Source: an uncultured Lachnospiraceae bacterium | GTDB lineage: Bacteria; Bacillota; Clostridia; Lachnospirales; Lachnospiraceae | Length of the DNA: 64,000 nucleotides | Reading direction: 5' to 3' | NCBI GenBank assembly: GCA_947566645.1 | Contig: CANOKL010000022.1 | Coordinates: 1 to 64,000 of the forward strand | In this document: piece after piece, positions 1-64,000 of the stretch | Layout of the letters: the number at the start of each line of letters is the position of its first letter | Numbering within the stretch: the stretch's first letter is position 1 | Program-made: the position numbers and the translations under genes | Notes under the pieces: generated by a model | What the model was told of the DNA's origin: nothing | Seen by the model: the letters and a program-made list of their open reading frames with translations, nothing else | Database searches by the model: none

Positions 1-1
1 A

Positions 2-982
2 AATATCCGTCGCTATTTGGGAAAAAATGTAGTCAATGATGGAATCACAGAAACTTTATTGGATAGAGACAAACGTCAAAATTTTTTCTTTTTCAATAAT
101 GGCGCAACGATGATTTGTAAAAAGTTTAGTTTTAATGCATTGCAGGAACAGAATTGGATAGTTAAAACGGATGATTTGCAAATTATAAATGGTGGACAAA
201 CATGTAAAACGATTCATCAAACGGTAAAAGAAAATCCCAATTTGGATTTTTCACAGACGTATTTGTTAGTGCGCCTTTATGAGGTTGAAGATAATGAAAA
301 TCCAGGTATCATTCAAGATATTATATATGCGACAAATAGCCAGAACCCGGTGGACTTTAGAGATTTAAAGTCAAACGATGAGTGTCAACGGATCCTGGAA
401 ATCGGAGCACATGATTTGGGATATGTATATAAGCGAAAGAGGGATAATACATTAAATATAAATGTTATACCATCAACGGTTGCGGCTGAGGCTGTTTTTG
501 CAGTATGGCGGGAAAGTCCGCATCTGGCAAAATATAAACGTAATGAATTCTTTGATAAATATTATTCATTCATTTTTGATAACCTGAATGCCGCTCAGAT
601 GGTGATTGCGGTACAGATATTTCGTTATTGTGATGCTAATAGAAAGAAAGAAACTGAACTAGATGGAATCAAGGAGCATCGACTGTATAGTCAATATTTT
701 ATGTCATATATGATAGGTAAGCAGATTTTAAAAAGGTTTGGTATTACTTTAGAAAAAATTACCCATGTTAATTTTTATGAAATAAAAGAGTATTTTGAAC
801 AAAAAAAGGACTTGATGTATAGTAAGTCAGAACAGGCAATGGTTGATATTCTAAAGAACTACTTTAACAATGATAATCTGTCAGAGATAGATGGACGAAC
901 GATGGCGGCAGCATTCAGGCGGTTTGATATCATGGAACGTTATTTAAAAAATGAAGCATGGTGGGAAGAAAATATGGATTGA
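2..982 (+). CDS. AIPR family abortive-infection protein, 5' end outside window
   Basis: The reading frame is open to the left edge (codons from base 2), so the true start lies upstream; a TTG at 17 is not a convincing start. The visible 326 residues carry AIPR-domain (abortive infection phage resistance, PF10592 type) hallmarks in order: an N-I-R-x-Y-L-G segment at the edge, the FFFFNNGAT motif, and the IINGGQT motif near residue 65. AIPR proteins are known from phage-resistance loci; their biochemical activity is poorly defined. The gene is clearly more AT-rich than the genes that follow, which fits horizontal acquisition (inference). No partner defence gene is visible on this side. Family call is confident; an actual anti-phage role is inferred. 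Confidence 0.8.
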   Translation, partial: NIRRYLGKNVVNDGITETLLDRDKRQNFFFFNNGATMICKKFSFNALQEQNWIVKTDDLQIINGGQTCKTIHQTVKENPNLDFSQTYLLVRLYEVEDNENPGIIQDIIYATNSQNPVDFRDLKSNDECQRILEIGAHDLGYVYKRKRDNTLNINVIPSTVAAEAVFAVWRESPHLAKYKRNEFFDKYYSFIFDNLNAAQMVIAVQIFRYCDANRKKETELDGIKEHRLYSQYFMSYMIGKQILKRFGITLEKITHVNFYEIKEYFEQKKDLMYSKSEQAMVDILKNYFNNDNLSEIDGRTMAAAFRRFDIMERYLKNEAWWEENMD

Positions 983-1056
983 AAACAGGAGGAGAAGCAA
1001 AGCATAGATATTGTTATTGTGAGATAAAGGGGATGTCGGGAAATGCAGGCTGCCCA

Positions 1057-1099
1057 CAAGATATTGCTATGTGGCATTATAAATCACGACAATATCTTG
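1057..1099. repeat. Short inverted repeat in the 983-1154 gap
   Basis: CAAGATATTG (1057-1066) is mirrored by CAATATCTTG (1090-1099) with a 23-nt spacer. It sits between the converging ends of the AIPR gene and the FGGY kinase gene. No T-run follows on either strand, so it is a weak terminator candidate at best. Nothing else is recognisable in this 172-bp gap. Confidence 0.35.
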
Positions 1100-1154
1100 C
1101 GGTCATACTACTATTTCCAGACAGTCCCTTTTTACGCACATAAGGGGAAGGGTT

Positions 1155-2645
1155 TTATCCTGGAAAATGGTGCATGTTTTTATAAAGCTTTTTGAAACGC
1201 CGGTATTTTTCCATGTGTTCTGCAAAATTCTCCGGATTTGGAAGAACCTGGTCAGAGTATTGTACAACCTCATGAATAGCAGAGGTGATATTAGGATACG
1301 CGCCGATTGCAACCGCAGATAGAATCATGCAGCCAAGTGTTCCAGCCTCTTTGTTAACAAGAGTATAGACAGGCTTCTGAAAAATGTCTGCCCTTAAGCG
1401 GGAGGAAACCTGGGAATTTGCCGCGCCTCCGGCCATGACTATTTTCTCAAAATTCAGGTTAAGAGGCGCAGCGTATTCGTATGCAAGCTTAAGCTGATAG
1501 ACGATGGCCTCTTTTAGTGCAAGATACAGATCCTCCTCAGTAGTTTCCAGTGATAATCCACAGATTGTACCAGACATATGATAATTCAGGTCAGGATGAC
1601 CAGAAGAGCCGAACTGGGGAAGTATGAGCACATCCGTATGCCTGCCGGCAACACGCTCATCCATATATTTAAAAAAGTCAATTCCTTTTGATGCACACAG
1701 ATCTCTTGTGCCTTTAAAAAGTGTATCCCGTGCCCAGTTCATCAGAGCGCCGCAGGTAGTTACTTCGAGTGTCGTGAAGAAGCAGTCCGGAAGAGGATAT
1801 AGCATACAGGGCATCTGGAGTTCCTGCAGAGTATCCTTTGGATAAGCCTCAGGAAGTATCAGAGCAAGGCATTCGCATGTACCAATGCAGTCTTCCGCAA
1901 AGGAGGCATCCAGAAAGCCGCAGCCAAGAGCAGCGCAGACCTGGTCATGTGCACCGGCAACAACGGGAATGCTGCCAGACATGTGGCAGTCCCGGGCAAC
2001 GTCATCTTTTACGTAACCGATGATAGTTCCGGAAGGAACCAGTGTAGAAAAATATTCTGGTGTCAGACTGGCAGATGCGAGCAGCGCTTCGTCCCATTTT
2101 AAACGGTGGATATCCACCGCCATGCTTCTTCCCGCTGAACTGTAGCTGACCTTTCGTGCTCCGGTCAGCAGATATCCAATATAGTCCTCGTAAAAAAAGA
2201 TTTTATTTGCTTTAGAGAGCACGTCTGTATGATCATGCATCCAGATTAATTTCGGAAGAGAGTAAAGCTGGCCTGGAGCCAGTCCGGTAGTCCGGAAGAT
2301 ATAATCAGCTCCCGGATCTTTACAGAGCTTTTCTACCCCTTCTTTGCCCCGGCTGTCGCCTGTCACCATAGAGGAACATAAAACGTGATCATTCTCGTCA
2401 AGACAGACAAGGGATTCTCCAAGACATGTGACAGAGATGGCCTGTATTGGTTCAGGGCAGTCTGAAGCAGTCTCAGTGAGAGCCTGAAAGACCTTTTCCC
2501 GGACGACATCAGGGTCAATCTCACGTGTGCCGTGGCCGCGTTTCTCTGAATATTTTCCATGGGCCGAGCTAATGATGTCTCCGGCCAGGTTAAAAGCACA
2601 TATCTTGCATCCGCTTGTCCCAATATCAATTCCTATAATTGCCAT
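1155..2645 (-). CDS. FGGY-family carbohydrate kinase (first of two in the locus)
   Basis: ATP-dependent sugar kinase of about 496 residues, the usual FGGY length. The N-terminal phosphate-1 motif GIDIGTSGCK and the C-terminal adenosine-binding segment IVMAGGAANS, with a late GTLGCMILSAVA helix, frame the two actin-like domains. The start was set at the ATG at 2645 because a GGAGG lies five bases before it; a longer reading from 2657 would bury that site. The gene follows the DeoR regulator on the same strand and is divergent from the dehydrogenase/transport operon. It probably phosphorylates the imported or oxidised sugar. Specificity (xylulose, ribulose, fuculose and so on) cannot be fixed from sequence; a second, more xylulokinase-like kinase lies at 10591. 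Confidence 0.85.
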   Translation of the reverse strand: MAIIGIDIGTSGCKICAFNLAGDIISSAHGKYSEKRGHGTREIDPDVVREKVFQALTETASDCPEPIQAISVTCLGESLVCLDENDHVLCSSMVTGDSRGKEGVEKLCKDPGADYIFRTTGLAPGQLYSLPKLIWMHDHTDVLSKANKIFFYEDYIGYLLTGARKVSYSSAGRSMAVDIHRLKWDEALLASASLTPEYFSTLVPSGTIIGYVKDDVARDCHMSGSIPVVAGAHDQVCAALGCGFLDASFAEDCIGTCECLALILPEAYPKDTLQELQMPCMLYPLPDCFFTTLEVTTCGALMNWARDTLFKGTRDLCASKGIDFFKYMDERVAGRHTDVLILPQFGSSGHPDLNYHMSGTICGLSLETTEEDLYLALKEAIVYQLKLAYEYAAPLNLNFEKIVMAGGAANSQVSSRLRADIFQKPVYTLVNKEAGTLGCMILSAVAIGAYPNITSAIHEVVQYSDQVLPNPENFAEHMEKYRRFKKLYKNMHHFPG

Positions 2646-2780
2646 AATATCCTCCATATTCTCTTTTTGCTACAAAATTTATGTTTCTCTTCAAACATCT
2701 GGCGCTGGCACGAACCAGACAGTTCATTCCTTCATTCCTCAGCCTTGTCCTGACAAAAATATCAGGCGCATCATTCAACG

Positions 2781-3593
2781 TTAATTATGTAACGCTGTAA
2801 TCGTTTCTTCGTCGCAGATCATGACATTTCCGCCGGCCTCTGTAAGCGTGTCCTGTATTGTCTCAGAAAGACCATTGTCTGTAATGATTCCGTCAAAATC
2901 CTTTACATGTGCATAACTGATTAAGCTGTAGGCTTCGAATTTGGATGAGTCTGCAAGGAGATAAATCTCGTTGGAAATACTCATGATTTTATGTTTTATG
3001 CCTGTTTCGGCGACATTTCCGATCATGACATTGCCGTCTGGAGAAATCGCGTTGCAGCCCAGGAAGGCAATGTCTGCGTGAAAGTTATTCACCTGCATCT
3101 CAGCTAATGTACCTCTGGATGACCATGTATTCAAATCAATCTCCCCGCCGACCATAATTACATTTGGAAATGGATGTGACAGAAGTTCAGCCGCAATGTT
3201 TACACCATTTGTAATAAAAAAGCAAGGAAGATCGTTTGGAATTAGTTTTGCCACACTTAATGTTGTAGTACCGGAATCAAGAAATACGTACTGGTTTGGA
3301 TGTATCAGTTGATATGCAGCATTTGCAATTGTTTGTTTACATGAAGCCTGTTCTGTGATACGCGTCATGTAAGCAGGCTCAAGAACCACCCGTTCATGTT
3401 TATTCCCGGAATCGGCGAGAATAGCGCCTCCATGTGTCCGGAGAATTTTACCCTGCGAGACAAGAAGGTCAAAATCCCGGCGGATCGTCATATCAGCAAC
3501 ATGAAATTGCTGTACAAGATCACTGATCTGTACCTTCCCGTTCTGCAGCAGAATATCCATAATAGCATCAAGACGTTTTGCTTTATTTGCCAA
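2781..3593 (-). CDS. DeoR-family transcriptional repressor
   Basis: 270-residue regulator with an N-terminal DeoR helix-turn-helix (ISDLVQQF..ADMTIRRDFDLL, then ILRTHGGA, residues about 20-60) and a C-terminal sugar-phosphate-sensing domain containing FLDSGTTTLSVAKLI. Start chosen as TTG at 3593: GGGAGG sits about seven bases upstream, and the family normally starts roughly here; the frame stays open further upstream without family-like sequence. Members usually repress a neighbouring catabolic operon and release DNA when they bind a phosphorylated intermediate. The regulator and FGGY kinase form one minus-strand transcript, back to back with the plus-strand catabolic operon; repeated GTTTGAA/TTCGAAC boxes in both control regions are the likely operators. 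Confidence 0.9.
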   Translation of the reverse strand: MANKAKRLDAIMDILLQNGKVQISDLVQQFHVADMTIRRDFDLLVSQGKILRTHGGAILADSGNKHERVVLEPAYMTRITEQASCKQTIANAAYQLIHPNQYVFLDSGTTTLSVAKLIPNDLPCFFITNGVNIAAELLSHPFPNVIMVGGEIDLNTWSSRGTLAEMQVNNFHADIAFLGCNAISPDGNVMIGNVAETGIKHKIMSISNEIYLLADSSKFEAYSLISYAHVKDFDGIITDNGLSETIQDTLTEAGGNVMICDEETITALHN

Positions 3594-3613
3594 TGGAACA
3601 CCTCCCAAAATAT

Positions 3614-3633
3614 AAAATGTTTGAAATTCGAAC
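3614..3633. promoter_or_regulatory. Candidate DeoR operator, regulator side
   Basis: AAAATGTTTGAAATTCGAAC contains the imperfect palindrome GTTTGAA..TTCGAAC (3619-3633). It lies downstream of the predicted minus-strand promoter, in the leader of the deoR-kinase transcript. Related boxes recur at 3713, 3779, 4952 and 5025. Confidence 0.5.
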
Positions 3634-3648
3634 AAAATAACTATAGAC

Positions 3649-3677
3649 AGTATAGATGGAATAACGGGAAAAGTCAA
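3649..3677 (-). promoter_or_regulatory. Sigma-A promoter of deoR-kinase transcript
   Basis: On the minus strand TTGACT (3672-3677) and TATACT (3649-3654) are separated by exactly 17 bp, close to consensus, about 55 bp upstream of the TTG start of the regulator. Confidence 0.7.
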
Positions 3678-3712
3678 TATGAAGAAATAAAATAAACGTT
3701 TTCAACAAAAAA

Positions 3713-3722
3713 CGAACATTTT
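3713..3722. promoter_or_regulatory. Candidate DeoR operator half-site
   Basis: CGAACATTTT matches the box family seen as CAAACATTTT at 3787 and CGAACATTTT at 5026. It lies between the two divergent promoters, where a repressor could affect both. Confidence 0.4.
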
Positions 3723-3741
3723 ATTTGGTAATAATGACATA

Positions 3742-3770
3742 TTGATCTCGTAAAAAATGTAAGATATGAT
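3742..3770 (+). promoter_or_regulatory. Sigma-A promoter of the 2-hydroxyacid dehydrogenase gene
   Basis: TTGATC (3742-3747), 17-bp spacer, TATGAT (3765-3770). The start site would fall near 3777, directly at the next GTTTGAA-type box, as expected for a repressed promoter. Confidence 0.6.
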
Positions 3771-3778
3771 AATAAATA

Positions 3779-3797
3779 GTTTGAAACAAACATTTTT
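3779..3797. promoter_or_regulatory. Candidate DeoR operator at the + strand transcription start
   Basis: GTTTGAAACAAAC (3779-3791) is an imperfect palindrome continuing into CAAACATTTTT. It resembles the operator at 3619 and overlaps the expected transcription start. Confidence 0.5.
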
Positions 3798-3814
3798 GAA
3801 TGGAGGGACAGCTT

Positions 3815-4927
3815 ATGAAGGTATTATGTATGTATGACGTGCTTTACAAAAATTACAAGGAACAGATTGAGTTTTCCAGGGAGTATGCAGGAAAATTTAC
3901 AGATGGAGCGGTGGTAGTTGAAGGGTATACAGATCCGGATCCAGAGGTGGATTTTATTAAGAACATCTACAGACTGGAGAAGAACGGACCGGAACCGGAG
4001 CCAGTGGTTCCAGCCTATTTTGATCATAAGGATGCAGAGGTCCTGGCAGTTTCCTTTTCACCGGTATCAGGGAGAATGATGGATGTATTTGACAATCTCA
4101 GGGTAATCGGAATTTCCCGTACAGGAACAGAGAATGTGGATATTAAGGCAGCAACAGAACGCGGGATTCTTGTGGTAAACGCTGCGGGAAGAAATGCGAA
4201 TGCTGTTTCGGACTACGCAATTGGTCTTATGCTTGCAGAATCCAGAAATATTGCCAGGCAGCATGCGGTAATGAAAGAAGGAGGGCTGACTGCAGTTTAT
4301 TATAACAATGCAATTCTGCCTGATTTATGCGGAAAAACGATTGGTCTGTTCGGGTTCGGGTATATCGGCAGGCTGATGGCGGAAAAGCTTAGTGGATTTC
4401 ATGTGAATCTGATCGCGGTGGATCCATTTGTGTCTGAGCAGGATATGAAGAAGTTGGGTGTAAAGAAGGTTGATTTGGACACACTATGTAAAGAGTCTGA
4501 TTTTATCAGCATTCATGCACGTCAGACGCCAGATAATTTCCACATTTTTGATGAAGAGCAGTTTAATATGATGAAGCGGACCGCATATTTTATTAACACA
4601 GCCCGGGCATCCATGGTAAATTATGACGCACTGGTAAAGGCTCTTAAAGAACGGAAAATCGCGGGGGCGGCGACGGATGTTTATCCAAAGATGCCTCTTG
4701 ATGCGGATGACCCGATCCGCAAACTGGATAATATTACACTTTCCGCTCATCTGGCAGGAAGCACAAGGGATGCTGTAATCAATTCCTGGAAGTATGTATT
4801 CCAGAGAACGTCAGATGTGATTCATGATTGTTCTGATTTTGGCGTGCTGAATCCGGAGGTACTGGAGATGAAAATCTATAAAGACTGGAAGGACAAGGTA
4901 AAGGACCAGATCAAAATGATTGAATGA
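3815..4927 (+). CDS. D-isomer-specific 2-hydroxyacid dehydrogenase-like protein
   Basis: 370-residue NAD-dependent dehydrogenase of the phosphoglycerate/glycerate dehydrogenase family. The nucleotide-binding motif GLFGFGYIGRLMA lies near residue 175. The substrate arginine (NTAR, Arg264) and the catalytic His (SAHLAGST, His312) are present, but the position of the catalytic Glu is Met293 (DVYPKMP where DVFPTEP-like sequence is usual). The Arg-to-Glu distance of 29 residues in E. coli SerA is matched exactly. Start set at ATG 3815, with GGAGGG seven bases upstream inside the longer frame. First gene of the plus-strand sugar locus, under its own promoter. It may reduce or oxidise a hydroxy-acid intermediate; the missing Glu leaves normal activity in doubt. 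Confidence 0.8.
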   Translation: MKVLCMYDVLYKNYKEQIEFSREYAGKFTDGAVVVEGYTDPDPEVDFIKNIYRLEKNGPEPEPVVPAYFDHKDAEVLAVSFSPVSGRMMDVFDNLRVIGISRTGTENVDIKAATERGILVVNAAGRNANAVSDYAIGLMLAESRNIARQHAVMKEGGLTAVYYNNAILPDLCGKTIGLFGFGYIGRLMAEKLSGFHVNLIAVDPFVSEQDMKKLGVKKVDLDTLCKESDFISIHARQTPDNFHIFDEEQFNMMKRTAYFINTARASMVNYDALVKALKERKIAGAATDVYPKMPLDADDPIRKLDNITLSAHLAGSTRDAVINSWKYVFQRTSDVIHDCSDFGVLNPEVLEMKIYKDWKDKVKDQIKMIE

Positions 4928-4951
4928 GTTGTGAAAAACGCACAAAAATAT

Positions 4952-5036
4952 GTTTGATAATTTGTGAACTTAGAACACTTGAATTCAATAATCAAACGTG
5001 ATATCATTTAAATGCAAACATAAATCGAACATTTTA
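4952..5036 (+). promoter_or_regulatory. Promoter and candidate DeoR operators before the dehydrogenase-transport operon
   Basis: TTGAAT (4979-4984), 17-bp spacer, TATCAT (5002-5007) form a plausible promoter. It is flanked by GTTTGATAATTTGTGAAC (4952-4969, imperfect palindrome) and TCGAACATTTTA (5025-5036), both of the box type found around the divergent deoR promoter. This suggests the same regulator controls a second promoter inside the locus. Confidence 0.5.
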
Positions 5037-5066
5037 GAGAGGATGCGAAAATAAGGAGGTGATGAG

Positions 5067-6080
5067 ATGAAAGCATTATCTATTGAAAAGGCAAACACAA
5101 TTTGTTTAAAGCACGTGCCAGAACCAGAGCCGGCGCCGGACGAGCTGCTAATCAAAGTGGCAGCATGCGGGTTCTGTGGATCCGATATTCATTTTTTTAG
5201 GGGAGGGCATGTGCAGAAGTATCCGATTATTCCCGGTCATGAATTTTCCGGCATAGTGGAAAAGACAGGAAGCGCTGTTGTGAATTTTCAGGCCGGAGAC
5301 CGTGTGTCGGCGGATCCGAACATCTTTTGTGAGAACTGTGACGCATGCAAGAGTAATCACCAGATTCACTGTAAGAATCTTTCGGTATTGGGAAGTTTAA
5401 GGGACGGTGCATTTGCAGAGTATGTCACAGTGCCTGAGCGGTGTGCATTCCATATCGGCGATCTGGACTTTATTCAGGCCTCAATGGCGGAACCGCTCGG
5501 GTGTGTCATCAACAGCCACAATAAGTATGAGATTCCTACAGGAGCGTCTGTACTTGTAATGGGGGCCGGAACGATCGGGCTTATGCAGATGATGCTCTCG
5601 AAGAAGCGTGGCGCGGCGAAAGTGGTCATGACAGACATTAAGGACGGACAGCTTGCAAAAGCAGGAGAACTGGGCGCGGATGTGGTGGTCAAATCGGACG
5701 GGCATATATTTGACGCGCTAAAGGAGCTTGCACCAGAGGGCTTTGATATTGTGATTGATGCAACGGGAGTGCCAGCATGTGTAGAGATGGGCGTTAAGCT
5801 TGTGAAATATGCAGGCAAAATGATTGTATTCGGAGCCTGCCCGGCAGGAAGCTCAGTAACGATAGATCCGTTTGATATCTATTTTAGGGATATACAGGTC
5901 ATAGGTTCCTATGCACTTGAAAAAACACTGGGACAGGCTGTTGCGATGTTAAAGAGCGGAGCCATTGACCTTCGGCCGCTGGTTGGCAGAGTGGTAAACA
6001 TTGACGAGGCGGCGGCAGTATTCCATGATTTCGCAGAAGGAAGGACGAGTAACAAACTTATAGTCAGTTTCTTTGACTAA
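5067..6080 (+). CDS. Zinc-dependent alcohol (polyol) dehydrogenase
   Basis: 337-residue medium-chain dehydrogenase, sorbitol/threonine dehydrogenase branch. Seen: the catalytic-zinc motif GFCGSDIHFF (Cys about residue 36), PIIPGHEFSG with the GHE signature, the structural-zinc cluster CENCDACKSNHQIHC with all four cysteines, and the NAD-binding VMGAGTIGLMQ near residue 160. The start follows AAGGAGGTGATGAG. Such enzymes oxidise a secondary hydroxyl of a polyol or sugar using NAD. With kinase and aldolase genes downstream, it probably makes a ketose from an imported polyol (inference). The next gene starts 45 bp further on, so it is likely cotranscribed with the transporter. Confidence 0.88.
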   Translation: MKALSIEKANTICLKHVPEPEPAPDELLIKVAACGFCGSDIHFFRGGHVQKYPIIPGHEFSGIVEKTGSAVVNFQAGDRVSADPNIFCENCDACKSNHQIHCKNLSVLGSLRDGAFAEYVTVPERCAFHIGDLDFIQASMAEPLGCVINSHNKYEIPTGASVLVMGAGTIGLMQMMLSKKRGAAKVVMTDIKDGQLAKAGELGADVVVKSDGHIFDALKELAPEGFDIVIDATGVPACVEMGVKLVKYAGKMIVFGACPAGSSVTIDPFDIYFRDIQVIGSYALEKTLGQAVAMLKSGAIDLRPLVGRVVNIDEAAAVFHDFAEGRTSNKLIVSFFD

Positions 6081-6124
6081 CCGTTATATGAACTCAAATA
6101 AAAGATTAAAGTATGGAGGAAGAA

Positions 6125-7165
6125 ATGAAGAAAAGAATTATCAGTAGTTTACTTATTACAGCTATGGTTATCACAATGGCCGCAGGGTGCGGTACAGACA
6201 CAAAAACAGATTCAGGCACAAAGACAGAAACAGAAGCAGGCACAGAAGAAGACAGCGGTTCCAAAGATGAAAAAAAGAGTCTGAAGATTGCTTATTCGAT
6301 TCCTGAGATGTTTTCTACATTCTGGGCGGCGTGTATTAAAGGGTTTGAAGAACAGTGTGAGGAATATGGTTATGAAGCAGTCACGCTTGACCCGAATGGA
6401 GATACAGAGCTTCAGATGAGCCAGTTAGTCAATCAGGCGACAACAGGCGCGGACGCTATTGTAATCTCTCCGATTGAGAAAGATACGATTGGGCCAACGG
6501 TAGACCAGATTACAGGACAGGGAATTCCGGTGTTCTGTATTGACAGAAAAGGCTCAGGAGACGTTACAACTATGCTGACGACTGATAACTACCAGGCAGG
6601 TGTGGATATGGCAAAACAGATGATTGAGGATTATGGCGAGAGTTTTAATCTTCTGATTGTACAGGGTGTGCTCTCTGATCAGCCTACGATCGACAGAACT
6701 GCAGGCGTAGAGGATACAATCAAGGAATACCCGGGAATCAAGCTGATTGGCGATCCATCGGCAGGTGAGTACAGCGAAGAGGCTGCCATGTCTGTTGTAA
6801 AGAATTACCTTGAGAGCAATCCGGATATTGACGTCATATTCCTTGATACAGATGCTCTTCTGAAAGGTGCATATGCGGCAATTACAGAATCAGGACACAC
6901 GGGTCTGGTTGGTGAAGAGAATCATATCGGCCTGTATTCCGTAGACGGTGAAGGCTTTGTTCTGGATATGATCAGAGAAGGCACGTGTGACGGAGTTTAT
7001 TCCCAGTATCCAATTACTCTTGGCGCAGATGTGGTTACAAAGATTAAAGAGTATTATGAAGGCGGAAAGCTGGATCCGGAATATGATTACGGCGGTGATG
7101 TTGTATCATGCAAGAATATTGAGTCTTTTGGAAAAGATAAGCTCTGGGGCGATCTTGTCAGGTAA
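6125..7165 (+). CDS. Sugar ABC transporter substrate-binding lipoprotein (RbsB type)
   Basis: 346-residue extracellular binding protein. The N-terminus MKKRIISSLLITAMVITMAAGC is a lipoprotein signal with the lipidated Cys at position 22, followed by a Thr/Glu/Lys-rich linker. The mature part has the Peripla_BP_4 fold signature: repeated blocks such as ADAIVISPIEKDTIGPTV, GIPVFCIDRK and DVIFLDTDALLKGAYAAI. Start set at ATG 6125 because GGAGG lies inside the longer frame from 6113. It captures the sugar outside the membrane and delivers it to the permease at 8719. Gene order binding protein-ATPase-permease is that of ribose/xylose/galactose-type importers. Confidence 0.92.
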   Translation: MKKRIISSLLITAMVITMAAGCGTDTKTDSGTKTETEAGTEEDSGSKDEKKSLKIAYSIPEMFSTFWAACIKGFEEQCEEYGYEAVTLDPNGDTELQMSQLVNQATTGADAIVISPIEKDTIGPTVDQITGQGIPVFCIDRKGSGDVTTMLTTDNYQAGVDMAKQMIEDYGESFNLLIVQGVLSDQPTIDRTAGVEDTIKEYPGIKLIGDPSAGEYSEEAAMSVVKNYLESNPDIDVIFLDTDALLKGAYAAITESGHTGLVGEENHIGLYSVDGEGFVLDMIREGTCDGVYSQYPITLGADVVTKIKEYYEGGKLDPEYDYGGDVVSCKNIESFGKDKLWGDLVR

Positions 7166-7192
7166 TGTTAATCAATTATAAGGACGGACAAA

Positions 7193-8680
7193 ATGAAACC
7201 TATTATTGAAATGAAGAACATCGTTAAGACCTTTTCGGATAATGTTGTGCTTGATCATGTGAATTTTACGTTGAACCAAGGAGAGACGCGCGCTCTTCTT
7301 GGCGTAAACGGTGCAGGAAAGTCTACGCTGATTAAAATTCTTAACGGCATATATCACGCAGACAGCGGCGAGATTTATTTTGAAGGGGAAAGAGTGAAGA
7401 TCAATACTCCCCAGGATGCAGAAAGGCTGGGGATCCGTTTTGTACATCAGGAATTAAATGTATGTCCGGATCTGACTGTGGCGGAAAATATCTTTATAGG
7501 GCATTTGAAGAAAAACAAATTTGGTTTTTATGATGAAAAGGGGATTTATGCTGCTTCGCAGGATTTACTGGATCAGCTGGAAATCAATATTAAGGCGACA
7601 GACAGAGTCGGGGATCTGAGGGCTGCGGAGATGCAGATTATTGAGATTCTGAAAGCGATGATTTTGAATTCTAAAGTGTTAGTTCTGGACGAACCCACGA
7701 GCTCTTTGAGCGAAAAAGAGAAGGTTATTTTCTTTAATCTGCTGGGAACTCTGAAGGAACGGGGCGTGTCATTTATCTTCATTTCACATTTCCTTGAGGA
7801 TGTGCTGCAGATCAGCGACCATGCGACAGCGCTTAAGGATTCCCGGAACAACGGTGAATTTGATACAAAAAAGACGACCAAGGAAGAACTGATCTTTGCG
7901 ATGATGGGAAAGAACGCAATACAGAAGGAAAGAATTGAGGCTGAGAAGGGGAATGACGCACCGCCGATTCTGGAGCTTAGGAATCTGTGCAGCAGCGGCA
8001 GGTTCAGGAATATTAATTTATCTGTCCAGCCAGGTATGATTCTGGGTGTATGCGGTCTGCTCGGCGCAGGCAAGTCGGAGATCGCAAGAGCAATTTATGG
8101 ACTTGACCAGTATGACAGCGGGGAGATTATATACAAAGGTGAAGCGATCAAAAATCCGACTCCTGAGAAGATGATGAAAAAACATGTTGCAATCGTGACA
8201 GAGGACCGGAAGCTGGAAGGCTTCGTGCCCCTTATGTCGATCAGCGAGAATATTACATTGTCAACACTTCGCAGATATGCTGCGAAACTCGGATTTGTAA
8301 AAGAAAAGCTCCGCTCCGCCAAAAGCCTGAAGATTGCACAGAGTGTGACAGTGAAGATGACGTCTGACAAACAGAAGGTGGAGAGCTTAAGCGGCGGAAA
8401 CCAGCAGAAGGTGATCATTGGCAGATGCCTGGAAAGTGACCCGGAATTATTTATACTTGATGAGCCCACAAGAGGCGTGGATGTTTATGCAAAGACGGAG
8501 ATCTATAACATCTTGATTGATATGGCAAACAGAGGAGTAACTGTTTTGATTTTTTCTTCGGAGCTGGAGGAACTGCTTGCAGTCTGTACGGAAATTATTG
8601 TTTTGCGCAGCGGGGAGATCAAAGAGAGAGTTCTGGCAAAAGAGACCGGAAAGGCGGAGCTTCTTGCCCTGATCAGTTAG
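7193..8680 (+). CDS. Sugar ABC transporter ATP-binding protein, two fused ATPase domains (RbsA/XylG type)
   Basis: 495 residues, the standard length for the fused ATPase of carbohydrate-uptake class 2 importers. Domain 1 has Walker A GVNGAGKST (near residue 37) and Walker B VLVLDEPTSSLS. Domain 2 has the variant Walker A GLLGAGKSE, the signature LSGGNQQK and Walker B LFILDEPTRGVD. It powers the permease encoded next. The start lies 27 bp after the binding-protein gene, so the two are cotranscribed. Similar to RbsA, MglA and XylG; the sugar cannot be decided from this subunit. Confidence 0.94.
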   Translation: MKPIIEMKNIVKTFSDNVVLDHVNFTLNQGETRALLGVNGAGKSTLIKILNGIYHADSGEIYFEGERVKINTPQDAERLGIRFVHQELNVCPDLTVAENIFIGHLKKNKFGFYDEKGIYAASQDLLDQLEINIKATDRVGDLRAAEMQIIEILKAMILNSKVLVLDEPTSSLSEKEKVIFFNLLGTLKERGVSFIFISHFLEDVLQISDHATALKDSRNNGEFDTKKTTKEELIFAMMGKNAIQKERIEAEKGNDAPPILELRNLCSSGRFRNINLSVQPGMILGVCGLLGAGKSEIARAIYGLDQYDSGEIIYKGEAIKNPTPEKMMKKHVAIVTEDRKLEGFVPLMSISENITLSTLRRYAAKLGFVKEKLRSAKSLKIAQSVTVKMTSDKQKVESLSGGNQQKVIIGRCLESDPELFILDEPTRGVDVYAKTEIYNILIDMANRGVTVLIFSSELEELLAVCTEIIVLRSGEIKERVLAKETGKAELLALIS

Positions 8681-8718
8681 CTGCCTGAAAATATGATAAA
8701 CAAGACAGAGGTTTTAAT

Positions 8719-9687
8719 ATGATTAAAAAGAAAAATTCAATTTTATCATCTATTTCGGAATACGCCGTTCTCATAGGAATTGTTGTGGTATTCATTATAG
8801 GGATGTCGATTGCGTCGCCGTATTTCCTTACATTTACAAATATTACGAATATTATTCAGTATGTAAGTACATACGGAATTGTTTCCATCGGAATGCTTCT
8901 TGTAATCCTGACCGGAGGTATTAACCTGTCTGTTGGCGGTACGCTGGCAATCTCGGCTTATATAGGCTGTTCCCTGATGCTCAGGGGGTTTCCGTGGTAT
9001 GTTTCGGTACTTGTCTGTATTCTGACCGGAATGATGGTAGGACTGGTGAACGGCCTGGCTGTAACGAAGCTGAATATTCCGCCGCTGATTGCGACGCTTG
9101 CCGTCGAGCAGATTACCAGGGGCGTGCATCTGGGACTGGCGCAGGGCGCTCCGCTGACTGGATTTTCACAGACATACCTGAACATAGGAGCGAGTAAGTT
9201 TTTAAATCTGCCGATGGCAGTGTGGTGGACTCTGCTTTTGTATGTGATTTTCTTCATTATTCTGTATAAGACATGCTTCGGAAGAACTGTTTATGCAGTG
9301 GGAGGAAATCCTATGGCCACGAGAGTTTCCGGAATTAATAATCATAAGATTATCATTTTTGTGTATATACTGGCCGGAATCCTGTGTGCCATAGCAGGAA
9401 TTATTGTAACAGGACGCATGAATTCGGTTGCAGTATCCATTGCCAAAGGACTGGATACACGCTGCATTACATGCTGTGTGCTGGGAGGAGCCAGCGTTAC
9501 AAGAGGTGGAAAGGGTACGATTATCGGCTGTTTTCTTGGAGTTTTTATTATCGGACTATTGCAGAACAGCCTGGATCTGCTGGCAGTATCCTCTTACTGG
9601 CAGGAGTTTATTCAGGGTCTTGTACTTTTCCTTGCAGTTTCAGCAGACTTCTTCCGGACATTATTTGCGAGGAGAAAAAAGAAATGA
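8719..9687 (+). CDS. Sugar ABC transporter permease (RbsC type)
   Basis: 322-residue integral membrane protein with about nine hydrophobic segments. Family landmarks are present: the substrate-translocation block LVILTGGINLSVGG near residue 65 and, later, CCVLGGASVTRGGKGTIIG. It forms the homodimeric channel of the importer with the ATPase upstream. Its TGA overlaps the ATG of the aldolase gene by four bases (ATGA), showing translational coupling of import and metabolism. A lysine/arginine-rich C-terminus ends the protein in the cytoplasm. Confidence 0.93.
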   Translation: MIKKKNSILSSISEYAVLIGIVVVFIIGMSIASPYFLTFTNITNIIQYVSTYGIVSIGMLLVILTGGINLSVGGTLAISAYIGCSLMLRGFPWYVSVLVCILTGMMVGLVNGLAVTKLNIPPLIATLAVEQITRGVHLGLAQGAPLTGFSQTYLNIGASKFLNLPMAVWWTLLLYVIFFIILYKTCFGRTVYAVGGNPMATRVSGINNHKIIIFVYILAGILCAIAGIIVTGRMNSVAVSIAKGLDTRCITCCVLGGASVTRGGKGTIIGCFLGVFIIGLLQNSLDLLAVSSYWQEFIQGLVLFLAVSADFFRTLFARRKKK

Positions 9688-10520
9688 AGCTGGTTAATGG
9701 ATATGATATAATGGATTATGCCAGGAGGTATGGATATGTGCTTCCGGCGTTTAATACGACAAACCTTGAGATGACATATGCGATAGCGGAAGGACTGATG
9801 TCCGCGGGGCTCCCGGGGTATATCCAGATTTCGTCAAATAATCTGCGCCTTTCCTGTCCGGAGGTTATTGCGATGATTGCAAAGGATGCGGTGAAAAAAT
9901 CAGATACTCCGGTCAGCCTTCATCTGGATCACGGGAAGAGCTTTGAGGATGTAAAAGCATGTGTGGATGCAGGCTTTACATCCATTATGATAGATATGTC
10001 CCACCTTGCGTTTGAAGATAATGTGAGGGAATCAAAAAAAGCAGTGGAATATTGTCATTTCTACGGGATTCCGGTTGAAGTCGAGCTGGGAGCGCTCCGC
10101 GGAAAGGAAGAGGATGTTGTGAATGAGAGCGAGTGCAAGACAGATCCCGGTATGGTTGGACAATATATAGAAGATACAGGATGTGATCTTCTGGCGGTTT
10201 CTGTCGGCAATGTGCATGGCCTTTGTCTGAATCCGCAGATTGATATTCCGCTTCTTGCCAGGATCCACAAGGAGTCAAAAGTACCGCTTGTGCTTCACGG
10301 CGGTTCAGGGATTCCCAGGGAGGTGATCTGGGAGGCAAAGAAGCATGGACTGATTAAGATCAATTATGGGTCTGACCTTCGCAGAGAATTTATCCGTACC
10401 TTTGGCGAGGCATATGAAGCGGATCATAATGAGCATGATGTAATTCATCTGAGTATAGATGCGGTGAAAAATGTTGCAAATAAAGCGAAAGAGCTTGTTA
10501 TGATGATAAATGAACATTGA
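9684..10520 (+). CDS. Class II (zinc) ketose-bisphosphate aldolase family protein
   Basis: 278-residue FbaA/GatY/KbaY-type aldolase. The HLDHG motif gives catalytic Asp82 and zinc ligand His83; NVHG (His178) and LHGGSGIP (His205) supply the other zinc ligands and the phosphate site. A long in-frame extension upstream overlaps the permease gene and is not real; the ATG at 9684 overlaps the permease stop. Family enzymes cleave a ketose 1-phosphate or 1,6-bisphosphate to DHAP and an aldehyde. Here the likely substrate is the product of one of the two FGGY kinases. Which sugar phosphate it takes is unknown. Confidence 0.9.
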   Translation: MKLVNGYDIMDYARRYGYVLPAFNTTNLEMTYAIAEGLMSAGLPGYIQISSNNLRLSCPEVIAMIAKDAVKKSDTPVSLHLDHGKSFEDVKACVDAGFTSIMIDMSHLAFEDNVRESKKAVEYCHFYGIPVEVELGALRGKEEDVVNESECKTDPGMVGQYIEDTGCDLLAVSVGNVHGLCLNPQIDIPLLARIHKESKVPLVLHGGSGIPREVIWEAKKHGLIKINYGSDLRREFIRTFGEAYEADHNEHDVIHLSIDAVKNVANKAKELVMMINEH

Positions 10521-10590
10521 CTATAATTGTGAAGGTTGTGAACAGCTATGATGGATCTTATAACAAGGACTAATTGGCAGGTGGTTTTAG

Positions 10591-12087
10591 ATGGAACAGT
10601 TGTATCTGGGGATTGATCTTGGCACGTCGGCTATGAAAATAGTGCTAATTGACGAAGAAAGACGGATCCTGGCGAAAGACACAGAGGAATATGAATTGTC
10701 AGAGCCAGAGGAGGGATGGAGCGAGATCAATCAGGAACTTTGGTTTGACAGTATGGTCTGCGGCATACGAAAGATCATGGAGGGGCGGGACGCATCCAGA
10801 CTTCGCAGTATAGGATTTACCGGGCAGATGCATACTTTGATTGTCCTTGATAAGGAAGGCCGGTATATCCGGCCGGCCCTCATGTGGAACGACCTTCGGA
10901 CGACGGCGCTGATTCCTGAACTGAAGGAGAGAATGCTTTCTTTTAAAGAGGGAGAATATCTGTCACGTACGATCTCCACAGGGAGCCCGGCGGCTAATCT
11001 TTACTGGTTAAAGCGGTACGAGCCGGAGAACTTTACAAGAATCGGGAAGTTCCTGATTGGCTTTGACTATCTTACATACCGGCTGACCGGCTGTTACTGC
11101 ACAGATTACTGCGGAGCCTCGACTTCTTGCTTATATGAAAACAGAAGCCGCAGATGGTCGGCACAGATGCGTGATTATCTGGGGCTGCCTGAGACAGCGT
11201 ACCCGGAGATTCGCGGAAGCGCACAGACCGCCGGAACCCTTACAGAGGAAATGGCAGAGCTTCTGGGGCTCTCAAAGGATGTTGCGGTGCTGGTCGGAAC
11301 CGGCGACAATCCTGCCAGTGCAATCTCTACAGGCTGCCTTGGCAATGGTTATCCGGTCATTTCGCTGGGGACGTCCGGGGTGCTGATTATCCCGGATGCG
11401 CCAGACGAGAGTAATAAGTATGGCAAGAAAATCCTGTTTTCCTTCGATGACAAGGCGTTTTTTAATCTGGTGCAGGGAGCCGTACAGTCCAATGGAAGCA
11501 CCGTGGCCTGGTGGACACAGAAGATCATGGGGAGTTCGGATTTTTCGTGTATTGACCAGGCGATTGACCTGGAGAAAGAGAAAAAAAACAGGGTGGTTTT
11601 CTATCCGCATATTACGGGAGATAAAACTCTGTATGGAGATCCGACTTTGAAAGGAGCTTTTATTGGGCTCAGTGTGAATAGTGAATGTGATGACTTGCTG
11701 TATTCTGTACTGGAGGGGCTTTGCTTTGGCTTCCGGGAGCTTTCAGAGAAAATGTGCCTGGAGGTTCGTGAGGATGGCTGTGTAAAGGTAGTCGGCGGGG
11801 GCGCCAGAAGCAGAGTCTGGATGCAGACGCTGGCAAATGTTCTGAATCGTCCGGTCGAGCAGATGGACGGGATGATAGGAGCCGCATTCGGGGTGGCGCT
11901 TCTTGCCGCATACCGGGATGGCGGCGGTACCAATTACGGAAAGGCTGCTGAGAAAACAGTAAGCGTCAGGAGGCGGTTTGTGCCTGAGCCTGAGATGGTA
12001 GAGATCTGCGACCGGAAATATCAGGTTTATAAAAGAATGCATGACGGCTTGAAATATATAACAGACGGGGAGCCGGTTGTTTCCTGA
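10591..12087 (+). CDS. FGGY-family kinase, xylulokinase-like
   Basis: 498 residues. The N-terminal phosphate motif LGIDLGTSAMK, then GFTGQMHTLIVLD and ALMWNDLRT, match the xylulokinase pattern (GQMHG, WND); Asp235-type catalytic region GTGDNPASAI and the adenosine segment VKVVGGGARSRVWMQ complete the fold. It lies 70 bp after the aldolase, with AGGTGG before the ATG, and is the last gene of the operon; a terminator follows at once. It differs clearly from the minus-strand FGGY kinase at 1155, so the locus encodes two kinases with probably different substrates. The xylulokinase assignment is by motif resemblance only. Confidence 0.85.
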   Translation: MEQLYLGIDLGTSAMKIVLIDEERRILAKDTEEYELSEPEEGWSEINQELWFDSMVCGIRKIMEGRDASRLRSIGFTGQMHTLIVLDKEGRYIRPALMWNDLRTTALIPELKERMLSFKEGEYLSRTISTGSPAANLYWLKRYEPENFTRIGKFLIGFDYLTYRLTGCYCTDYCGASTSCLYENRSRRWSAQMRDYLGLPETAYPEIRGSAQTAGTLTEEMAELLGLSKDVAVLVGTGDNPASAISTGCLGNGYPVISLGTSGVLIIPDAPDESNKYGKKILFSFDDKAFFNLVQGAVQSNGSTVAWWTQKIMGSSDFSCIDQAIDLEKEKKNRVVFYPHITGDKTLYGDPTLKGAFIGLSVNSECDDLLYSVLEGLCFGFRELSEKMCLEVREDGCVKVVGGGARSRVWMQTLANVLNRPVEQMDGMIGAAFGVALLAAYRDGGGTNYGKAAEKTVSVRRRFVPEPEMVEICDRKYQVYKRMHDGLKYITDGEPVVS

Positions 12088-12094
12088 AAAATGA

Positions 12095-12122
12095 GAATGT
12101 GCTTTTGCACATTCTTTATTTC
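12095..12122 (+). terminator. Rho-independent terminator of the sugar operon
   Basis: GAATGTGC-TTTT-GCACATTC, a perfect 8-bp stem, followed by TTTATTTC. It begins seven bases after the kinase stop codon. Confidence 0.85.
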
Positions 12123-12160
12123 TTTATTGATGCATTTACTGCTATGTTCATGGGACTTTT

Positions 12161-12197
12161 GTTACTACGAGCAGTCTTCCGGGACGTGGATCGTAAC
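12161..12197 (+). ncRNA. Unassigned stem-loop motif, copy A
   Basis: A GTTAC/GTAAC outer stem, an asymmetric inner loop (TACGAG opposite GTGGA) and an inner stem AGTC/GAC around TTCCG. The same layout occurs at 29453 and 53174 with compensating changes in the inner stem. It lies between the operon terminator (12122) and a TATACT -10 element (12259) of the histidine-kinase gene. Whether it is transcribed is unknown. The 12088-12331 gap otherwise holds no gene. Confidence 0.45.
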
Positions 12198-12331
12198 GGC
12201 CTTTATAAAAAATAAGAAATATTCGTTTGAATTTATAGTTTTTTTTCGAAAAATATTGTATACTGAATTGAAGGCAAAAGAAAATGCAGGTATATTTTTT
12301 GAATAGAGAGGAATAAGGAGTCATCTACATA

Positions 12332-14872
12332 ATGTTTAAGAAGACAAAGAAGTTTTTATGGACGAGTTTTGTCAGCCTGATTATATTATGTATTATTATA
12401 TTTGTCTGGCTGGGGAATTTTATGAGCAGGAAAAGCGAGGAGGCAATCAGCGAGATCGGAAAGATCTACATGTCCGAGATGAATAAGCAGCTTGAGGAGA
12501 AGTTTAAGGCTGTTACAGAGCTGCGGATTGAGCAGATTGAAGGGATTGTGAGAAGGACGCCTCCAGAGGAGTCAGACTATGGCAAAAAACTGTTAGAGGA
12601 GCTTTCTTTAAGTGCGAGTGTAAGGGACTTTTCCTTTTTGGGGCTGTACTCTGAGGATGGAGAATGTGAGACGATCTATGGGGAAGATGTGGAGTATCTT
12701 TCCCAGGAGGAGTTCAAGACAGTTCTTAAGGATGACAGCCAGAAGATTACGAGCGGGATGTCAGCCTCAGGGGAGAAGCTTCTTCTTCTGGGAGTCAACG
12801 CAGGATACCCGATGAAAAACGGGAAGAAGAGTGTCGCGCTGATTGCAGGCACTCCCATGAAATATCTGGAACAGGCGCTTGTCCTGGAGGAAGAGGGGAA
12901 TATGGTCTATTCCCATATTGTCAGGGCGGACGGCGGATATGTGGTAAGAAGCGGAGAAAGCTATCAGGATAATTACTTTAACCGGATAAAGGAGACGATC
13001 AGCAAATACAGAGGGAAGACGCCGGAAGGCTATGCGAGTGAACTGGAACAGGCGATGTCTGAAAAGAAGGACTATTCCACATTGATCATGGTGGACGGTG
13101 TCCACCATCACCTGTACTGTTCATCGCTTCCGGGAGCGAGGTGGTATCTGATATCAATCATGCCGTACGGAGTACTGGATGATGCGATTGACCACCTGAA
13201 CGACCAGCGTCAGTTTACAATGCTTGGCGCGTGCGGGGTGATTCTTGCCGCTGTTCTGATTATATTTGTAAAATATTTCAGAATGTCACAGCAGCAGCTC
13301 AGGCAGCTGGAGAAGGCTGAGAGGGAGGCAATCAGTGCGAACAAGGCGAAGAGTGAGTTCCTCTCGAATATGAGTCACGACATCCGGACGCCGATGAATG
13401 GAATTGTCGGAATGACCTCAATTGCTATGGCGAATTTTGAAGATCCGCTCAGGGTGCAGGACTGCCTGAAAAAAATCAGTATGTCAAGCAGGCATCTCCT
13501 TGGCCTGATTAATGATGTGCTGGATATGTCTAAGATTGAGAGTGGGAAATTATCCCTGAATCTGGATCTGGTATCCCTGCGGGACGCCATGGAAAGCCTT
13601 GTGAATATTGTGCAGCCGCAGATTAAGGAGAGAGGGCAGCACTTTGACATATTTATCCAGAAGATTGAGACTGAGGAGGTCTGCTGCGACGGCGTGCGTC
13701 TGAACCAGATCCTGCTTAATCTTCTTTCCAATGCGGTGAAATTCACGCCGGCAGAGGGGCGGATCAATGTATATCTGAATCAGGAGGCTTCGCCCAGAGG
13801 AGAGAAGTATGTAAGATGTCATTTCCGTGTAAAGGATAATGGAATTGGAATGTCAGAGGAATTCCAGGAAAAGCTGTTTGATTCATTTTCCAGAGAGGAT
13901 TCAAAGGTACAGAAGATCGAGGGAACCGGCCTTGGAATGGCGATTACAAAGTATATTGTGGATATGATGGAAGGTACCATCGAGGTGGAGAGTTCACCTG
14001 GAATGGGGACGGAATTCCATGTTGTTCTGGATCTTGAGAAGGCGGATGTTCAGGGAGAGGATATGATACTTCCGCCCTGGCATATGCTGGTTGTAGATAA
14101 TAATGAAGATCTCTGCAGGAGTGCGGTTGAGGCGCTGAAAGATATCGGAGTGACTGCGGACTGGGTTCAGAGCGGGCGCGAGGCGATTGCAAAGGTTGAG
14201 GAGCGTCATAAGCGGCATGATGATTACCAGGTGGTGCTTCTGGACTGGAAGATGCCGGATATGGATGGGCTGCATACGACGAGAGAGATCAGGAGAATTA
14301 CAGGGGAAGGCGTTCCGATTCTTATCATTTCCGCTTATGACTGGAGTGATATTGAGGAAGAGGCCCTTGCAGCGGGGGCACAGGGATTTATATCAAAGCC
14401 TCTGTTCAAATCGAATCTTTATGTAGGCCTTAGCCGCTGTATAAAGGGTGTTGAAGCATCGGAGGAGCACAAAGAAGAAAAGGCGCATGATTTTACCGGG
14501 TGCAAGGTTCTTCTGGCGGAGGATAATGAGCTTAACTGGGAGATTGCGCAGGATATTCTCAGCGAGGTCGGGTTTGATGTGGAATGGGCCGAGAACGGTC
14601 AGATCTGTGTGGAGAAGTTCAGCCAGGCAGAGGAGGGCTACTACGATGTGGTTCTTATGGATATCAGAATGCCTGTTATGAATGGATATGAGGCATCAAG
14701 AGCGATTCGTGCACTTCCGCGCCGGGATGCAGATGTTCCGATTATTGCCATGACAGCAGACGCGTTTGCGGAGGATATACAGAGGAGCCAGGAGAGCGGC
14801 ATGAATGCACATATTGCGAAGCCAATTGACATAGGAAAGCTCATGTCTACTCTGAAGAAGCACTTGAAATAA
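12332..14872 (+). CDS. Hybrid sensor histidine kinase with two receiver domains
   Basis: 846 residues. A membrane segment near residues 10-30 and another near 290-310 enclose an extracytoplasmic sensor region of about 260 residues, probably dCache-like. The kinase core follows: HisKA motif NMSHDIRTPMNG with phospho-acceptor His349, N-box NQILLNLLSNAVKFT, G-boxes NGIGMS and GTGLGMA. Two receivers follow: REC1 with VLLDWKMPDMDG (Asp638) and REC2 with VVLMDIRMPVMNG (Asp777). No DNA-binding output is attached, so the signal must pass to an unknown partner. It shares the double-receiver layout and the YDWSDIEEEA block with the interrupted kinase at 60285. DUF3810 follows 17 bp downstream. Confidence 0.93.
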   Translation: MFKKTKKFLWTSFVSLIILCIIIFVWLGNFMSRKSEEAISEIGKIYMSEMNKQLEEKFKAVTELRIEQIEGIVRRTPPEESDYGKKLLEELSLSASVRDFSFLGLYSEDGECETIYGEDVEYLSQEEFKTVLKDDSQKITSGMSASGEKLLLLGVNAGYPMKNGKKSVALIAGTPMKYLEQALVLEEEGNMVYSHIVRADGGYVVRSGESYQDNYFNRIKETISKYRGKTPEGYASELEQAMSEKKDYSTLIMVDGVHHHLYCSSLPGARWYLISIMPYGVLDDAIDHLNDQRQFTMLGACGVILAAVLIIFVKYFRMSQQQLRQLEKAEREAISANKAKSEFLSNMSHDIRTPMNGIVGMTSIAMANFEDPLRVQDCLKKISMSSRHLLGLINDVLDMSKIESGKLSLNLDLVSLRDAMESLVNIVQPQIKERGQHFDIFIQKIETEEVCCDGVRLNQILLNLLSNAVKFTPAEGRINVYLNQEASPRGEKYVRCHFRVKDNGIGMSEEFQEKLFDSFSREDSKVQKIEGTGLGMAITKYIVDMMEGTIEVESSPGMGTEFHVVLDLEKADVQGEDMILPPWHMLVVDNNEDLCRSAVEALKDIGVTADWVQSGREAIAKVEERHKRHDDYQVVLLDWKMPDMDGLHTTREIRRITGEGVPILIISAYDWSDIEEEALAAGAQGFISKPLFKSNLYVGLSRCIKGVEASEEHKEEKAHDFTGCKVLLAEDNELNWEIAQDILSEVGFDVEWAENGQICVEKFSQAEEGYYDVVLMDIRMPVMNGYEASRAIRALPRRDADVPIIAMTADAFAEDIQRSQESGMNAHIAKPIDIGKLMSTLKKHLK

Positions 14873-14889
14873 ATGATTAAGGATAGACT

Positions 14890-16029
14890 ATGAAGAATAA
14901 GAATTATCAAAAGGAAAATGAAAGGAAGAGAATAACCGGCTGCATATTACTGGCAGCCGGTTTTGCGCTTCTCGCGGCTTCCAGAATATCCCATACATTT
15001 GCCCAGTGGTATAGTACACACATCTATCCATTGTGGGTGGGGAGTATTGGAAGGATTGCAGGGATACTGCCGGTTTCTCTGTCAGAACTCCTGCTGTATG
15101 TGCTCCTGCTATGGATCATTCTCACAACAGCAATCCAGATCAACCGCCTGGTCAGGCGCAAAGAAGAGAAGGAGAAGCTTAAAAGCTGGCTCTGGAGCCT
15201 GTTTCTTGCGGCGGCAGTCTTATTTTTCCTCTACCAGATGAACTGCGGAGTGAATTACTACAGAGAATCCTTTTCAGAAAGCTCGGGAATTTATCTATAC
15301 GAATATTCGGCGGCGGAACTTGAGGAAATATGCCAGTGGCTTACAGACGAAGTGAATGCACTGTGCAGCGGGGTGGAGCGGGATGACAGAGGAGTTATGA
15401 CCCTCGCTTCTGATACAGGAGAACGGGCCGTAAGCGCTATGCAGGAACTCGGCAGCATCTATACTGAGCTGGAAGGATACTACCCTGAACCAAAAGGCCT
15501 CCTGGCATCATGGATCCTTGCAGTCCAGAACCTGTCAGGAATCTATTCACCATTTACCATAGAAGCGAATTATAACAGCACAATGGCAGACTACAATATC
15601 CCGTTTACCATGTGCCACGAGCTGTCACATCTTCGCGGATTCATGCAGGAGCAGGAAGCAAACTTCATCGCATTCCTGGCCTGCATATCATCAGACGACC
15701 AGGAGTTTCGCTACAGCGGGAATCTGTTGGGGTGGATCTATTGCATGAATGTGCTCCGCAGAGTCGATTATGACGCATGGGAGGCAATCCGGGCACAGTT
15801 GTCCCAGGAGGCTGAGTCTGACCTTCAGGCAAACCGGGAATACTGGTCAAAATACGACGGTGCTATAGCAGAAGTATCAAATAAAATAAATGACACTTAC
15901 TTAAAAGCCAATGGACAGACAGAAGGGGTTAAAAGTTATAACAGGATGGTGGACCTGATCGTCAATTGGGGACGGGGTAAAATTAAAAATACCCCGTCCC
16001 CAACTCAGTCTGGGACGGGGCATTTTTAA
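14890..16029 (+). CDS. DUF3810 family membrane protein, putative zinc peptidase
   Basis: 379 residues with three N-terminal hydrophobic segments (about residues 15-32, 60-85 and 100-115), then an extracytoplasmic part carrying MCHELSHLRGFMQEQEANF. The HELSH sequence matches the HExxH zinc-peptidase motif, with a downstream Glu (QEQEANF) as a possible third ligand; activity is unproven. It follows the hybrid kinase closely and is likely cotranscribed. The last 22 residues (from about VNWGRGK) are encoded by a GGGGACGGGG repeat, which also supplies the stop codon. That tail is probably not ancestral. The gene converges with topB and overlaps it by four bases. Confidence 0.8.
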   Translation: MKNKNYQKENERKRITGCILLAAGFALLAASRISHTFAQWYSTHIYPLWVGSIGRIAGILPVSLSELLLYVLLLWIILTTAIQINRLVRRKEEKEKLKSWLWSLFLAAAVLFFLYQMNCGVNYYRESFSESSGIYLYEYSAAELEEICQWLTDEVNALCSGVERDDRGVMTLASDTGERAVSAMQELGSIYTELEGYYPEPKGLLASWILAVQNLSGIYSPFTIEANYNSTMADYNIPFTMCHELSHLRGFMQEQEANFIAFLACISSDDQEFRYSGNLLGWIYCMNVLRRVDYDAWEAIRAQLSQEAESDLQANREYWSKYDGAIAEVSNKINDTYLKANGQTEGVKSYNRMVDLIVNWGRGKIKNTPSPTQSGTGHF

Positions 16030-16044
16030 TTTTCCCCCGTCCCC
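15968..16044. repeat. GGGGACGGGG hairpin repeat, double copy (DUF3810/topB junction)
   Basis: Hairpin 1 (15968-16001) has 10-bp arms GGGGACGGGG/CCCCGTCCCC around an AT-rich 14-nt loop; hairpin 2 (16012-16044) is a near copy, separated by AACTCAGTCT. Both converging genes end inside it. It probably acts as a two-way terminator. Confidence 0.85.
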
Positions 16045-18236
16045 AATTGGATTCCCGCCAGTGCATCTGCAAATGAAGTGTTTACAGATTCATTTTTTTG
16101 TTTCTTGAGATAGTTTTGTACATCTTTTTTTGAGACGCCGGCCCCTTCCTTCTGCCGCCGGGCTTTGAATGCGGACATTTTTTCTTTATACCCGCATGTG
16201 CAGACAAATGTTTCTTCGCTGCCTTTTTTTATGATCTCCATTTTTTTGTGGCAGTTGGGGCATCTGGCGTTGCTTAGGCGGGCGATGGTTTCACGATATC
16301 CGCATTCCCGGTCCTGGCAGACGAGGAGACGGGAGTTTTTTCCGTTTACGGCGAGCATCCGCTTCTGGCAGCGGGGACATCTGGCGTTGGTCAGATTGTC
16401 GTGGCGGAAGGTTCCTTCGGCGGTGCGGATTTCGTGAATCAGTTCTTCTGTGTAGGTCTCTATCTCCTGGATGAAATGGTCTTTCTTTTGTTTTCCCTTT
16501 GCAATGTCGGACAGCTTCATCTCCCATGCAGCGGTGAGTTCTGGCTTTTTTAGGTCCTCTGGGACAAGTTCCAGAAGCTGTTTTCCTTTTGAAGTGATAG
16601 AGATCTCGTTTCCTTTCTTTTCTATAAGAAAGGAGTGAAAGAGTTTTTCTATGATGTCTGCCCTGGTGGCAACGGTTCCAAGGCCTCCGGTTTCGCCGAG
16701 TGTTTTCCGTGCACGGGCATCAGAGGATTCCATGTATTTTACAGGATTTTCCATTGCGGACAGGAGGGTGGCTTCGGTGAATCTTGCGGGCGGTTTTGTC
16801 CGGCCGGAGGTTACTTCTGTCCCGGAGACAGGGAGTGTACTGCCTTTCTTTAGCAGGGGGAGGGGCTGGTCCCCGGTGGAAAGCTCTTCTTCCGCGTCCT
16901 CTTCACTGTCATTCCATGTATCGTATAAGCGGTGCCATCCGGCAGAGGTAATGATTTTCCCCTTTGCAATGAAGGTCTGACCGCAGGCGGAGGCTTTCAT
17001 GGTTGTCTGTTCATATTCAAAGGGCGGGTAGAGGACGCTGATAAACCTGCGTACAACAAGATCGTAGATCTTCCGCTCTTCGTTTGTCATATGATCCAGA
17101 CGTACGTATTCTTCGGTCGGGATAATTGCGTGATGGTCACTGACCTTGCTGTCATCTACAAAGGATTTCCCTGTGCGCAGGGGCTCCCGAAGCAAAGGTG
17201 CAATGAACTGCTTATATGGCCCGATACAGCATGCCCTCAGACGTTCCTTGATCGTGGGGACAATGTCCCTGCCGATGTAGCGGGAATCTGTGCGGGGATA
17301 AGTCAGCACCTTGTGATTCTCATACAGGCGCTGCATAATATTCAGTGTTTCCTTGGCCGAGTAACCAAAGCGGCGGTTCGCGTCACGCTGCAGCTCGGTC
17401 AGGTCATAGAGTCCCGGTGAAAATGTTTTCTTTGATGAAGTGTGTACTTCGCCCAGATGCAGAGATGCTTTCCGTATCTTCTGCTCAAGCCCTGTTATAA
17501 ATTCCTTCTGAAAAGAGCGTGGACTTCCGCTTTTTTCATGCTGCCAGGTCCAGGAGGCACGGGAGGCGCCGGAACCGGTAGTGCACCTGAGGCCATAGTA
17601 ATCCTCAGGCTTAAAATTCCGGATCTCGTCCTCGCGGCGTGCAATAATAGACAGGGTCGGCGTCTGGACCCTGCCGCAGGAGAGTTGTGCATTATACTTA
17701 CAGGTCAGGGCGCGTGTTGCATTGATTCCAACCAGCCAGTCGGCCTGTGCCCTCGCGCCTGCAGCGTAATACAGGTCATTATACTGGCGTCCATCCTTCA
17801 GATGGTCAAAGCCTTCGCGGATTGCCTTGTCGGTCACTGAGGATATCCACAGCCGTCTGATGGGCTTGCGGCAGCCGGATTTATCAAGAATCCACCGGGC
17901 AACCAGTTCGCCCTCTCTTCCGGCATCTGTGGCAATGATAATGCAGTCCACATCCTTGCGGAAGAGTTGGGATTTTACATGGTTATACTGGGAAGAAGTC
18001 TGTCTGATGACAACCAGTTCCCATTTCTCCGGAACCATGGGGAGATCGGCCATGTTCCACTCTTTGAATTTTTTGTCATAGCCCTCCGGGTCGGCCAGAG
18101 TCACGAGATGCCCGAGTGCCCAGGTCACAATGTACTGGCTGCCCTCAATCGCGCCGGGAAGATTTTTACTGCATTTTAAAACACGCGCAATGTCTCGCGC
18201 TACAGAAGGTTTTTCTGCTAATACTAGTGATTTCAT
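16026..18236 (-). CDS. topB: DNA topoisomerase III
   Basis: 736-residue type IA topoisomerase. The N-terminal TOPRIM domain begins KSLVLAEKPSVARDIA and contains IIATDAGREGE. The active-site region is LTYPRTDSRYIG, with the Tyr near residue 310, and the strand-gate domain GETGGLGTVATRADIIEKL follows. Two C-terminal zinc ribbons (CPRC...CQDRECGY and CPNC...CTCGY) then precede the tail. It passes single DNA strands to relax or decatenate DNA. Start at ATG 18236, preceded by AAAAGGAAAACT; a more upstream ATG (18263) lacks a ribosome site. The last residues LGTGEN and the stop lie in a dispersed hairpin repeat. Chromosomal TopB, TraE-like plasmid versions and similar copies are hard to separate; no conjugation gene is nearby. 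Confidence 0.93.
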   Translation of the reverse strand: MKSLVLAEKPSVARDIARVLKCSKNLPGAIEGSQYIVTWALGHLVTLADPEGYDKKFKEWNMADLPMVPEKWELVVIRQTSSQYNHVKSQLFRKDVDCIIIATDAGREGELVARWILDKSGCRKPIRRLWISSVTDKAIREGFDHLKDGRQYNDLYYAAGARAQADWLVGINATRALTCKYNAQLSCGRVQTPTLSIIARREDEIRNFKPEDYYGLRCTTGSGASRASWTWQHEKSGSPRSFQKEFITGLEQKIRKASLHLGEVHTSSKKTFSPGLYDLTELQRDANRRFGYSAKETLNIMQRLYENHKVLTYPRTDSRYIGRDIVPTIKERLRACCIGPYKQFIAPLLREPLRTGKSFVDDSKVSDHHAIIPTEEYVRLDHMTNEERKIYDLVVRRFISVLYPPFEYEQTTMKASACGQTFIAKGKIITSAGWHRLYDTWNDSEEDAEEELSTGDQPLPLLKKGSTLPVSGTEVTSGRTKPPARFTEATLLSAMENPVKYMESSDARARKTLGETGGLGTVATRADIIEKLFHSFLIEKKGNEISITSKGKQLLELVPEDLKKPELTAAWEMKLSDIAKGKQKKDHFIQEIETYTEELIHEIRTAEGTFRHDNLTNARCPRCQKRMLAVNGKNSRLLVCQDRECGYRETIARLSNARCPNCHKKMEIIKKGSEETFVCTCGYKEKMSAFKARRQKEGAGVSKKDVQNYLKKQKNESVNTSFADALAGIQLGTGEN

Positions 18237-18354
18237 AGTTTTCCTTTTTCCTATTCCTTTCATATTATGATTATCATAGCCTTCTTAATAAAATCTGTCA
18301 ATTGTGAAAAATATTTAAACTTCGAGAATAAAGGTAGAATTCTCTATTTGTTTG

Positions 18355-18363
18355 TGCTATAAT
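18355..18363 (+). promoter_or_regulatory. Extended -10 promoter of the peptidoglycan hydrolase gene
   Basis: TGCTATAAT is a perfect -10 hexamer with the TGn extension, 57 bp before the ATG; no good -35 at 17 bp, as is usual for extended -10 promoters. Confidence 0.55.
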
Positions 18364-18420
18364 AATAAGCTGTAGAAAGTATTGACGAAACAGTGAATGA
18401 CGGGAAGGAAATGATTAATA

Positions 18421-20769
18421 ATGAAATATCCAAAAGTGTTGCAAGTGTTATTAGTTGCATCAATGGTTACAACGGCGGCACCGGGAGCGGTAATGCCTGT
18501 ATATGCTTCGGCGGTTGAAGACGGAGGAAGCGTTGGGGATCCTGAAGAGAGAGAGACTCCGGAAGAGTTCGAAGAACGGACGGAGTATGAACTCCCGGAA
18601 GGCTACCATTACGTACTGGAAGATGAAAAGTATGTAACATTCGATGAGGATGGCGAGCCGGTTATTGAGAAGGACGGAGAAGAAAAGAAGAGAGAAGAGG
18701 ATCCGGACAGTCAGTCTGAAGAAGGAGAGGACAGCGAGACCGGTGAATCTGACGGGACTGAAGAGAGCGGATCTGATGAATCTGACGAAGCCGGGGAGAG
18801 TGGGACAGAGGAAGAACCGGACAGTGAGACAGATGAATCCGGCGATGCAGATAATGATGAAACCGGAATAGACGAAAACATCGAAGGCGAACCGGTCCAG
18901 GATGAAACGGCCGGTGAAGATGATAATAAGGATGATACTACTGAAGACCAGGGTGAGACTGGTGACAAACAAGATGATACAGACAATACTGGTTCCATTA
19001 ACGGCGCCGGGATTAATGGAGGAATCATAGGCAGTAATCCGGATAATCCGGGCAATACGCAGGAACCAGGCAGTACAGAAGACCCGGAGAATCCGGAAGA
19101 TCCAGACAGCCCGGATAACCCGGACGATCCAGATAACCCGGAGGATCCGGACGATCCGGATAACCCGGAGGATCCAGATAATCCGGAAGACCCAGACAAA
19201 CCGGAAGAACCAGGTGATTCAGACAATTTAGGAGACCCGGAGAATCCGGATGACCCGGGAAGCACCGGAGATAATAAGGATAACAATACGACGGTAAATA
19301 ATGGCATCGGCGGAAGCAATGGCAATATTGTAATAGGTAATAAAAAAGAGATTGGAATCAAGAGCGCGCCTGATAAAACAGGCAAGCGGAAGAGCAAGAA
19401 GGAAAGAAAGCGGAAAAAGGCAGCAAAAGCAGCCGTGAAGAAAGCAGCTTTGAAGTCCACAGGTGCGAAACCCGCATCAGAGAAGGAGGGTGCTTCCAGA
19501 ACTGCGAAGGAGCTTGTGAAGGAGGCTCTTAAGAAGCAGGCAGAGACAGATGCAGATTTTGAGACATCTGCGAAGTTTCTGAAGCTGGGTGAACGAATCC
19601 GTTATAATGTAGAAGTTCCGATTGAGGGCCTGCCGTCATTTATCACCCAGGAGATGATCATAGGTGCCTTGAAGGCACAGGATGAGACAGGGTATCCGGC
19701 ATCGGTAACGATTGCACAGATTATTCAGGAATCGGGCTATGGAAAGTATGGTCCCGGAGGCCTGAAAGGAGAGGGACTGTCCTACCTTGCTTACCAGTAC
19801 TGTAATTTATTTGGAATTAAGGGAAAAGGGACGATCGGAAGTGCAAAGATGAATACTTTCGAGATGACTGCAAGTGGCCAGACCTATTCCACACAGGCAG
19901 GATTCCGTGCCTACAATACATATACAGAATGTATAGAGGACCGCAGCAAGCTGCTGGATGAAGTGTATTCAGACCTGACGGCGAATGTCACAGATGCGAA
20001 TACATTTGCAGTAAAGGTCGGAAGCAGATGGGCGACAGATATTAATTATTCCAGAAGCCTGATCCGTACAATGGAGAGATATGACCTCTACCGTCTGGAT
20101 GAGCTGACACTGACTGATTTCAGCAAGCTGATTGGACGCTTTGCAGATCCTTGTCCGGGAGCAACAGTATCAAGTACGTATGGATACCGGACATTTGACC
20201 ACAGCTTCCATAAGGGACTGGATCTGGGCACAGGAACGGAGAATATCCCGACTTATGCAGCAGATGCAGGAACGGTTATTTTCGCAGGTGAAGCGGGAAC
20301 AGCCGGCAATATGGTAGTGATCGACCATGGCGAAGGACTGATTACAAAATATATGCATCATTATGAGGTGTTTGTAGAAGAAGGGCAGGAAGTAGAAAAG
20401 GGTCAGCAGATTGGTCTTTCTGGTACAACCGGATATTCCACAGGCAATCATCTTCATTTCCAGGTGGAGGAAAACGGTAAGGCAGTTGACCCGATGAAAT
20501 ATCTGTCAGACGAAGGCAGCGGCGAGATTGTCAAGATGCGCGAGCGTGATGATAAGAGCAAGACTGACAGTGAGAACACGCTTCTGGCAGGCAGGGCATT
20601 TGTAAAGGCCAACCGGTTCAATGCGGATAAGCTGGCAGAGGAGCTGAGTGTAGAAAAGATTACAGCAAAACTGAGAGACTGTATGTCACTGCATAAGGTA
20701 AAGGTGGAGACACCGCTGCAGGCAGCAGGGCGTCAGACTCAGAGTCCTGTAAAGAAGCGGGGAATTTAA
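18421..20769 (+). CDS. Secreted peptidoglycan hydrolase: glucosaminidase plus M23 endopeptidase
   Basis: 782 residues. The signal peptide ends near residue 30 (VMPVYASA). A long acidic linker (residues about 30-310) is rich in Glu/Asp/Ser and contains PDNPEDPDDPDN-type repeats, then a basic Lys/Arg/Ala stretch (320-370). The glucosaminidase-family domain (about 405-560) has SVTIAQIIQESGYG and NLFGIKGKG. The M23/LytM domain (about 575-690) has the zinc-site elements HKGLD and NHLHFQV with GLSGTTGYSTG. It probably cleaves both glycan and peptide bonds of the wall during growth or division; the linker may span the wall. A hairpin repeat follows 11 bp after the stop. Confidence 0.9.
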   Translation: MKYPKVLQVLLVASMVTTAAPGAVMPVYASAVEDGGSVGDPEERETPEEFEERTEYELPEGYHYVLEDEKYVTFDEDGEPVIEKDGEEKKREEDPDSQSEEGEDSETGESDGTEESGSDESDEAGESGTEEEPDSETDESGDADNDETGIDENIEGEPVQDETAGEDDNKDDTTEDQGETGDKQDDTDNTGSINGAGINGGIIGSNPDNPGNTQEPGSTEDPENPEDPDSPDNPDDPDNPEDPDDPDNPEDPDNPEDPDKPEEPGDSDNLGDPENPDDPGSTGDNKDNNTTVNNGIGGSNGNIVIGNKKEIGIKSAPDKTGKRKSKKERKRKKAAKAAVKKAALKSTGAKPASEKEGASRTAKELVKEALKKQAETDADFETSAKFLKLGERIRYNVEVPIEGLPSFITQEMIIGALKAQDETGYPASVTIAQIIQESGYGKYGPGGLKGEGLSYLAYQYCNLFGIKGKGTIGSAKMNTFEMTASGQTYSTQAGFRAYNTYTECIEDRSKLLDEVYSDLTANVTDANTFAVKVGSRWATDINYSRSLIRTMERYDLYRLDELTLTDFSKLIGRFADPCPGATVSSTYGYRTFDHSFHKGLDLGTGTENIPTYAADAGTVIFAGEAGTAGNMVVIDHGEGLITKYMHHYEVFVEEGQEVEKGQQIGLSGTTGYSTGNHLHFQVEENGKAVDPMKYLSDEGSGEIVKMRERDDKSKTDSENTLLAGRAFVKANRFNADKLAEELSVEKITAKLRDCMSLHKVKVETPLQAAGRQTQSPVKKRGI

Positions 20770-20780
20770 TCCTCGCAGCC

Positions 20781-20814
20781 GGGGACGGGGTGAAATGAAT
20801 TTTCCCCCGTCCCC
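20781..20814. repeat. GGGGACGGGG hairpin repeat
   Basis: GGGGACGGGG (20781-20790) pairs with CCCCGTCCCC (20805-20814) around an AT-rich loop. It lies 12 bases after the hydrolase stop and is followed after three bases by the -35 element of the FIST gene promoter. Confidence 0.85.
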
Positions 20815-20817
20815 TTC

Positions 20818-20847
20818 TTGACGCTATATGGAAATATATACTATAAT
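20818..20847 (+). promoter_or_regulatory. Sigma-A promoter of the FIST-MCP-rsmI transcript
   Basis: TTGACG (20818-20823), 18-bp spacer, TATAAT (20842-20847), giving a leader of about 110 nt. The -35 almost abuts the hairpin repeat. Confidence 0.7.
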
Positions 20848-20962
20848 GGTAATTGTTCAAAACCTTTATAGTTATACTCACGGCAGATATGTATTATACA
20901 TGCAATGTGAGCATACATAACAGTTATTGGTTTGCTAGTAAATAGGAGAAAGGGAGCTCGTG

Positions 20963-22018
20963 ATGAAACAGTATTTTGGAATGAGCCAGAGTGGAGATTT
21001 GAAGGAGGCGGCGCGGGGAATCCGGACGCCGCAGTTGATTATGCTGTTTTCGAATGGAGAGCAGTTTGAGGCGCATGTGCGCCAGCTTGAGGAGTTATTT
21101 CCGGGAGTGCCGAGTATCGGATGTATTGGGATGTGCTACGGCAGCAGGATTGTGGAGAAGGGAGTAGGAGTCCTGGCGTTTTCAGAAGGTGTCAGTGTGG
21201 CGGCGAATGTGCTTGAGGAAGTGTCCGTGATGCCGGTGAAATATATTGAACGGCTGGAGCAGGATGTGAAGAGTGTGGGCGGATCCCAGGAGAATACTAT
21301 ATGTATTGATTTCTGCGCGGGAAATGACGCCTGCGTTCTGACAACGATCTACAGCGTGCTCAAGAGGAAGAACATTTCCCTTGTGGGAGGAACCGGAGAC
21401 GCCGGGAAGGTCTCTGCAAACGGCAGAGTATACGAAGATGCAGTGGCATATGCAATTGTAAAGAATCAGAGTGGCAGAGTAAAGGCGTATAAGGAGAATA
21501 TATACCATCAGGTGGAAGGGCAGCGTTTTATTGCTTCACGTACGGATAAAGCAAAGTATATGATCGGTGAGCTGAATGGGCAGCCAGCGAGCCAGGTGTA
21601 TCAGAGGATACTGAATATATCAGAGAGTGAGATTGAGACACAGACCTTTAAGAACCCGTTCGGCAAGCTTAATGGGGATGATATCTGCATTGTGTCGATT
21701 AAGGAGGTCTGCGGGAATTCCCTTGCATGCTTCCGCCAGGTAAATGATTCCGATGTTCTGGTTTTGCTGGAGCTTGGTGATTTTAAGGAAACGGTCAGAG
21801 ACACCATTCACAGAATTCAGCAGGATTTTCCCCGGATATCAGCAGTATTTTCGGTGAACTGCCTGTTCAGATATCTTTTATTTCAGCAGAATCATTATTT
21901 GCAGGAATATTTGCAAGAGATGGGAAGATTAGGGAACCATGCAGGATTTGTGGGGTATGGCGAGCATTATAATAACCGTTTTGTGAATCAGTCCATGACC
22001 TGCGTGGTATTTGAATAG
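20963..22018 (+). CDS. FIST domain sensory protein
   Basis: 351 residues. The N-terminal FIST half shows [23 protein letters not shown], and [25 protein letters not shown] follows; the C-terminal FIST_C half includes QVYQRILN and [17 protein letters not shown] domains are predicted small-ligand sensors found beside signalling modules. There is no membrane segment, so it is cytoplasmic. ATG 20963 was preferred over the GTG three bases earlier because AGGGAG is then six bases upstream. The chemotaxis-type transducer gene follows after 11 bp, so FIST probably supplies input to it (inference). Confidence 0.88.
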
Positions 22019-22029
22019 GGGGGAGTAGT

Positions 22030-22974
22030 ATGGCATTTTGGAATAAGAAGAGAAATGAGGCTCTGGGGAGGGAAAAGAGTAAGAGTCTGTATCCGGTTCT
22101 GCATGTGATCGACAGTCTGAATGATTACCGCAGGGAGCTGGTGCAGAAGGAAGTGGATTCCCTGCGGGAGATTAATGAGATCGGAAGATCATTTGGAAAT
22201 GTGCTGAAAGAAACGGAAAGCTTTCGGGAGAAGCTTCAGGATTTCGGAGAAAACTTTTCCAGCATCGGGCAGGTTTCAGGGGATTTTCTGACTGTGAAGG
22301 ATACGATTGCGCAGTCAGTGGCACATGCCCAGAGCGGCGTGGAGGAGCTCAGGGGAAGTTCCATGGAGGTAAAGACCTATTTTGATGAGATGGAGCATAC
22401 CTTTGAGGCTCTGCAGCAGGCAGTGGAGAGAATCAAGTCATGTACAGATAAGATTGTTTCGATAGCAGAGCAGACGAATATTCTTGCCCTGAATGCTTCG
22501 ATTGAGGCGGCGCGTGCAGGCGAGCGCGGACGGGGTTTTTCGGTTGTGGCAGTCGAGGTGAAGAAGCTTGCGGATGAGATTAAGGAATTGACAGGTGAGG
22601 TTGATTCAGGGCTTCAGAATGTGGAGCTGGGAACAGAGCATCTGTATGGAAATATTACAACCTCCCAGAAGGCGCTCGGCAGGAGTATTGAGCAGGTTGA
22701 CGAGACTTATGAAAAGTTTGATGAGATCATTCATTCGGCTGAGGGCGCCTCGAAGGTGCATGGCGAGATCTCAGGGGTGATTCAGGATTCGGAGAGGGCG
22801 CTTGGAATGCTCTGCGCATTTTCTGATCAGATCAGGGGATGCTACCAGGAGGTTATGGAGCATATCGGAGGAGCGGAAAAGCTTGGAACTACGAAGAGCG
22901 CCATGTTTGAGGATATTGATAATATGATGTCCCAGATTCCTCTGGTGATTGATGATTATATGGAGAAAGAATGA
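22030..22974 (+). CDS. Soluble methyl-accepting chemotaxis-type transducer
   Basis: 314 residues without a hydrophobic segment, so cytoplasmic. Most of the protein is predicted coiled coil. The conserved hairpin tip is clear: [40 protein letters not shown] near residues 140-180, the CheA/CheW contact region. There is no N-terminal sensor domain of its own; the FIST protein encoded just upstream is the obvious candidate. No che genes lie in the window. It ends with an ATGA overlap with rsmI, so the three genes are cotranscribed although rsmI is functionally unrelated. Confidence 0.9.
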
Positions 22975-23822
22975 TGCCGGGAACCTTATATCTGTGCGCG
23001 ACCCCGATTGGCAATCTGGAGGATATGACTTTCCGCGCGGTTCGTATTCTGAAGGAAGCGGATCTCATTGCAGCGGAAGATACACGAAACAGTATGAAGC
23101 TTTTGAATCACTTTGGGATCAGAACACCTATGACCAGTTATCATGAATATAATAAGTTTGACAAGGGAAGGAAGCTTGTGGAACGGCTGCTGGCCGGCGA
23201 GGATATTGCACTGATCACGGATGCCGGGACGCCGGGGATATCAGATCCTGGTGAGGAGCTTGTCCAGATGTGCCATAAGGCTCAGGTCAGGGTGACGGCG
23301 GTCCCAGGGGCTGCGGCCTGCGTGGCTGCGCTTACGATATCCGGGCTTCCCACCAGGAGATTTGCCTTTGAAGCATTTCTTCCCGGGGATAAGAGGGAAC
23401 GGCAGGCAGTGCTTGATGAGCTTAAGGATGAGACCAGGACCATGATCTTCTATGAGGCTCCCCACAGGCTTTTAAAGACGCTTGTGCTGCTCCGCGAGAC
23501 GCTGGGGGAGCGTCAGGTGCGTGTCTGCAGGGAGCTTACGAAGAAACACGAGACGGTATACTGCGGGGATCTTTCAGAGGCAGCTGCATTTTATGAGGCG
23601 CAGGAACCGAGGGGGGAGTGTGTGCTGGTGGTTGAGGGGAAGAGCCGCAGGGAGCTGAAGGAAGAGGAGATTGCCCGGTGGGAAACCATGAGCATCCAGG
23701 AGCATATGCAGTATTATGAGAGCCAGGGAAAGAGCCGCAAGGATGCCATGAAGTGTGTGGCAAAGGACCGCGGCGTGGGGAAGAGGGAGATCTACCAGGA
23801 ATTACTGGATTTCCGCTCATAA
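22971..23822 (+). CDS. rsmI: 16S rRNA (cytidine-1402-2'-O)-methyltransferase
   Basis: 283 residues, normal for RsmI. It adds a 2'-O-methyl group to C1402 in the decoding centre of 16S rRNA using SAM. Recognised by [22 protein letters not shown] at the start, [17 protein letters not shown], the glycine-rich [14 protein letters not shown], and [12 protein letters not shown]. Two adjacent ATG codons (22971 and 22974) are possible starts; the first overlaps the stop of the MCP gene. A strong terminator follows. Confidence 0.95.
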
Positions 23823-23864
23823 AACAGATGTTGGTCAACTTGTATAAAATTTTCCTGAAAAATT

Positions 23865-23900
23865 GTTCAACTTGGGTATACCCCAAATTGAACTTTTTTT
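23865..23900 (+). terminator. Rho-independent terminator after rsmI
   Basis: GTTCAACTTGGG and CCCAAATTGAAC form a 12-bp stem with one mismatch around TATAC, followed by seven T residues. It closes the FIST-MCP-rsmI unit. Given its symmetry it might also be an operator for the next gene, but the T-run favours termination. Confidence 0.85.
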
Positions 23901-23967
23901 ATATACTTTTAACCAGGACGTGAGAAGACGTTAAGGAAATTAGTAAATAATAGGAGGAAGCATTAAA

Positions 23968-25080
23968 ATGGCAAGTTTATCTTTAAAACACATTAATAAG
24001 AAATACCCAAACGGATTTGAGGCAGTTAAGGACTTCAATCTTGAGATCGCTGACAAGGAGTTTATCATCTTCGTAGGACCTTCAGGATGTGGAAAATCTA
24101 CAACACTTCGTATGGTTGCAGGTCTTGAGGACATTTCTTCCGGTGAATTATATATTGGCGATAAGCTGGTTAATGATGTAGAGCCTAAGGACAGAGATAT
24201 CGCGATGGTATTCCAGAACTACGCGCTGTATCCACATATGACAGTATATGATAACATGGCATTTGGTCTGAAGTTAAGAAAGGTGCCGAAGGATGAGATT
24301 GACAAGATGGTTCGCGAGGCAGCAAGAATCCTTGACCTGGAAGCTCTGTTAGACCGTAAGCCGAAGGCTCTTTCCGGTGGTCAGAGACAGCGTGTTGCTA
24401 TGGGTCGTGCGATCGTAAGAAGCCCGAAGGTATTCCTTATGGATGAGCCTCTTTCCAACCTGGATGCTAAGCTGCGTGGACAGATGCGTGTTGAGATTTC
24501 CAGATTACATCAGAGACTGGGTACAACCATCATCTACGTAACACATGACCAGACAGAGGCTATGACGCTTGGTACAAGAATCGTTGTTATGAGCGCTGGT
24601 GTTGTTCAGCAGGTAGATACTCCTCAGACATTATACGATCATCCGTGCAACCTGTTCGTAGCAGGATTCATCGGATCACCGCAGATGAACTTCGTAGATG
24701 CTAAGTGTAAGGTAAAAGGCAATGATGTTTACCTTGTAGCTGGTCCTTCTGAGATCAAGCTTTCACCGGATAAGGCTAAGAAGCTGATTGAGGGCAAATA
24801 TGACGGCAAGACAGTTGTTCTTGGTATCCGTCCAGAGGATGTACATGATGAGCCTGATTTCCTTGCGAAGTCTCCTGACACAGTAATCGAAGCTAAGATT
24901 CGTGTATACGAGATGCTTGGTGCAGAAGTATTCTTATACTTTGATTATGAGGGCGCTAACATGACAGCAAGAGTTGAGCCTACAACAAAGGCAAGAACAG
25001 GCGATACAGTTAAGTTTGCGCTGGATGCTAACAAGATTCACGTATTTGACAAAGAGACAGAGAGAACAATTACAAACTAG
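23968..25080 (+). CDS. msmK: Sugar ABC transporter ATPase of the MsmK/UgpC type
   Basis: 370 residues. The ATPase domain (1-235) has Walker A GPSGCGKST, Q-loop VFQNYALYPHMTV, signature LSGGQRQRVAMGRA, Walker B VFLMDEPLSNLDAKLR and the switch His in VTHDQTEA. The C-terminal regulatory OB-like domain has IGSPQMNF and LGIRPEDVH. No permease or binding-protein gene is adjacent, which is typical of MsmK: one shared ATPase serving several oligosaccharide importers encoded elsewhere. The gene uses more frequent codons than its neighbours, suggesting high expression (impression from reading, not computed). A strong TAGGAGGAAG ribosome site precedes it. Confidence 0.92.
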   Translation: MASLSLKHINKKYPNGFEAVKDFNLEIADKEFIIFVGPSGCGKSTTLRMVAGLEDISSGELYIGDKLVNDVEPKDRDIAMVFQNYALYPHMTVYDNMAFGLKLRKVPKDEIDKMVREAARILDLEALLDRKPKALSGGQRQRVAMGRAIVRSPKVFLMDEPLSNLDAKLRGQMRVEISRLHQRLGTTIIYVTHDQTEAMTLGTRIVVMSAGVVQQVDTPQTLYDHPCNLFVAGFIGSPQMNFVDAKCKVKGNDVYLVAGPSEIKLSPDKAKKLIEGKYDGKTVVLGIRPEDVHDEPDFLAKSPDTVIEAKIRVYEMLGAEVFLYFDYEGANMTARVEPTTKARTGDTVKFALDANKIHVFDKETERTITN

Positions 25081-25092
25081 TCTTCTTTAATT

Positions 25093-25126
25093 GGGGACGG
25101 GGCAAAATGAAAAATGCCCCGTCCCC
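25093..25126. repeat. GGGGACGGGG hairpin repeat after msmK
   Basis: GGGGACGGGG and CCCCGTCCCC arms around GCAAAATGAAAAAT-type loop, 12 bases after the msmK stop, then CAAATTTTT. The T-rich tail makes it a good terminator here, and the -35 of the metG promoter begins 11 bases later. Confidence 0.85.
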
Positions 25127-25136
25127 CAAATTTTTC

Positions 25137-25166
25137 TTGACAGCTCCTGCTCAGTTATGCTACGAT
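25137..25166 (+). promoter_or_regulatory. Sigma-A promoter of the metG T-box transcript
   Basis: TTGACA (perfect -35), 18-bp spacer, TACGAT. The transcript would begin near 25173, just before the T-box leader. Confidence 0.7.
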
Positions 25167-25174
25167 TCAATACA

Positions 25175-25484
25175 TGATGGATATGCAAACGCAGTGATGA
25201 AGAGAGTACGTCTGTGAAGGTTCTACAGAGAGTTCCGGATATGCTGAGAGGGATGGACACAAGCGGGCGGAAGATGGCTTCTGAGCGGTGCGCGTGAACA
25301 GTGTTGAAGCAGTTATAATGGATATGGCTGTAAGCGTGCAAAGGGTCCGCCCTTTACAGCGGAGGGTGCTTTGCGGCACCTGGTAAGGCTCATGCTGTGA
25401 GGCGTGGGCGAATAGAAGTGGTAACACGGGCTGACTCGTCTTCTCTGACTTTTCTTTTTGAAAAGGATAGAGGAGATTTTTTTT
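25175..25484 (+). ncRNA. T-box riboswitch, tRNA-Met responsive, upstream of metG
   Basis: A 310-nt untranslated leader. The 5' part has the stem I start GATGAAGAGAGTACG. The T-box sequence AAGTGGTAACACGGG (25416-25430) presents TGGT, able to pair with the ACCA end of uncharged tRNA. It is followed by a terminator: TCTCT..CTTTTC pairs with GAAAAG..AGAGGAGA, then eight T residues (to 25484). By family rule, uncharged tRNA-Met binds and favours the antiterminator, switching metG on. The T-box core departs from the usual GGTACCGCG. I did not resolve the specifier codon with certainty; ATG triplets are present in the stem I region. Confidence 0.85.
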
Positions 25485-25546
25485 ATGATATAAGGAACGA
25501 GGCTCCCTGTATCACATTCGATTTTGAAAAAAGGAGAGGATGCAGT

Positions 25547-27451
25547 ATGGAAAAGCAGAAGTATTATATTACGACGGCGATTACGTATACGTCGGGAAAG
25601 CCGCATATCGGGAATACGTATGAGATTATTTTAGCAGATGCGATTGCACGCTATAAGAGGAGCCAGGGCTACGATGTATTTTTTCAGACAGGGACAGATG
25701 AGCATGGTCAGAAGATTGAGCTCAAGGCAGAGGAGGCGGGAACCACCCCGCAGGAATTCGTAGACGGTGTTGCAGGTGAGATCAGAAGGATCTGGGATCT
25801 TATGAATACGTCTTATGACAAATTTATCCGGACAACGGATAAGGATCATGAGAAGCAGGTTCAGAAGATTTTTAAGAAATTATATGAACAGGGGGACATA
25901 TATAAGGGTTCTTATGAAGGTCTTTACTGCACGCCCTGTGAGTCCTTCTGGACAGAGTCCCAGCTTGTAGACGGAAAGTGCCCGGATTGTGGGCGTGAGG
26001 TGAAGCCGGCGAAGGAGGAGGCATATTTCTTCAGAATGAGCAAATATGCAGACCGGCTGATTGAGCATATTAACGCACATCCAGAGTTCATACAGCCAGT
26101 GTCAAGGAAGAATGAGATGATGAATAATTTCCTTCTCCCGGGGCTGCAGGATCTGTGTGTGTCCAGAACTTCCTTTAAATGGGGGATTCCGGTGGATTTT
26201 GATGACAGACATGTTGTGTATGTATGGCTGGATGCGCTTACAAACTATATTACCGGGATTGGGTATGATTGTGATGGAGAGAGCACAGAGCAGTTTGAGA
26301 AGAACTGGCCGGCAGATCTGCATCTGATTGGAAAGGATATTATCCGGTTCCATACAATCTACTGGCCGATCTTCCTTATGGCGCTTGGTCTGCCGCTTCC
26401 GAAGCAGGTGTTCGGGCATCCGTGGCTTCTGCAGGGAGATGGAAAGATGAGTAAATCAAAAGGAAATGTTCTCTATGCAGATGAGCTGGTGGATTTCTTC
26501 GGAGTGGATGCGGTGAGATATTTCGTGCTGCATGAGATGCCCTTTGACAATGACGGAACCATCACCTGGGAACTCATGGTGGAGCGCATGAACGCAGACC
26601 TTGCAAATACACTGGGGAACCTGGTCAACAGAACCATTTCCATGACCAATAAGTATTTTGGCGGAACAGTGGCCGACCGGGGCGCCGCAGAAGAGGTGGA
26701 TGCGGATCTGAAAGCTGTGACTGAGAATACACCAAAGACCGTTGAAGCGAAGATGGAGGGTCTGCGTGTAGCTGACGCGATCACAGAGATCTTCAATCTG
26801 TTCAAACGCTGCAATAAGTATATTGACGAGACAATGCCCTGGGCGCTGGCAAAGGAAGAGGATAAGAAAGACCGCCTTGAAACCGTGCTCTATAACCTCC
26901 AGGAAAGCATAAAAGCAGGCGCAAGACTGTTGGAACCATTTATGCCAGAGACATCCGGGAAAATTCTCGCGCAGCTCGGCGATGGAAAGGTCACAGACAA
27001 GCCGGAGATTCTTTTCGCGAGACTGGATGTAGAAGAAGTCTTAAAGAAAGTAGAAGAACTGCATCCGCCAGTAGAAGAGACGGGCGCGCCGGAAGAAGAG
27101 CCGGTAATCGACATTGAGGCAAAACCAGAGATAACCTTCGAGGAATTCGGGAAGATGCAGTTCCAGGTAGGAGAGATCATCGCCTGCGAGGAAGTGAAAA
27201 AATCCAAAAAGCTTCTCTGCTCACAGGTCAGAATCGGAAGTCAGGTAAAACAGATTGTGTCCGGAATCAAGGCACACTATAAGCCGGAAGAGATGGTGGG
27301 CAAGAAGGTAATGGTACTCGTAAACCTGAAGCCGGCAAAGCTCGCAGGCGTGCTGTCAGAAGGAATGCTTCTGTGCGCAGAAGACGCAGAAGGGAACCTG
27401 GCGCTGGTTGCACCAGAGAAGGATATGCCTGCAGGAGCGGAAATCTGCTGA
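25547..27451 (+). CDS. metG: Methionine--tRNA ligase
   Basis: 634 residues. It charges tRNA-Met with methionine. Seen: the HIGH-type motif PHIGNTYE near residue 20, zinc-knuckle CTPCESFW...CPDC around residue 130, KMSKS in DGKMSKSKGN near 300, the anticodon-binding helical domain, and a C-terminal tRNA-binding OB-fold domain (FQVGEIIACEEV...LSEGMLLCAED). Start at ATG 25547 after AAGGAGAGG; the open frame before it is the T-box leader. A GGGGACGGGG repeat begins four bases after the TGA. Confidence 0.96.
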   Translation: MEKQKYYITTAITYTSGKPHIGNTYEIILADAIARYKRSQGYDVFFQTGTDEHGQKIELKAEEAGTTPQEFVDGVAGEIRRIWDLMNTSYDKFIRTTDKDHEKQVQKIFKKLYEQGDIYKGSYEGLYCTPCESFWTESQLVDGKCPDCGREVKPAKEEAYFFRMSKYADRLIEHINAHPEFIQPVSRKNEMMNNFLLPGLQDLCVSRTSFKWGIPVDFDDRHVVYVWLDALTNYITGIGYDCDGESTEQFEKNWPADLHLIGKDIIRFHTIYWPIFLMALGLPLPKQVFGHPWLLQGDGKMSKSKGNVLYADELVDFFGVDAVRYFVLHEMPFDNDGTITWELMVERMNADLANTLGNLVNRTISMTNKYFGGTVADRGAAEEVDADLKAVTENTPKTVEAKMEGLRVADAITEIFNLFKRCNKYIDETMPWALAKEEDKKDRLETVLYNLQESIKAGARLLEPFMPETSGKILAQLGDGKVTDKPEILFARLDVEEVLKKVEELHPPVEETGAPEEEPVIDIEAKPEITFEEFGKMQFQVGEIIACEEVKKSKKLLCSQVRIGSQVKQIVSGIKAHYKPEEMVGKKVMVLVNLKPAKLAGVLSEGMLLCAEDAEGNLALVAPEKDMPAGAEIC

Positions 27452-27453
27452 TT

Positions 27454-27512
27454 TGGGGACGGGGCATTTCTAAAAATGCCCCGTCCCAGATTAAAAATGG
27501 GGTGTCCCCATT
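27454..27512. repeat. Composite hairpin repeat, left copy flanking ddh
   Basis: Hairpin GGGGACGGGG...CCCCGTCCC (27455-27487) is followed by AGATTAAAAATGGGGTGTCCCCAT. The reverse complement of this whole element is nearly identical to 28525-28584, so ddh sits between inverted copies of about 58 bp. Confidence 0.85.
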
Positions 27513-27521
27513 GGAGAAAGG

Positions 27522-28520
27522 ATGGATTTGATTATGGGAAAGATTAGAATTGGTATTGTGGGATATGGTAATATTGGGCGCGGTGTGGAGAAAGCAATTG
27601 CCCGGAATGAGGATATGGAGCTTGGGGCGGTTTTTACGAGAAGGGATCCGTCTTTGGTTTCCATCCAGATGGCTGGCGTGCCGGTGAAGCATATGGATGA
27701 CATGCTTTCCATGAAGGACGAGATTGATGTTATGATTTTATGCGGAGGGTCAGCGACGGACCTTCCGGTGATGGGACCGGAGCTTGCGGTGAATTTTAAT
27801 ACGATTGACAGCTTTGATACCCACGCGAGAATTCCGGAGTATTTTGGAAATATGGATGAGGCGGCGAGAAAGGGCGGAAATATCAGTATTATTTCTGTAG
27901 GCTGGGATCCGGGAATGTTTTCTTTGAACCGCCTCTATGCGGAAGCGATTCTTCCCCAGGGCAGTACGTATACATTTTGGGGGAAGGGAGTGAGCCAGGG
28001 GCATTCCGATGCGGTCCGCCGTATTGAGGGAGTAAAAAATGCGATCCAGTATACAGTGCCGGTTGAGGCCGCAGTGGACCGTGTCCGAAGCGGAAGCGAG
28101 CCAGAGCTTACGACGAGAGAGAAGCACCTCAGGGAGTGCTATGTAGTGCCAGAGGAAGGGGCAGATCTGAAAGCAATCGAGACTGCAATTAAGACGATGC
28201 CTAATTATTTTGACGAATATGATACTACGGTAACATTTATTACGGAGGAAGAGTTGAAAAAGGAGCATAGCAGTATGCCTCACGGTGGTTTCGTAATACG
28301 CAGCGGTGAGACGGGGACGGAAGGGAATAAGCATATTATTGAATATTCCCTGAAGCTGGATTCGAACCCGGAATTTACGGCAAGCGTGCTGGTCTGCTAT
28401 GCGAGGGCGGCTTACAGGCTTGCGGCAGCAGGCGAAAGCGGCGCCAGGAGTGTGTTTGACATCGCACCGGGGCTGCTGTCCCAAAAGAGCGCAGAGCAGC
28501 TAAGGAAAGTTATGCTGTAG
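27522..28520 (+). CDS. ddh: meso-Diaminopimelate D-dehydrogenase
   Basis: 332 residues. It reductively aminates tetrahydrodipicolinate to meso-DAP with NADPH and ammonia, a one-step branch to lysine and cell-wall DAP. Recognised by the N-terminal Rossmann motif IGIVGYGNIGRGVEKAI, then LCGGSATDLPVMGPELA, NTIDSFDTHARIPEY, and SVGWDPGMFSLNRLY. The ATG at 27522 has GGAG at good spacing; the ATG at 27534 (MGKIRIG) gives an N-terminus closer to known family members, so the start is uncertain by four residues. The gene is alone between two inverted composite repeats, which is unusual. Confidence 0.93.
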   Translation: MDLIMGKIRIGIVGYGNIGRGVEKAIARNEDMELGAVFTRRDPSLVSIQMAGVPVKHMDDMLSMKDEIDVMILCGGSATDLPVMGPELAVNFNTIDSFDTHARIPEYFGNMDEAARKGGNISIISVGWDPGMFSLNRLYAEAILPQGSTYTFWGKGVSQGHSDAVRRIEGVKNAIQYTVPVEAAVDRVRSGSEPELTTREKHLRECYVVPEEGADLKAIETAIKTMPNYFDEYDTTVTFITEEELKKEHSSMPHGGFVIRSGETGTEGNKHIIEYSLKLDSNPEFTASVLVCYARAAYRLAAAGESGARSVFDIAPGLLSQKSAEQLRKVML

Positions 28521-28524
28521 GCAA

Positions 28525-28584
28525 ATGGGGACACCCTGTTTTCAATCTGGGACGGGGCATTTTTAAAAATGCCCCGTCCCCAAA
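28525..28584. repeat. Composite hairpin repeat, right copy flanking ddh
   Basis: ATGGGGACACCC, an AATCT spacer, then GGGACGGGG...CCCCGTCCCC. It is inverted relative to 27454-27512. Its end abuts the AGGAGG ribosome site of the TatD gene. Confidence 0.85.
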
Positions 28585-28596
28585 TTAGGAGGTTTT

Positions 28597-29358
28597 ATGA
28601 TTTTTGATACGCATGCGCATTATGATGACAGGCAGTTTGACGCAGACCGCACTGAGCTTTTGAATGGGATGCCGGATGCCGGCGTGGGGACGATTGTGAA
28701 TGTTGGGGCTTCTCTGAATGGCTGCAGGAGGGCGATGGAGCTGGCGGGGGAGTTTCCGTTTGTGTATGCCGCGGTGGGGGTTCATCCGGATGAGGTGGGT
28801 TTTCTGAATGAGGAGACGTTCTCGCAGCTTGAGGGCTGGTGCTATGAGGAGAAGGTGGTTGCGGTGGGTGAGATTGGCCTGGATTATTACTGGGATACGG
28901 AGTCTCATGATCTGCAGAAGGAGTGGTTTATCAGGCAGCTTGACCTGGCCCGGAGGACGGGGCTTCCGGTGAATATCCATAGCCGGGATGCTGCGGAGGA
29001 TACGTTCCGGATTATGAAGGAGCACGCGGAAGGAATTCCGGGGATTATCCACTGCTTTTCGGGCTCGCGGGAGCTGGCGGAGGAGTACGTGAAGCTTGGT
29101 TTTTATATTGGGATTGGCGGTGTGGTTACGTTTAAGAATGGGAAGAAGCTGAAACAGGTGGCCAGGGAGATACCGCTTTCGAGGATTGTGCTGGAGACGG
29201 ATTGTCCGTATCTTGCCCCGGAGCCGTACCGGGGGAAGAGGAATCAGTCAGGCTATATCAGATATGTGGCTGAGGAGATTGCAAGGCTTAAGGGGATTTC
29301 GTGCGAAGAGGTAATAGAGCAGACGGAGCGAAATGCCAGAGAAGTGTACCGCATATAA
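28597..29358 (+). CDS. TatD-family metal-dependent deoxyribonuclease
   Basis: 253 residues, normal for the TatD/YcfH family, a TIM-barrel hydrolase. Metal-site motifs in order: DTHAHYDD at the N-terminus, VGEIGLDYYW near residue 88, PVNIHSRDA near 125, IIHCFSGS near 148, and LETDCPYLAPEPYRGKRN near 200. Family members are nucleases linked to DNA repair or RNA turnover; the exact role in Gram-positive bacteria is not settled. Followed by rsmA, a common neighbour of tatD in Firmicutes. Confidence 0.92.
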   Translation: MIFDTHAHYDDRQFDADRTELLNGMPDAGVGTIVNVGASLNGCRRAMELAGEFPFVYAAVGVHPDEVGFLNEETFSQLEGWCYEEKVVAVGEIGLDYYWDTESHDLQKEWFIRQLDLARRTGLPVNIHSRDAAEDTFRIMKEHAEGIPGIIHCFSGSRELAEEYVKLGFYIGIGGVVTFKNGKKLKQVAREIPLSRIVLETDCPYLAPEPYRGKRNQSGYIRYVAEEIARLKGISCEEVIEQTERNAREVYRI

Positions 29359-29452
29359 CCTTACCTTTTTTAGTAAAATAAAATTTCATATAATCTTTAT
29401 ATCATTTTTTTTGATTTTAGTGTATAATAAGGTAACTGTTTAGGTTGGATGC

Positions 29453-29487
29453 GTTACTATGAGAGGACGGCTGGTCCGTGAAGTAAC
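29453..29487 (+). ncRNA. Unassigned stem-loop motif, copy C, in rsmA leader
   Basis: GTTAC/GTAAC outer stem, loop TATGAG opposite GTGAA, inner stem GGAC/GTCC around GGCTG. A TATAAT element at 29423-29428 stands 24 bp upstream, so this copy is probably in the 5' leader of rsmA. Copies A and B are at 12161 and 53174. The 29359-29554 gap has no gene; a T-rich stretch (29531-29538) lies before the rsmA ribosome site. Confidence 0.5.
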
Positions 29488-29554
29488 CTGTCCAGGCTCC
29501 GGAGATGGAGTATCAGACGGTTGCCTTTTATTTTTTTAATCCGGGGAGTATGAT

Positions 29555-30445
29555 ATGAGTAAGCCGACACTGGGAAATCCCCAGAAGACGATAGAGATCT
29601 TACAGAAGTATCAGTTTACATTTCAGAAAAAATTCGGACAGAATTTCTTGATTGACACCCACGTTTTGGACAAGATTATACGCGCAGCAGAGATATCGAA
29701 GGAGGACATGGTTCTGGAGATTGGTCCTGGTATCGGGACGATGACCCAGTATCTTGCGGAAGCGGCGCGGCAGGTAGTGGCTGTGGAGATAGACAGGAAC
29801 CTGATTCCGATCTTATCGGAGACATTAAGCGGATATGATAATGTAAGCGTGATAAATGAAGATGTGCTAAAGCTTGATATTGCGAAGCTTGCAGAGAGGG
29901 AGAACGGCGGCCGCCCGGTTAAGGTGGTGGCGAATCTTCCTTATTATATAACGACGCCGATTATTATGGGGATATTTGAGAATCACGTTCCAGTGGAGAG
30001 CATTACGGTTATGGTGCAGAAGGAGGTCGCGGACCGTATGCAGACAGGGCCGGGAAGCAAGGACTATGGTGCGCTGTCGCTGGCAGTGCAGTATTATGCG
30101 AAACCGTACATAGTGGCGAATGTTCCTCCGAACTGCTTTATGCCGCGCCCGAAGGTAGGCTCCGCAGTCATCCGCCTTACAAGACATGATACGCCTCCGG
30201 TCCATGTGCAGGATGAGAGGCTGATGTTTGATATTATCAGGGCATCCTTTAACCAGAGGCGGAAAACCCTGGTGAACGGGCTCAATAATTCAGACAGGCT
30301 AAAGCTTCCGAAGGAGGTTATAATTCATGCAGTTGAACAGCTCGGGAAGGGAGCAGGCGTACGGGGAGAAGCCCTGACGCTTCGGGAATTTGCCGCGCTG
30401 AGCAATGATATAGCAACCCGCAGACCAGACAGCAGGAAAGGATGA
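29555..30445 (+). CDS. rsmA: 16S rRNA (adenine-1518/1519-N6)-dimethyltransferase
   Basis: 296 residues. It dimethylates two adjacent adenosines in helix 45 of 16S rRNA late in 30S assembly. Motifs: KKFGQNFLID at the N-terminus, SAM-binding VLEIGPGIGTMTQYLA near residue 55, VAVEIDRNLIPIL, and the catalytic NLPYYITTPI near 128; the C-terminal domain contains PKVGSAVIRL. Also called KsgA. Start ATG 29555 after GGGGAG. Citrate synthase follows after six bases. Confidence 0.96.
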   Translation: MSKPTLGNPQKTIEILQKYQFTFQKKFGQNFLIDTHVLDKIIRAAEISKEDMVLEIGPGIGTMTQYLAEAARQVVAVEIDRNLIPILSETLSGYDNVSVINEDVLKLDIAKLAERENGGRPVKVVANLPYYITTPIIMGIFENHVPVESITVMVQKEVADRMQTGPGSKDYGALSLAVQYYAKPYIVANVPPNCFMPRPKVGSAVIRLTRHDTPPVHVQDERLMFDIIRASFNQRRKTLVNGLNNSDRLKLPKEVIIHAVEQLGKGAGVRGEALTLREFAALSNDIATRRPDSRKG

Positions 30446-30451
30446 TACAAT

Positions 30452-31822
30452 ATGCAAAAGAGTGTAGAAAGTGCATTATTTGAGATCACACCGGAGATTC
30501 AGCATTTTGCAGATCTGTGTGAGGAAAAGAATGCGATTGACAAGGAACTATATACAAAGTATGAGGTAAAGAGGGGCTTGCGCGACTTAAATGGAAAGGG
30601 TGTGCTTGCCGGCCTGACGAACATATCTGATGTAAGTGCAAAGAAGATTGTGGGAGGGAAGGAAGTACCCTGTGCAGGGAATCTGTATTACCGCGGCTAT
30701 AATATTAAGGATCTTGTGAAGGGATTCCTTAAGGAGAAGACATTTGGATTTGAGGAGATCGCGTATCTTCTGCTGTTTGGAGAGCTGCCGGATAAGAAGG
30801 AACTTACGGTTTTTCATGATACACTTGTAGAGAGGCGCACGCTTCCGCCGAATTTTGTCAGGGACGTTATCATGAAGGCGCCAAGCAGGGACATGATGAA
30901 CAGCCTGTCGCGCTCCATTCTGAATCTGTATTCCTATGATGAGAAGGCGGATGATACAACGATTCCGAATGTGCTAAGGCAGTGCCTGAACCTGATCAGC
31001 CAGTTTCCGATGCTGATGGTTTACGGGTATCATGCATATAATTACCGCAGGGGAGATGATTTATTCATTTACGCACCGTCTCCGGAGCTTTCCACAGCGG
31101 AGAATATACTGATGATGCTGAGAGAGAATAGGAAGTATTCCAAGCTTGAGGCGAAGATCCTGGATATGGCGCTTGTGCTTCATATGGACCATGGCGGTGG
31201 TAATAACTCTACATTTACTACACATGTCGTTACATCATCAGGTACTGATACATATTCTACAATTGCAGCTGCAATGGCTTCTCTTAAGGGACCGAAGCAC
31301 GGCGGTGCCAATATTAAGGTTACACAGATGTTTGAGGATATGAAGCAGCAGGTTCATGACTGGGAGGATCAGGACGCTGTACGCCAGTATCTGGTCGATC
31401 TGCTGGAGAAGAGAGCATTTGACCAGAAAGGGCTGATCTATGGAATGGGGCATGCGATCTACTCCATATCTGACCCGAGAGCAGATATTTTCAAGAAGTT
31501 TGTGAAGCAGCTGGCGCGGGAGAAGGGCTGCGAGAAGGAATATGCCCTGTATGAGCTGGTGGAGAAGATGGCTCCCAAGGTGATTGCTGAGAAGAGGAAG
31601 ATTTATAAAGGTGTAAATGCAAATGTGGACTTCTACAGCGGACTGGTCTACAGTATGCTGGATCTTCCGCCGGCGCTATATACACCGATCTTTGCAGCGG
31701 CACGTATTGTAGGCTGGAGCGCCCACAGGCTGGAGGAGCTTAAGAATGTGGATAAGATTATCCGTCCGGCATATAAGCCTCTGGCAGAACACAGAGCTTA
31801 TGTGCCGCTGGCAGAACGGTAA
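30452..31822 (+). CDS. Citrate synthase
   Basis: 456 residues, type II-like citrate/2-methylcitrate synthase. It condenses oxaloacetate and acetyl-CoA. Seen: the GNLYYRGYNIKDLV block near residue 75, the catalytic-region HMDHGGGNNSTFTTHVV near 245, LKGPKHGGANIKV near 278, MGHAIYSISDPRADI near 330, and NVDFYSGLVY near 390. The enzyme probably feeds glutamate synthesis through a partial TCA pathway (inference). Its stop codon lies inside the first copy of a 16-bp tandem repeat. Confidence 0.93.
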   Translation: MQKSVESALFEITPEIQHFADLCEEKNAIDKELYTKYEVKRGLRDLNGKGVLAGLTNISDVSAKKIVGGKEVPCAGNLYYRGYNIKDLVKGFLKEKTFGFEEIAYLLLFGELPDKKELTVFHDTLVERRTLPPNFVRDVIMKAPSRDMMNSLSRSILNLYSYDEKADDTTIPNVLRQCLNLISQFPMLMVYGYHAYNYRRGDDLFIYAPSPELSTAENILMMLRENRKYSKLEAKILDMALVLHMDHGGGNNSTFTTHVVTSSGTDTYSTIAAAMASLKGPKHGGANIKVTQMFEDMKQQVHDWEDQDAVRQYLVDLLEKRAFDQKGLIYGMGHAIYSISDPRADIFKKFVKQLAREKGCEKEYALYELVEKMAPKVIAEKRKIYKGVNANVDFYSGLVYSMLDLPPALYTPIFAAARIVGWSAHRLEELKNVDKIIRPAYKPLAEHRAYVPLAER

Positions 31823-31960
31823 CCTGCAGAACAGCGGCTAAGCAGAACGGCAGTTAAGCAGAACAGCAGCTGAACAGAACGGCAGTTAAGCAGAACAGCA
31901 GCTGAACAGAACAGCGGCTAAGCAGAATCGCAGTTGAGCAGAAGAGCGGCTAAGCAGAAC
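31813..31960. repeat. 16-bp tandem repeat, about nine copies
   Basis: Units such as AGAACGGCAGTTAAGC and AGAACAGCAGCTGAAC repeat in register at 31828, 31844, 31860, 31876, 31892, 31908, 31924 and 31940, with a shorter first unit (31813) that overlaps the end of the citrate synthase gene. The period is not a multiple of three, so it is not coding. It fills the gap before the lipase gene and may be a polymorphic slippage locus. Confidence 0.9.
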
Positions 31961-31962
31961 AG

Positions 31963-31997
31963 GCTGCCTGCCGGGCAGATTCCGCCTGGCAGGCAGC
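31963..31997. repeat. Perfect 10-bp stem hairpin between tandem repeats and the hydrolase gene
   Basis: GCTGCCTGCC (31963-31972) and GGCAGGCAGC (31988-31997) enclose a 15-nt loop that can pair further. No T-run follows, so it is a structured leader or processing element rather than a standard terminator. Confidence 0.6.
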
Positions 31998-32028
31998 AGA
32001 AGGAGATCAGGAAGGGAGGCGTCAGACA

Positions 32029-32967
32029 GTGAAGAGGGAATTTCGTTATCCGTCCAGGGACGGAGTGACAGGGATCCATGCGGTCGAGTGGATCCCGGAA
32101 GGGGAAGTAAAGGCAGTACTTCAGATCTGCCACGGGATGACAGAATACATTAACCGCTATGATGAATTTGCGTGCTTTTTGAACGGACATGGGATCTATG
32201 TGACTGGACATGACCATCTGGGACATGGGGAATCCGTGCAGGGAAAGGATGATTATGGATATTTCCATGAGAAGAAGGGGAATCAGTATGTGATCGGCGA
32301 TATCCATAAGCTCCGGGGAATTACCATGAGAAAATACCCTGAAGTGCCGTATTTTATCCTGGGACACAGTATGGGCTCCTTTTTAGTGCGCCAGTATCTG
32401 ACCATGTATGGAAATGGCCTTGCAGGAGCGATTATAATGGGAACCGGACACCATAGTGCACTGGAGCTTAACCTTGGCCTTGCGATATGCCGTGCTGCAG
32501 CACTTGTGAAGGGATGGAAATACCGCAGCACATTTATTAACAACTTAAGCTTTGGCGGGTATAACAGGAGCTTTAAAAACGACCCGTCAGGGGCAACGTG
32601 GCTTTCAGCAAATGTGGAAAACTGCGAGAAGTATGCGGCTGATCCCCTCTGTACCTTTCAGTTTACCGTGAATGGATATTATCAGATGTTTAAGGGGATG
32701 AAGGTGCTCGCAAAGAAGGAAAGCATGGAGAGGATACCGAAGAAGCTTCCAGTACTCTTCGTCGCAGGGACGGACGACCCGGTAGGGGATTTTGGAAGAA
32801 GTGTCCGGTATGTTTATGGAAAGTATCGTTCAGCAGGTATGCAGGATGTGAAGATCAGACTGTATAAAGGGGACCGCCATGAGATACTCAATGAAACGGA
32901 CCGGCAGCAGATTTACTCTGATCTTTACCGGTGGATGAGAAAGCGGTCTGGGGACGGGGTAAAATGA
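32029..32967 (+). CDS. Alpha/beta hydrolase, lysophospholipase/monoacylglycerol lipase type
   Basis: 312 residues, GTG start preceded by GGGAGG. The serine-hydrolase set is visible: oxyanion HGMTEY near residue 35, nucleophile elbow GHSMGS with Ser114, the acid in GTDDPVGDF near 245, and His in GDRHEIL near 285. There is no signal peptide, so it is probably cytoplasmic. It resembles PldB/YtpA-like proteins that cleave lysophospholipids or monoglycerides; substrate is not determinable. Its last five residues, GDGVK, and the TGA stop are encoded by a GGGGACGGGG repeat. Confidence 0.88.
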   Translation: MKREFRYPSRDGVTGIHAVEWIPEGEVKAVLQICHGMTEYINRYDEFACFLNGHGIYVTGHDHLGHGESVQGKDDYGYFHEKKGNQYVIGDIHKLRGITMRKYPEVPYFILGHSMGSFLVRQYLTMYGNGLAGAIIMGTGHHSALELNLGLAICRAAALVKGWKYRSTFINNLSFGGYNRSFKNDPSGATWLSANVENCEKYAADPLCTFQFTVNGYYQMFKGMKVLAKKESMERIPKKLPVLFVAGTDDPVGDFGRSVRYVYGKYRSAGMQDVKIRLYKGDRHEILNETDRQQIYSDLYRWMRKRSGDGVK

Positions 32968-32983
32968 AAAATACCCCGTCCCC
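32950..32983. repeat. GGGGACGGGG hairpin repeat
   Basis: Full 34-nt unit with 10-bp arms. It contains the end of the hydrolase gene and ends 16 bases before the ATG of the next hybrid kinase. Confidence 0.85.
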
Positions 32984-32999
32984 ATTGCGGGGGATGAGG

Positions 33000-34715
33000 A
33001 TGGTTTTAGATTATTTTAATTATCATATGGTGCCGTTGCTTATTCTGCTGGCGGCATTGGTTTTTTCTGTGTTCTGCCTGGGACTTTATCTTCGGGAGAG
33101 AGTGAGGGCGAAGAGACTTGAGGCCTCTGTTTCCGGGGAGAGGCGGTTTTATGAAGCTTTTGCTGCAAACAGACGGGACTTTTTTCTGCTAGTCAGGCAG
33201 AGCGATCTTCATATCCTGTATGTTAGTCCGAATTTTGAAGAGATGACGGGGATTGACCAGGAGCGTTTGTGCTCGGATATTGAGGCGCTGAAGCTTATGG
33301 TCAGCCCGAAGACAGCCAGAAGGGTTATCAGGGAGCTGAAAGAGTGGGACTGCAGTGGGGAACTCAGGCTGGAGATTGATTATAGTGCTTCCGGCAGCGA
33401 ACAGGTGAGCCATGGGCTGGTATCTGTCCGGCTTGAGGAGAGTACTTCCTGCTATCTGGTTGTGTTCTGTGATAATACCCAGGAGTATAAGATACGGGAC
33501 GGGCTTAAGAGGGAGCTCGGGCAGGCACGCCAGGAGAGTCAGGCAAAGACGGATTTTCTGTCAAAGATGTCGCATGAGATACGTACTCCGATGAATGGGA
33601 TTCTCGGGATGCTGAGTCTTGCAAAGGCACACGTTATGGATCCGAAGCAGACAGGATATTATCTGGACAGGGCAGAGAGTCTGTCCCAGTTTCTGCTTAC
33701 ATTGATTAATGACATCCTGGATATGTCCAGGATTGAAAGCGGGAAAATGGAGCTGGAGGAGGTTCCGTTTGATCTGTTTGCAGTAGCGGAGAAGCTGGAT
33801 TCTATGTTCCGGAGCACCACTGAGGCTAAGAATCTGAAGTGGGACGTCAGGATGCAGGATTTTGATGTATGCCGTGTTGTAGGCGATGAGCTGCGGCTTA
33901 CACAGGTCATTATTAACTTTATCTCCAATGCCGTGAAGTTTACTCCGCCCGGAGGCTCGGTTATCGTTACCTTCAGGCAGATGCATAAGATTGAGGGGAA
34001 GATTCATCTTATGATCCGGGTAAGGGATACCGGAAAGGGAATCAAGTCAGACTTTATAAGCAAAATCTTCCGGCCGTTTGAGCAGGAGGATGCGTCTACT
34101 GCCCATCATTACGGAGGCAGCGGTCTTGGCATGGCGATTGCAGATAATATTGTCAGGATGATGAACGGCGAGATTATTGTAGAGAGCGAGGAAGGAAAAG
34201 GTACAGAATTTGTCGTCTATATAGCACTTCCGATCGCAGAGGGTGAGCAGGAGGTGCCAGAGACCTGGAAGAGTACAGGCGAAGAGATGGACGATGTGGC
34301 AAGAAAGAAGGCAATCGAGGAATTTACGCTGGATGGCCTTCATATTCTGCTTGCAGAAGATAATGATGTAAATGCAGAGATTGCAATGGAGATTATGGAG
34401 ATGGAAGGGGCTGTTCTTGAACGTGCCTGCGACGGCATAGAGGCAGTACGTATGTTTGAAGAGAGCCAGGAAAATGGATATGATGCAATACTGATGGATA
34501 TTCAGATGCCGAATATGACGGGATGGGAGGCTGCGGCTGCAATCAGGAAACTGGGAAGAGCGGATGCGGACATTCCGATATTTGCTATGTCTGCAAATGC
34601 ATTCGTAGAGGATAAGCGGCATTCCATGGAAGTGGGAATGAACGGACACATATCAAAGCCGGTTGATTACAAAGAGGTACGCCGGTTGATGGGAGAGGCT
34701 CTCCTTAACAGGTAA
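33000..34715 (+). CDS. Hybrid sensor histidine kinase with one receiver domain
   Basis: 571 residues. One N-terminal membrane segment (about residues 10-32), then a PAS-like sensor (about 45-165, with YVSPNFEEMTGID), HisKA with KMSHEIRTPMNG (His192), HATPase with NFISNAVKFT and GGSGLGMA, and one C-terminal receiver with AILMDIQMPNMTG (Asp500) ending in GHISKPVDYKEV. Start placed at ATG 33000 (MVLDYF) with GGGGG six bases upstream; longer frames run into the repeat hairpin and are unlikely. Output partner unknown. It precedes the large repeat-protein gene by 44 bp, so the two may share a transcript. Confidence 0.92.
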   Translation: MVLDYFNYHMVPLLILLAALVFSVFCLGLYLRERVRAKRLEASVSGERRFYEAFAANRRDFFLLVRQSDLHILYVSPNFEEMTGIDQERLCSDIEALKLMVSPKTARRVIRELKEWDCSGELRLEIDYSASGSEQVSHGLVSVRLEESTSCYLVVFCDNTQEYKIRDGLKRELGQARQESQAKTDFLSKMSHEIRTPMNGILGMLSLAKAHVMDPKQTGYYLDRAESLSQFLLTLINDILDMSRIESGKMELEEVPFDLFAVAEKLDSMFRSTTEAKNLKWDVRMQDFDVCRVVGDELRLTQVIINFISNAVKFTPPGGSVIVTFRQMHKIEGKIHLMIRVRDTGKGIKSDFISKIFRPFEQEDASTAHHYGGSGLGMAIADNIVRMMNGEIIVESEEGKGTEFVVYIALPIAEGEQEVPETWKSTGEEMDDVARKKAIEEFTLDGLHILLAEDNDVNAEIAMEIMEMEGAVLERACDGIEAVRMFEESQENGYDAILMDIQMPNMTGWEAAAAIRKLGRADADIPIFAMSANAFVEDKRHSMEVGMNGHISKPVDYKEVRRLMGEALLNR

Positions 34716-34759
34716 CTGATTCAAAGTTCCTAAGTAGTTCTGAGAGGGGAATCCGAAGC

Positions 34760-37700
34760 ATGAAAGAGAGGAAGAAATGGAAGCAGATAAAAAAGAATAA
34801 GCTGACTGCAGTCCTGACAGGAATCCTCGTAGTGGGGGCAGGCATCATTGTCCTGGTAAATGCATCAGGATTACAAAAGATATTTGATCCAGAGAACTTT
34901 GGCCGTTTTGAGAATCAGTACGACAACAGTGGTGAGTATGATTCCACGGCAGGGGACGGAGAGAAGTCTGATCTTGCAGATGAAAGCGAGGATGGACAGG
35001 ACAGCGCGGATGAGGATACGCAGAGGGCACTGAAGGTGGCTGAGGAAAAGGCCCGGGATCCTCAGGATCCTGACGGTCTCGGGATGGCTGATGAGAAGAA
35101 TCAGAAAAGGAATCCTGGAGAAAAGAATCCCAATGCATTCGAAGTTTCGGATAAGGAAGGACCCGGGGGAGTCGGAACCAGGCCGGGCGGAGGAAACAGC
35201 GGAAGTACTGGAGGCAGCAGTGGCGAGGGAAACGGCAGCGGACAAGGAAATCATGGAGGTAAGCCAGGGGACTCTGGCAGCAATCCGGGGAAGCCGGATG
35301 ACCCGGAGAGGCCGGATGACCCGGAGAAACCGGATGACCCGGAAAAGCCGGATGACCCGGAGAAGCCGGATAACCCTGACCCGGAAACCTGGGAGGATGA
35401 GCAGCTGAAACCCCGTGATCCGATTGAGACAGAGAACGGCACCCTTGTGAAACTGACTGCATCAATTACCAGGGATTACTGCCGGGGAGATATTTTCGAA
35501 GAAAAGGATGCACAGGTTCTTGCGACCTTCCGCCAGAAGGACCAGACGAAGCAGACAATTGCACTGCCCTATGGGGGGAAGAATGGATACAGTGTGAAGC
35601 TGTCCACAAAGCTTGTGGGAACACATACAGCTGTTTTCAGCTATCTTGGCATGACGGCAAGAGCCCCGTATGAGGTGATCTCCAGCGGCCTTTCCATCCG
35701 TTATCACAGCGAGCGGGAGGGGGAGATCTATGCCACCCAGTTTCCGGGACCGTTAGACGGTGACGAATCGGAGATTCATGAACTGTCCAATATGGATTTT
35801 CATCCTGTCAGCGGGGGAATCGTGGATCTGACAGATCTGCACAGCCGGCTGATTGCATATCTTGGAGATGCAAGGACCCGGGAAAACTTTCTCGCAGAAA
35901 CATTATATCAGAATGTACTATTTCTTGAGGAAGAGGACGGGTATCTTACCAGAATGCTCTGCGGATTTAAATACTATATTAATAAAAACCTGGAAGAGAA
36001 CGGGCCTTATACCTATTATCCGGTCTACAACTGGGGAGCCGGCAGTATGAGAAGCGTCATGGATGTAGTATGCGATGTCCCGGAGGGCTATAAGATCAGA
36101 CGCGCCGTTCAGAATGAAGGAAATCTGCAAAGGTTCAGAGGCAGCCAGGTTCTGGAGCAATACACAGGAAAGGGACAGACGCTGTCTGTGCCTATGGGTG
36201 TGACGGAGGTCGCATTAAAGGGGCGGCAGGGAGAAGGCTCTATTACTTCTCTTGTGCTTCCGGAAAGTGTCTGTGAAGTTGACTTTGCCAGCGTCTCAGA
36301 GTGCCTGCCGGGGCTTGAAGAGTACCAGGTGTCAGGGCACAGCCGCTGGCGGGTGACGGACGGAGTGCTGTATAGCGGTGACGGACACACGCTTCTTAGC
36401 GTACCTGCGGGAAAGAAGGAACTTACGATACCAGATACGGTGACGACAATCGAAAAGGGTGCTTTTAAAAACAGCAGTATCCGGGAGCTTACGATACCAG
36501 ATACGGTGACAGAACTGGGAAGAGGCTGTTTTGAGGGATTTCATGCTGACGTGATCCGTATGGAGGGGACATCCGTGCCCAGGGTGTCAGCGGAGACAGG
36601 GTACAGCGGAAAGATTCTGTTTGCGGATTCTGATTATGACAGGGTGCTTAAAAATGGAATGTTTGCATTCAGAAGCCGGGATATTCTGTTTGGTGTCATG
36701 GATGAGGAGGGACGGGAGATTCCAGGGAAAGTGGGAATCTATGTGTACGATGACAGCCGTTCTATCCTGACCCCCAGGGGTGAAGAACACACATTGGCAG
36801 GGATTCCGGCGGATGTGTACGGACTTTACAGGGTTCCGGATGGAATTACCGCGATTGACTGTGGAGCCTTTGTGATGCCGGACGGACTCAGAGAGATTGA
36901 ACTGCCGGATACGGTAACAGAGCTTCGGGAAGGCAGCCTGGTACTTCCAGAGACTGTGACAGACCTCTATCTGTCTTCGGATATGATCCGGGTATCTTCC
37001 AGTCTGTTCGGAGCGTTAGAGGAAGGGGTTCCAGAGATTGCCATATATGTTCCAGAGGAGCACTACCATGCTTATCTTGAGGAATGGTCTGATTCCCTGG
37101 ATCCGGTTTATGGTTCAGGGACAGCAGAACGTCTGTTAAAGAAAATGGACGGAAGTATTTTCTATGAGAATGATGCAAAATATCAGAAACTATCCGGTGA
37201 CGGAGGAGACTATTATCGTCTGCTGAAGGTATATGGGCAGAACCAGCGGGCGTTTGGAGTGAAAGAAGGAACAGCCGAGATTGCCGCAGATGCATTTTCT
37301 CTGTGCAGGTCACTGGAGATTCTGTATCTTCCGGCCTCACTTAAGCAGGTAGAGAAAAATGCTTTTCAAGGATGTAAAAGCCTTCAGACTGTGGCATCAG
37401 ACCAGGCGGGTCTTCTTGATAAAAATGCATTTGCCGGGGCGTCAGGGGATGTGAAGCTATATGAAAAAGACAGCCGGTTTGAAGGATTCCTGTATGATGG
37501 CAGTGCCTTGTACGGGAAACTGACATCAGGTGGATATACCCTGATTGATGTGCCGTCGGATTATTCCGGGGATATGACGTTGTATAAGAACACGAAGACC
37601 CTGGAGGATGAGGCATTTAAGTTTTGTGAGGGATTAAGAAGTATTGTGATACCAGATCAGGCCTCTCTTACTGCCATCGGAGACAGATGCTTTGAAGGCT

Positions 37701-39880
37701 GTAAGACGATTGGAGAAGTCCGCCTTGACAGGGCAGAGAATCTGATTCGTATCGGGGAAGAGGCATTTCGTTCCTGTACGAACCTGGTGGAGCTGTATCT
37801 GCCAGGGCAGCTTAAGGCCGCCGGAAAGGGACTGTGCCATGGCTGTATATCCCTGGAGACCGTCCAGGCGGAAGGGATCACAGAGATTGCAGAAGAGATG
37901 TTCTTTGACTGCCAGAGCCTTATGGCAGATTCCCTCTCACTGGGCTGGAAAGGGATTACTTCAATCGGTGACCGTGCCTTTGCTTACTGTAGTCTGATGT
38001 CGTCTGTACCGGAGATGCCAGAGCTTGAAAAACTGGGAGTGCAGGCGTTTTTCAGCTGCCAGCGGCTCAGGAGGATTGTCCTTTCCGAAAAGCTTACATC
38101 TATGGGAGAGGAGTGCTTTGGAGAATGCGGCTCTCTTACACAGGCAGCCCTTAATGGGAGGCTTACGGGAATTAGCCGCTATTGCTTCTATGGATGCCGC
38201 GGGCTTGTAAAACTGGAATTCAGTGAACAGCAGAAAAAGGCGCTGCAGGTGATCGGCGTGCAGGCATTTGGCCAGTGCTCTTCCCTGGAGAGCCTGGATC
38301 TGAGTGATTTCCCGTCACTAAAGCAGATGGGAGAGAGAACCTTTGAAGGATGTGATTTCCTGACTACGGTGCGGTTTTCGGAAAATCTGGAGAAAATTCC
38401 GGATTACTGCTTTGAGAACTGTGGGAATCTGTCCATCGTAACGCTGAATTCTCTGAAGGTAACAGAGCTTGGAACAAGAGTATTCGGTGATACGCTGTCT
38501 CCGTTTATCCATATATGGGTAAATGAGGGGAGCCTTAAAGATTATGAAAATGCTTACACAGGCATACTGGATGTTCTGTATGGAGAAGGAACGGTACAGA
38601 GGATTCTCGGGATGATTGACCAGAAGAAGGAGATCATCCGGGGGATCACCTTTGAGACTACTGATGCGGGAAGAGTCTTAAAGGAGGCATCGGATGCATT
38701 TGAAGGAAGCTATACGGTTCCTGTAGATACTGTGCGGATTGAGGCAGGGGCGTTTATGAACTGCAGCGGCCTTACGGAGCTTGTACTGCCCCAGGACAGC
38801 CGTATCAGCCTGGGCGACAGATGCTTTAAAGGCTGCAGTGCGCTTAAGAGTGTGGAGCTTTTAGGAGATATCCCAGAGTGGGGAGCAGAGACCTTTATGG
38901 ACTGTACCTCACTGGAACGGCTCATCATAGGAAGCGGACAGGGAGGAATGATAGACAGAATCGGAACAAGAGCCTTTAAGGGCTGTACAGGGCTTGCAGG
39001 CAGAAGCTCGGTTTCGCTGAGGGCGGCCATGCCGGTTCTTGGAGAGGAGTGCTTTGCGGACTGTACGAATCTGGAGGCGATTCCCACCACAGCAACGGCA
39101 AGGGAAAGCATGGAGGTGATTGAGGACCGGGCATTTATGGGCTGCAGGAGCCTGTCCCAGTTTGTTACCACTGCTATGGCAAATATAAGGTCTGTCGGAG
39201 CATATGCATTTTCTGAATGTGATTCACTGTCCAATCCGTCAGTTCCTGCGAAGGTGACTTCTATAGGAGAGGGATGCTTTTCAGGATGTGACAATCTTCT
39301 AACAGTCAGCTTCTACTGTGTGCTGGAGGAGTACCCGAAGGACTGCTTCAGGGATTGCCCGAAGCTTACCAGAACGGGCGGCGTTGCAGGTGCACTATCT
39401 GGCCTTAAGAGAATCGGAGAGAGCGCATATGAAGGCTGCATATCACTGACTACGAATGCTTCCTGGAATCTGGGAAGATACACAGGGCTTGAGGAGATTG
39501 GAGAGAATGCTTTCAGAGGATGTGCCAGTGTGACAGAGGTAAATCTTCCGGCAACGGTCAGAAGGATCGGGGCAGGTGCTTTTGATGGCCTGGCTGGTGT
39601 GGAGCGTTTTCTTTTCCAGTCCGTGCAGGTGCCGGAGATTGGTGGGATTACACTGGATACACTGCCTGAGTATTTTGACATCAGAGTGCCGGACAGCGAG
39701 AGCGACGGCGACAGCATCTACAAGGCGTACCTGGCAGTATTTACAGAGATATTCGGAGACAGCAGGGCGTATGAGCTTGTAGATTCTGTCTCAGACGGTG
39801 CGAAGGAACGCAATGATATGATGATACAAGCGTCAAGAGGTCATCATAAAATAGAAGAAACGGGGATGGATGAGGAATGA
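34760..39880 (+). CDS. Giant membrane-anchored leucine-rich-repeat protein (BspA/LRR_5 type)
   Basis: 1706 residues. An N-terminal membrane anchor (residues 15-35, AVLTGILVVGAGIIVLV) is followed by an acidic and Gly/Ser-rich linker and a PDDPEKPDDPEK repeat tract (about 175-215). From about residue 480 on there are many LRR_5 units of the form IGDRCFEGCKSL..V.LP..L, in three blocks. Insertions lack LRR character. BspA-type repeats are known for binding proteins or host surfaces. There is no LPXTG motif; the protein is probably exposed outside while tethered by its N-terminus. Its stop overlaps the MoxR gene start (ATGA), which is unusual and ties it to the MoxR-DUF58-transglutaminase-like trio. 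Confidence 0.88.
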   Translation: MKERKKWKQIKKNKLTAVLTGILVVGAGIIVLVNASGLQKIFDPENFGRFENQYDNSGEYDSTAGDGEKSDLADESEDGQDSADEDTQRALKVAEEKARDPQDPDGLGMADEKNQKRNPGEKNPNAFEVSDKEGPGGVGTRPGGGNSGSTGGSSGEGNGSGQGNHGGKPGDSGSNPGKPDDPERPDDPEKPDDPEKPDDPEKPDNPDPETWEDEQLKPRDPIETENGTLVKLTASITRDYCRGDIFEEKDAQVLATFRQKDQTKQTIALPYGGKNGYSVKLSTKLVGTHTAVFSYLGMTARAPYEVISSGLSIRYHSEREGEIYATQFPGPLDGDESEIHELSNMDFHPVSGGIVDLTDLHSRLIAYLGDARTRENFLAETLYQNVLFLEEEDGYLTRMLCGFKYYINKNLEENGPYTYYPVYNWGAGSMRSVMDVVCDVPEGYKIRRAVQNEGNLQRFRGSQVLEQYTGKGQTLSVPMGVTEVALKGRQGEGSITSLVLPESVCEVDFASVSECLPGLEEYQVSGHSRWRVTDGVLYSGDGHTLLSVPAGKKELTIPDTVTTIEKGAFKNSSIRELTIPDTVTELGRGCFEGFHADVIRMEGTSVPRVSAETGYSGKILFADSDYDRVLKNGMFAFRSRDILFGVMDEEGREIPGKVGIYVYDDSRSILTPRGEEHTLAGIPADVYGLYRVPDGITAIDCGAFVMPDGLREIELPDTVTELREGSLVLPETVTDLYLSSDMIRVSSSLFGALEEGVPEIAIYVPEEHYHAYLEEWSDSLDPVYGSGTAERLLKKMDGSIFYENDAKYQKLSGDGGDYYRLLKVYGQNQRAFGVKEGTAEIAADAFSLCRSLEILYLPASLKQVEKNAFQGCKSLQTVASDQAGLLDKNAFAGASGDVKLYEKDSRFEGFLYDGSALYGKLTSGGYTLIDVPSDYSGDMTLYKNTKTLEDEAFKFCEGLRSIVIPDQASLTAIGDRCFEGCKTIGEVRLDRAENLIRIGEEAFRSCTNLVELYLPGQLKAAGKGLCHGCISLETVQAEGITEIAEEMFFDCQSLMADSLSLGWKGITSIGDRAFAYCSLMSSVPEMPELEKLGVQAFFSCQRLRRIVLSEKLTSMGEECFGECGSLTQAALNGRLTGISRYCFYGCRGLVKLEFSEQQKKALQVIGVQAFGQCSSLESLDLSDFPSLKQMGERTFEGCDFLTTVRFSENLEKIPDYCFENCGNLSIVTLNSLKVTELGTRVFGDTLSPFIHIWVNEGSLKDYENAYTGILDVLYGEGTVQRILGMIDQKKEIIRGITFETTDAGRVLKEASDAFEGSYTVPVDTVRIEAGAFMNCSGLTELVLPQDSRISLGDRCFKGCSALKSVELLGDIPEWGAETFMDCTSLERLIIGSGQGGMIDRIGTRAFKGCTGLAGRSSVSLRAAMPVLGEECFADCTNLEAIPTTATARESMEVIEDRAFMGCRSLSQFVTTAMANIRSVGAYAFSECDSLSNPSVPAKVTSIGEGCFSGCDNLLTVSFYCVLEEYPKDCFRDCPKLTRTGGVAGALSGLKRIGESAYEGCISLTTNASWNLGRYTGLEEIGENAFRGCASVTEVNLPATVRRIGAGAFDGLAGVERFLFQSVQVPEIGGITLDTLPEYFDIRVPDSESDGDSIYKAYLAVFTEIFGDSRAYELVDSVSDGAKERNDMMIQASRGHHKIEETGMDEE

Positions 39881-40818
39881 TTATAGAACAGTCAGAGCAG
39901 ATTATGCAGGAGATCAGGAAGGTTTTTATCGGTAAGGATGAGATTATAGAGAAGGTTCTGATGTGCATCTATGCCGGCGGGCATATTTTGCTGGAGGATG
40001 CACCTGGGGTTGGTAAGACGACGCTGGCGCTTGGATTTTCCAGGGCGCTGGGGCTTACGTATAAGCGGGTGCAGTTCACGCCTGATACGATGCCTTCCGA
40101 TATTACCGGATTCAGTATTTATAATAAAAGCACAGGCGAATTCGAATATAAGCCTGGTGCAGCGGACTGCCATCTGCTTCTGGGCGATGAGATTAACCGG
40201 ACATCCCCGAAGACGCAGGCAGCACTTCTGGAGGTTATGGAGGAAGGCAGTGTGACAGTGGACGGAGTTACACATATCCTGCCGAAGCCGTTTATCTGTA
40301 TTGCTACACAGAACCATTATGGCTCGGCAGGGACACAGGCACTTCCGGATTCCCAGCTCGACCGCTTCATGGTCCGTTTAAGCATCGGTTATCCGGGGCG
40401 CGACAGCCAGGTTGCAATTCTCAAAAGCCGCAGGGGAATCAGCGATATCGACCATGTACGGCCAATGATGACGAGGGATGATGTGAAGGAAATCCAGGGG
40501 TATCTCTATTCTGTGAAAATTACAGAAGATATTCTCTATTATATTACAGATCTGTGTGCAGAGACGAGACGGGTGCCGCTGGTAGAGCTGGGAGTGAGCC
40601 CGAGAGGGATTAACGCCCTTGCCCAGCTTGTGCGTGCCAGGGCGATTCTTAGGGAGAGGGATTTTGTAATCCCGGAGGATGTGCGCGCGGTGTTTGTGGA
40701 TGTCTGCGCCCATCGTCTTGTCATGAAGCCGCAGGCAAAGATTGAGGGAATAACTGCACAGGATGTGCTAAATGATATTCTGGTGAAAATAAAAGCACCC
40801 TCGCTGGCAAGGCGGTAG
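39877..40818 (+). CDS. MoxR-family AAA+ ATPase
   Basis: 313 residues. Walker A is EDAPGVGKTTLA near residue 40, Walker B LLGDEINRTSPKTQAALLEVMEE near 105, with the sensor ATQNHYGSAGTQALPDSQLDRF near 145 and the C-terminal lid RGINALAQLVRARAIL. MoxR ATPases act as chaperones for assembly or activation of partner proteins, often with VWA or DUF58 proteins. The DUF58 gene follows after 14 bp and a transglutaminase-like gene after that, the widespread MoxR-DUF58-TgpA arrangement. Its start overlaps the stop of the giant repeat protein. Confidence 0.93.
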   Translation: MIIEQSEQIMQEIRKVFIGKDEIIEKVLMCIYAGGHILLEDAPGVGKTTLALGFSRALGLTYKRVQFTPDTMPSDITGFSIYNKSTGEFEYKPGAADCHLLLGDEINRTSPKTQAALLEVMEEGSVTVDGVTHILPKPFICIATQNHYGSAGTQALPDSQLDRFMVRLSIGYPGRDSQVAILKSRRGISDIDHVRPMMTRDDVKEIQGYLYSVKITEDILYYITDLCAETRRVPLVELGVSPRGINALAQLVRARAILRERDFVIPEDVRAVFVDVCAHRLVMKPQAKIEGITAQDVLNDILVKIKAPSLARR

Positions 40819-40832
40819 AAAGTGATGAAACT

Positions 40833-42008
40833 ATGTGGAAACATCGGATATTATATGCAGTATTGGTTGTGAGCGCCCTGTCTGCTTATATTGCAGCGGA
40901 CAGGGGAGAGGCCCTTGTGCTTTTGTGCATGCTGGTTCTCGTGCCTTTTTTTAGCGTGGCCCTTCAGGCAGCAGCTATGCGGGGAATTGGCATAAGCTGC
41001 CGCGTACAGGAAACCTGCCGGATGGGGCAGGAGGTGAGCGTATACTTTGAGGTATACAGAAAGAGCCGGCTTCCTTTAGGAGCAGTATGGATTCATGCTG
41101 CATTTGAAAATATATTATATGGTGAACATAGGAGCGTGACGGTCTGCCTCCTTCCGGATGAGGAGCGGAAGATGACCTTTGTATACTCTCTCCATGCCAG
41201 GGACTGCGGAAATGTGAAGATCCGTGTTCCGGTTATGGAGTGCCGGGATCTGCTGGGGCTGTCCAGGTTCCGGCTTCAGGTTCAGGCAGAGACGGAAACG
41301 ATGGTCTATCCCCCGGAAATCCGCCTGAGTATTGAGCTTTTACAGCGGCCGGAGACGAAGAACTTTGGAGACCTTTACGACCAGCAGAAGAGAGGGCAGG
41401 ATGTAAGTGAGGTGTCCGGGCTCAGGGATTATATTCCAGGGGATTCGATGAACAGCATTCACTGGAAATTATCCGGCAAGATGGATAAGCTGATTGTGAG
41501 GGAATTTGGAAATCCTTCCAATTATAATACACTGATCCTCTATGAGATGATAAAAAGAGCCGGGGGCACCAGGATTCCAGATACATATAATAATGCGGTA
41601 CTGGCGCTTACGGCTGCAATCAGTAAGAGTCTTCTGGAGCTTAATCTGGAGCATCATGTGGGCCGTGTTTTCCACAGGGATTTTCAGGTAGTTCCTGTGT
41701 ATTCGTCAGATACCTGTGAGCAGATGCTGCTGAATCTTTTATGTATGCCTGTTGCAGAGAAGGAAAGCGGCGCTGATATGATATACTGCTTTCTGAGGGG
41801 GAATGCGGGGAACGATTATACGAAGATTATTTATATTACTCCCCATTATGAGGAGGAGACTGCCAGACAGCTTTCGCGTGAGGCAGGCCTTACGGTGATT
41901 CAGATTGCGCAGGGAAGGGGAATGAATGATTCGCCTTCTGCCGGATATACACTGATCTCGGTTGACGCTGATACCTTTGGGGAGACTGTGCATAGTATTA
42001 CAATATAA
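40833..42008 (+). CDS. DUF58 domain protein of the MoxR cluster
   Basis: 391 residues. Two hydrophobic segments at the N-terminus (about residues 5-40) suggest membrane attachment, then a beta-rich part and the DUF58 core GQDVSEVSGLRDYIPGDSMNSIHWKLSGKMDKLIVREF (near residues 190-230), of which RDYxPGDxxxxIxWK is the signature. The C-terminal half resembles the VWA-like fold of the family. Function unknown; always found with MoxR-type ATPases, for which it is a likely client (family knowledge). Confidence 0.88.
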   Translation: MWKHRILYAVLVVSALSAYIAADRGEALVLLCMLVLVPFFSVALQAAAMRGIGISCRVQETCRMGQEVSVYFEVYRKSRLPLGAVWIHAAFENILYGEHRSVTVCLLPDEERKMTFVYSLHARDCGNVKIRVPVMECRDLLGLSRFRLQVQAETETMVYPPEIRLSIELLQRPETKNFGDLYDQQKRGQDVSEVSGLRDYIPGDSMNSIHWKLSGKMDKLIVREFGNPSNYNTLILYEMIKRAGGTRIPDTYNNAVLALTAAISKSLLELNLEHHVGRVFHRDFQVVPVYSSDTCEQMLLNLLCMPVAEKESGADMIYCFLRGNAGNDYTKIIYITPHYEEETARQLSREAGLTVIQIAQGRGMNDSPSAGYTLISVDADTFGETVHSITI

Positions 42009-42018
42009 GGATAGTAAG

Positions 42019-44334
42019 GTGAAGAATTTGAAACGGGATGTCTGCTTTTTGATGACAGAAGGAAGGGCGAAGGAACAGAATAGAGATATACGTGTGCCAG
42101 AGACGATTCCGGCACTTTTTCTGCTGTCCGGGATTCTGTGTGCATTCCGGGATATGATGTATGCACCTTTCTGTCTGGCAGCAGCGTCTGCGGCAGGCGT
42201 GATTACGATTCTTGTTTTGCAGATATCCGCGATGTTTCCGAGGGTTTCGGGGATTGTAAGGCGCGGAATCTATGAGGCAGGCATTATGTGCTTTCTGGGA
42301 TTTATCCTATACATAGCCCAGGGCTTTCTGGATACCATAAACCGGTTTATGATCCTGTGGAATCTGCGTTTTTCGACTGAGTTTAAGCAGTTTTCGGTTG
42401 ATGGCAGGGCGGCGGCAGGGTCGCTTATTTTCTGGTGTCTGCTGTCTGTTCTTCTTGGTGCATTTGTGCTGGTGCTGATAAAGAAACGATATATAGGAAG
42501 TCTTCTGCTTCTCGTTATGATATCTCTGCTGGCAGGATTTATCCTTGGACGGTCTGGTATGTGGCTTTCCGTGCTGTTCCTGCTGTCCGGGGGCTTCGGG
42601 TCTCTTGCTTTTTCGGCAGCGCCCTATAGGCGGAGAGGGATTCGGGGGACACTGTGTGTGCTGTTTGCGGGAGCGGTATTTTTGGTGCTGTTTTTCGCAG
42701 CAGGAGGATATGAAGGTTTAAGCCAGATTACCAGTCTGAGGGAGCGGGCAGTTGCCTGGTATGAAAGCTTCCGGTATGGTGAGGACACCCTTCCGAAGGG
42801 AGACACCGGGAAGGCCGGGGGGCTTCTTTTGGGGGAAAGGGAGACGCTGATCTTAGAAACGGAGAAACCTCAGGAGCTGTACCTGAAAGGATTTGTCGGA
42901 GGAACTTATGATGGCAGAATGTGGAAGGAACTGGGACCGGAGGCATATCAGGGAGAATATGAGGGACTCCTGGAGTGGCTTGAGACGAAGAATTTTTCAG
43001 CTGTAACCCAGTTCGCAGGGTATGACCGCCTGACCGGTGCGTCAGAGGACTCCTACCCGGGGCGTGTACAGGTGCAGGTGAAAAATGTGGGGGCTTACCG
43101 GAAATATATATATCTGCCCTCTTCTGCAGAAGACTTCGCGGGGGCAGGCGCAAAGGTAAAAAAAGACTGGCAGGTGCGAAGCGGCAGATTTTTTGGCGCA
43201 AGGGAATACAGGTTTGATTCTGTGGATGAGGCTCCCTCAGCAGATGAAGCGGTTCTCGCTCCATGGGTACAGAGCCCTTCAGGAAAAGAAGAGAAGGATT
43301 ATCTTGGAGCAGAAGCAGTGTATTCTTCATTCGTCCAGGAATATTATACAGAGGTGGATGAGGAGCTGAAGGAAGAAATAGAAGAGATGTTCTTTGGAGA
43401 AGCCGGGGAAATGGATTTTCGCGGTGTAACTGCACAGATCAGAAGAGTTCTCAGACAAGAGACCCAGTATGCCAGGAAGCCACAGGGCGTGCCAGAGGGG
43501 CAGGACTTTGTGGAGTACTTCCTTACGGGGCAAAGGAGAGGAAATGCGGTGCATTATGCTTCTGCTGCAGTAATGGCATACCGGACGGCAGGGTATGCTG
43601 CAAGGTATGTGGAAGGATATCATCTCTCGGAGGATGAGGCGCTCATTCTGTCAGAGGGGAATCAGACGTCGGCTGTCCTTACGAATCAAAATGCGCATGC
43701 ATGGGCAGAGGTCTATTTTCCAGGTGAAGGATGGATGCCTGTGGAGGTAGTTCCAGGCATGTATACAGAGCTTTATACGGATCAGGTGGTTGAGGGTGCG
43801 CCTGCTTATCAGGTGAATTCCGACCAGACAGAGAAAGGACTGGAGCTTGAAGGAGGCGCCGGAGGGGAAGAGGAAAAGGAGGAAAAGCGTGAGAGAATGA
43901 CACTTACTTTCCGCGGGGTTCTCTCAGCCCTTCTGCTTTGTATGTATATCAGTTTTGTCCTGTATCTTGTTCTGGAGCTTCAGAGGGCGGTCCGGCTTGC
44001 GCTTCGCAGGCAGAGAGCAGGCAGCCGGGTACAGCCGGCAGGGCTCTCTGCCGGGGACCTGGAGAGGCTGCTTTTGATTGGCGGGGTGTCGGGGAATTAT
44101 AATCATCCGATGGAGCTTTCCGGGGAGGTCGAGAAAAGGTTTAGAGGAATCAGCCGGGGAGAGTATGAGAGGGCTGTGACCCTGCTTCAGAAGGTACGGT
44201 TTGGCAACAAGGAGCTTCTCCCTTATGAGACACATGCACTGGACTGTTTTAAAGAGAAGCTGTCCCGTATTCTGTACTGCCAGAAGAGCGTATGGGGGAA
44301 AGCGGTGATAAGGTACTGGTATGCCTTATACTGA
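42019..44334 (+). CDS. Transglutaminase-like membrane protein (TgpA type) lacking the catalytic Cys
   Basis: About 771 residues. Several N-terminal membrane helices (to about residue 220), an extracytoplasmic domain with the transglutaminase core near 495-585, and one more helix near 635-660 before a cytoplasmic tail. In the core, RGNAVHYASAAVMAYRTAGYAARYVEGY matches the family except that the usual Cys is Ala510 (GCG codon at 43546). His560 (HAWAEV) is kept and Glu576 stands at the acid position. The protein is therefore probably inactive as a transglutaminase or protease. Start is uncertain: GTG 42019 (AAGG upstream), TTG 42028 or ATG 42052. It completes the MoxR-DUF58 cluster. Confidence 0.85.
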   Translation: MKNLKRDVCFLMTEGRAKEQNRDIRVPETIPALFLLSGILCAFRDMMYAPFCLAAASAAGVITILVLQISAMFPRVSGIVRRGIYEAGIMCFLGFILYIAQGFLDTINRFMILWNLRFSTEFKQFSVDGRAAAGSLIFWCLLSVLLGAFVLVLIKKRYIGSLLLLVMISLLAGFILGRSGMWLSVLFLLSGGFGSLAFSAAPYRRRGIRGTLCVLFAGAVFLVLFFAAGGYEGLSQITSLRERAVAWYESFRYGEDTLPKGDTGKAGGLLLGERETLILETEKPQELYLKGFVGGTYDGRMWKELGPEAYQGEYEGLLEWLETKNFSAVTQFAGYDRLTGASEDSYPGRVQVQVKNVGAYRKYIYLPSSAEDFAGAGAKVKKDWQVRSGRFFGAREYRFDSVDEAPSADEAVLAPWVQSPSGKEEKDYLGAEAVYSSFVQEYYTEVDEELKEEIEEMFFGEAGEMDFRGVTAQIRRVLRQETQYARKPQGVPEGQDFVEYFLTGQRRGNAVHYASAAVMAYRTAGYAARYVEGYHLSEDEALILSEGNQTSAVLTNQNAHAWAEVYFPGEGWMPVEVVPGMYTELYTDQVVEGAPAYQVNSDQTEKGLELEGGAGGEEEKEEKRERMTLTFRGVLSALLLCMYISFVLYLVLELQRAVRLALRRQRAGSRVQPAGLSAGDLERLLLIGGVSGNYNHPMELSGEVEKRFRGISRGEYERAVTLLQKVRFGNKELLPYETHALDCFKEKLSRILYCQKSVWGKAVIRYWYALY

Positions 44335-44358
44335 TACCTGGTGATAACCATAGAACAG

Positions 44359-44400
44359 CGAAGACCCGTTAACCTTACGGCTAACGGGTCTTCGTCGTTG
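44359..44400 (+). terminator. Terminator hairpin after the transglutaminase-like gene
   Basis: CGAAGACCCGTTA and TAACGGGTCTTCG form a perfect 13-bp stem around a 10-nt loop, then TCGTTGTTAT. Strong stem but poor T-tract. Confidence 0.7.
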
Positions 44401-44474
44401 TTATAGTTATCTAAAGGAATGAGAGTTTTAAAGTGCGGCACCAGCACTACTGATGCTTTACTTTATGAGGGGGA

Positions 44475-44500
44475 GATAGTTGATGTCCTGATCAACTATC
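44475..44500. repeat. Perfect inverted repeat in the 44335-44643 intergenic region
   Basis: GATAGTTGAT and ATCAACTATC, 10-bp arms with a 6-nt centre. It may be an operator or hairpin. The 309-bp gap otherwise has only the two terminators at its ends and no supported gene. Confidence 0.5.
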
Positions 44501-44585
44501 TAACTAGAGTATAAGAGATAAATATGTCCAAAATGTGTTTATAATCTTAAACAAATCGAAAAATTCTTAAAAAGAACTTAATATG

Positions 44586-44622
44586 TAAAAAGGCCCCCTG
44601 TCTCATTTGAGACAAAGGGTCC
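44586..44622 (-). terminator. Rho-independent terminator of the Spo0A-domain gene
   Basis: Read on the minus strand: GGACCCTTTGTCTC, loop AAAT, GAGACAGGGGGCC, then five T. It starts about 20 bases after the gene's stop. Confidence 0.85.
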
Positions 44623-44643
44623 TCAAATTCTGAATAAAGGATT

Positions 44644-44994
44644 TTAATTCCGGGAGATTTCATTTTCTTTTCGGTTAAGATGACCTACCAGAATATCAAA
44701 AAACTCACCAGAGGTCGGTTTATCATGGAGAGGATGAAGAGCGATCTTCTGGAGAAAGCTCCGGTTGCCTCGGTTCCAGCATATGTTGACAACTGTACGG
44801 ATATTCCGCTCGACACTGCTGCTTGTTGCATGAAATTCCTTGGCAATCTGAGGATAGAGCAATTTGCTTATGGCCAGAAGATAATCTTCATTGCTCATGC
44901 AAAGTCTGATCCCATAGTTCAAATATTGATAGCCACGGTATGTTGCCCCTATTCCAAGAGAACGGATAAGGGATTCGATCTTTAAATCATACAT
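44644..44994 (-). CDS. Stand-alone Spo0A C-terminal DNA-binding domain protein
   Basis: 116 residues that match only the C-terminal DNA-binding domain of Spo0A, the master regulator of sporulation: GATYRGYQYLNYGI near residue 16, LLYPQIAKEFHATSSSVERNIRTVV near 45 (the recognition helix region) and PTSGEFFDILVGHL near 92. The receiver domain of true Spo0A is absent, so it cannot be controlled by phosphorylation in the usual way. AGGAGA precedes the ATG, and a minus-strand TATAAT stands at 45051-45056. Two 0A-box-like sites lie upstream at 45103-45121. Likely a DNA-binding protein that competes with or supplements Spo0A (inference). Divergent from the VanRS-like pair. Confidence 0.88.
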   Translation of the reverse strand: MYDLKIESLIRSLGIGATYRGYQYLNYGIRLCMSNEDYLLAISKLLYPQIAKEFHATSSSVERNIRTVVNICWNRGNRSFLQKIALHPLHDKPTSGEFFDILVGHLNRKENEISRN

Positions 44995-45102
44995 GTATGT
45001 TTTCTCCTATTCACTTCTGTAAAATAAAGAGAAGAATAGACCATAAGTACATTATAGTCTAAATATGCAGAAAAGAATAAATTTAGACACAAACAGGCTT
45101 TA

Positions 45103-45121
45103 TTCGACATTGTACGACACA
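45103..45121. promoter_or_regulatory. Two tandem 0A-box-like sites
   Basis: TTCGACATT (45103-45111) and TACGACACA (45113-45121) resemble the reverse of the Spo0A box TTTGTCGAA and are spaced by one helical turn. They lie between the divergent Spo0A-domain gene and response-regulator gene, so they could serve autoregulation or link the pair to sporulation control. Confidence 0.5.
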
Positions 45122-45180
45122 ATATGCCGGGCAGTTCCAGGCGACTGTTAAGGAAATATTAAGAAAATCAGCAAGGGGAC

Positions 45181-45209
45181 TTAAAATTTCTCTGATATTC
45201 TTGTATAGT
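45181..45209 (+). promoter_or_regulatory. Probable promoter of the VanRS-like operon
   Basis: TTAAAA (weak -35) and TATAGT (45204-45209) at 17-bp spacing. The start site lies just before the GGGAGGTGA ribosome site, so the leader is short. Confidence 0.45.
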
Positions 45210-45227
45210 ATAAGGGAGGTGATTGAA

Positions 45228-45923
45228 ATGGCAAAGGTATTAGTATGTGATGATGATAAGGAAATTGTTGAGGCAATTGAGATATATCTGACACAGGAGG
45301 GTTACGAGGTCCTTAAGGCGTACGACGGGGAAGAGGCGCTTAAGGTGCTTAAGACAGGCGGAGTGGATCTTCTTGTGATTGATGTGATGATGCCGAAACT
45401 TGACGGGATTCGTGCGACGCTTAAGATCCGGGAGGAGAATAATATGCCGATTATCATCCTGTCAGCAAAGTCAGAGGATGCGGACAAGATCCTTGGGCTC
45501 AATGTCGGTGCGGATGATTATGTAACGAAGCCCTTTAACCCCCTGGAGCTGGTGGCGCGGGTGAAGTCCCAGCTTCGCAGATATACACAGCTTGGAAGTA
45601 CGGTGGATGTGGAAAAAAAGTCTGTGTATACCGTGGGCGGGCTGATGATTGATGATGATCTCAAGGAGGTTACGGTAGACGGGGAATTTGTGAAGCTTAC
45701 CCCCATTGAGTACAATATTCTGCTGCTGCTTGTAAAGAATCAGGGGAAGGTATTCTCCATTGACCAGATCTATGAAAGCATCTGGAATGAGGATGCCATT
45801 GGAGTTGACAATACAGTAGCGGTGCATATCAGGCATATTCGTGAGAAGATAGAGATTAACCCGAAGGATCCGAGATATCTCAAGGTAGTATGGGGAGTCG
45901 GGTATAAGGTGGAGAAGATTTGA
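45228..45923 (+). CDS. OmpR/VanR-type response regulator
   Basis: 231 residues. The receiver has the acidic pocket VCDDDKE, phospho-acceptor Asp in LLVIDVMMPKLDG (near residue 52), and the switch Lys in DYVTKPFNPLEL. The C-terminal winged helix has LTPIEYNILLLLVKNQGKVFS and DNTVAVHIRHIREKIEINPKDPRYLKVVWGVGYK. Start at ATG 45228 after GGGAGGTGA; the longer frame from 45201 would swallow this site. It works with the histidine kinase encoded 20 bp downstream. Targets unknown. Confidence 0.94.
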   Translation: MAKVLVCDDDKEIVEAIEIYLTQEGYEVLKAYDGEEALKVLKTGGVDLLVIDVMMPKLDGIRATLKIREENNMPIIILSAKSEDADKILGLNVGADDYVTKPFNPLELVARVKSQLRRYTQLGSTVDVEKKSVYTVGGLMIDDDLKEVTVDGEFVKLTPIEYNILLLLVKNQGKVFSIDQIYESIWNEDAIGVDNTVAVHIRHIREKIEINPKDPRYLKVVWGVGYKVEKI

Positions 45924-45943
45924 GAGACCCGGAGGGAGCAGAT

Positions 45944-48709
45944 ATGAATCAAAAGTGGTACAGGGCCGGTATTACCAAGGCGATACTGATTATCACGGCG
46001 CATATTATGGTTGTGGTAATGTCGGTGTGTTATATGCATATTGCACTTTCTCCTGCCGTCCGCGAAGAGGTGTGCGATGGTGATCCGGCAGAGGAGTATA
46101 AGGACAGCAGTGACTTTGCCAGCCGGATGCGTACCTACAGCGCGCGTGCAGTGGGAGAGATCAGCGCAGGAAAGCTGTTTGAGACGGACGGGAAATATGA
46201 TCCGGATAAGCTGGTAGATGTGGAGCTTTACTACAATACCGGGATGCTGGAAGAAGATGAAAGCCCTGTCCAGGTAAATGTTCTGGACGCTGATGGGGAC
46301 GGCAGTATCAGCGGGGAGACAGATGACAGCGGTAAGATAGAAGCAGAGGAGCAGACCGGTGAGGAGACAGATGACAGTAATGCGGTGAAAGCAGAGGAAA
46401 TGGACGTTGATGAAGCAGAAGACAGCAGCGTGAAGCATAAGGGAAGAAGGCTTCTATACCGGCTCGGGGATCTTCTTACATGGTATGAGGATAATAATGC
46501 AGAGCAGAGTGCTGCGGAGCAGATTGTGGTCTGCAAGAGAACAGATGATACGTTCCGGTATTATGAGATCTCAGACTTTTATGAACTGATTAAGAGTGAG
46601 GAGCTCCGGTTTATAGCAGCAGATGATGACACAGGCCTTACGGAGCAGAATATCCTGCAGGATATGGAGTATGGATACGGGATGCCAGAGGGCATCTTCC
46701 GGGGAATCCAGGATCAGGAGGGAAAGCTTCTGTATTCAGACTGCTGGCTGTATGACGGGAAATATGCCCTGGAACAGTATAAGCCTGTGGGCGCGGAGAG
46801 CATACTTGAGATTGCCAATGAGGAGCCGGAATGGAATGGACAGCTGAATGAGATGTATACCATGCTGGATATCACCATTGACGGTCTTGGGGACATGTAT
46901 GCTACTTATCAGAATTATGGAGACGGCCTGTCGGAAGGAGATACGAATTTCAGCTATATCTATGTAGATATAAGAAATAAGCGTGTATATACGAATAAGA
47001 AGGAATATGAAGCCTATGCCAGCGTCCAGACGAGCCTGGAGGATATAAAAAAGACTGGAAATTATGCGGTTGTCCGGCCGAAGCTTGCAGATTTTGATTC
47101 GAATATGAATCTGGAGGCTGAGGACTGGCGGGATGTGATCAAATATACAGGCCCGGTGTCAGAGGACTTTCTATTTGCCGCGGCGGTGGATACCTCCTAC
47201 CCGGTTCAGGACGAATTCTACAGAGAGAACAGCCTGTATGAGAAGTGGGGCGTGGGAGTGGAAAAGACGATTGCCTGGGCTGTTGCGGCAGCGTTTGTCT
47301 TTCTTGTATGTGCCCTGTGGCTGGCGGTAGTGGCGGGGAGAAGCTGTGGGGATGAGGAACTCCATCTGAACGGCTTTGACCGTTGGAAGACAGAGCTTGC
47401 AGCAGCAGTCGTTATCGCAGGATGGGCGGCGCTTGCATTTGCCGGGGGCATCGCAGCGGATCTGATTCTGCCGGTGAGCGTCGTCTCGCAGATGACAGAG
47501 GACGGGCTCATACAGCAGACCACATATCTGGGAGGGACGGAATCCATATTGGAAATTGCCTGGTTCTCCCTTATTGCAGGATGGACGTGCACCATGTTCC
47601 TGACAGGATTCTTAAGTCTGGTCAGGAGGCTGAAGGCGAAGACAGTATGGGAAAACAGCATTTTAAGGAGCGGATGTCTCTTCGTGGAGCTGATGTTCAG
47701 GAACCTGAACAGTGTCCTTAAGACCATAATCCTGTTCGGCGTTTTTATGCTTGCACAGTTGTTTGTCTATATTGAAAGCGGAGGGGCAATAAGATTCTGG
47801 CTTGTTCTGGTTATACTTGCCGGGGACATAGCAGCATTCGTCTGGCTGTGCTTCAAGGCAGTTGGAAGATGCAGGATAAAACAGGGAATCCAGCACATTG
47901 CCGGAGGCGAGGTACAGTATACCATCTCCCTTGACGGACTGTCCGGTGAGCAGAAGGAAACAGCCCAGCTACTGAACAGAATCAGTGAAGGACTGGATGC
48001 CGCGCTTGCAGTGAATATGAAAAATGAACGGCTGAAAACAGATCTGATCACAAATGTTTCCCATGATATTAAGACGCCTCTGACGTCAATCATCAATTAC
48101 GTGGAACTGCTGAAGCAGGAACAATTCGAAGATCCAAAGCTGAAGCGCTACATCGAGGTTCTGGAGCAGAAATCCCAGCGCCTGAAAACACTGACCGAAG
48201 ATGTAGTGGAGGCCTCCAAGGTCAGCTCCGGGAATATAACACTGGAATATATGGACCTCAATTTTGCAGAGATGCTGCAGCAGACAAGCGGAGAATTCGA
48301 AGAAAAATTTAAGGCACGCGGCCTCCAGGAGATTCTGACGCTGACCGGTGAAGGGGCAGTGATCCGCGCAGACGGACGGCGCACCTGGCGCATCCTGGAA
48401 AATATCTACAACAATGCAGCAAAATACGCAATGGAAGGCACAAGAATCTACGCAGACCTCACAGTACAAGAACTGGAAGTAAGCTTCAGCCTCAAAAACG
48501 TATCCGAGCAGCCGCTTAACATCTCCGCAGATGAACTGACAGAACGATTCATCCGGGGAGACATATCAAGAAGCACGGAAGGGAGCGGACTTGGACTATC
48601 AATCGCTAAAACGCTGACAGAAATGCAGGGCGGGAAATTCCAGCTATATCTGGATGGGGATCTGTTTAAGGTAATGATAAGCTTTCCGAGAGTATTGGGG
48701 ACGGGGTAA
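45944..48709 (+). CDS. Large membrane sensor histidine kinase (partner of the VanR-type regulator)
   Basis: 921 residues. One membrane helix near residues 10-35, a long extracytoplasmic region (about 40-440) with an acidic Glu/Asp/Ser-rich insert, then about five closely packed helices (445-655), a short linker, HisKA with NVSHDIKTPLTS, N-box NIYNNAAKYAM and GSGLGLSIAK. The unusually large sensor and multi-helix part distinguish it from ordinary VanS. Start at ATG 45944 after GGAGGGA. The final residues LGTG and the TAA stop come from a dispersed hairpin repeat. Signal not predictable. Confidence 0.9.
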   Translation: MNQKWYRAGITKAILIITAHIMVVVMSVCYMHIALSPAVREEVCDGDPAEEYKDSSDFASRMRTYSARAVGEISAGKLFETDGKYDPDKLVDVELYYNTGMLEEDESPVQVNVLDADGDGSISGETDDSGKIEAEEQTGEETDDSNAVKAEEMDVDEAEDSSVKHKGRRLLYRLGDLLTWYEDNNAEQSAAEQIVVCKRTDDTFRYYEISDFYELIKSEELRFIAADDDTGLTEQNILQDMEYGYGMPEGIFRGIQDQEGKLLYSDCWLYDGKYALEQYKPVGAESILEIANEEPEWNGQLNEMYTMLDITIDGLGDMYATYQNYGDGLSEGDTNFSYIYVDIRNKRVYTNKKEYEAYASVQTSLEDIKKTGNYAVVRPKLADFDSNMNLEAEDWRDVIKYTGPVSEDFLFAAAVDTSYPVQDEFYRENSLYEKWGVGVEKTIAWAVAAAFVFLVCALWLAVVAGRSCGDEELHLNGFDRWKTELAAAVVIAGWAALAFAGGIAADLILPVSVVSQMTEDGLIQQTTYLGGTESILEIAWFSLIAGWTCTMFLTGFLSLVRRLKAKTVWENSILRSGCLFVELMFRNLNSVLKTIILFGVFMLAQLFVYIESGGAIRFWLVLVILAGDIAAFVWLCFKAVGRCRIKQGIQHIAGGEVQYTISLDGLSGEQKETAQLLNRISEGLDAALAVNMKNERLKTDLITNVSHDIKTPLTSIINYVELLKQEQFEDPKLKRYIEVLEQKSQRLKTLTEDVVEASKVSSGNITLEYMDLNFAEMLQQTSGEFEEKFKARGLQEILTLTGEGAVIRADGRRTWRILENIYNNAAKYAMEGTRIYADLTVQELEVSFSLKNVSEQPLNISADELTERFIRGDISRSTEGSGLGLSIAKTLTEMQGGKFQLYLDGDLFKVMISFPRVLGTG

Positions 48710-48773
48710 AATTAAAAATACCCCGTCCCCACTTCAATCTGGGACGGGGTAAAATTAAAAATACCCCGTCCCC
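48697..48773. repeat. GGGGACGGGG hairpin repeat, double copy
   Basis: Two hairpins (48697-48730 and 48741-48773) separated by ACTTCAATCT, the same arrangement as at 15968. The first contains the histidine kinase stop; ten bases after the second begins the -35 of the methyltransferase promoter. Confidence 0.85.
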
Positions 48774-48782
48774 AACTTCGTC

Positions 48783-48811
48783 TTGCGTTCTTCGTTAAAA
48801 ACGATTACAAT
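48783..48811 (+). promoter_or_regulatory. Promoter placing transcription start almost on the ATG
   Basis: TTGCGT (48783-48788), 17-bp spacer, TACAAT (48806-48811). The expected start, six to eight bases on, is 48817-48819, two to four bases before ATG 48821. No ribosome site fits. Confidence 0.5.
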
Positions 48812-48820
48812 ATTAATACT

Positions 48821-49990
48821 ATGAATGAATTGAGATTATTATTACAGGAAAATTTGAATGATGGGTTTCTGTCTGCTGTGCTGAGCAATCCCAGGGACAG
48901 GGAGGAGGCTGCGAAGGTTAAGGTGCGCCCGGTGCTGATGCGGGGCGTGCGGATGTTTCAGCTTGAATTATTTAGGAATAATCAGGCTTTTCACGAGAAT
49001 CTTACGGCAGTGGAGGCAGTGGAGAGGCTTCTTGTCTGTATGGAGAATATGAGGCAGATGCAGCTTGAGACGAGTCAGTACCGTTTTACGGTTCTGGTGA
49101 GCAGGAAGGGAAAGGTGACGGTGAAGCGGGGGGAGCATGCGGTTACGAAGGAGCAGGCTCCAGAGCCTCATAACAGGAGGAAGCGGTATATACTGGAGGA
49201 GGGTGTCCCGGTGCCGTTTCTTCTGGATCTTGGTGTGATGACTCCGGAGGGGAGAGTGGTTCATGCAAGATTCGATAAATTCCGGCAGATTAACCGTTTT
49301 TTGGAATTTATTGAGGATGTGCTGCCGGAGCTTCCTGATGACAGGGAGCTTACGATCCTGGATTTTGGATGCGGCAAGTCTTATCTTACATTTGCCATGT
49401 ATTACTATCTGCATGAGCTGAAGGGACTGGATATCCGTGTAATTGGTCTGGATCTTAAGAGTGAGGTGATCAGACACTGCAATGAGCTGAGTGAAAAATA
49501 CGGGTATGAGAAGCTCCGGTTTCTGGAAGGGAATATTGCAGATTATACTGGAACAGAGGCGGCGGATATGGTGGTTACGCTTCATGCCTGTGATACGGCG
49601 ACGGATTATGCCCTTTACCGTGCGGTCGGGTGGAATGCGAAGGTGATCCTGTCTGTGCCCTGCTGTCAGCATGAGCTGAATGGGCAGATTGAAAATGAGG
49701 TGCTAAGTCCTGTGCTTGGCTACGGGCTTATTAAGGAACGTATGGCGGCGCTTGTGACGGACGCCCTGCGCGCCAGATACCTGGAGCATGAGGGATATCA
49801 GGTTCAGATTCTGGAGTTCATTGACATGGAACATACGCCGAAGAACATATTGATCCGCGGGGTCAGAACGGGAAAAGGGAGACTTTATAAGAAGCAGCTT
49901 GAGAAGATAAAAGCATGTGAAGAATTTCTTCATGTGGAACCTACACTTGGAAAGCTTTTGGAAACGTTCCATACAGGAGCAGTGAAATAA
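48821..49990 (+). CDS. SAM-dependent methyltransferase, Methyltransf_32-like
   Basis: 389 residues. A poorly conserved N-terminal 160 residues are followed by a class I SAM fold: motif I LTILDFGCGKSYLTFAMYYYL near residue 187, acidic loop RVIGLDLKSEV near 215, MVVTLHACDTATDYAL near 250, then SVPCCQHELN near 280. The HACD..TD and PCCQHE motifs mark the Methyltransf_32 group, whose substrates in bacteria are largely unknown; an RNA target is one possibility. No Shine-Dalgarno precedes the ATG and the predicted promoter is too close for a leader. Confidence 0.82.
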   Translation: MNELRLLLQENLNDGFLSAVLSNPRDREEAAKVKVRPVLMRGVRMFQLELFRNNQAFHENLTAVEAVERLLVCMENMRQMQLETSQYRFTVLVSRKGKVTVKRGEHAVTKEQAPEPHNRRKRYILEEGVPVPFLLDLGVMTPEGRVVHARFDKFRQINRFLEFIEDVLPELPDDRELTILDFGCGKSYLTFAMYYYLHELKGLDIRVIGLDLKSEVIRHCNELSEKYGYEKLRFLEGNIADYTGTEAADMVVTLHACDTATDYALYRAVGWNAKVILSVPCCQHELNGQIENEVLSPVLGYGLIKERMAALVTDALRARYLEHEGYQVQILEFIDMEHTPKNILIRGVRTGKGRLYKKQLEKIKACEEFLHVEPTLGKLLETFHTGAVK

Positions 49991-50004
49991 AGAGGGGATA
50001 TTTG

Positions 50005-52518
50005 ATGAAGGCTAAGAAAAGAAGAGGAAGGCAGGGAAGGAGAGCAGGAGCGGGGAGAGGAAAGAAGGAGAACAAGTGGAAGCGCTATCTTGTGAATGGT
50101 GGGATACTTGCCGCGGTTTTTTTGATTGCGGTCATTATATTCAGCTATACGACCAATAAGGAAAATAATAATATTGCCGCAGATCTGGGGGCAGCGACGC
50201 GCCCGCAGGTTTCATTTACGTATAAAGGAAATGTAATCAATCCTCTCCCTGTTTATGCAAAGGAGATGGACATGACTGCTGTACGTGGAACGGTGACGCC
50301 AGTGGAGAACGGAAGGCTTGAGATGAATCTGGATCTGCATAATAATACGGTGGTATCCCTTGTGTATGGGGTATATACACTGGACGGCGCGGATAAGCTC
50401 TGGGAAAATGAGCTTATGAAGCCGGGTGAGACTGTGTCTCTGACATTTGATAATATGGAGCTTCTTAGTGAGGAACGGGTGCTGAAGCTTGTGCTTACAC
50501 TTCGGGAAGACAAAGAGGAGAAGGAGTCCTATCTGTATACACGGATTGTGGATTCTGCCCAGATGAACACTTCAGAGTGCCTGTCATACATCCGCAGCTT
50601 CCGTGAAAATGCCCTTGGCAAGGTAGAAGACGCAGGAGTAGGCCTGGTACTGGAGCCGAATGAAGAGAGTGATAATACGACATTCCAGCATGTAACCATA
50701 CATTCGGACTTTGACCATGTGTCATGGGGAAACCTTGAACCGCAGGTTGAAGGAAGCGAGCAGATCAGCATTATGGAGATGAGCAGCATGTACACCTCCG
50801 TGCTGTTTGAATATCAGGTGCGGTGCAAGGGAGAGGAAGATGAGAACGACATCTATAATGTAAGGGAATTTTTCCGCGCACGTCATATCAGGGAGGGAGG
50901 AGACGACTACCTTCTTGATTATGACCGGACCATGGAGCAGGTGTTTGACGCATCCCATACCATTATGGACGACCGTGGGCTTATACTTGGAATCGCGGAT
51001 GGAGATGTACCCTGTATATCGAATAAGGAGGGGACAATCGTTTCATTTGTACAGGCAGGGGAGCTGTGGAATTATAACAAAAACACGGACGAGATCTCGC
51101 TTGTATTCAGCTTTGCCGATGCGGAAAATACGGATGCCAGGAATCTTCTTTCGCAGCACGAGATCAGACTTCTCGGTATGGAGGAGAATGGAAATACGGC
51201 GTTCGCCGTGTATGGTTATATGAACCGGGGAGAGCATGAAGGCGAGGCCGGGGCAGTGGTTTATTATTACGAGCCCGAAAAAAATGCAGTAGAGGAGAAG
51301 ATGTTCATTTCCAGTGACAAGTCTTATGAGCGCATTGCAGAGGAACTTGGCGAGCTGATGTACTATAGTGTGGAACAGGACATGCTGTACGTGCTGGCAG
51401 ACGGGACTTTTTATGAGATCAATGCAGGCATGCAGAATATGTCTGAATTAGTCACTGGACTTTCCGAGACGCAGTATGTGGTCGCTGATGACGGACATAT
51501 AGCGGCATACCAGACAGAAGAAACGAAGATGACTGTGAAGAATTTTGCAAATGGAAAGGAAAGAACAGTAGAATGCGAAAAAGGCGAGAACATCGTTCCG
51601 CTCGGATTTGTAAATGATGATTTTATCTATGGCCTCTCCAGAGACGGGGACGCCGGAAAAACAGTAGCAGGCCAGGCAGTTTTCCCCATGTATAAGGTAG
51701 TGATCGAGGACGAGAAGGGGGAAACCATAAAAAAATATGAGGAGCCCGGGATCTATATACTGGGAGCAGTGCTGGATGCACATCTGATTACCCTGGAGCT
51801 TGCCGAGAAGGAAGGCGCATCCTATAACAGCACATCAGAGGAGTACATTACGAACAATGAAGGAAAGGATGACAGCAGAATATACGCAGAGACCTACGTT
51901 ACAGAACTAAAAGAGACACAGGTAAGGCTGGTCCTCGATGAGCAGCCGGAAGACAGGTCTCCAAAACTTCTTAAGCCCAAACAGACAGTGCGCGACAATC
52001 TCCGGATCGTAGACTTTACCAGTGCAGAGCCGAAGAATAAATGTTATGTCTATGGCCGGGGAAGACTCCAGGGCAGCTACGACAGAGCAGGCGATGCAAT
52101 CAATGCAGCAGACTCCTGCAACGGCGTCGTTGTATCCGCCTGGCAGACGTATATCTGGCAGCGTGGGAACAGAGACCTGCAGTACAGCATAGAGGGAAAA
52201 GACAAAGAGATCGAGACGATACTTTCGCAGCTAAAAAGCGGAAAAGCCCCAATGGATATTATGCAGGAAATATCACCAGGACGCGAGCTTGACCTGACCG
52301 GGTGTGAACCAGAACAGGTACTATATATTGTGAACCAGAATATCCCGGTGATCGCCATGCTGGATGCAAAAAATGCAGTAGTAATCACAGGCTACGGAGA
52401 CGGAACAATCGCATACAGGGATGGCGGAAAGGGAGCAAAGGTCGTAACATATAAAGAAATGGAAGAAATGACAAAGGGAAGCGGGAATACCTACGTGGCG
52501 TATTTGGGGACGGGGTAA
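50005..52518 (+). CDS. Large membrane-anchored protein of unknown function
   Basis: 838 residues, ATG 50005 with GAGGGG upstream. A very basic N-terminus (Lys/Arg-rich, residues 1-30) precedes one membrane helix (35-52, GGILAAVFLIAVIIFSY), so most of the protein is outside. Residues about 75-180 look like a beta-rich FxLN-type domain; the middle is unrecognised. The C-terminal 140 residues (NAADSCNGVVVSAWQTY ... VLYIVNQNIPVIAMLDAKNAVVITGYGDGTIAYRDG) resemble the layout of C39-type peptidases, with Cys but without the usual His before VVITGY, so activity is doubtful. The last residues LGTG and stop lie in a hairpin repeat. Follows the methyltransferase by 14 bp. Confidence 0.7.
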   Translation: MKAKKRRGRQGRRAGAGRGKKENKWKRYLVNGGILAAVFLIAVIIFSYTTNKENNNIAADLGAATRPQVSFTYKGNVINPLPVYAKEMDMTAVRGTVTPVENGRLEMNLDLHNNTVVSLVYGVYTLDGADKLWENELMKPGETVSLTFDNMELLSEERVLKLVLTLREDKEEKESYLYTRIVDSAQMNTSECLSYIRSFRENALGKVEDAGVGLVLEPNEESDNTTFQHVTIHSDFDHVSWGNLEPQVEGSEQISIMEMSSMYTSVLFEYQVRCKGEEDENDIYNVREFFRARHIREGGDDYLLDYDRTMEQVFDASHTIMDDRGLILGIADGDVPCISNKEGTIVSFVQAGELWNYNKNTDEISLVFSFADAENTDARNLLSQHEIRLLGMEENGNTAFAVYGYMNRGEHEGEAGAVVYYYEPEKNAVEEKMFISSDKSYERIAEELGELMYYSVEQDMLYVLADGTFYEINAGMQNMSELVTGLSETQYVVADDGHIAAYQTEETKMTVKNFANGKERTVECEKGENIVPLGFVNDDFIYGLSRDGDAGKTVAGQAVFPMYKVVIEDEKGETIKKYEEPGIYILGAVLDAHLITLELAEKEGASYNSTSEEYITNNEGKDDSRIYAETYVTELKETQVRLVLDEQPEDRSPKLLKPKQTVRDNLRIVDFTSAEPKNKCYVYGRGRLQGSYDRAGDAINAADSCNGVVVSAWQTYIWQRGNRDLQYSIEGKDKEIETILSQLKSGKAPMDIMQEISPGRELDLTGCEPEQVLYIVNQNIPVIAMLDAKNAVVITGYGDGTIAYRDGGKGAKVVTYKEMEEMTKGSGNTYVAYLGTG

Positions 52519-52538
52519 AATTAAAAATACCCCGTCCC
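52506..52538. repeat. GGGGACGGGG hairpin repeat shared by two converging genes
   Basis: Arms GGGGACGGGG and CCCCGTCCC around TAAAATTAAAAATA. Both the 50005 gene (stop 52516-52518) and queT (stop 52521-52523) terminate within this one hairpin. Confidence 0.85.
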
Positions 52539-53006
52539 AAATTTGCATTTTTTTAATACGGAATAGAGGGAGAGCCCCAGGATTCCGCAGGATATTACTT
52601 CTCCGGCTCCGACGGTCAGCATCATGAGTGGGATTGGAAGAGGGATGCCATAACCGTAGCGAAGTACAAAGGGTACAATGATTGTGTTTGCAAGGATGGG
52701 CGGAACTGGTCCGAGGACGGGCGGTTTTTCGCGCAGAAGCCAGGTGAAGAATGCACCGGCCAGGGTCGCGATGCTTCCGAAGATGATGTCCGGAAGGATG
52801 GCTCCGCCTAAGATGTTTGCTGTAAAGCAGCCGATGAACAGGCCTGGTATAGCGGCGGGGGTGAATAGTGGGAGTATGGTGAGGGCTTCGGAAATCCGTA
52901 CCTGGACCTCTCCGTAGGAAAATGGTGCGAGTGCTAAAGTGAGCACTACGTAGATGGCAGCAATCATTGCTGCCTGCGTAAGAAACGCTGTTTTCTGGTT
53001 TGTCAT
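52521..53006 (-). CDS. queT: QueT-family queuosine-precursor transporter
   Basis: 161 residues, almost entirely hydrophobic with five to six helices; begins MTNQKTAFLTQAAMIAAIYVVLTLALAPFSYGEVQVRISEALTILP, a typical QueT start, with PGLFIGCFTANIL and GPVPPILANTII further on. QueT proteins are S components of energy-coupling-factor importers and bring in queuosine precursors such as preQ1 for tRNA modification. A preQ1 riboswitch overlaps its ribosome site. Start is ATG 53006 (AAAGGAGAT upstream); the longer frame from 53057 runs through the riboswitch. Its last residues FGTGYF and stop come from a dispersed hairpin repeat. Confidence 0.93.
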   Translation of the reverse strand: MTNQKTAFLTQAAMIAAIYVVLTLALAPFSYGEVQVRISEALTILPLFTPAAIPGLFIGCFTANILGGAILPDIIFGSIATLAGAFFTWLLREKPPVLGPVPPILANTIIVPFVLRYGYGIPLPIPLMMLTVGAGEVISCGILGLSLYSVLKKCKFGTGYF

Positions 53007-53013
53007 GATTTTA

Positions 53014-53058
53014 ATCTCCTTTAGTTTTGTTTTACGTGTGGAAGGTCTCGAACACACG
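53014..53058 (-). ncRNA. preQ1-I riboswitch controlling queT
   Basis: On the minus strand: stem CGTGTG...CACACG around TTCGAGACCTTC, followed by the A-rich tail TAAAACAAAACTAAAGGAG. This is the compact preQ1 class I layout, in which the tail pairs back into the loop when preQ1 is bound. The tail includes the AGGAG ribosome site eight bases before the queT ATG, so ligand binding should block translation. Confidence 0.85.
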
Positions 53059-53130
53059 ATTCATTTAACGCCGGGAATCGGCGGCAAGCCTTGATAGACC
53101 TTGGTTTTGACAGGCTTAGCAACGATTGGA

Positions 53131-53159
53131 AGTATAGCATGATTTTAGACAAAAATCAA
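53131..53159 (-). promoter_or_regulatory. Sigma-A promoter of queT
   Basis: On the minus strand TTGATT (53154-53159), 17-bp spacer, TATACT (53131-53136), about 65 bp upstream of the riboswitch. Confidence 0.65.
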
Positions 53160-53173
53160 GGGCTGCCCGAATC

Positions 53174-53210
53174 ATTACTATGAGCGGACTTCCGGGCCGT
53201 GAATAGTAAC
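53174..53210 (+). ncRNA. Unassigned stem-loop motif, copy B
   Basis: ATTAC/GTAAC-type outer stem extended by TAT/ATA, loop TATGAG opposite CGTGAA, inner stem CGG/CCG around ACTTCCGGG. It is further enclosed by CTGCCC (53163-53168) and GGGCAG (53222-53227). It lies between the divergent queT and degV promoters and is not obviously in either transcript. Copies A and C are at 12161 and 29453. Apart from this, the 53059-53339 gap has only promoters. Confidence 0.5.
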
Positions 53211-53249
53211 CCAAAAACAAAGGGCAGAAATATATTGTAACCAGATATC

Positions 53250-53278
53250 TTGAATGTCAAACTATTTGGTGATACAAT
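53250..53278 (+). promoter_or_regulatory. Sigma-A promoter of degV
   Basis: TTGAAT (53250-53255), 17-bp spacer, TACAAT (53273-53278), about 60 bp before the ATG. Confidence 0.6.
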
Positions 53279-53339
53279 AAGTATAAAATGCGTGGCATTT
53301 TGATGCCTGCACCATTTTATGAAGCCGGGGGAATTTACG

Positions 53340-54206
53340 ATGAGAAGGATAGCGGTAGTAACAGACAGTAACAGCGGCCTTACAAAGGCGGAAGCGGCAG
53401 AGTATGGGATTCATATACTGCCCATGACATTTTTTGTGGATGGGAAGGAGTGTGTGGAAGGGGTTTCCCTGACAGAGGAGGAGTTTTTTGACAGTATGCG
53501 CAGCGGGTATACGGTCAGCACGACACAGCCGACCCCGGGAGAACTCTCGGATCTGTGGGAAGAGCTTCTTGAAACACATGATGCAATTGTGCATATTCCT
53601 ATGTCAAAGGCGCTTAGCGGCGGATACTCTTCTGCAATGATGTTAAGTGAGGACTATGATGGACGTGTACAGGTGGCGGACAGCCGCAGGATATCAGTGA
53701 CCCAGGCTTCGGCGGCGATCGAAGCTGCACGCCTTGCGGATGAAGGACTGTCTGCCGCGGATATAAAGGAGCAGCTTGAAGAGATGTCGCTTGAAGCATC
53801 CATCTATATCACGGTGGACACACTGGAATACTTAAAGAGAGGCGGACGGATCCGCAGCGCGGAGGCACTGGCAGGGGAGATCCTTGGCATTCGTCCGGTA
53901 ATACAGATTAAAGGGGGGCTTCTGGAGCCTTACTGCAAGGTGCGCGGACGCAAACGTGCGAAAAAGGAGATGGAGGATGCAATCCTTGGCGATGCAAAGG
54001 CCCTGATGGATAAATATGGAGAAGAGCAGACAGAAGTTTATATTGCCCATGCAGACGCAGAGAAGGAGACATCAGAGTGGAAGGAACGGATAGAAGGCCT
54101 CTTTCCCGGAAAGAAGGTACATATGGCAAAGCTTCCGTTTAGCATCTGCTGCCATGTGGGACCAGGGACAATCGGAGTGGGCGTCTGCGTAAGCAGACGG
54201 AAATAA
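53340..54206 (+). CDS. DegV family fatty-acid-binding protein
   Basis: 288 residues. N-terminal RRIAVVTDSNSGLTKAEAAEYGIHILPMTFFVDG, then STTQPTPGEL (with the ligand-contacting Ser/Thr), HIPMSKALSGGYSSAMML, VDTLEYLKRGGRI and a C-terminal HVGPGTIGVGV are all DegV landmarks. DegV proteins bind a fatty acid and, as FakB, present it to the fatty-acid kinase FakA for phosphorylation; FakA is not in the window. Start ATG 53340 has GGGGGA seven bases upstream. Confidence 0.93.
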   Translation: MRRIAVVTDSNSGLTKAEAAEYGIHILPMTFFVDGKECVEGVSLTEEEFFDSMRSGYTVSTTQPTPGELSDLWEELLETHDAIVHIPMSKALSGGYSSAMMLSEDYDGRVQVADSRRISVTQASAAIEAARLADEGLSAADIKEQLEEMSLEASIYITVDTLEYLKRGGRIRSAEALAGEILGIRPVIQIKGGLLEPYCKVRGRKRAKKEMEDAILGDAKALMDKYGEEQTEVYIAHADAEKETSEWKERIEGLFPGKKVHMAKLPFSICCHVGPGTIGVGVCVSRRK

Positions 54207-54221
54207 CAACAGTCTGGTCCA

Positions 54222-54247
54222 GGACTTTGCACTTCGCTGCAAAGTCC
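54222..54247. terminator. Hairpin after degV, terminator-like
   Basis: GGACTTTGCA-CTTCGC-TGCAAAGTCC, a perfect 10-bp stem 15 bases after the degV stop, without a T-run. It may end transcription or protect the mRNA end. Confidence 0.45.
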
Positions 54248-54300
54248 GTAAGAAAGCATAAAGTGTGCTAAGAGAAATAAAAAAATAATGTACAAAAGAC

Positions 54301-54329
54301 TTGCTTTTTGCCCGTAAGTGTGATACGCT
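54301..54329 (+). promoter_or_regulatory. Probable promoter of rpmG-secE-nusG
   Basis: TTGCTT (54301-54306), 17-bp spacer, TACGCT (54324-54329), imperfect but well spaced. The 110-nt leader contains a small TGACGG/CCGTCA hairpin (54371-54392). Confidence 0.45.
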
Positions 54330-54440
54330 TACAGAGCGAATGGAAGTAGGTCTTTTTTTTATGCCTAAATTTGACGGTCCCGCAAACCGTCAGGCAACCG
54401 TTAACATGAAAGAATCGTAAAATGAAACGAGGTGGAAGTT

Positions 54441-54590
54441 GTGCGTACAAGAATCACGTTAGAATGTACAGAATGCAAGCAGCGTAACTACAACACGACC
54501 AAGGATAAGAAGGCGCATCCGGCACGTATGGAGACAAAGAAGTACTGCAAGTTCTGTAGAACACACACATTGCACAAGGAAACAAAATAG
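54441..54590 (+). CDS. rpmG: 50S ribosomal protein L33
   Basis: A 49-residue protein starting at GTG after [24 protein letters not shown], then [16 protein letters not shown] at the end. Two CxxC pairs (Cys9/Cys12 and Cys36/Cys39) make it the zinc-binding form of L33. L33 lies on the 50S subunit near the E site. It opens the conserved rpmG-secE-nusG block, 24 bp before secE. Confidence 0.95.
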
Positions 54591-54614
54591 CCGTATAAAA
54601 GGAGTGTGAAGGTT

Positions 54615-54821
54615 ATGAGTGAAAAGACTCAGAAAAAAAGCACGTCCGGCTGGTTTAAAGAACTGGAGAGAGAGTTCAAAAAGATTATCTGGCCGGATAA
54701 ATTGACACTTGCGAAGCAGACGGCAGCAGTTGTTTCTGTATCTGTAGTATTAGGAGCGATTATTGCATTGATCGATTTCCTTGTTCAGAACGGCGTTGAG
54801 ATCCTGATCAACCTGGGCTGA
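54615..54821 (+). CDS. secE: Protein translocase subunit SecE
   Basis: 68 residues. The amphipathic helix with ELEREFKKIIWPDKLTLAKQT is the SecE signature, followed by one membrane helix (AAVVSVSVVLGAIIALIDFLV). It clamps SecY in the export channel. ATG 54615 chosen with AGGAG ten bases upstream; the in-frame GTG at 54606 lies too close to that site. Followed by nusG in the normal order. Confidence 0.95.
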   Translation: MSEKTQKKSTSGWFKELEREFKKIIWPDKLTLAKQTAAVVSVSVVLGAIIALIDFLVQNGVEILINLG

Positions 54822-54850
54822 TGAAACTTTCGGACAGGAAAGGTGAGTTT

Positions 54851-55366
54851 ATGTCAGAGGCAAAATGGTATGTGGTTCATACCTATTCCGGGTATGAGAA
54901 CAAGGTAAAAGCCAACATTGATAAGACAATCGAGAACAGGCATCTGGAGGAACAGATCCTTGAAGTTCGGGTTCCTATGCAGGATGTGGTGGAGCTTAAG
55001 AACGGCGTTCAGAAGGCAGTCCAGAAAAAGATGTTCCCAGGCTATGTGCTCATTCATATGATTATGAATGACGATACATGGTATGTTGTGCGTAACACAA
55101 GAGGCGTTACAGGCTTTGTAGGCCCCGGCAGCAAACCGGTACCGCTTACGGCGGCAGAGATGGCACCGCTTGGAATTAAGCAGGAGAATATCGTTGTGGA
55201 CTTCGAAGAGGGCGATACCGTTCAGGTGATTGCCGGTGCATGGGCAGATACGGTCGGCGTGGTTCAGGCCATGAATGTGCAGAAGCAGAGCCTTACAATC
55301 AATGTAGAGCTGTTCGGCCGCGAAACGCCGGTAGAAATCAGTTTCGCAGAAGTAAAAAAAGTGTAA
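54851..55366 (+). CDS. nusG: Transcription termination/antitermination factor NusG
   Basis: 171 residues, standard length. NGN domain: AKWYVVHTYSGYENKVKANI, MFPGYVLIHMIMND and RNTRGVTGFVG; C-terminal KOW: FEEGDTVQVIAGAWADTVGVVQ. It binds RNA polymerase and couples it to ribosome or Rho. ATG 54851 with AAAGGTGAG upstream; the ATG at 54821 would add ten unrelated residues. Confidence 0.96.
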   Translation: MSEAKWYVVHTYSGYENKVKANIDKTIENRHLEEQILEVRVPMQDVVELKNGVQKAVQKKMFPGYVLIHMIMNDDTWYVVRNTRGVTGFVGPGSKPVPLTAAEMAPLGIKQENIVVDFEEGDTVQVIAGAWADTVGVVQAMNVQKQSLTINVELFGRETPVEISFAEVKKV

Positions 55367-55373
55367 TGATTAA

Positions 55374-55407
55374 GTGGGAGGGGCAAAAGGACCCCGGAAG
55401 CACCACA
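55374..55407 (+). promoter_or_regulatory. L1-binding mRNA leader before rplK
   Basis: GTGGGAGGGG...CCCC...ACCAC just before the rplK ribosome site. The GTGG/CCAC stem with an internal GGAGG loop mimics the L1 site on 23S rRNA. Ribosomal protein L1 can bind it and repress rplK-rplA translation (known Firmicute leader type). Confidence 0.7.
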
Positions 55408-55421
55408 AGGAGGTAATGAAA

Positions 55422-55847
55422 ATGGCAAAAAAAGTACAAGGTTATATTAAGTTACAGATCCCGGCAGGGAAAGCAACTCCGGCACCGCCGGTTGGACCTG
55501 CTCTCGGACAGCACGGTGTGAATATCGTTGAATTTACTAAGCAGTTCAATGCAAGGACCGCAGACCAGGGAGATATGATCATTCCAGTAGTCATCACCGT
55601 TTACAGTGACAGAAGCTTCAGCTTTATTACAAAGACGCCGCCGGCAGCAGTTCTGATCAAGAAGGCCTGCAATATTAAATCCGGTTCAGGCGTGCCGAAT
55701 AAGACAAAAGTAGCAACGATCACAAAGGATCAGGTACGCGAGATCGCTGAGCTTAAAATGCCGGATCTGAACGCTGCAAGTGTTGAGGCAGCCATGAGCA
55801 TGATCGAAGGCACCTGCCGTTCTATGGGTGTAAAGGTAGCTGAATAG
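55422..55847 (+). CDS. rplK: 50S ribosomal protein L11
   Basis: 141 residues. N-terminal [36 protein letters not shown] is the invariant L11 start; the C-terminal RNA-binding domain has [14 protein letters not shown]. It forms the GTPase-associated centre with 23S rRNA and L10/L12. ATG 55422 follows AAGGAGGT. An L1-type leader precedes it. Confidence 0.97.
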
Positions 55848-55856
55848 TATTATCAA

Positions 55857-55884
55857 GTGGGAGGGGTATCCCGACATTACCACA
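55857..55884 (+). promoter_or_regulatory. Second L1-binding mRNA leader, before rplA
   Basis: GTGGGAGGGG..CCC..ACCAC, clearly related to the site before rplK, ends six bases before the AGGAGG of rplA. L1 encoded by the next gene could repress its own synthesis here. Confidence 0.7.
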
Positions 55885-55899
55885 AGGAGGTTTATTTAG

Positions 55900-56592
55900 A
55901 TGAAAAGAGGAAAGAAATATGTTGAAGCTGCGAAAGCAATTGACAGGGGAACACTCTATGATGTTGCAGAAGCAGTAGCATTAGTAAAAAAGACTGCAGT
56001 AGCAAAATTCGATGAGACGGTCGAAGCTCATGTGAGAACAGGCTGTGACGGACGTCACGCTGACCAGCAGATCCGTGGTGCGGTTGTACTTCCGCACGGA
56101 ACAGGCAAGAAGGTCCGCATTCTTGTATTTGCAAAGGATGCAAAGGCAGAGGAGGCTAAGGCTGCCGGAGCAGATTATGTAGGCGGAGATGAGCTGATCC
56201 CGAAGATCCAGAAGGAAAACTGGTTTGAGTTCGACGTAGTAGTTGCAACGCCGGATATGATGGGTGTTGTAGGACGTCTCGGACGTGTACTTGGACCGAA
56301 GGGTCTTATGCCGAACCCGAAGGCCGGTACAGTAACAATGGACGTCACAAAGGCGATCCAGGAGATTAAAGCCGGTAAGATCGAGTACAGACTCGATAAG
56401 ACCAATATTATCCATGTGCCGTTAGGTAAAGCATCCTTTACAGAGGAACAGCTTACGGACAACTTCCAGACGCTAATCGATGCAATTAACAAAGCAAGAC
56501 CGGCAGCGGTAAAGGGACAGTTCTTAAAGAGCGTTGTCCTCACATCTACGATGGGACCGAGTGTCAAGATTAATCCGATGAGATTATCTTAG
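55900..56592 (+). CDS. rplA: 50S ribosomal protein L1
   Basis: 230 residues. [15 protein letters not shown] at the start, [26 protein letters not shown], and [12 protein letters not shown] in the centre identify L1. It sits on the mobile L1 stalk at the E site and also regulates its own operon. Last gene before a strong new promoter for rplJL. Confidence 0.97.
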
Positions 56593-56629
56593 TGATTATA
56601 ATCAGTGAGATTTATACGGATCTTTGTTA

Positions 56630-56658
56630 TTGACATTGAAAATATATAATGCTATAAT
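56630..56658 (+). promoter_or_regulatory. Consensus sigma-A promoter of rplJL
   Basis: TTGACA and TATAAT, both perfect, separated by 17 bp. This is the strongest promoter seen in the window and fits very high expression. Confidence 0.9.
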
Positions 56659-56664
56659 AGCAAA

Positions 56665-56792
56665 GCAATGACTGCCAGAGACAGCAGGTGCACATAAGTG
56701 CGTAAGTTCCGGAGACGCCTGCCGAGGAAAGTTGAATTCGATTATTTGAATTAATAATCCCTCTATGTCTTTTGGCACAGAGGGATTTTTTA
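56665..56792 (+). ncRNA. L10 leader RNA with terminator upstream of rplJ
   Basis: The segment CTGCCAGAGACAGCAGGTGC...GCCTGCCGAGGAAAG matches the L10-binding leader of Firmicutes. It ends in a terminator: ATCCCTCTATGTC/GGCACAGAGGGAT then six T (56757-56792). Binding of L10(L12)4 should promote termination and lower rplJL expression. Confidence 0.85.
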
Positions 56793-56878
56793 TATAACAT
56801 CCTTTAGCAGTCAGAACGACAGCGGCAGTGGAGTGATCCGGACTGCTGCTGACAAATATATAAGGAGGTGTACCATTC

Positions 56879-57457
56879 GTGGCAAAAGTTGAATTAAAGC
56901 AGCCGGTTGTACAGGCAATCGCAGAAGACGTAAAAGACGCAGCGAGCGTTGTACTGGTAGATTACCGCGGACTTACTGTTGCGCAGGATACAGCGCTTCG
57001 TAAACAGTTAAGAGAAGCAGGCATCATCTATAAGGTTTGTAAAAACACAATGATGAAGAGAGCCTTTGAAGGGACAGAGTTTGCAGCTTTGGACGAGTAT
57101 CTGGAAGGCCCGAGCGCACTTGCAGTTTCCAAAGATGACGCGACCGCTCCGGCAAGAATCCTCGCAAAGTTTGCGAAGGATGCGAAGGCGCTTGAGTTAA
57201 AGGCAGGCGTGGTCGAAGGCGAAGCTTACGATCAGGCAGGTCTGCAGGCACTTGCAGCAATTCCGTCAAGAGAAGAGCTGTTATCCAAGCTCCTTGGAAG
57301 CCTGCAGTCACCGATTACCAACCTTGCACGTGTTCTTAATCAGATTGCGGAGCAGGGAGGAGCAGAGAACTGCCAGCCGGCAGAGGAAGCTCCGGCAGAA
57401 GCAGCAGAAGCATCTGCAGAAGCTCCGGCAGAAGTAGCAGAGACACCGGCTGAGTAG
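56879..57457 (+). CDS. rplJ: 50S ribosomal protein L10
   Basis: 192 residues, GTG start eight bases after AAGGAGGTG. The conserved core KVELKQPVVQAIAEDVKDAASVVLVDYRGLTVAQDTALRKQLREAG and PSALAVSKDDATAPARIL identify L10. An unusual C-terminal tail of about 35 residues, rich in Ala, Glu and Pro, extends beyond the typical length of about 165-175. L10 anchors L7/L12 dimers at the stalk and represses this operon through the leader. Confidence 0.96.
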   Translation: MAKVELKQPVVQAIAEDVKDAASVVLVDYRGLTVAQDTALRKQLREAGIIYKVCKNTMMKRAFEGTEFAALDEYLEGPSALAVSKDDATAPARILAKFAKDAKALELKAGVVEGEAYDQAGLQALAAIPSREELLSKLLGSLQSPITNLARVLNQIAEQGGAENCQPAEEAPAEAAEASAEAPAEVAETPAE

Positions 57458-57591
57458 GAATCTTTCCGTACCGGTGGATATGTATGTGTGCAAAGATGAT
57501 ATGCGCCGCAGGCCGGAATGCCTGGCGCGGTGGATTCGGCTAAACCGGATTCATAGTTATTATGAGAAATATTTTATAGGAGGAAAATAAA

Positions 57592-57966
57592 ATGGCAAAG
57601 TTAACAACAGCTGAATTTATTGATGCAATCAAAGAGTTATCAGTATTAGAGTTAAATGATCTGGTAAAAGCATGTGAAGAAGAGTTTGGTGTATCTGCAG
57701 CAGCAGGTGTAGTCGTTGCAGCAGCAGGCGGAGAGGCAGCTGCAGCAGAGGAGAAGGATGAGTTTGATGTTGAGTTAGTATCAGCTGGTTCTTCCAAGGT
57801 TAAGGTTATCAAGGTTGTACGTGAGATTACAGGTCTTGGACTGAAGGAAGCTAAGGCAGTAGTTGACGGTGCTCCGAAGGTAGTAAAAGAGGCAGTTTCC
57901 AAGGCAGAGGCTGAGGAGCTTAAGGCTAAGCTTGAGGCTGAGGGTGCAGAGGTTAATCTGAAATAA
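57592..57966 (+). CDS. rplL: 50S ribosomal protein L7/L12
   Basis: 124 residues. N-terminal dimerisation part [32 protein letters not shown], Ala-rich hinge, and C-terminal factor-binding domain [30 protein letters not shown]. It recruits translation GTPases. In many bacteria rpoB follows; here the region downstream instead contains minus-strand signalling genes. Confidence 0.97.
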
Positions 57967-58078
57967 TTGACCGGAGACTGTTTTCATAGCATCCTGTGCG
58001 GATGAAAGAAAAGCGTGAATCGTAATAAAGTAGTCTTTCGATCTTTTATGATCTGAAGACCGTATGAATAAGAAATAC

Positions 58079-58111
58079 AAAGGAACAGCCGTTTATTACG
58101 GCTGTTCCTTT
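58079..58111. terminator. Bidirectional terminator between rplL and the AgrC-like kinase
   Basis: AAAGGAACAGCCG and CGGCTGTTCCTTT form a perfect 13-bp stem with a 7-nt loop. The minus-strand kinase stop codon lies in the loop (58096-58098). The 130-bp stretch from rplL to here holds no gene. Confidence 0.75.
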
Positions 58112-59433
58112 GCGTTTAAAAGCAGGAAGGCCTTGAATACATTATTCTGGTATTCAAAGCGTGGGATTCCGTTATATTTTTCGGTGACATGCAGTACAGA
58201 AGAGATGCCGAGACCTTTCCGGTTTTTTTCCTTTGAGGAGAGGAAGGAGCCGTCTCTGGCACGCAGTACTGTGCCTTCATAACTATTTTCGGTCATGATT
58301 ACAAGAGTGAGGCGTCCGGGCATGGTCATTTTAAGGGAGATGAATTTGTCGGATGATTTCATGCGCCTGCATGCCTCAATTGCATTTTCCAGGAAATTGC
58401 CCAGTATAATACACAGATCAGTAGTGGAAAAAGGGTGCTCCTCTGGAATGCTGATAAGGAAGGAGACGGAGATTCCCTCCTCCTTCGCCTGACTGTGGTA
58501 ATGGCACAGCAGTGCATTGACGGAAGGGTCATCGCAGTAGTTTTCAGGCAGTGGGGGGACATGGTCAGACAGTTCGCGGAGGTAGGCTTCGATTTCTTCG
58601 TTTCTGCTATTCTTCAGGAGGCCTCTTAGCGCCATGACATGGTGCCGTGTATCGTGGCGCATGCGCCGGACTTGTTCCATATGGCTCTGAAGGCTTTCCA
58701 GCTGCTTCTGCTGTGCGGTAATCTGTGTTTCCGACAGCTGCAGCGCTTCCTTGAGACGGGCGTTCTGACTGATGTCAATAATCATCCGCAGAAGGATACC
58801 GTTAGTGGAAAATGTCAGAAGCGTCCACAATGGAGGAATGAAGTAGAACTCATTCCCGGGAAAAAAGGACAGACTTGCAGTATTTGGCGATACAAGGAGT
58901 GTGTGAATTACAGTATTGCATATGGGGACGATCCAAAGAAACTGCCATGTATTAAGTGCAATCGTGCATTCAAGCGCCGGGAGAAGAAGCTTTGTGAAAA
59001 ATTTATATATGGCATAAAAGGAAAGCAGTGTGACGATGAGTGTTGTGCCGGCAAAATAAAGGCTGGAGATGTTAGGGAGTCTCTTTGCAGCTGTAAAGTA
59101 CAGAAACAGGGAAATAAGCCGGACGTTTTCTGCATAGCATTTGGCTGCAGAGATGATGAATACACCCTGCCAGAAGGTAAAATCCGCGATGCCGCAGAAA
59201 ATAGCGGTACCGACAAAGATAAGCGGTACCGCGCACAGCGTCCGGCTCAGAGAGGATGTGACCGTGACTGCGAAGGCATAGGATCCAAGAACAGAGATTC
59301 CGGAAAAGAGAATAATACCTGCGGCCAGCCTGGGGATGACCGGGGCAACAATATGCCTTCTAAAGGTAAGATAAAGGAGTACAAAGCATGGAACTGTATA
59401 GAGTATGGTATTGAAGGTATATGCCGGTGTCAT
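58096..59433 (-). CDS. GHKL-family sensor histidine kinase (AgrC/ComD-like)
   Basis: 445 residues. Six to seven membrane helices fill residues 1-205. A coiled linker then leads to the phospho-acceptor region QVRRMRHDTRHHVMALRGLL near residue 260, followed by the HATPase_c_5 domain with NFLENAIEAC near 350 and KGLGISSVLHV near 410. This layout is that of kinases sensing peptide signals (Agr, Com, Blp). No pheromone or processing gene is adjacent. Start at 59433 overlaps the end of the regulator gene by four bases, so the two are translationally coupled. Confidence 0.9.
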   Translation of the reverse strand: MTPAYTFNTILYTVPCFVLLYLTFRRHIVAPVIPRLAAGIILFSGISVLGSYAFAVTVTSSLSRTLCAVPLIFVGTAIFCGIADFTFWQGVFIISAAKCYAENVRLISLFLYFTAAKRLPNISSLYFAGTTLIVTLLSFYAIYKFFTKLLLPALECTIALNTWQFLWIVPICNTVIHTLLVSPNTASLSFFPGNEFYFIPPLWTLLTFSTNGILLRMIIDISQNARLKEALQLSETQITAQQKQLESLQSHMEQVRRMRHDTRHHVMALRGLLKNSRNEEIEAYLRELSDHVPPLPENYCDDPSVNALLCHYHSQAKEEGISVSFLISIPEEHPFSTTDLCIILGNFLENAIEACRRMKSSDKFISLKMTMPGRLTLVIMTENSYEGTVLRARDGSFLSSKEKNRKGLGISSVLHVTEKYNGIPRFEYQNNVFKAFLLLNAKEQP

Positions 59434-60158
59434 AAGGTGGTCCCTCCGTTTACATAATCAAAGATATAGTTGGCGTACGCCTGTGTAATCTCCTGCTTTC
59501 TTGCCTTGGCAATAGGGAGGCGTTCTCCGTTATTGAGGATAAAGTCAGAGCTGTCAAAAGATTCAATATAATCCATGTTAACCATGCAGTTCCGGTAGCA
59601 CCAGAGAAACTGTGGATAGGGATCCAGCATTGGTGCAAATTCGCCAAAAGACATGTAAGAACGGATCTGACATGTGCTTGTATGGATCTGAATATAATGG
59701 TTGTGGTAATCAGTGTATATAATATCAGAAATAAGAACACGGGTATAGTGGCGTCCCTCTTTTAGTTCTATATAGTGGGCAAACTTTGCAGCCACCTGTT
59801 CATAACGGTCGCACGCCTCAGTAAGAAGTTCGTAGGTATAGGGCTTTACGAGATAGTCCAGTGCCTGGAGCCGGAATGCTTTTACAGCATAATCTTTGCT
59901 TGCAGTGGTAAAGATGATCTGGCACTTCGGATGCTTTTCACGGAGCTTCTGGGCAACCTGGATTCCTGAGGCCTGCTGCATATAGATATCCAAAAATACA
60001 AGGTCGTAAGCTGTGCGGTTTGCTGTACGTAAAAATGCAAGTTCACTGACAAACTTTTCGATATGTACGTGAATCCGGCGTTCCTGGCAATAACGACATA
60101 TGTAATCGAAAAGTACTTCAAGATCATCGCGGGAATCGTCTATTAATGCTATTGTCAT
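59430..60158 (-). CDS. LytTR-type response regulator (AgrA-like)
   Basis: 242 residues. Receiver: IALIDDSRDD, LVFLDIYMQQASG (phospho-acceptor Asp near residue 58), and the switch Lys in LDYLVKPYTYE. The C-terminal LytTR DNA-binding domain has YTDYHNHYIQIHT, FLWCYRNCMVNMDYIESF and the typical LPIAKARKQEI ending. LytTR regulators bind paired direct repeats. AGGAGGACA precedes the ATG. An inverted repeat in its promoter region (60222-60246) may be a control site. Confidence 0.93.
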   Translation of the reverse strand: MTIALIDDSRDDLEVLFDYICRYCQERRIHVHIEKFVSELAFLRTANRTAYDLVFLDIYMQQASGIQVAQKLREKHPKCQIIFTTASKDYAVKAFRLQALDYLVKPYTYELLTEACDRYEQVAAKFAHYIELKEGRHYTRVLISDIIYTDYHNHYIQIHTSTCQIRSYMSFGEFAPMLDPYPQFLWCYRNCMVNMDYIESFDSSDFILNNGERLPIAKARKQEITQAYANYIFDYVNGGTTL

Positions 60159-60221
60159 GGCTGTCCTCCTGGATGGATTTTCGTGTTCAGACAGGATGAG
60201 AAACCAAGATTCTGTCTGGGC

Positions 60222-60246
60222 TGTGATATATCTCTATTATATCACA
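60222..60246. promoter_or_regulatory. Inverted repeat over the -10 of the AgrA-like operon
   Basis: TGTGATATA (60222-60230) and TATATCACA (60238-60246) are perfect 9-bp arms with a 7-bp centre. On the minus strand the centre supplies TATAAT (60236-60241), so a bound protein would cover the promoter. No clear -35 is seen. Confidence 0.5.
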
Positions 60247-60284
60247 GAAATAAGAAAGCGGGGAAGAAAAAATCCGCTTCCAGG

Positions 60285-63200
60285 TCAGAAGCTGTCTCCT
60301 TTTTTGCAGGCATGCATATTGACGCTTAATATTTCCTTCAGTAGTTCCAACAGCCTGGGTATGTCGATGGGCTTTGTGATATGTCCGTTCATACCCGCGT
60401 CAAGAGCCAGCTGTCTGTCCTCGTCAAATGCATTGGCAGTCATCGCAATAATCGGAATATTTGCAAGCTCCTGGTCTTTGAATGCACGGATTCTTCTGGC
60501 TGCATCATAACCGTTCATGATTGGCATCTGAATATCCATCAGAACCAGGTCATACTGTCCAGGTCCGGCGGCGCTAAGCTTTTCTACCGCAATTGCCCCG
60601 TCATTTGCCACATCAACGGTAAATCCGGCTTCCCCGAGAATCTCTGCTGCAATCTCCTGATTCAGCTCATTATCCTCAGCCAGCAGTATCTTCCTGCCCT
60701 CAAATGAGACTTTCCTTTCCGGCGCGGTCGTTTCCGTATCCATGGCGGTTATAAACGGAGCTTCCAGAACACCCCGGAGCTCGGATAAGAAGATCGGCTT
60801 TGAACAGAACGCCGTGACGCCCGCATTTCTTGCCTCTTCTTCTATATCAGACCAGTCATAGGCAGTCAGGATAATAATCGGCTTCTCTTCCCCGATAATC
60901 CCCCGGATCCGTCTCACGACTTCAATGCCATTCATATCCGGCATCAGCCAGTCTATTATGTATGCAGCGTACTCGTCATTCTGTTCTACGGCAAGCCTGG
61001 TACGCAGCACTGCTTCTTTGCCGGAGGTTGTCCAGTCCGGACGCATTCCGATCGTAGACAGCATCTTAGTTACACTGGAGCAGGTGTTAAAATCATCATC
61101 TGCCACAAGCGCCCGGAGTTCCCGCAGCTGCGGGATCACTTCCTGCCTTACAGGCCCGGAACATGTTTTGAACAGGAGCTCTACGGTAAAAGTAGATCCC
61201 TTCCCCTCTTCGCTTTCTACCGAGATAGTTCCTCCCATCATATCCACAATGTTCTTGGTAATCGCCATACCAAGCCCGGTTCCCTGGATTCCGCTGACAG
61301 TGCTGCTCCTCTCGCGTTCAAACGGTTCAAAGACATGCTTCTGGAATTCCTCGCTCATGCCAATACCGGTATCCTTTACCTGGAACTCATAGGATGCGAA
61401 GTCCTCAGGTGCATTACCTTTCTGTATGATGCGGACTCCGACAACCCCGCCGGGTTTTGTGAACTTCATGGCATTGCTCAGCAGATTCAGAAGCACCTGA
61501 TTCAGCCGGAGCTTGTCGCACAGAATATGTTCATTTACCACATCGTCCGTATCAATAAAGAATTCCAGCTGTCTGGAGGTAATATCTGCCTGCACGATCG
61601 TCTTCAGGTCATGCATGATCTCCGGGAGAGAGGCCTCTTTTTCGTCAATCTTCATCTTGCCGCTCTCAATACGGCTCATATCCAGTACATCATTGATCAG
61701 ACTAAGCAGATGATTACTGGATGTGGTGATCTTGGACAAATAATCCTGCACTTGTTCCCTGTTGTCAATGTGTGCGGCGGCAAGCGACGTAAATCCAATG
61801 ATAGCATTCATAGGCGTCCGGATATCATGGGACATATTATTGAGAAATGTTGTCTTCGCCCTGTTAGCGTGCTGCGCAGCCGCAAGCGCATCCTGCAGAT
61901 TGAAATTCTGCCGTTCCAGTTGTTCCTCCATCTGCTTTTCATCATTTATATCAACGAATAGCCCGACAAAGGTGATTGGTGAGCCGTCTTTGCGCCTGGA
62001 AAGTCTGCCTGCCGCATGAAATCACCGCCATCCCGCATATTTAGTCATAAGCCTGTACTCTACATCAAAGTTTTTCGTGCCGGTGTAATCTCTTACAGTG
62101 TCCCAGTATTCCTTCATTACCCAGTCTTTATCATCTTCATGAAGCAGATCAGACCAGGATTCCAGCTTATCGGGGAAATCCTCTTTGCTTTCATATCCAA
62201 GCATCTTGCGGAAGACCTCTGTCCATGTACAGGAAACCATCTCCCCGCTCTCATTAAAATCCATGCTCCAGCGGCCAGAGCCCATTGCCGTATGGATATT
62301 CTCCATGTCGGTCTGTTCACGTTCAATCTGGGCATAGGCTTCCCGGATCCTTTTTCCATCCTCCTTCTCCTGCTCCAGGAGGATACGCGCATTCCTGCGG
62401 GTCAGGTAGATCAGTCCAAGGAAGACCATAAGCATTACAATTACCGTAATGACAATCTGTATAATACCATTATTCATCATCTCTTCGCTGATTGGGCCGA
62501 TCTGTTCACTGATCACGTTGGTCCGGATCAGGACGGTCAGCATCCAGTCTGTCCCTTCAATCGGAACATAGCAGAGAACTTCTTCAGTATCAAGATAGGT
62601 GAAGGATACCTGTCCCCGCCTGCCATTTGCGAAGTCATCCTTCAGCTTCTGGTAGCCGGATTCCTGTTCCATCACTGCATCCCCAAGTGCGGAAAGGACA
62701 TTCCTTCCTGCCGTCAGATATCCGAAGTCATCATTTGTCAGACTCTCTCCATTCCGGTAATAGAGATTACAGTAAGTCTCATTGTCACTGGACTGCAGAG
62801 TCAGGGAGCTTAACATATCAGAAATATTAATCTGAATAAAACACGCCTTAATCTGCCGCCCCTGAAATGAGATCCCGTCAACAGGCATAGCGAGGATAAC
62901 CTGCTTCTTCGCTCCATAAAGATTCGTTGTGCTGATTACAGGCTCTGTCAGTTCCTCCGACAGAAAGCTGTAGCGGCTAAGGCCTGACGTCGTGCTGTGC
63001 TGTGCATAGACAATCCCATCCTCATCCACCATGGCGAACTTATCCACGCCAAAAAGCCTCCGGGTTCTTCCGAGAAAGCTGCGCAGTGCTTCCTGGGACT
63101 TAAGATCAGACTCATCCAGCACACTCAGGGCGTTTTCCAGGTGTCTGAAATGGTTGTTCAGTTCCTCGGAAACCACCCGCGACCTTCTTCCGGCCAGCTC

Positions 63201-63380
63201 CTCCATATAGAATTCCGTGACCCTGCCTACAGCCTGGTCTGTACCATTTCCTGCTCTTGCGGCCACCCACAATGTTGTAATGATCAGAACCGCGGCAATC
63301 GCAATGCCGCCCCATATGGCAAATGCAATGGTCTGCCTCTTCTGCTTTTCATTTATATTAAGCTGTTGTGATTGTTTCAT
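60285..63380 (-). pseudogene. Hybrid sensor histidine kinase with two receivers, interrupted by an in-frame TGA
   Basis: One continuous frame of 1031 codons is broken only by TGA at 62022-62024. Upstream of it: membrane helix (about 19-41), an extracytoplasmic dCache-like sensor, a second helix (about 290-310) and a PAS domain ending at YAGWR. Downstream the frame continues FHAAGRLSRRKDGSPITFVGL, exactly the rest of the PAS domain, then HisKA (NNMSHDIRTPMN), HATPase (GTGLGMA), REC1 (IIDWLMPDMNG) and REC2 (LVLMDIQMPIMNG). Tryptophan (TGG) is expected at the stop (RWFHAAGR). The back part (from ATG 61931) could be made separately as a soluble 548-residue kinase, but has no good ribosome site. 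A recent nonsense mutation, strain variation or sequencing error would all fit. Confidence 0.85.
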
Positions 63381-63396
63381 TTCCTGCTCCTTATAT

Positions 63397-64000
63397 CTAA
63401 TCTATTACACCGTATAATGTCTGCAGCATTGCAGCAGCATCGTTTTTATAAATGATTGTTGTAATCTCTTGTGTTTTTTCGGGATAAGCTTCTCCCGGAA
63501 CGCAGCCATCCGCGATCTTAACAGCCACCTGAACGGTGTCGAAACCAATGGAATAGCAATCCTGGACTCCCAAAGCATAGATGACGCCGTCTCTGAGATA
63601 CCGGAGTGCTTCCCGGTCATGGTCCATTCCGACAATCACGGTTTCGCTCTCTCTTCCGGCTTCGATGACCGCCCTTGCTGCACCGACCGGATTGTTCATA
63701 TTGCAGCAGACAATCCCGGCCAGATCTTCGTGGCGTGCAAGAAACTCCTTCGCGTACTGATAGGACTTCTCTACAGAATCCTCATCGTACTCGGTCTCGA
63801 CTATTTCCATATCAGGATACTTTGCAATCACGTCATGAGCGCCCTCTGCCCTTTCCTCATGGCATGGAGCCCCCTTTGTCCCCACCAGGACGGCAATCTT
63901 TCCCTTAAAACCAAGTTTCTTGCAGAGTGCTTCTGTAAGGTCAGCCCCATCTTCATAGTTGTGGGTGTTCCCTACATAGGCAATGCGGTTGCAGCCATCC
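63397..64000 (-). CDS. Periplasmic-binding-protein-like sugar sensor, 5' end outside window
   Basis: The frame is open to the right edge (about 200 visible residues). It shows the Peripla_BP_4 pattern: RIAYVGNTHNYEDGADLTEAL near the edge, KIAVLVGTKGAP, GIVCCNMNNPVGAARAVIEAG, TVIVGMDHDREALRYLRDGVIYALGVQD, and a C-terminal TTIIYKNDA. The gene ends 16 bp before the start of the hybrid kinase, so the binding protein probably serves as the ligand receptor for that kinase's outer domain, rather than for a transporter (inference from context). No signal peptide can be seen because the start is missing. Confidence 0.8.
   Translation of the reverse strand, partial: DGCNRIAYVGNTHNYEDGADLTEALCKKLGFKGKIAVLVGTKGAPCHEERAEGAHDVIAKYPDMEIVETEYDEDSVEKSYQYAKEFLARHEDLAGIVCCNMNNPVGAARAVIEAGRESETVIVGMDHDREALRYLRDGVIYALGVQDCYSIGFDTVQVAVKIADGCVPGEAYPEKTQEITTIIYKNDAAAMLQTLYGVID

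Follow-up and report, generated by a model that had tools for sequence, protein, structure and literature searches.

A receiver-less Spo0A DNA-binding-domain protein of Lachnospiraceae, encoded behind phased 0A boxes, as a candidate modulator of the Spo0A regulon

The stretch of DNA analyzed here (the window) is 64,000 nt long and comes from an uncultured Lachnospiraceae bacterium. On its minus strand is an ORF (44644-44994, ATG at 44994) for a 116 aa protein consisting of a Spo0A DNA-binding (effector) domain, flanked on one side by a transglutaminase gene and on the other by divergently transcribed genes for a VanRS-like pair. The features are, in order of position:

44594..44619, minus strand: intrinsic terminator 3' of the spo0A_C gene (z -5.25)
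44644..44994, minus strand: receiver-less Spo0A_C protein, 116 aa (Pfam and predicted fold)
45004..45008, minus strand: AGGAG ribosome-binding site of the spo0A_C gene (read from sequence)
45051..45056, minus strand: TATAAT, a putative -10 hexamer for sigma-A, 53 bp past where the 7/7 box starts, conserved in 6/6 genus genomes
45083..45089, minus strand: 0A-like box TGTCTAA (consensus match, 6/7), 33 bp before TATAAT and 20 bp gene-ward of the tandem
45103..45109, minus strand: 0A box TGTCGAA (consensus match, 7/7 letters)
45113..45119, minus strand: 0A-like box TGTCGTA (consensus match, 6/7), spaced 10 bp from TGTCGAA
45228..45923, plus strand: VanR-like response regulator, the divergent neighbour
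45944..48709, plus strand: VanS-like histidine kinase of 921 aa, paired with the VanR-like regulator

The ribosome-binding site and the terminator (44619-44594) suggest that spo0A_C is transcribed as a single gene. Spo0A_C (PF08769) is the sole Pfam family found in the protein; it scores 111.1 bits (cut-off 25, E 3e-32), matches the whole profile (1-104 of 104) and spans residues 6-106, and no Pfam match to a receiver domain was obtained. The equivalog model for full-length Spo0A (TIGR02875) gives 86.1 bits against the 200 required and aligns to the effector part alone, so the protein is a Spo0A_C protein by domain and fold but not a Spo0A by the equivalog test. The protein's solved relatives, the effector domains of Spo0A, are also the best fold matches of an AlphaFold2 model built on 27 relatives (pLDDT 94.5, pTM 0.88): 1lq1 superposes at Z 18.3 with an rmsd of 1.7 across 109 residues and 1fc3 at Z 17.4, the next match being at Z 6.1. 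The initial annotation, which had recognized nothing but the Spo0A DNA-binding domain in this protein, is thus confirmed. It had also asked for a full-length Spo0A elsewhere in the genome, and one is present on contig C9 (receiver 81.7 bits, Spo0A_C 155.3 bits), adjoining a glycogen-synthase-like gene. Three genes in this genome (4.29 Mb, 92% complete) encode a Spo0A_C domain: the full-length gene, the window copy, and one on contig C70 (L039:7707-8030, 107 aa), whose surroundings, with AAA ATPase genes alongside, look phage-like.

When 299 genomes of the family, one per genus, were searched with a profile made from the receiver-less proteins, 199 of these were matched at E<=1e-8, mostly through full-length Spo0A. 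A frame shorter than 200 aa with a match of at least 99 bits was found in at least 25 of the 299 genomes among the matches listed, the genome of the window included. A full-length Spo0A frame is present in 30 of 32 genomes searched and is partial in the other two (G153 and G161), presumably because of contig ends; spoIIGA was found in 30/30 genomes tested. Some genomes carry several copies, the extreme being G114 with nine Spo0A_C matches, two of which are near-identical and arranged in tandem (L107, L108, L093). In a tree of 57 domains, a branch with support of 100/99 separates the 35 receiver-less proteins from all 21 full-length or B. subtilis Spo0A domains; the split is compatible with a single origin of the receiver-less clade, the root not having been inferred. 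The dN/dS ratio of the receiver-less gene is 0.04-0.21 for genus pairs with sensible dS. The window gene is best explained as a paralogue of the DNA-binding half of Spo0A that has been passed down vertically. The genus also has a second receiver-less clade (B-type; L046:7011-7334, L047:6401-6739 and L048:6848-7186) with H in place of R214; in G003 and in G005 the copy adjoins an HPr-like gene, and two of the three have tandem boxes of 11/14 letters.

Seventeen proteins closest to the window copy (A-type) were compared with 20 full-length Spo0A domains, using B. subtilis numbering. V212, E213, R214 and R217 are kept in 17/17 A-type proteins, and the window protein shares the helix core V212-E213-R214-I216-R217, along with the fold and 33-36% sequence identity, with the Spo0A proteins of B. 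subtilis and C. difficile (1lq1, 1fc3). Unlike those, it has no receiver, and R211, H218, E221, F236 with its loop, residues 243-245 and D258 are replaced or deleted. Most of these changes are general: R211 is S and H218 is T in every A-type protein, F236 is A or S in 17/17, residues 243-245 are deleted in 17/17, and D258 is lost in 17/17, while full-length Spo0A has D (18/20) or E (2/20) at that position. The initial annotation had named a recognition helix altered at its base-contacting residues as evidence against a role at Spo0A targets; the outcome is mixed, with E213, R214 and R217 retained and R211 and H218 replaced. Since the helix is partly changed, the protein is not a simple copy of Spo0A, and the R211S and H218T replacements could alter the choice of sites or weaken binding. 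Regions 227-240 and 257-258 of B. subtilis Spo0A, which we take to be its activation surfaces, are both rewritten. The window copy reads V257-G258, and in B. subtilis the A257V substitution abolishes sporulation while abrB repression is retained (PMC9195935). V257 alone is weak evidence, since full-length Spo0A itself varies at this position (A in 11, S in 7 and V in 2 of 20).

On the gene's own strand the two boxes form a tandem, TGTCGTA-CAA-TGTCGAA (45119-45103), that matches 13/14 consensus letters, with both boxes in the direction of the gene; on the plus strand they read TTCGACA (45103-45109) and TACGACA (45113-45119). They are 10 bp apart, as expected from the earlier description of 0A-box-like sites separated by one helical turn. 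At one mismatch or fewer, this is the single tandem 0A box in the window (0.01 expected; seen in 1/100 shuffles), and at two or fewer mismatches the window is unremarkable (33/100 shuffles). The whole genome (4.3 Mb) holds two tandem sites at one mismatch or fewer; the other, at C6:107988, lies 3' of a gene for a histidine kinase and has no evident target. Tandem boxes are not enriched genome-wide, there being 12 sites at two or fewer mismatches versus 70 for a reversed control of different composition. A sigma-70 scan did not find a promoter for spo0A_C, the -35 element being missing. A -10 hexamer that lacks a good -35 but has boxes upstream is consistent with activation. The gene for SpoIIGA, a classical Spo0A target, has in the same genome a TGTCGAA box 60 bp before a TATAAT. 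No box was found in the 250 bp upstream of spoIIAA, so the presence of boxes does not list all Spo0A targets.

The other five genus members all have the gene (74-95% identity), and the tandem recurs in 5/5 of them at 12/14 letters, so that 6/6 genus members carry it 125-140 bp before the start codon. It has been kept despite synonymous sites that are near saturation (dS >1.2 in most pairs; 0.155 for G000-G002). Box statistics over a wider set used the 250 bp upstream of each gene, with start positions set by a motif rule, for 27 receiver-less genes (the 30 loci L049-L078, less L053, which has 29 bp of upstream sequence, and L075 and L077, which are full-length Spo0A). A tandem of at least 12/14 letters was found upstream of 12/27 receiver-less genes and 6/165 neighbour genes, and one of at least 11/14 letters upstream of 18/27 and 14/165, respectively (Mann-Whitney p 1.2e-11 for the scores). 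All six control genes at the higher threshold are GH25 or vanR genes that use the same divergent intergenic region. The best match lies on the sense strand in 26 of the 27 genes, and nine of the 27 upstream regions score 10/14 or less.

When 11 promoters with a TATAAT-like hexamer are anchored on it (three shifted by one base; L052, L060, L063 and L065 excluded), conserved columns appear with G at -62, -52, -32 and -49 and C at -70, -60, -50, -40 and -30. These repeat every 10 bp and correspond to box letters G2, C4 and G5, giving a phased array before the TATAAT. They are also the bases that Spo0A contacts, and mutating them cut binding about 10-fold (PMC3485338). The information content of the phased columns, without shifting, was reached by 0/2000 shuffles, a result that is supportive rather than independent because the 11 promoters were partly picked for their boxes. 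Five loci (L052, L054, L060, L062 and L063) are out of register with the array. With 0A boxes at a conserved promoter position, the receiver-less gene very probably belongs to the Spo0A regulon.

The initial annotation placed the sites upstream of both this gene and the divergent VanRS-like operon. They do lie between the two, but the promoter to which they belong appears to be that of spo0A_C rather than that of vanRS. A divergent vanR-like gene is found in 6/6 genus members and in 11 of 16 loci examined outside the genus, where the orthologues are 77-90% identical; among the five loci that lack it, G153 stops at a contig end, and the copies in G147, G224, G170 and G246 are away from vanR. 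In three genus members (G001, G003 and, by likeness, G005) a GH25-LysM lysozyme gene separates spo0A_C from vanR. Because the boxes remain with spo0A_C where the lysozyme gene intervenes, they were assigned to its promoter. As vanRS control sites they were rejected as far as their main role is concerned, given that in G003 and G005 they accompany spo0A_C and none occur in the roughly 150 bp before vanR. Across several genera (L091, L042, L040) the lysozyme gene is found between the two, and it is absent from that position in the window. It too has 0A boxes just upstream and could be co-regulated; in G001 the tandem TGTCCAT-N3-TGTCGAA at -126 falls inside the GH25-LysM ORF, in an over-long start that precedes the domain (residue 70 onwards). 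The vanR promoter region (45155-45215, TTAAGAAA..CTTAAAA..TTCTTGTATAGTATAAG) is highly similar across the six genus genomes and may contain direct repeats for the VanR-like regulator itself.

A three-step scheme can be proposed. Phosphorylated Spo0A would bind the phased 0A boxes upstream of the TATAAT, which has no good -35, and switch the gene on, a step made likely by the promoter architecture and its conservation. The receiver-less product, having nothing to hold it off, would then likely bind 0A boxes at once, judging by its fold, the kept E213 and R214, and how the isolated domain is known to behave. Finally, the product would occupy boxes without activating, so as to damp or delay Spo0A-activated genes, its own included, and might still repress. 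This last step is the weakest of the three and rests on the rewriting of the loop and helix at 227-240 and of 257-258, regions known to be needed for activation. That the product is a DNA-binding modulator of some kind is probable. That a Spo0A-controlled paralogue serves as a phosphorylation-independent and most likely negative modulator of the Spo0A regulon is our preferred reading, with a probability of roughly 0.48; competition or damping is the most economical account, joining as it does a conserved DNA-binding core, an altered activation surface and a promoter with Spo0A boxes. The gene thus probably restrains or tunes the Spo0A program from within, a negative sign being suggested by these sequence features. 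The earlier proposal of a phosphorylation-independent modulator of Spo0A targets accordingly survives as the best reading, now with conservation across genera behind it, while the autoregulated copy it offered as an alternative is possible in so far as the product may act on its own gene, the same boxes being equally open to Spo0A itself.

The main rival holds that the protein is induced by Spo0A but has a shifted specificity, and acts mainly on the adjacent envelope genes (GH25-LysM, VanRS) or on some other regulon. The changes at R211 and H218 in 17/17 A-type proteins would suit such a shift, as would the divergent vanR-like gene (11/16 loci outside the genus and 6/6 within it) and the lysozyme gene inserted at several loci, and it would link the onset of sporulation to the cell wall. 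However, the boxes travel with spo0A_C and not with vanR, and four copies (G147, G224, G170, G246) lie away from vanR; we consider it less likely than the preferred reading. Still less probable is positive feed-forward, by which the product would bind 0A boxes alongside Spo0A and aid it, or itself activate, to give a sharper, phosphate-independent decision. The boxes are in an activator position upstream of the -10, and the isolated Spo0A DNA-binding domain binds its targets without phosphorylation (PMC3485338), but all 17 A-type proteins lack F236 and D258, which hardly vary in full-length Spo0A. The protein used in that work is the same piece, natural in the present case; it was cut from full-length Spo0A with its residues intact, whereas the window protein has lost several invariant ones.

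Origin as a phage-borne spo0A fragment domesticated by the host was also considered. Homologues of spo0A in the human gut virome align to the effector domain only and were proposed to work independently of the usual host signals (PMC10294663), and in this the window protein resembles them; it is matched by 13 phage records at 28-42% identity and by PHROG 24603 at 115 bits, and the same genome has a second receiver-less copy, C70, beside phage-like AAA genes. Unlike the gut-phage genes, however, the window gene is chromosomal, syntenic with VanRS across genera and in 6/6 genus members, and has phased 0A boxes in its promoter. Only two relatives were found on viral contigs, each lying no more than 1.1 kb from where its contig begins, and in the domain tree the C70 copy groups, on a long branch, with full-length Spo0A and not with the window clade. 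A phage source for the window gene is accordingly quite improbable. The C70 copy itself fits the published phage-borne receiver-less Spo0A. The least credible reading is that the gene is decaying or has lost its function and that its box arose by chance. The protein is short and a single 7-letter box is common, but conservation already contradicts it: dN/dS is low, the gene is kept across genera, the predicted fold is confident, and 0.01 tandem sites were expected.

In the open-access literature searched, receiver-less Spo0A was found described for phages only, and a chromosomal, syntenic, box-driven clade was not found. The sporulation decision of gut Lachnospiraceae is poorly known, with Spo0A activity assumed to be set by phosphorylation, and a conserved, probably Spo0A-driven receiver-less protein would add a regulatory layer that kinases cannot reach. 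A bolder and more tentative proposal is that Lachnospiraceae evolved, perhaps once, a dedicated anti-Spo0A that is induced by Spo0A, blind to phosphorylation and devoid of the activation surface; if so, sporulation initiation has a timer or brake beyond the reach of kinases. Genome annotation also calls for caution, as counting a Spo0A_C match as 'Spo0A present' miscalls such copies.

A separate observation concerns the main Spo0A of other genera, and may be more surprising than the window gene. Ten genomes were picked since their top frames were 180-188 aa (L112-L121, from G008, G027, G250, G116, G225, G227, G136, G303, G115 and G036). In 10/10 of these genera the main Spo0A is 180-188 aa long, with a conserved stub (DNERVYKILGDLL..KEFQIMITVP) replacing the receiver, followed by an intact canonical effector domain; four of the stub proteins were tested by domain search and have Spo0A_C and no receiver. 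A strong receiver-bearing Spo0A was not seen in the ten genomes, which have weak frames of 262-278 aa (G250 and G116) and a 244 aa frame (G008). A glycogen-synthase-like gene adjoins the stub Spo0A in nine of the ten genera, and spoIIGA is present in all ten genomes, in two pieces in G303.
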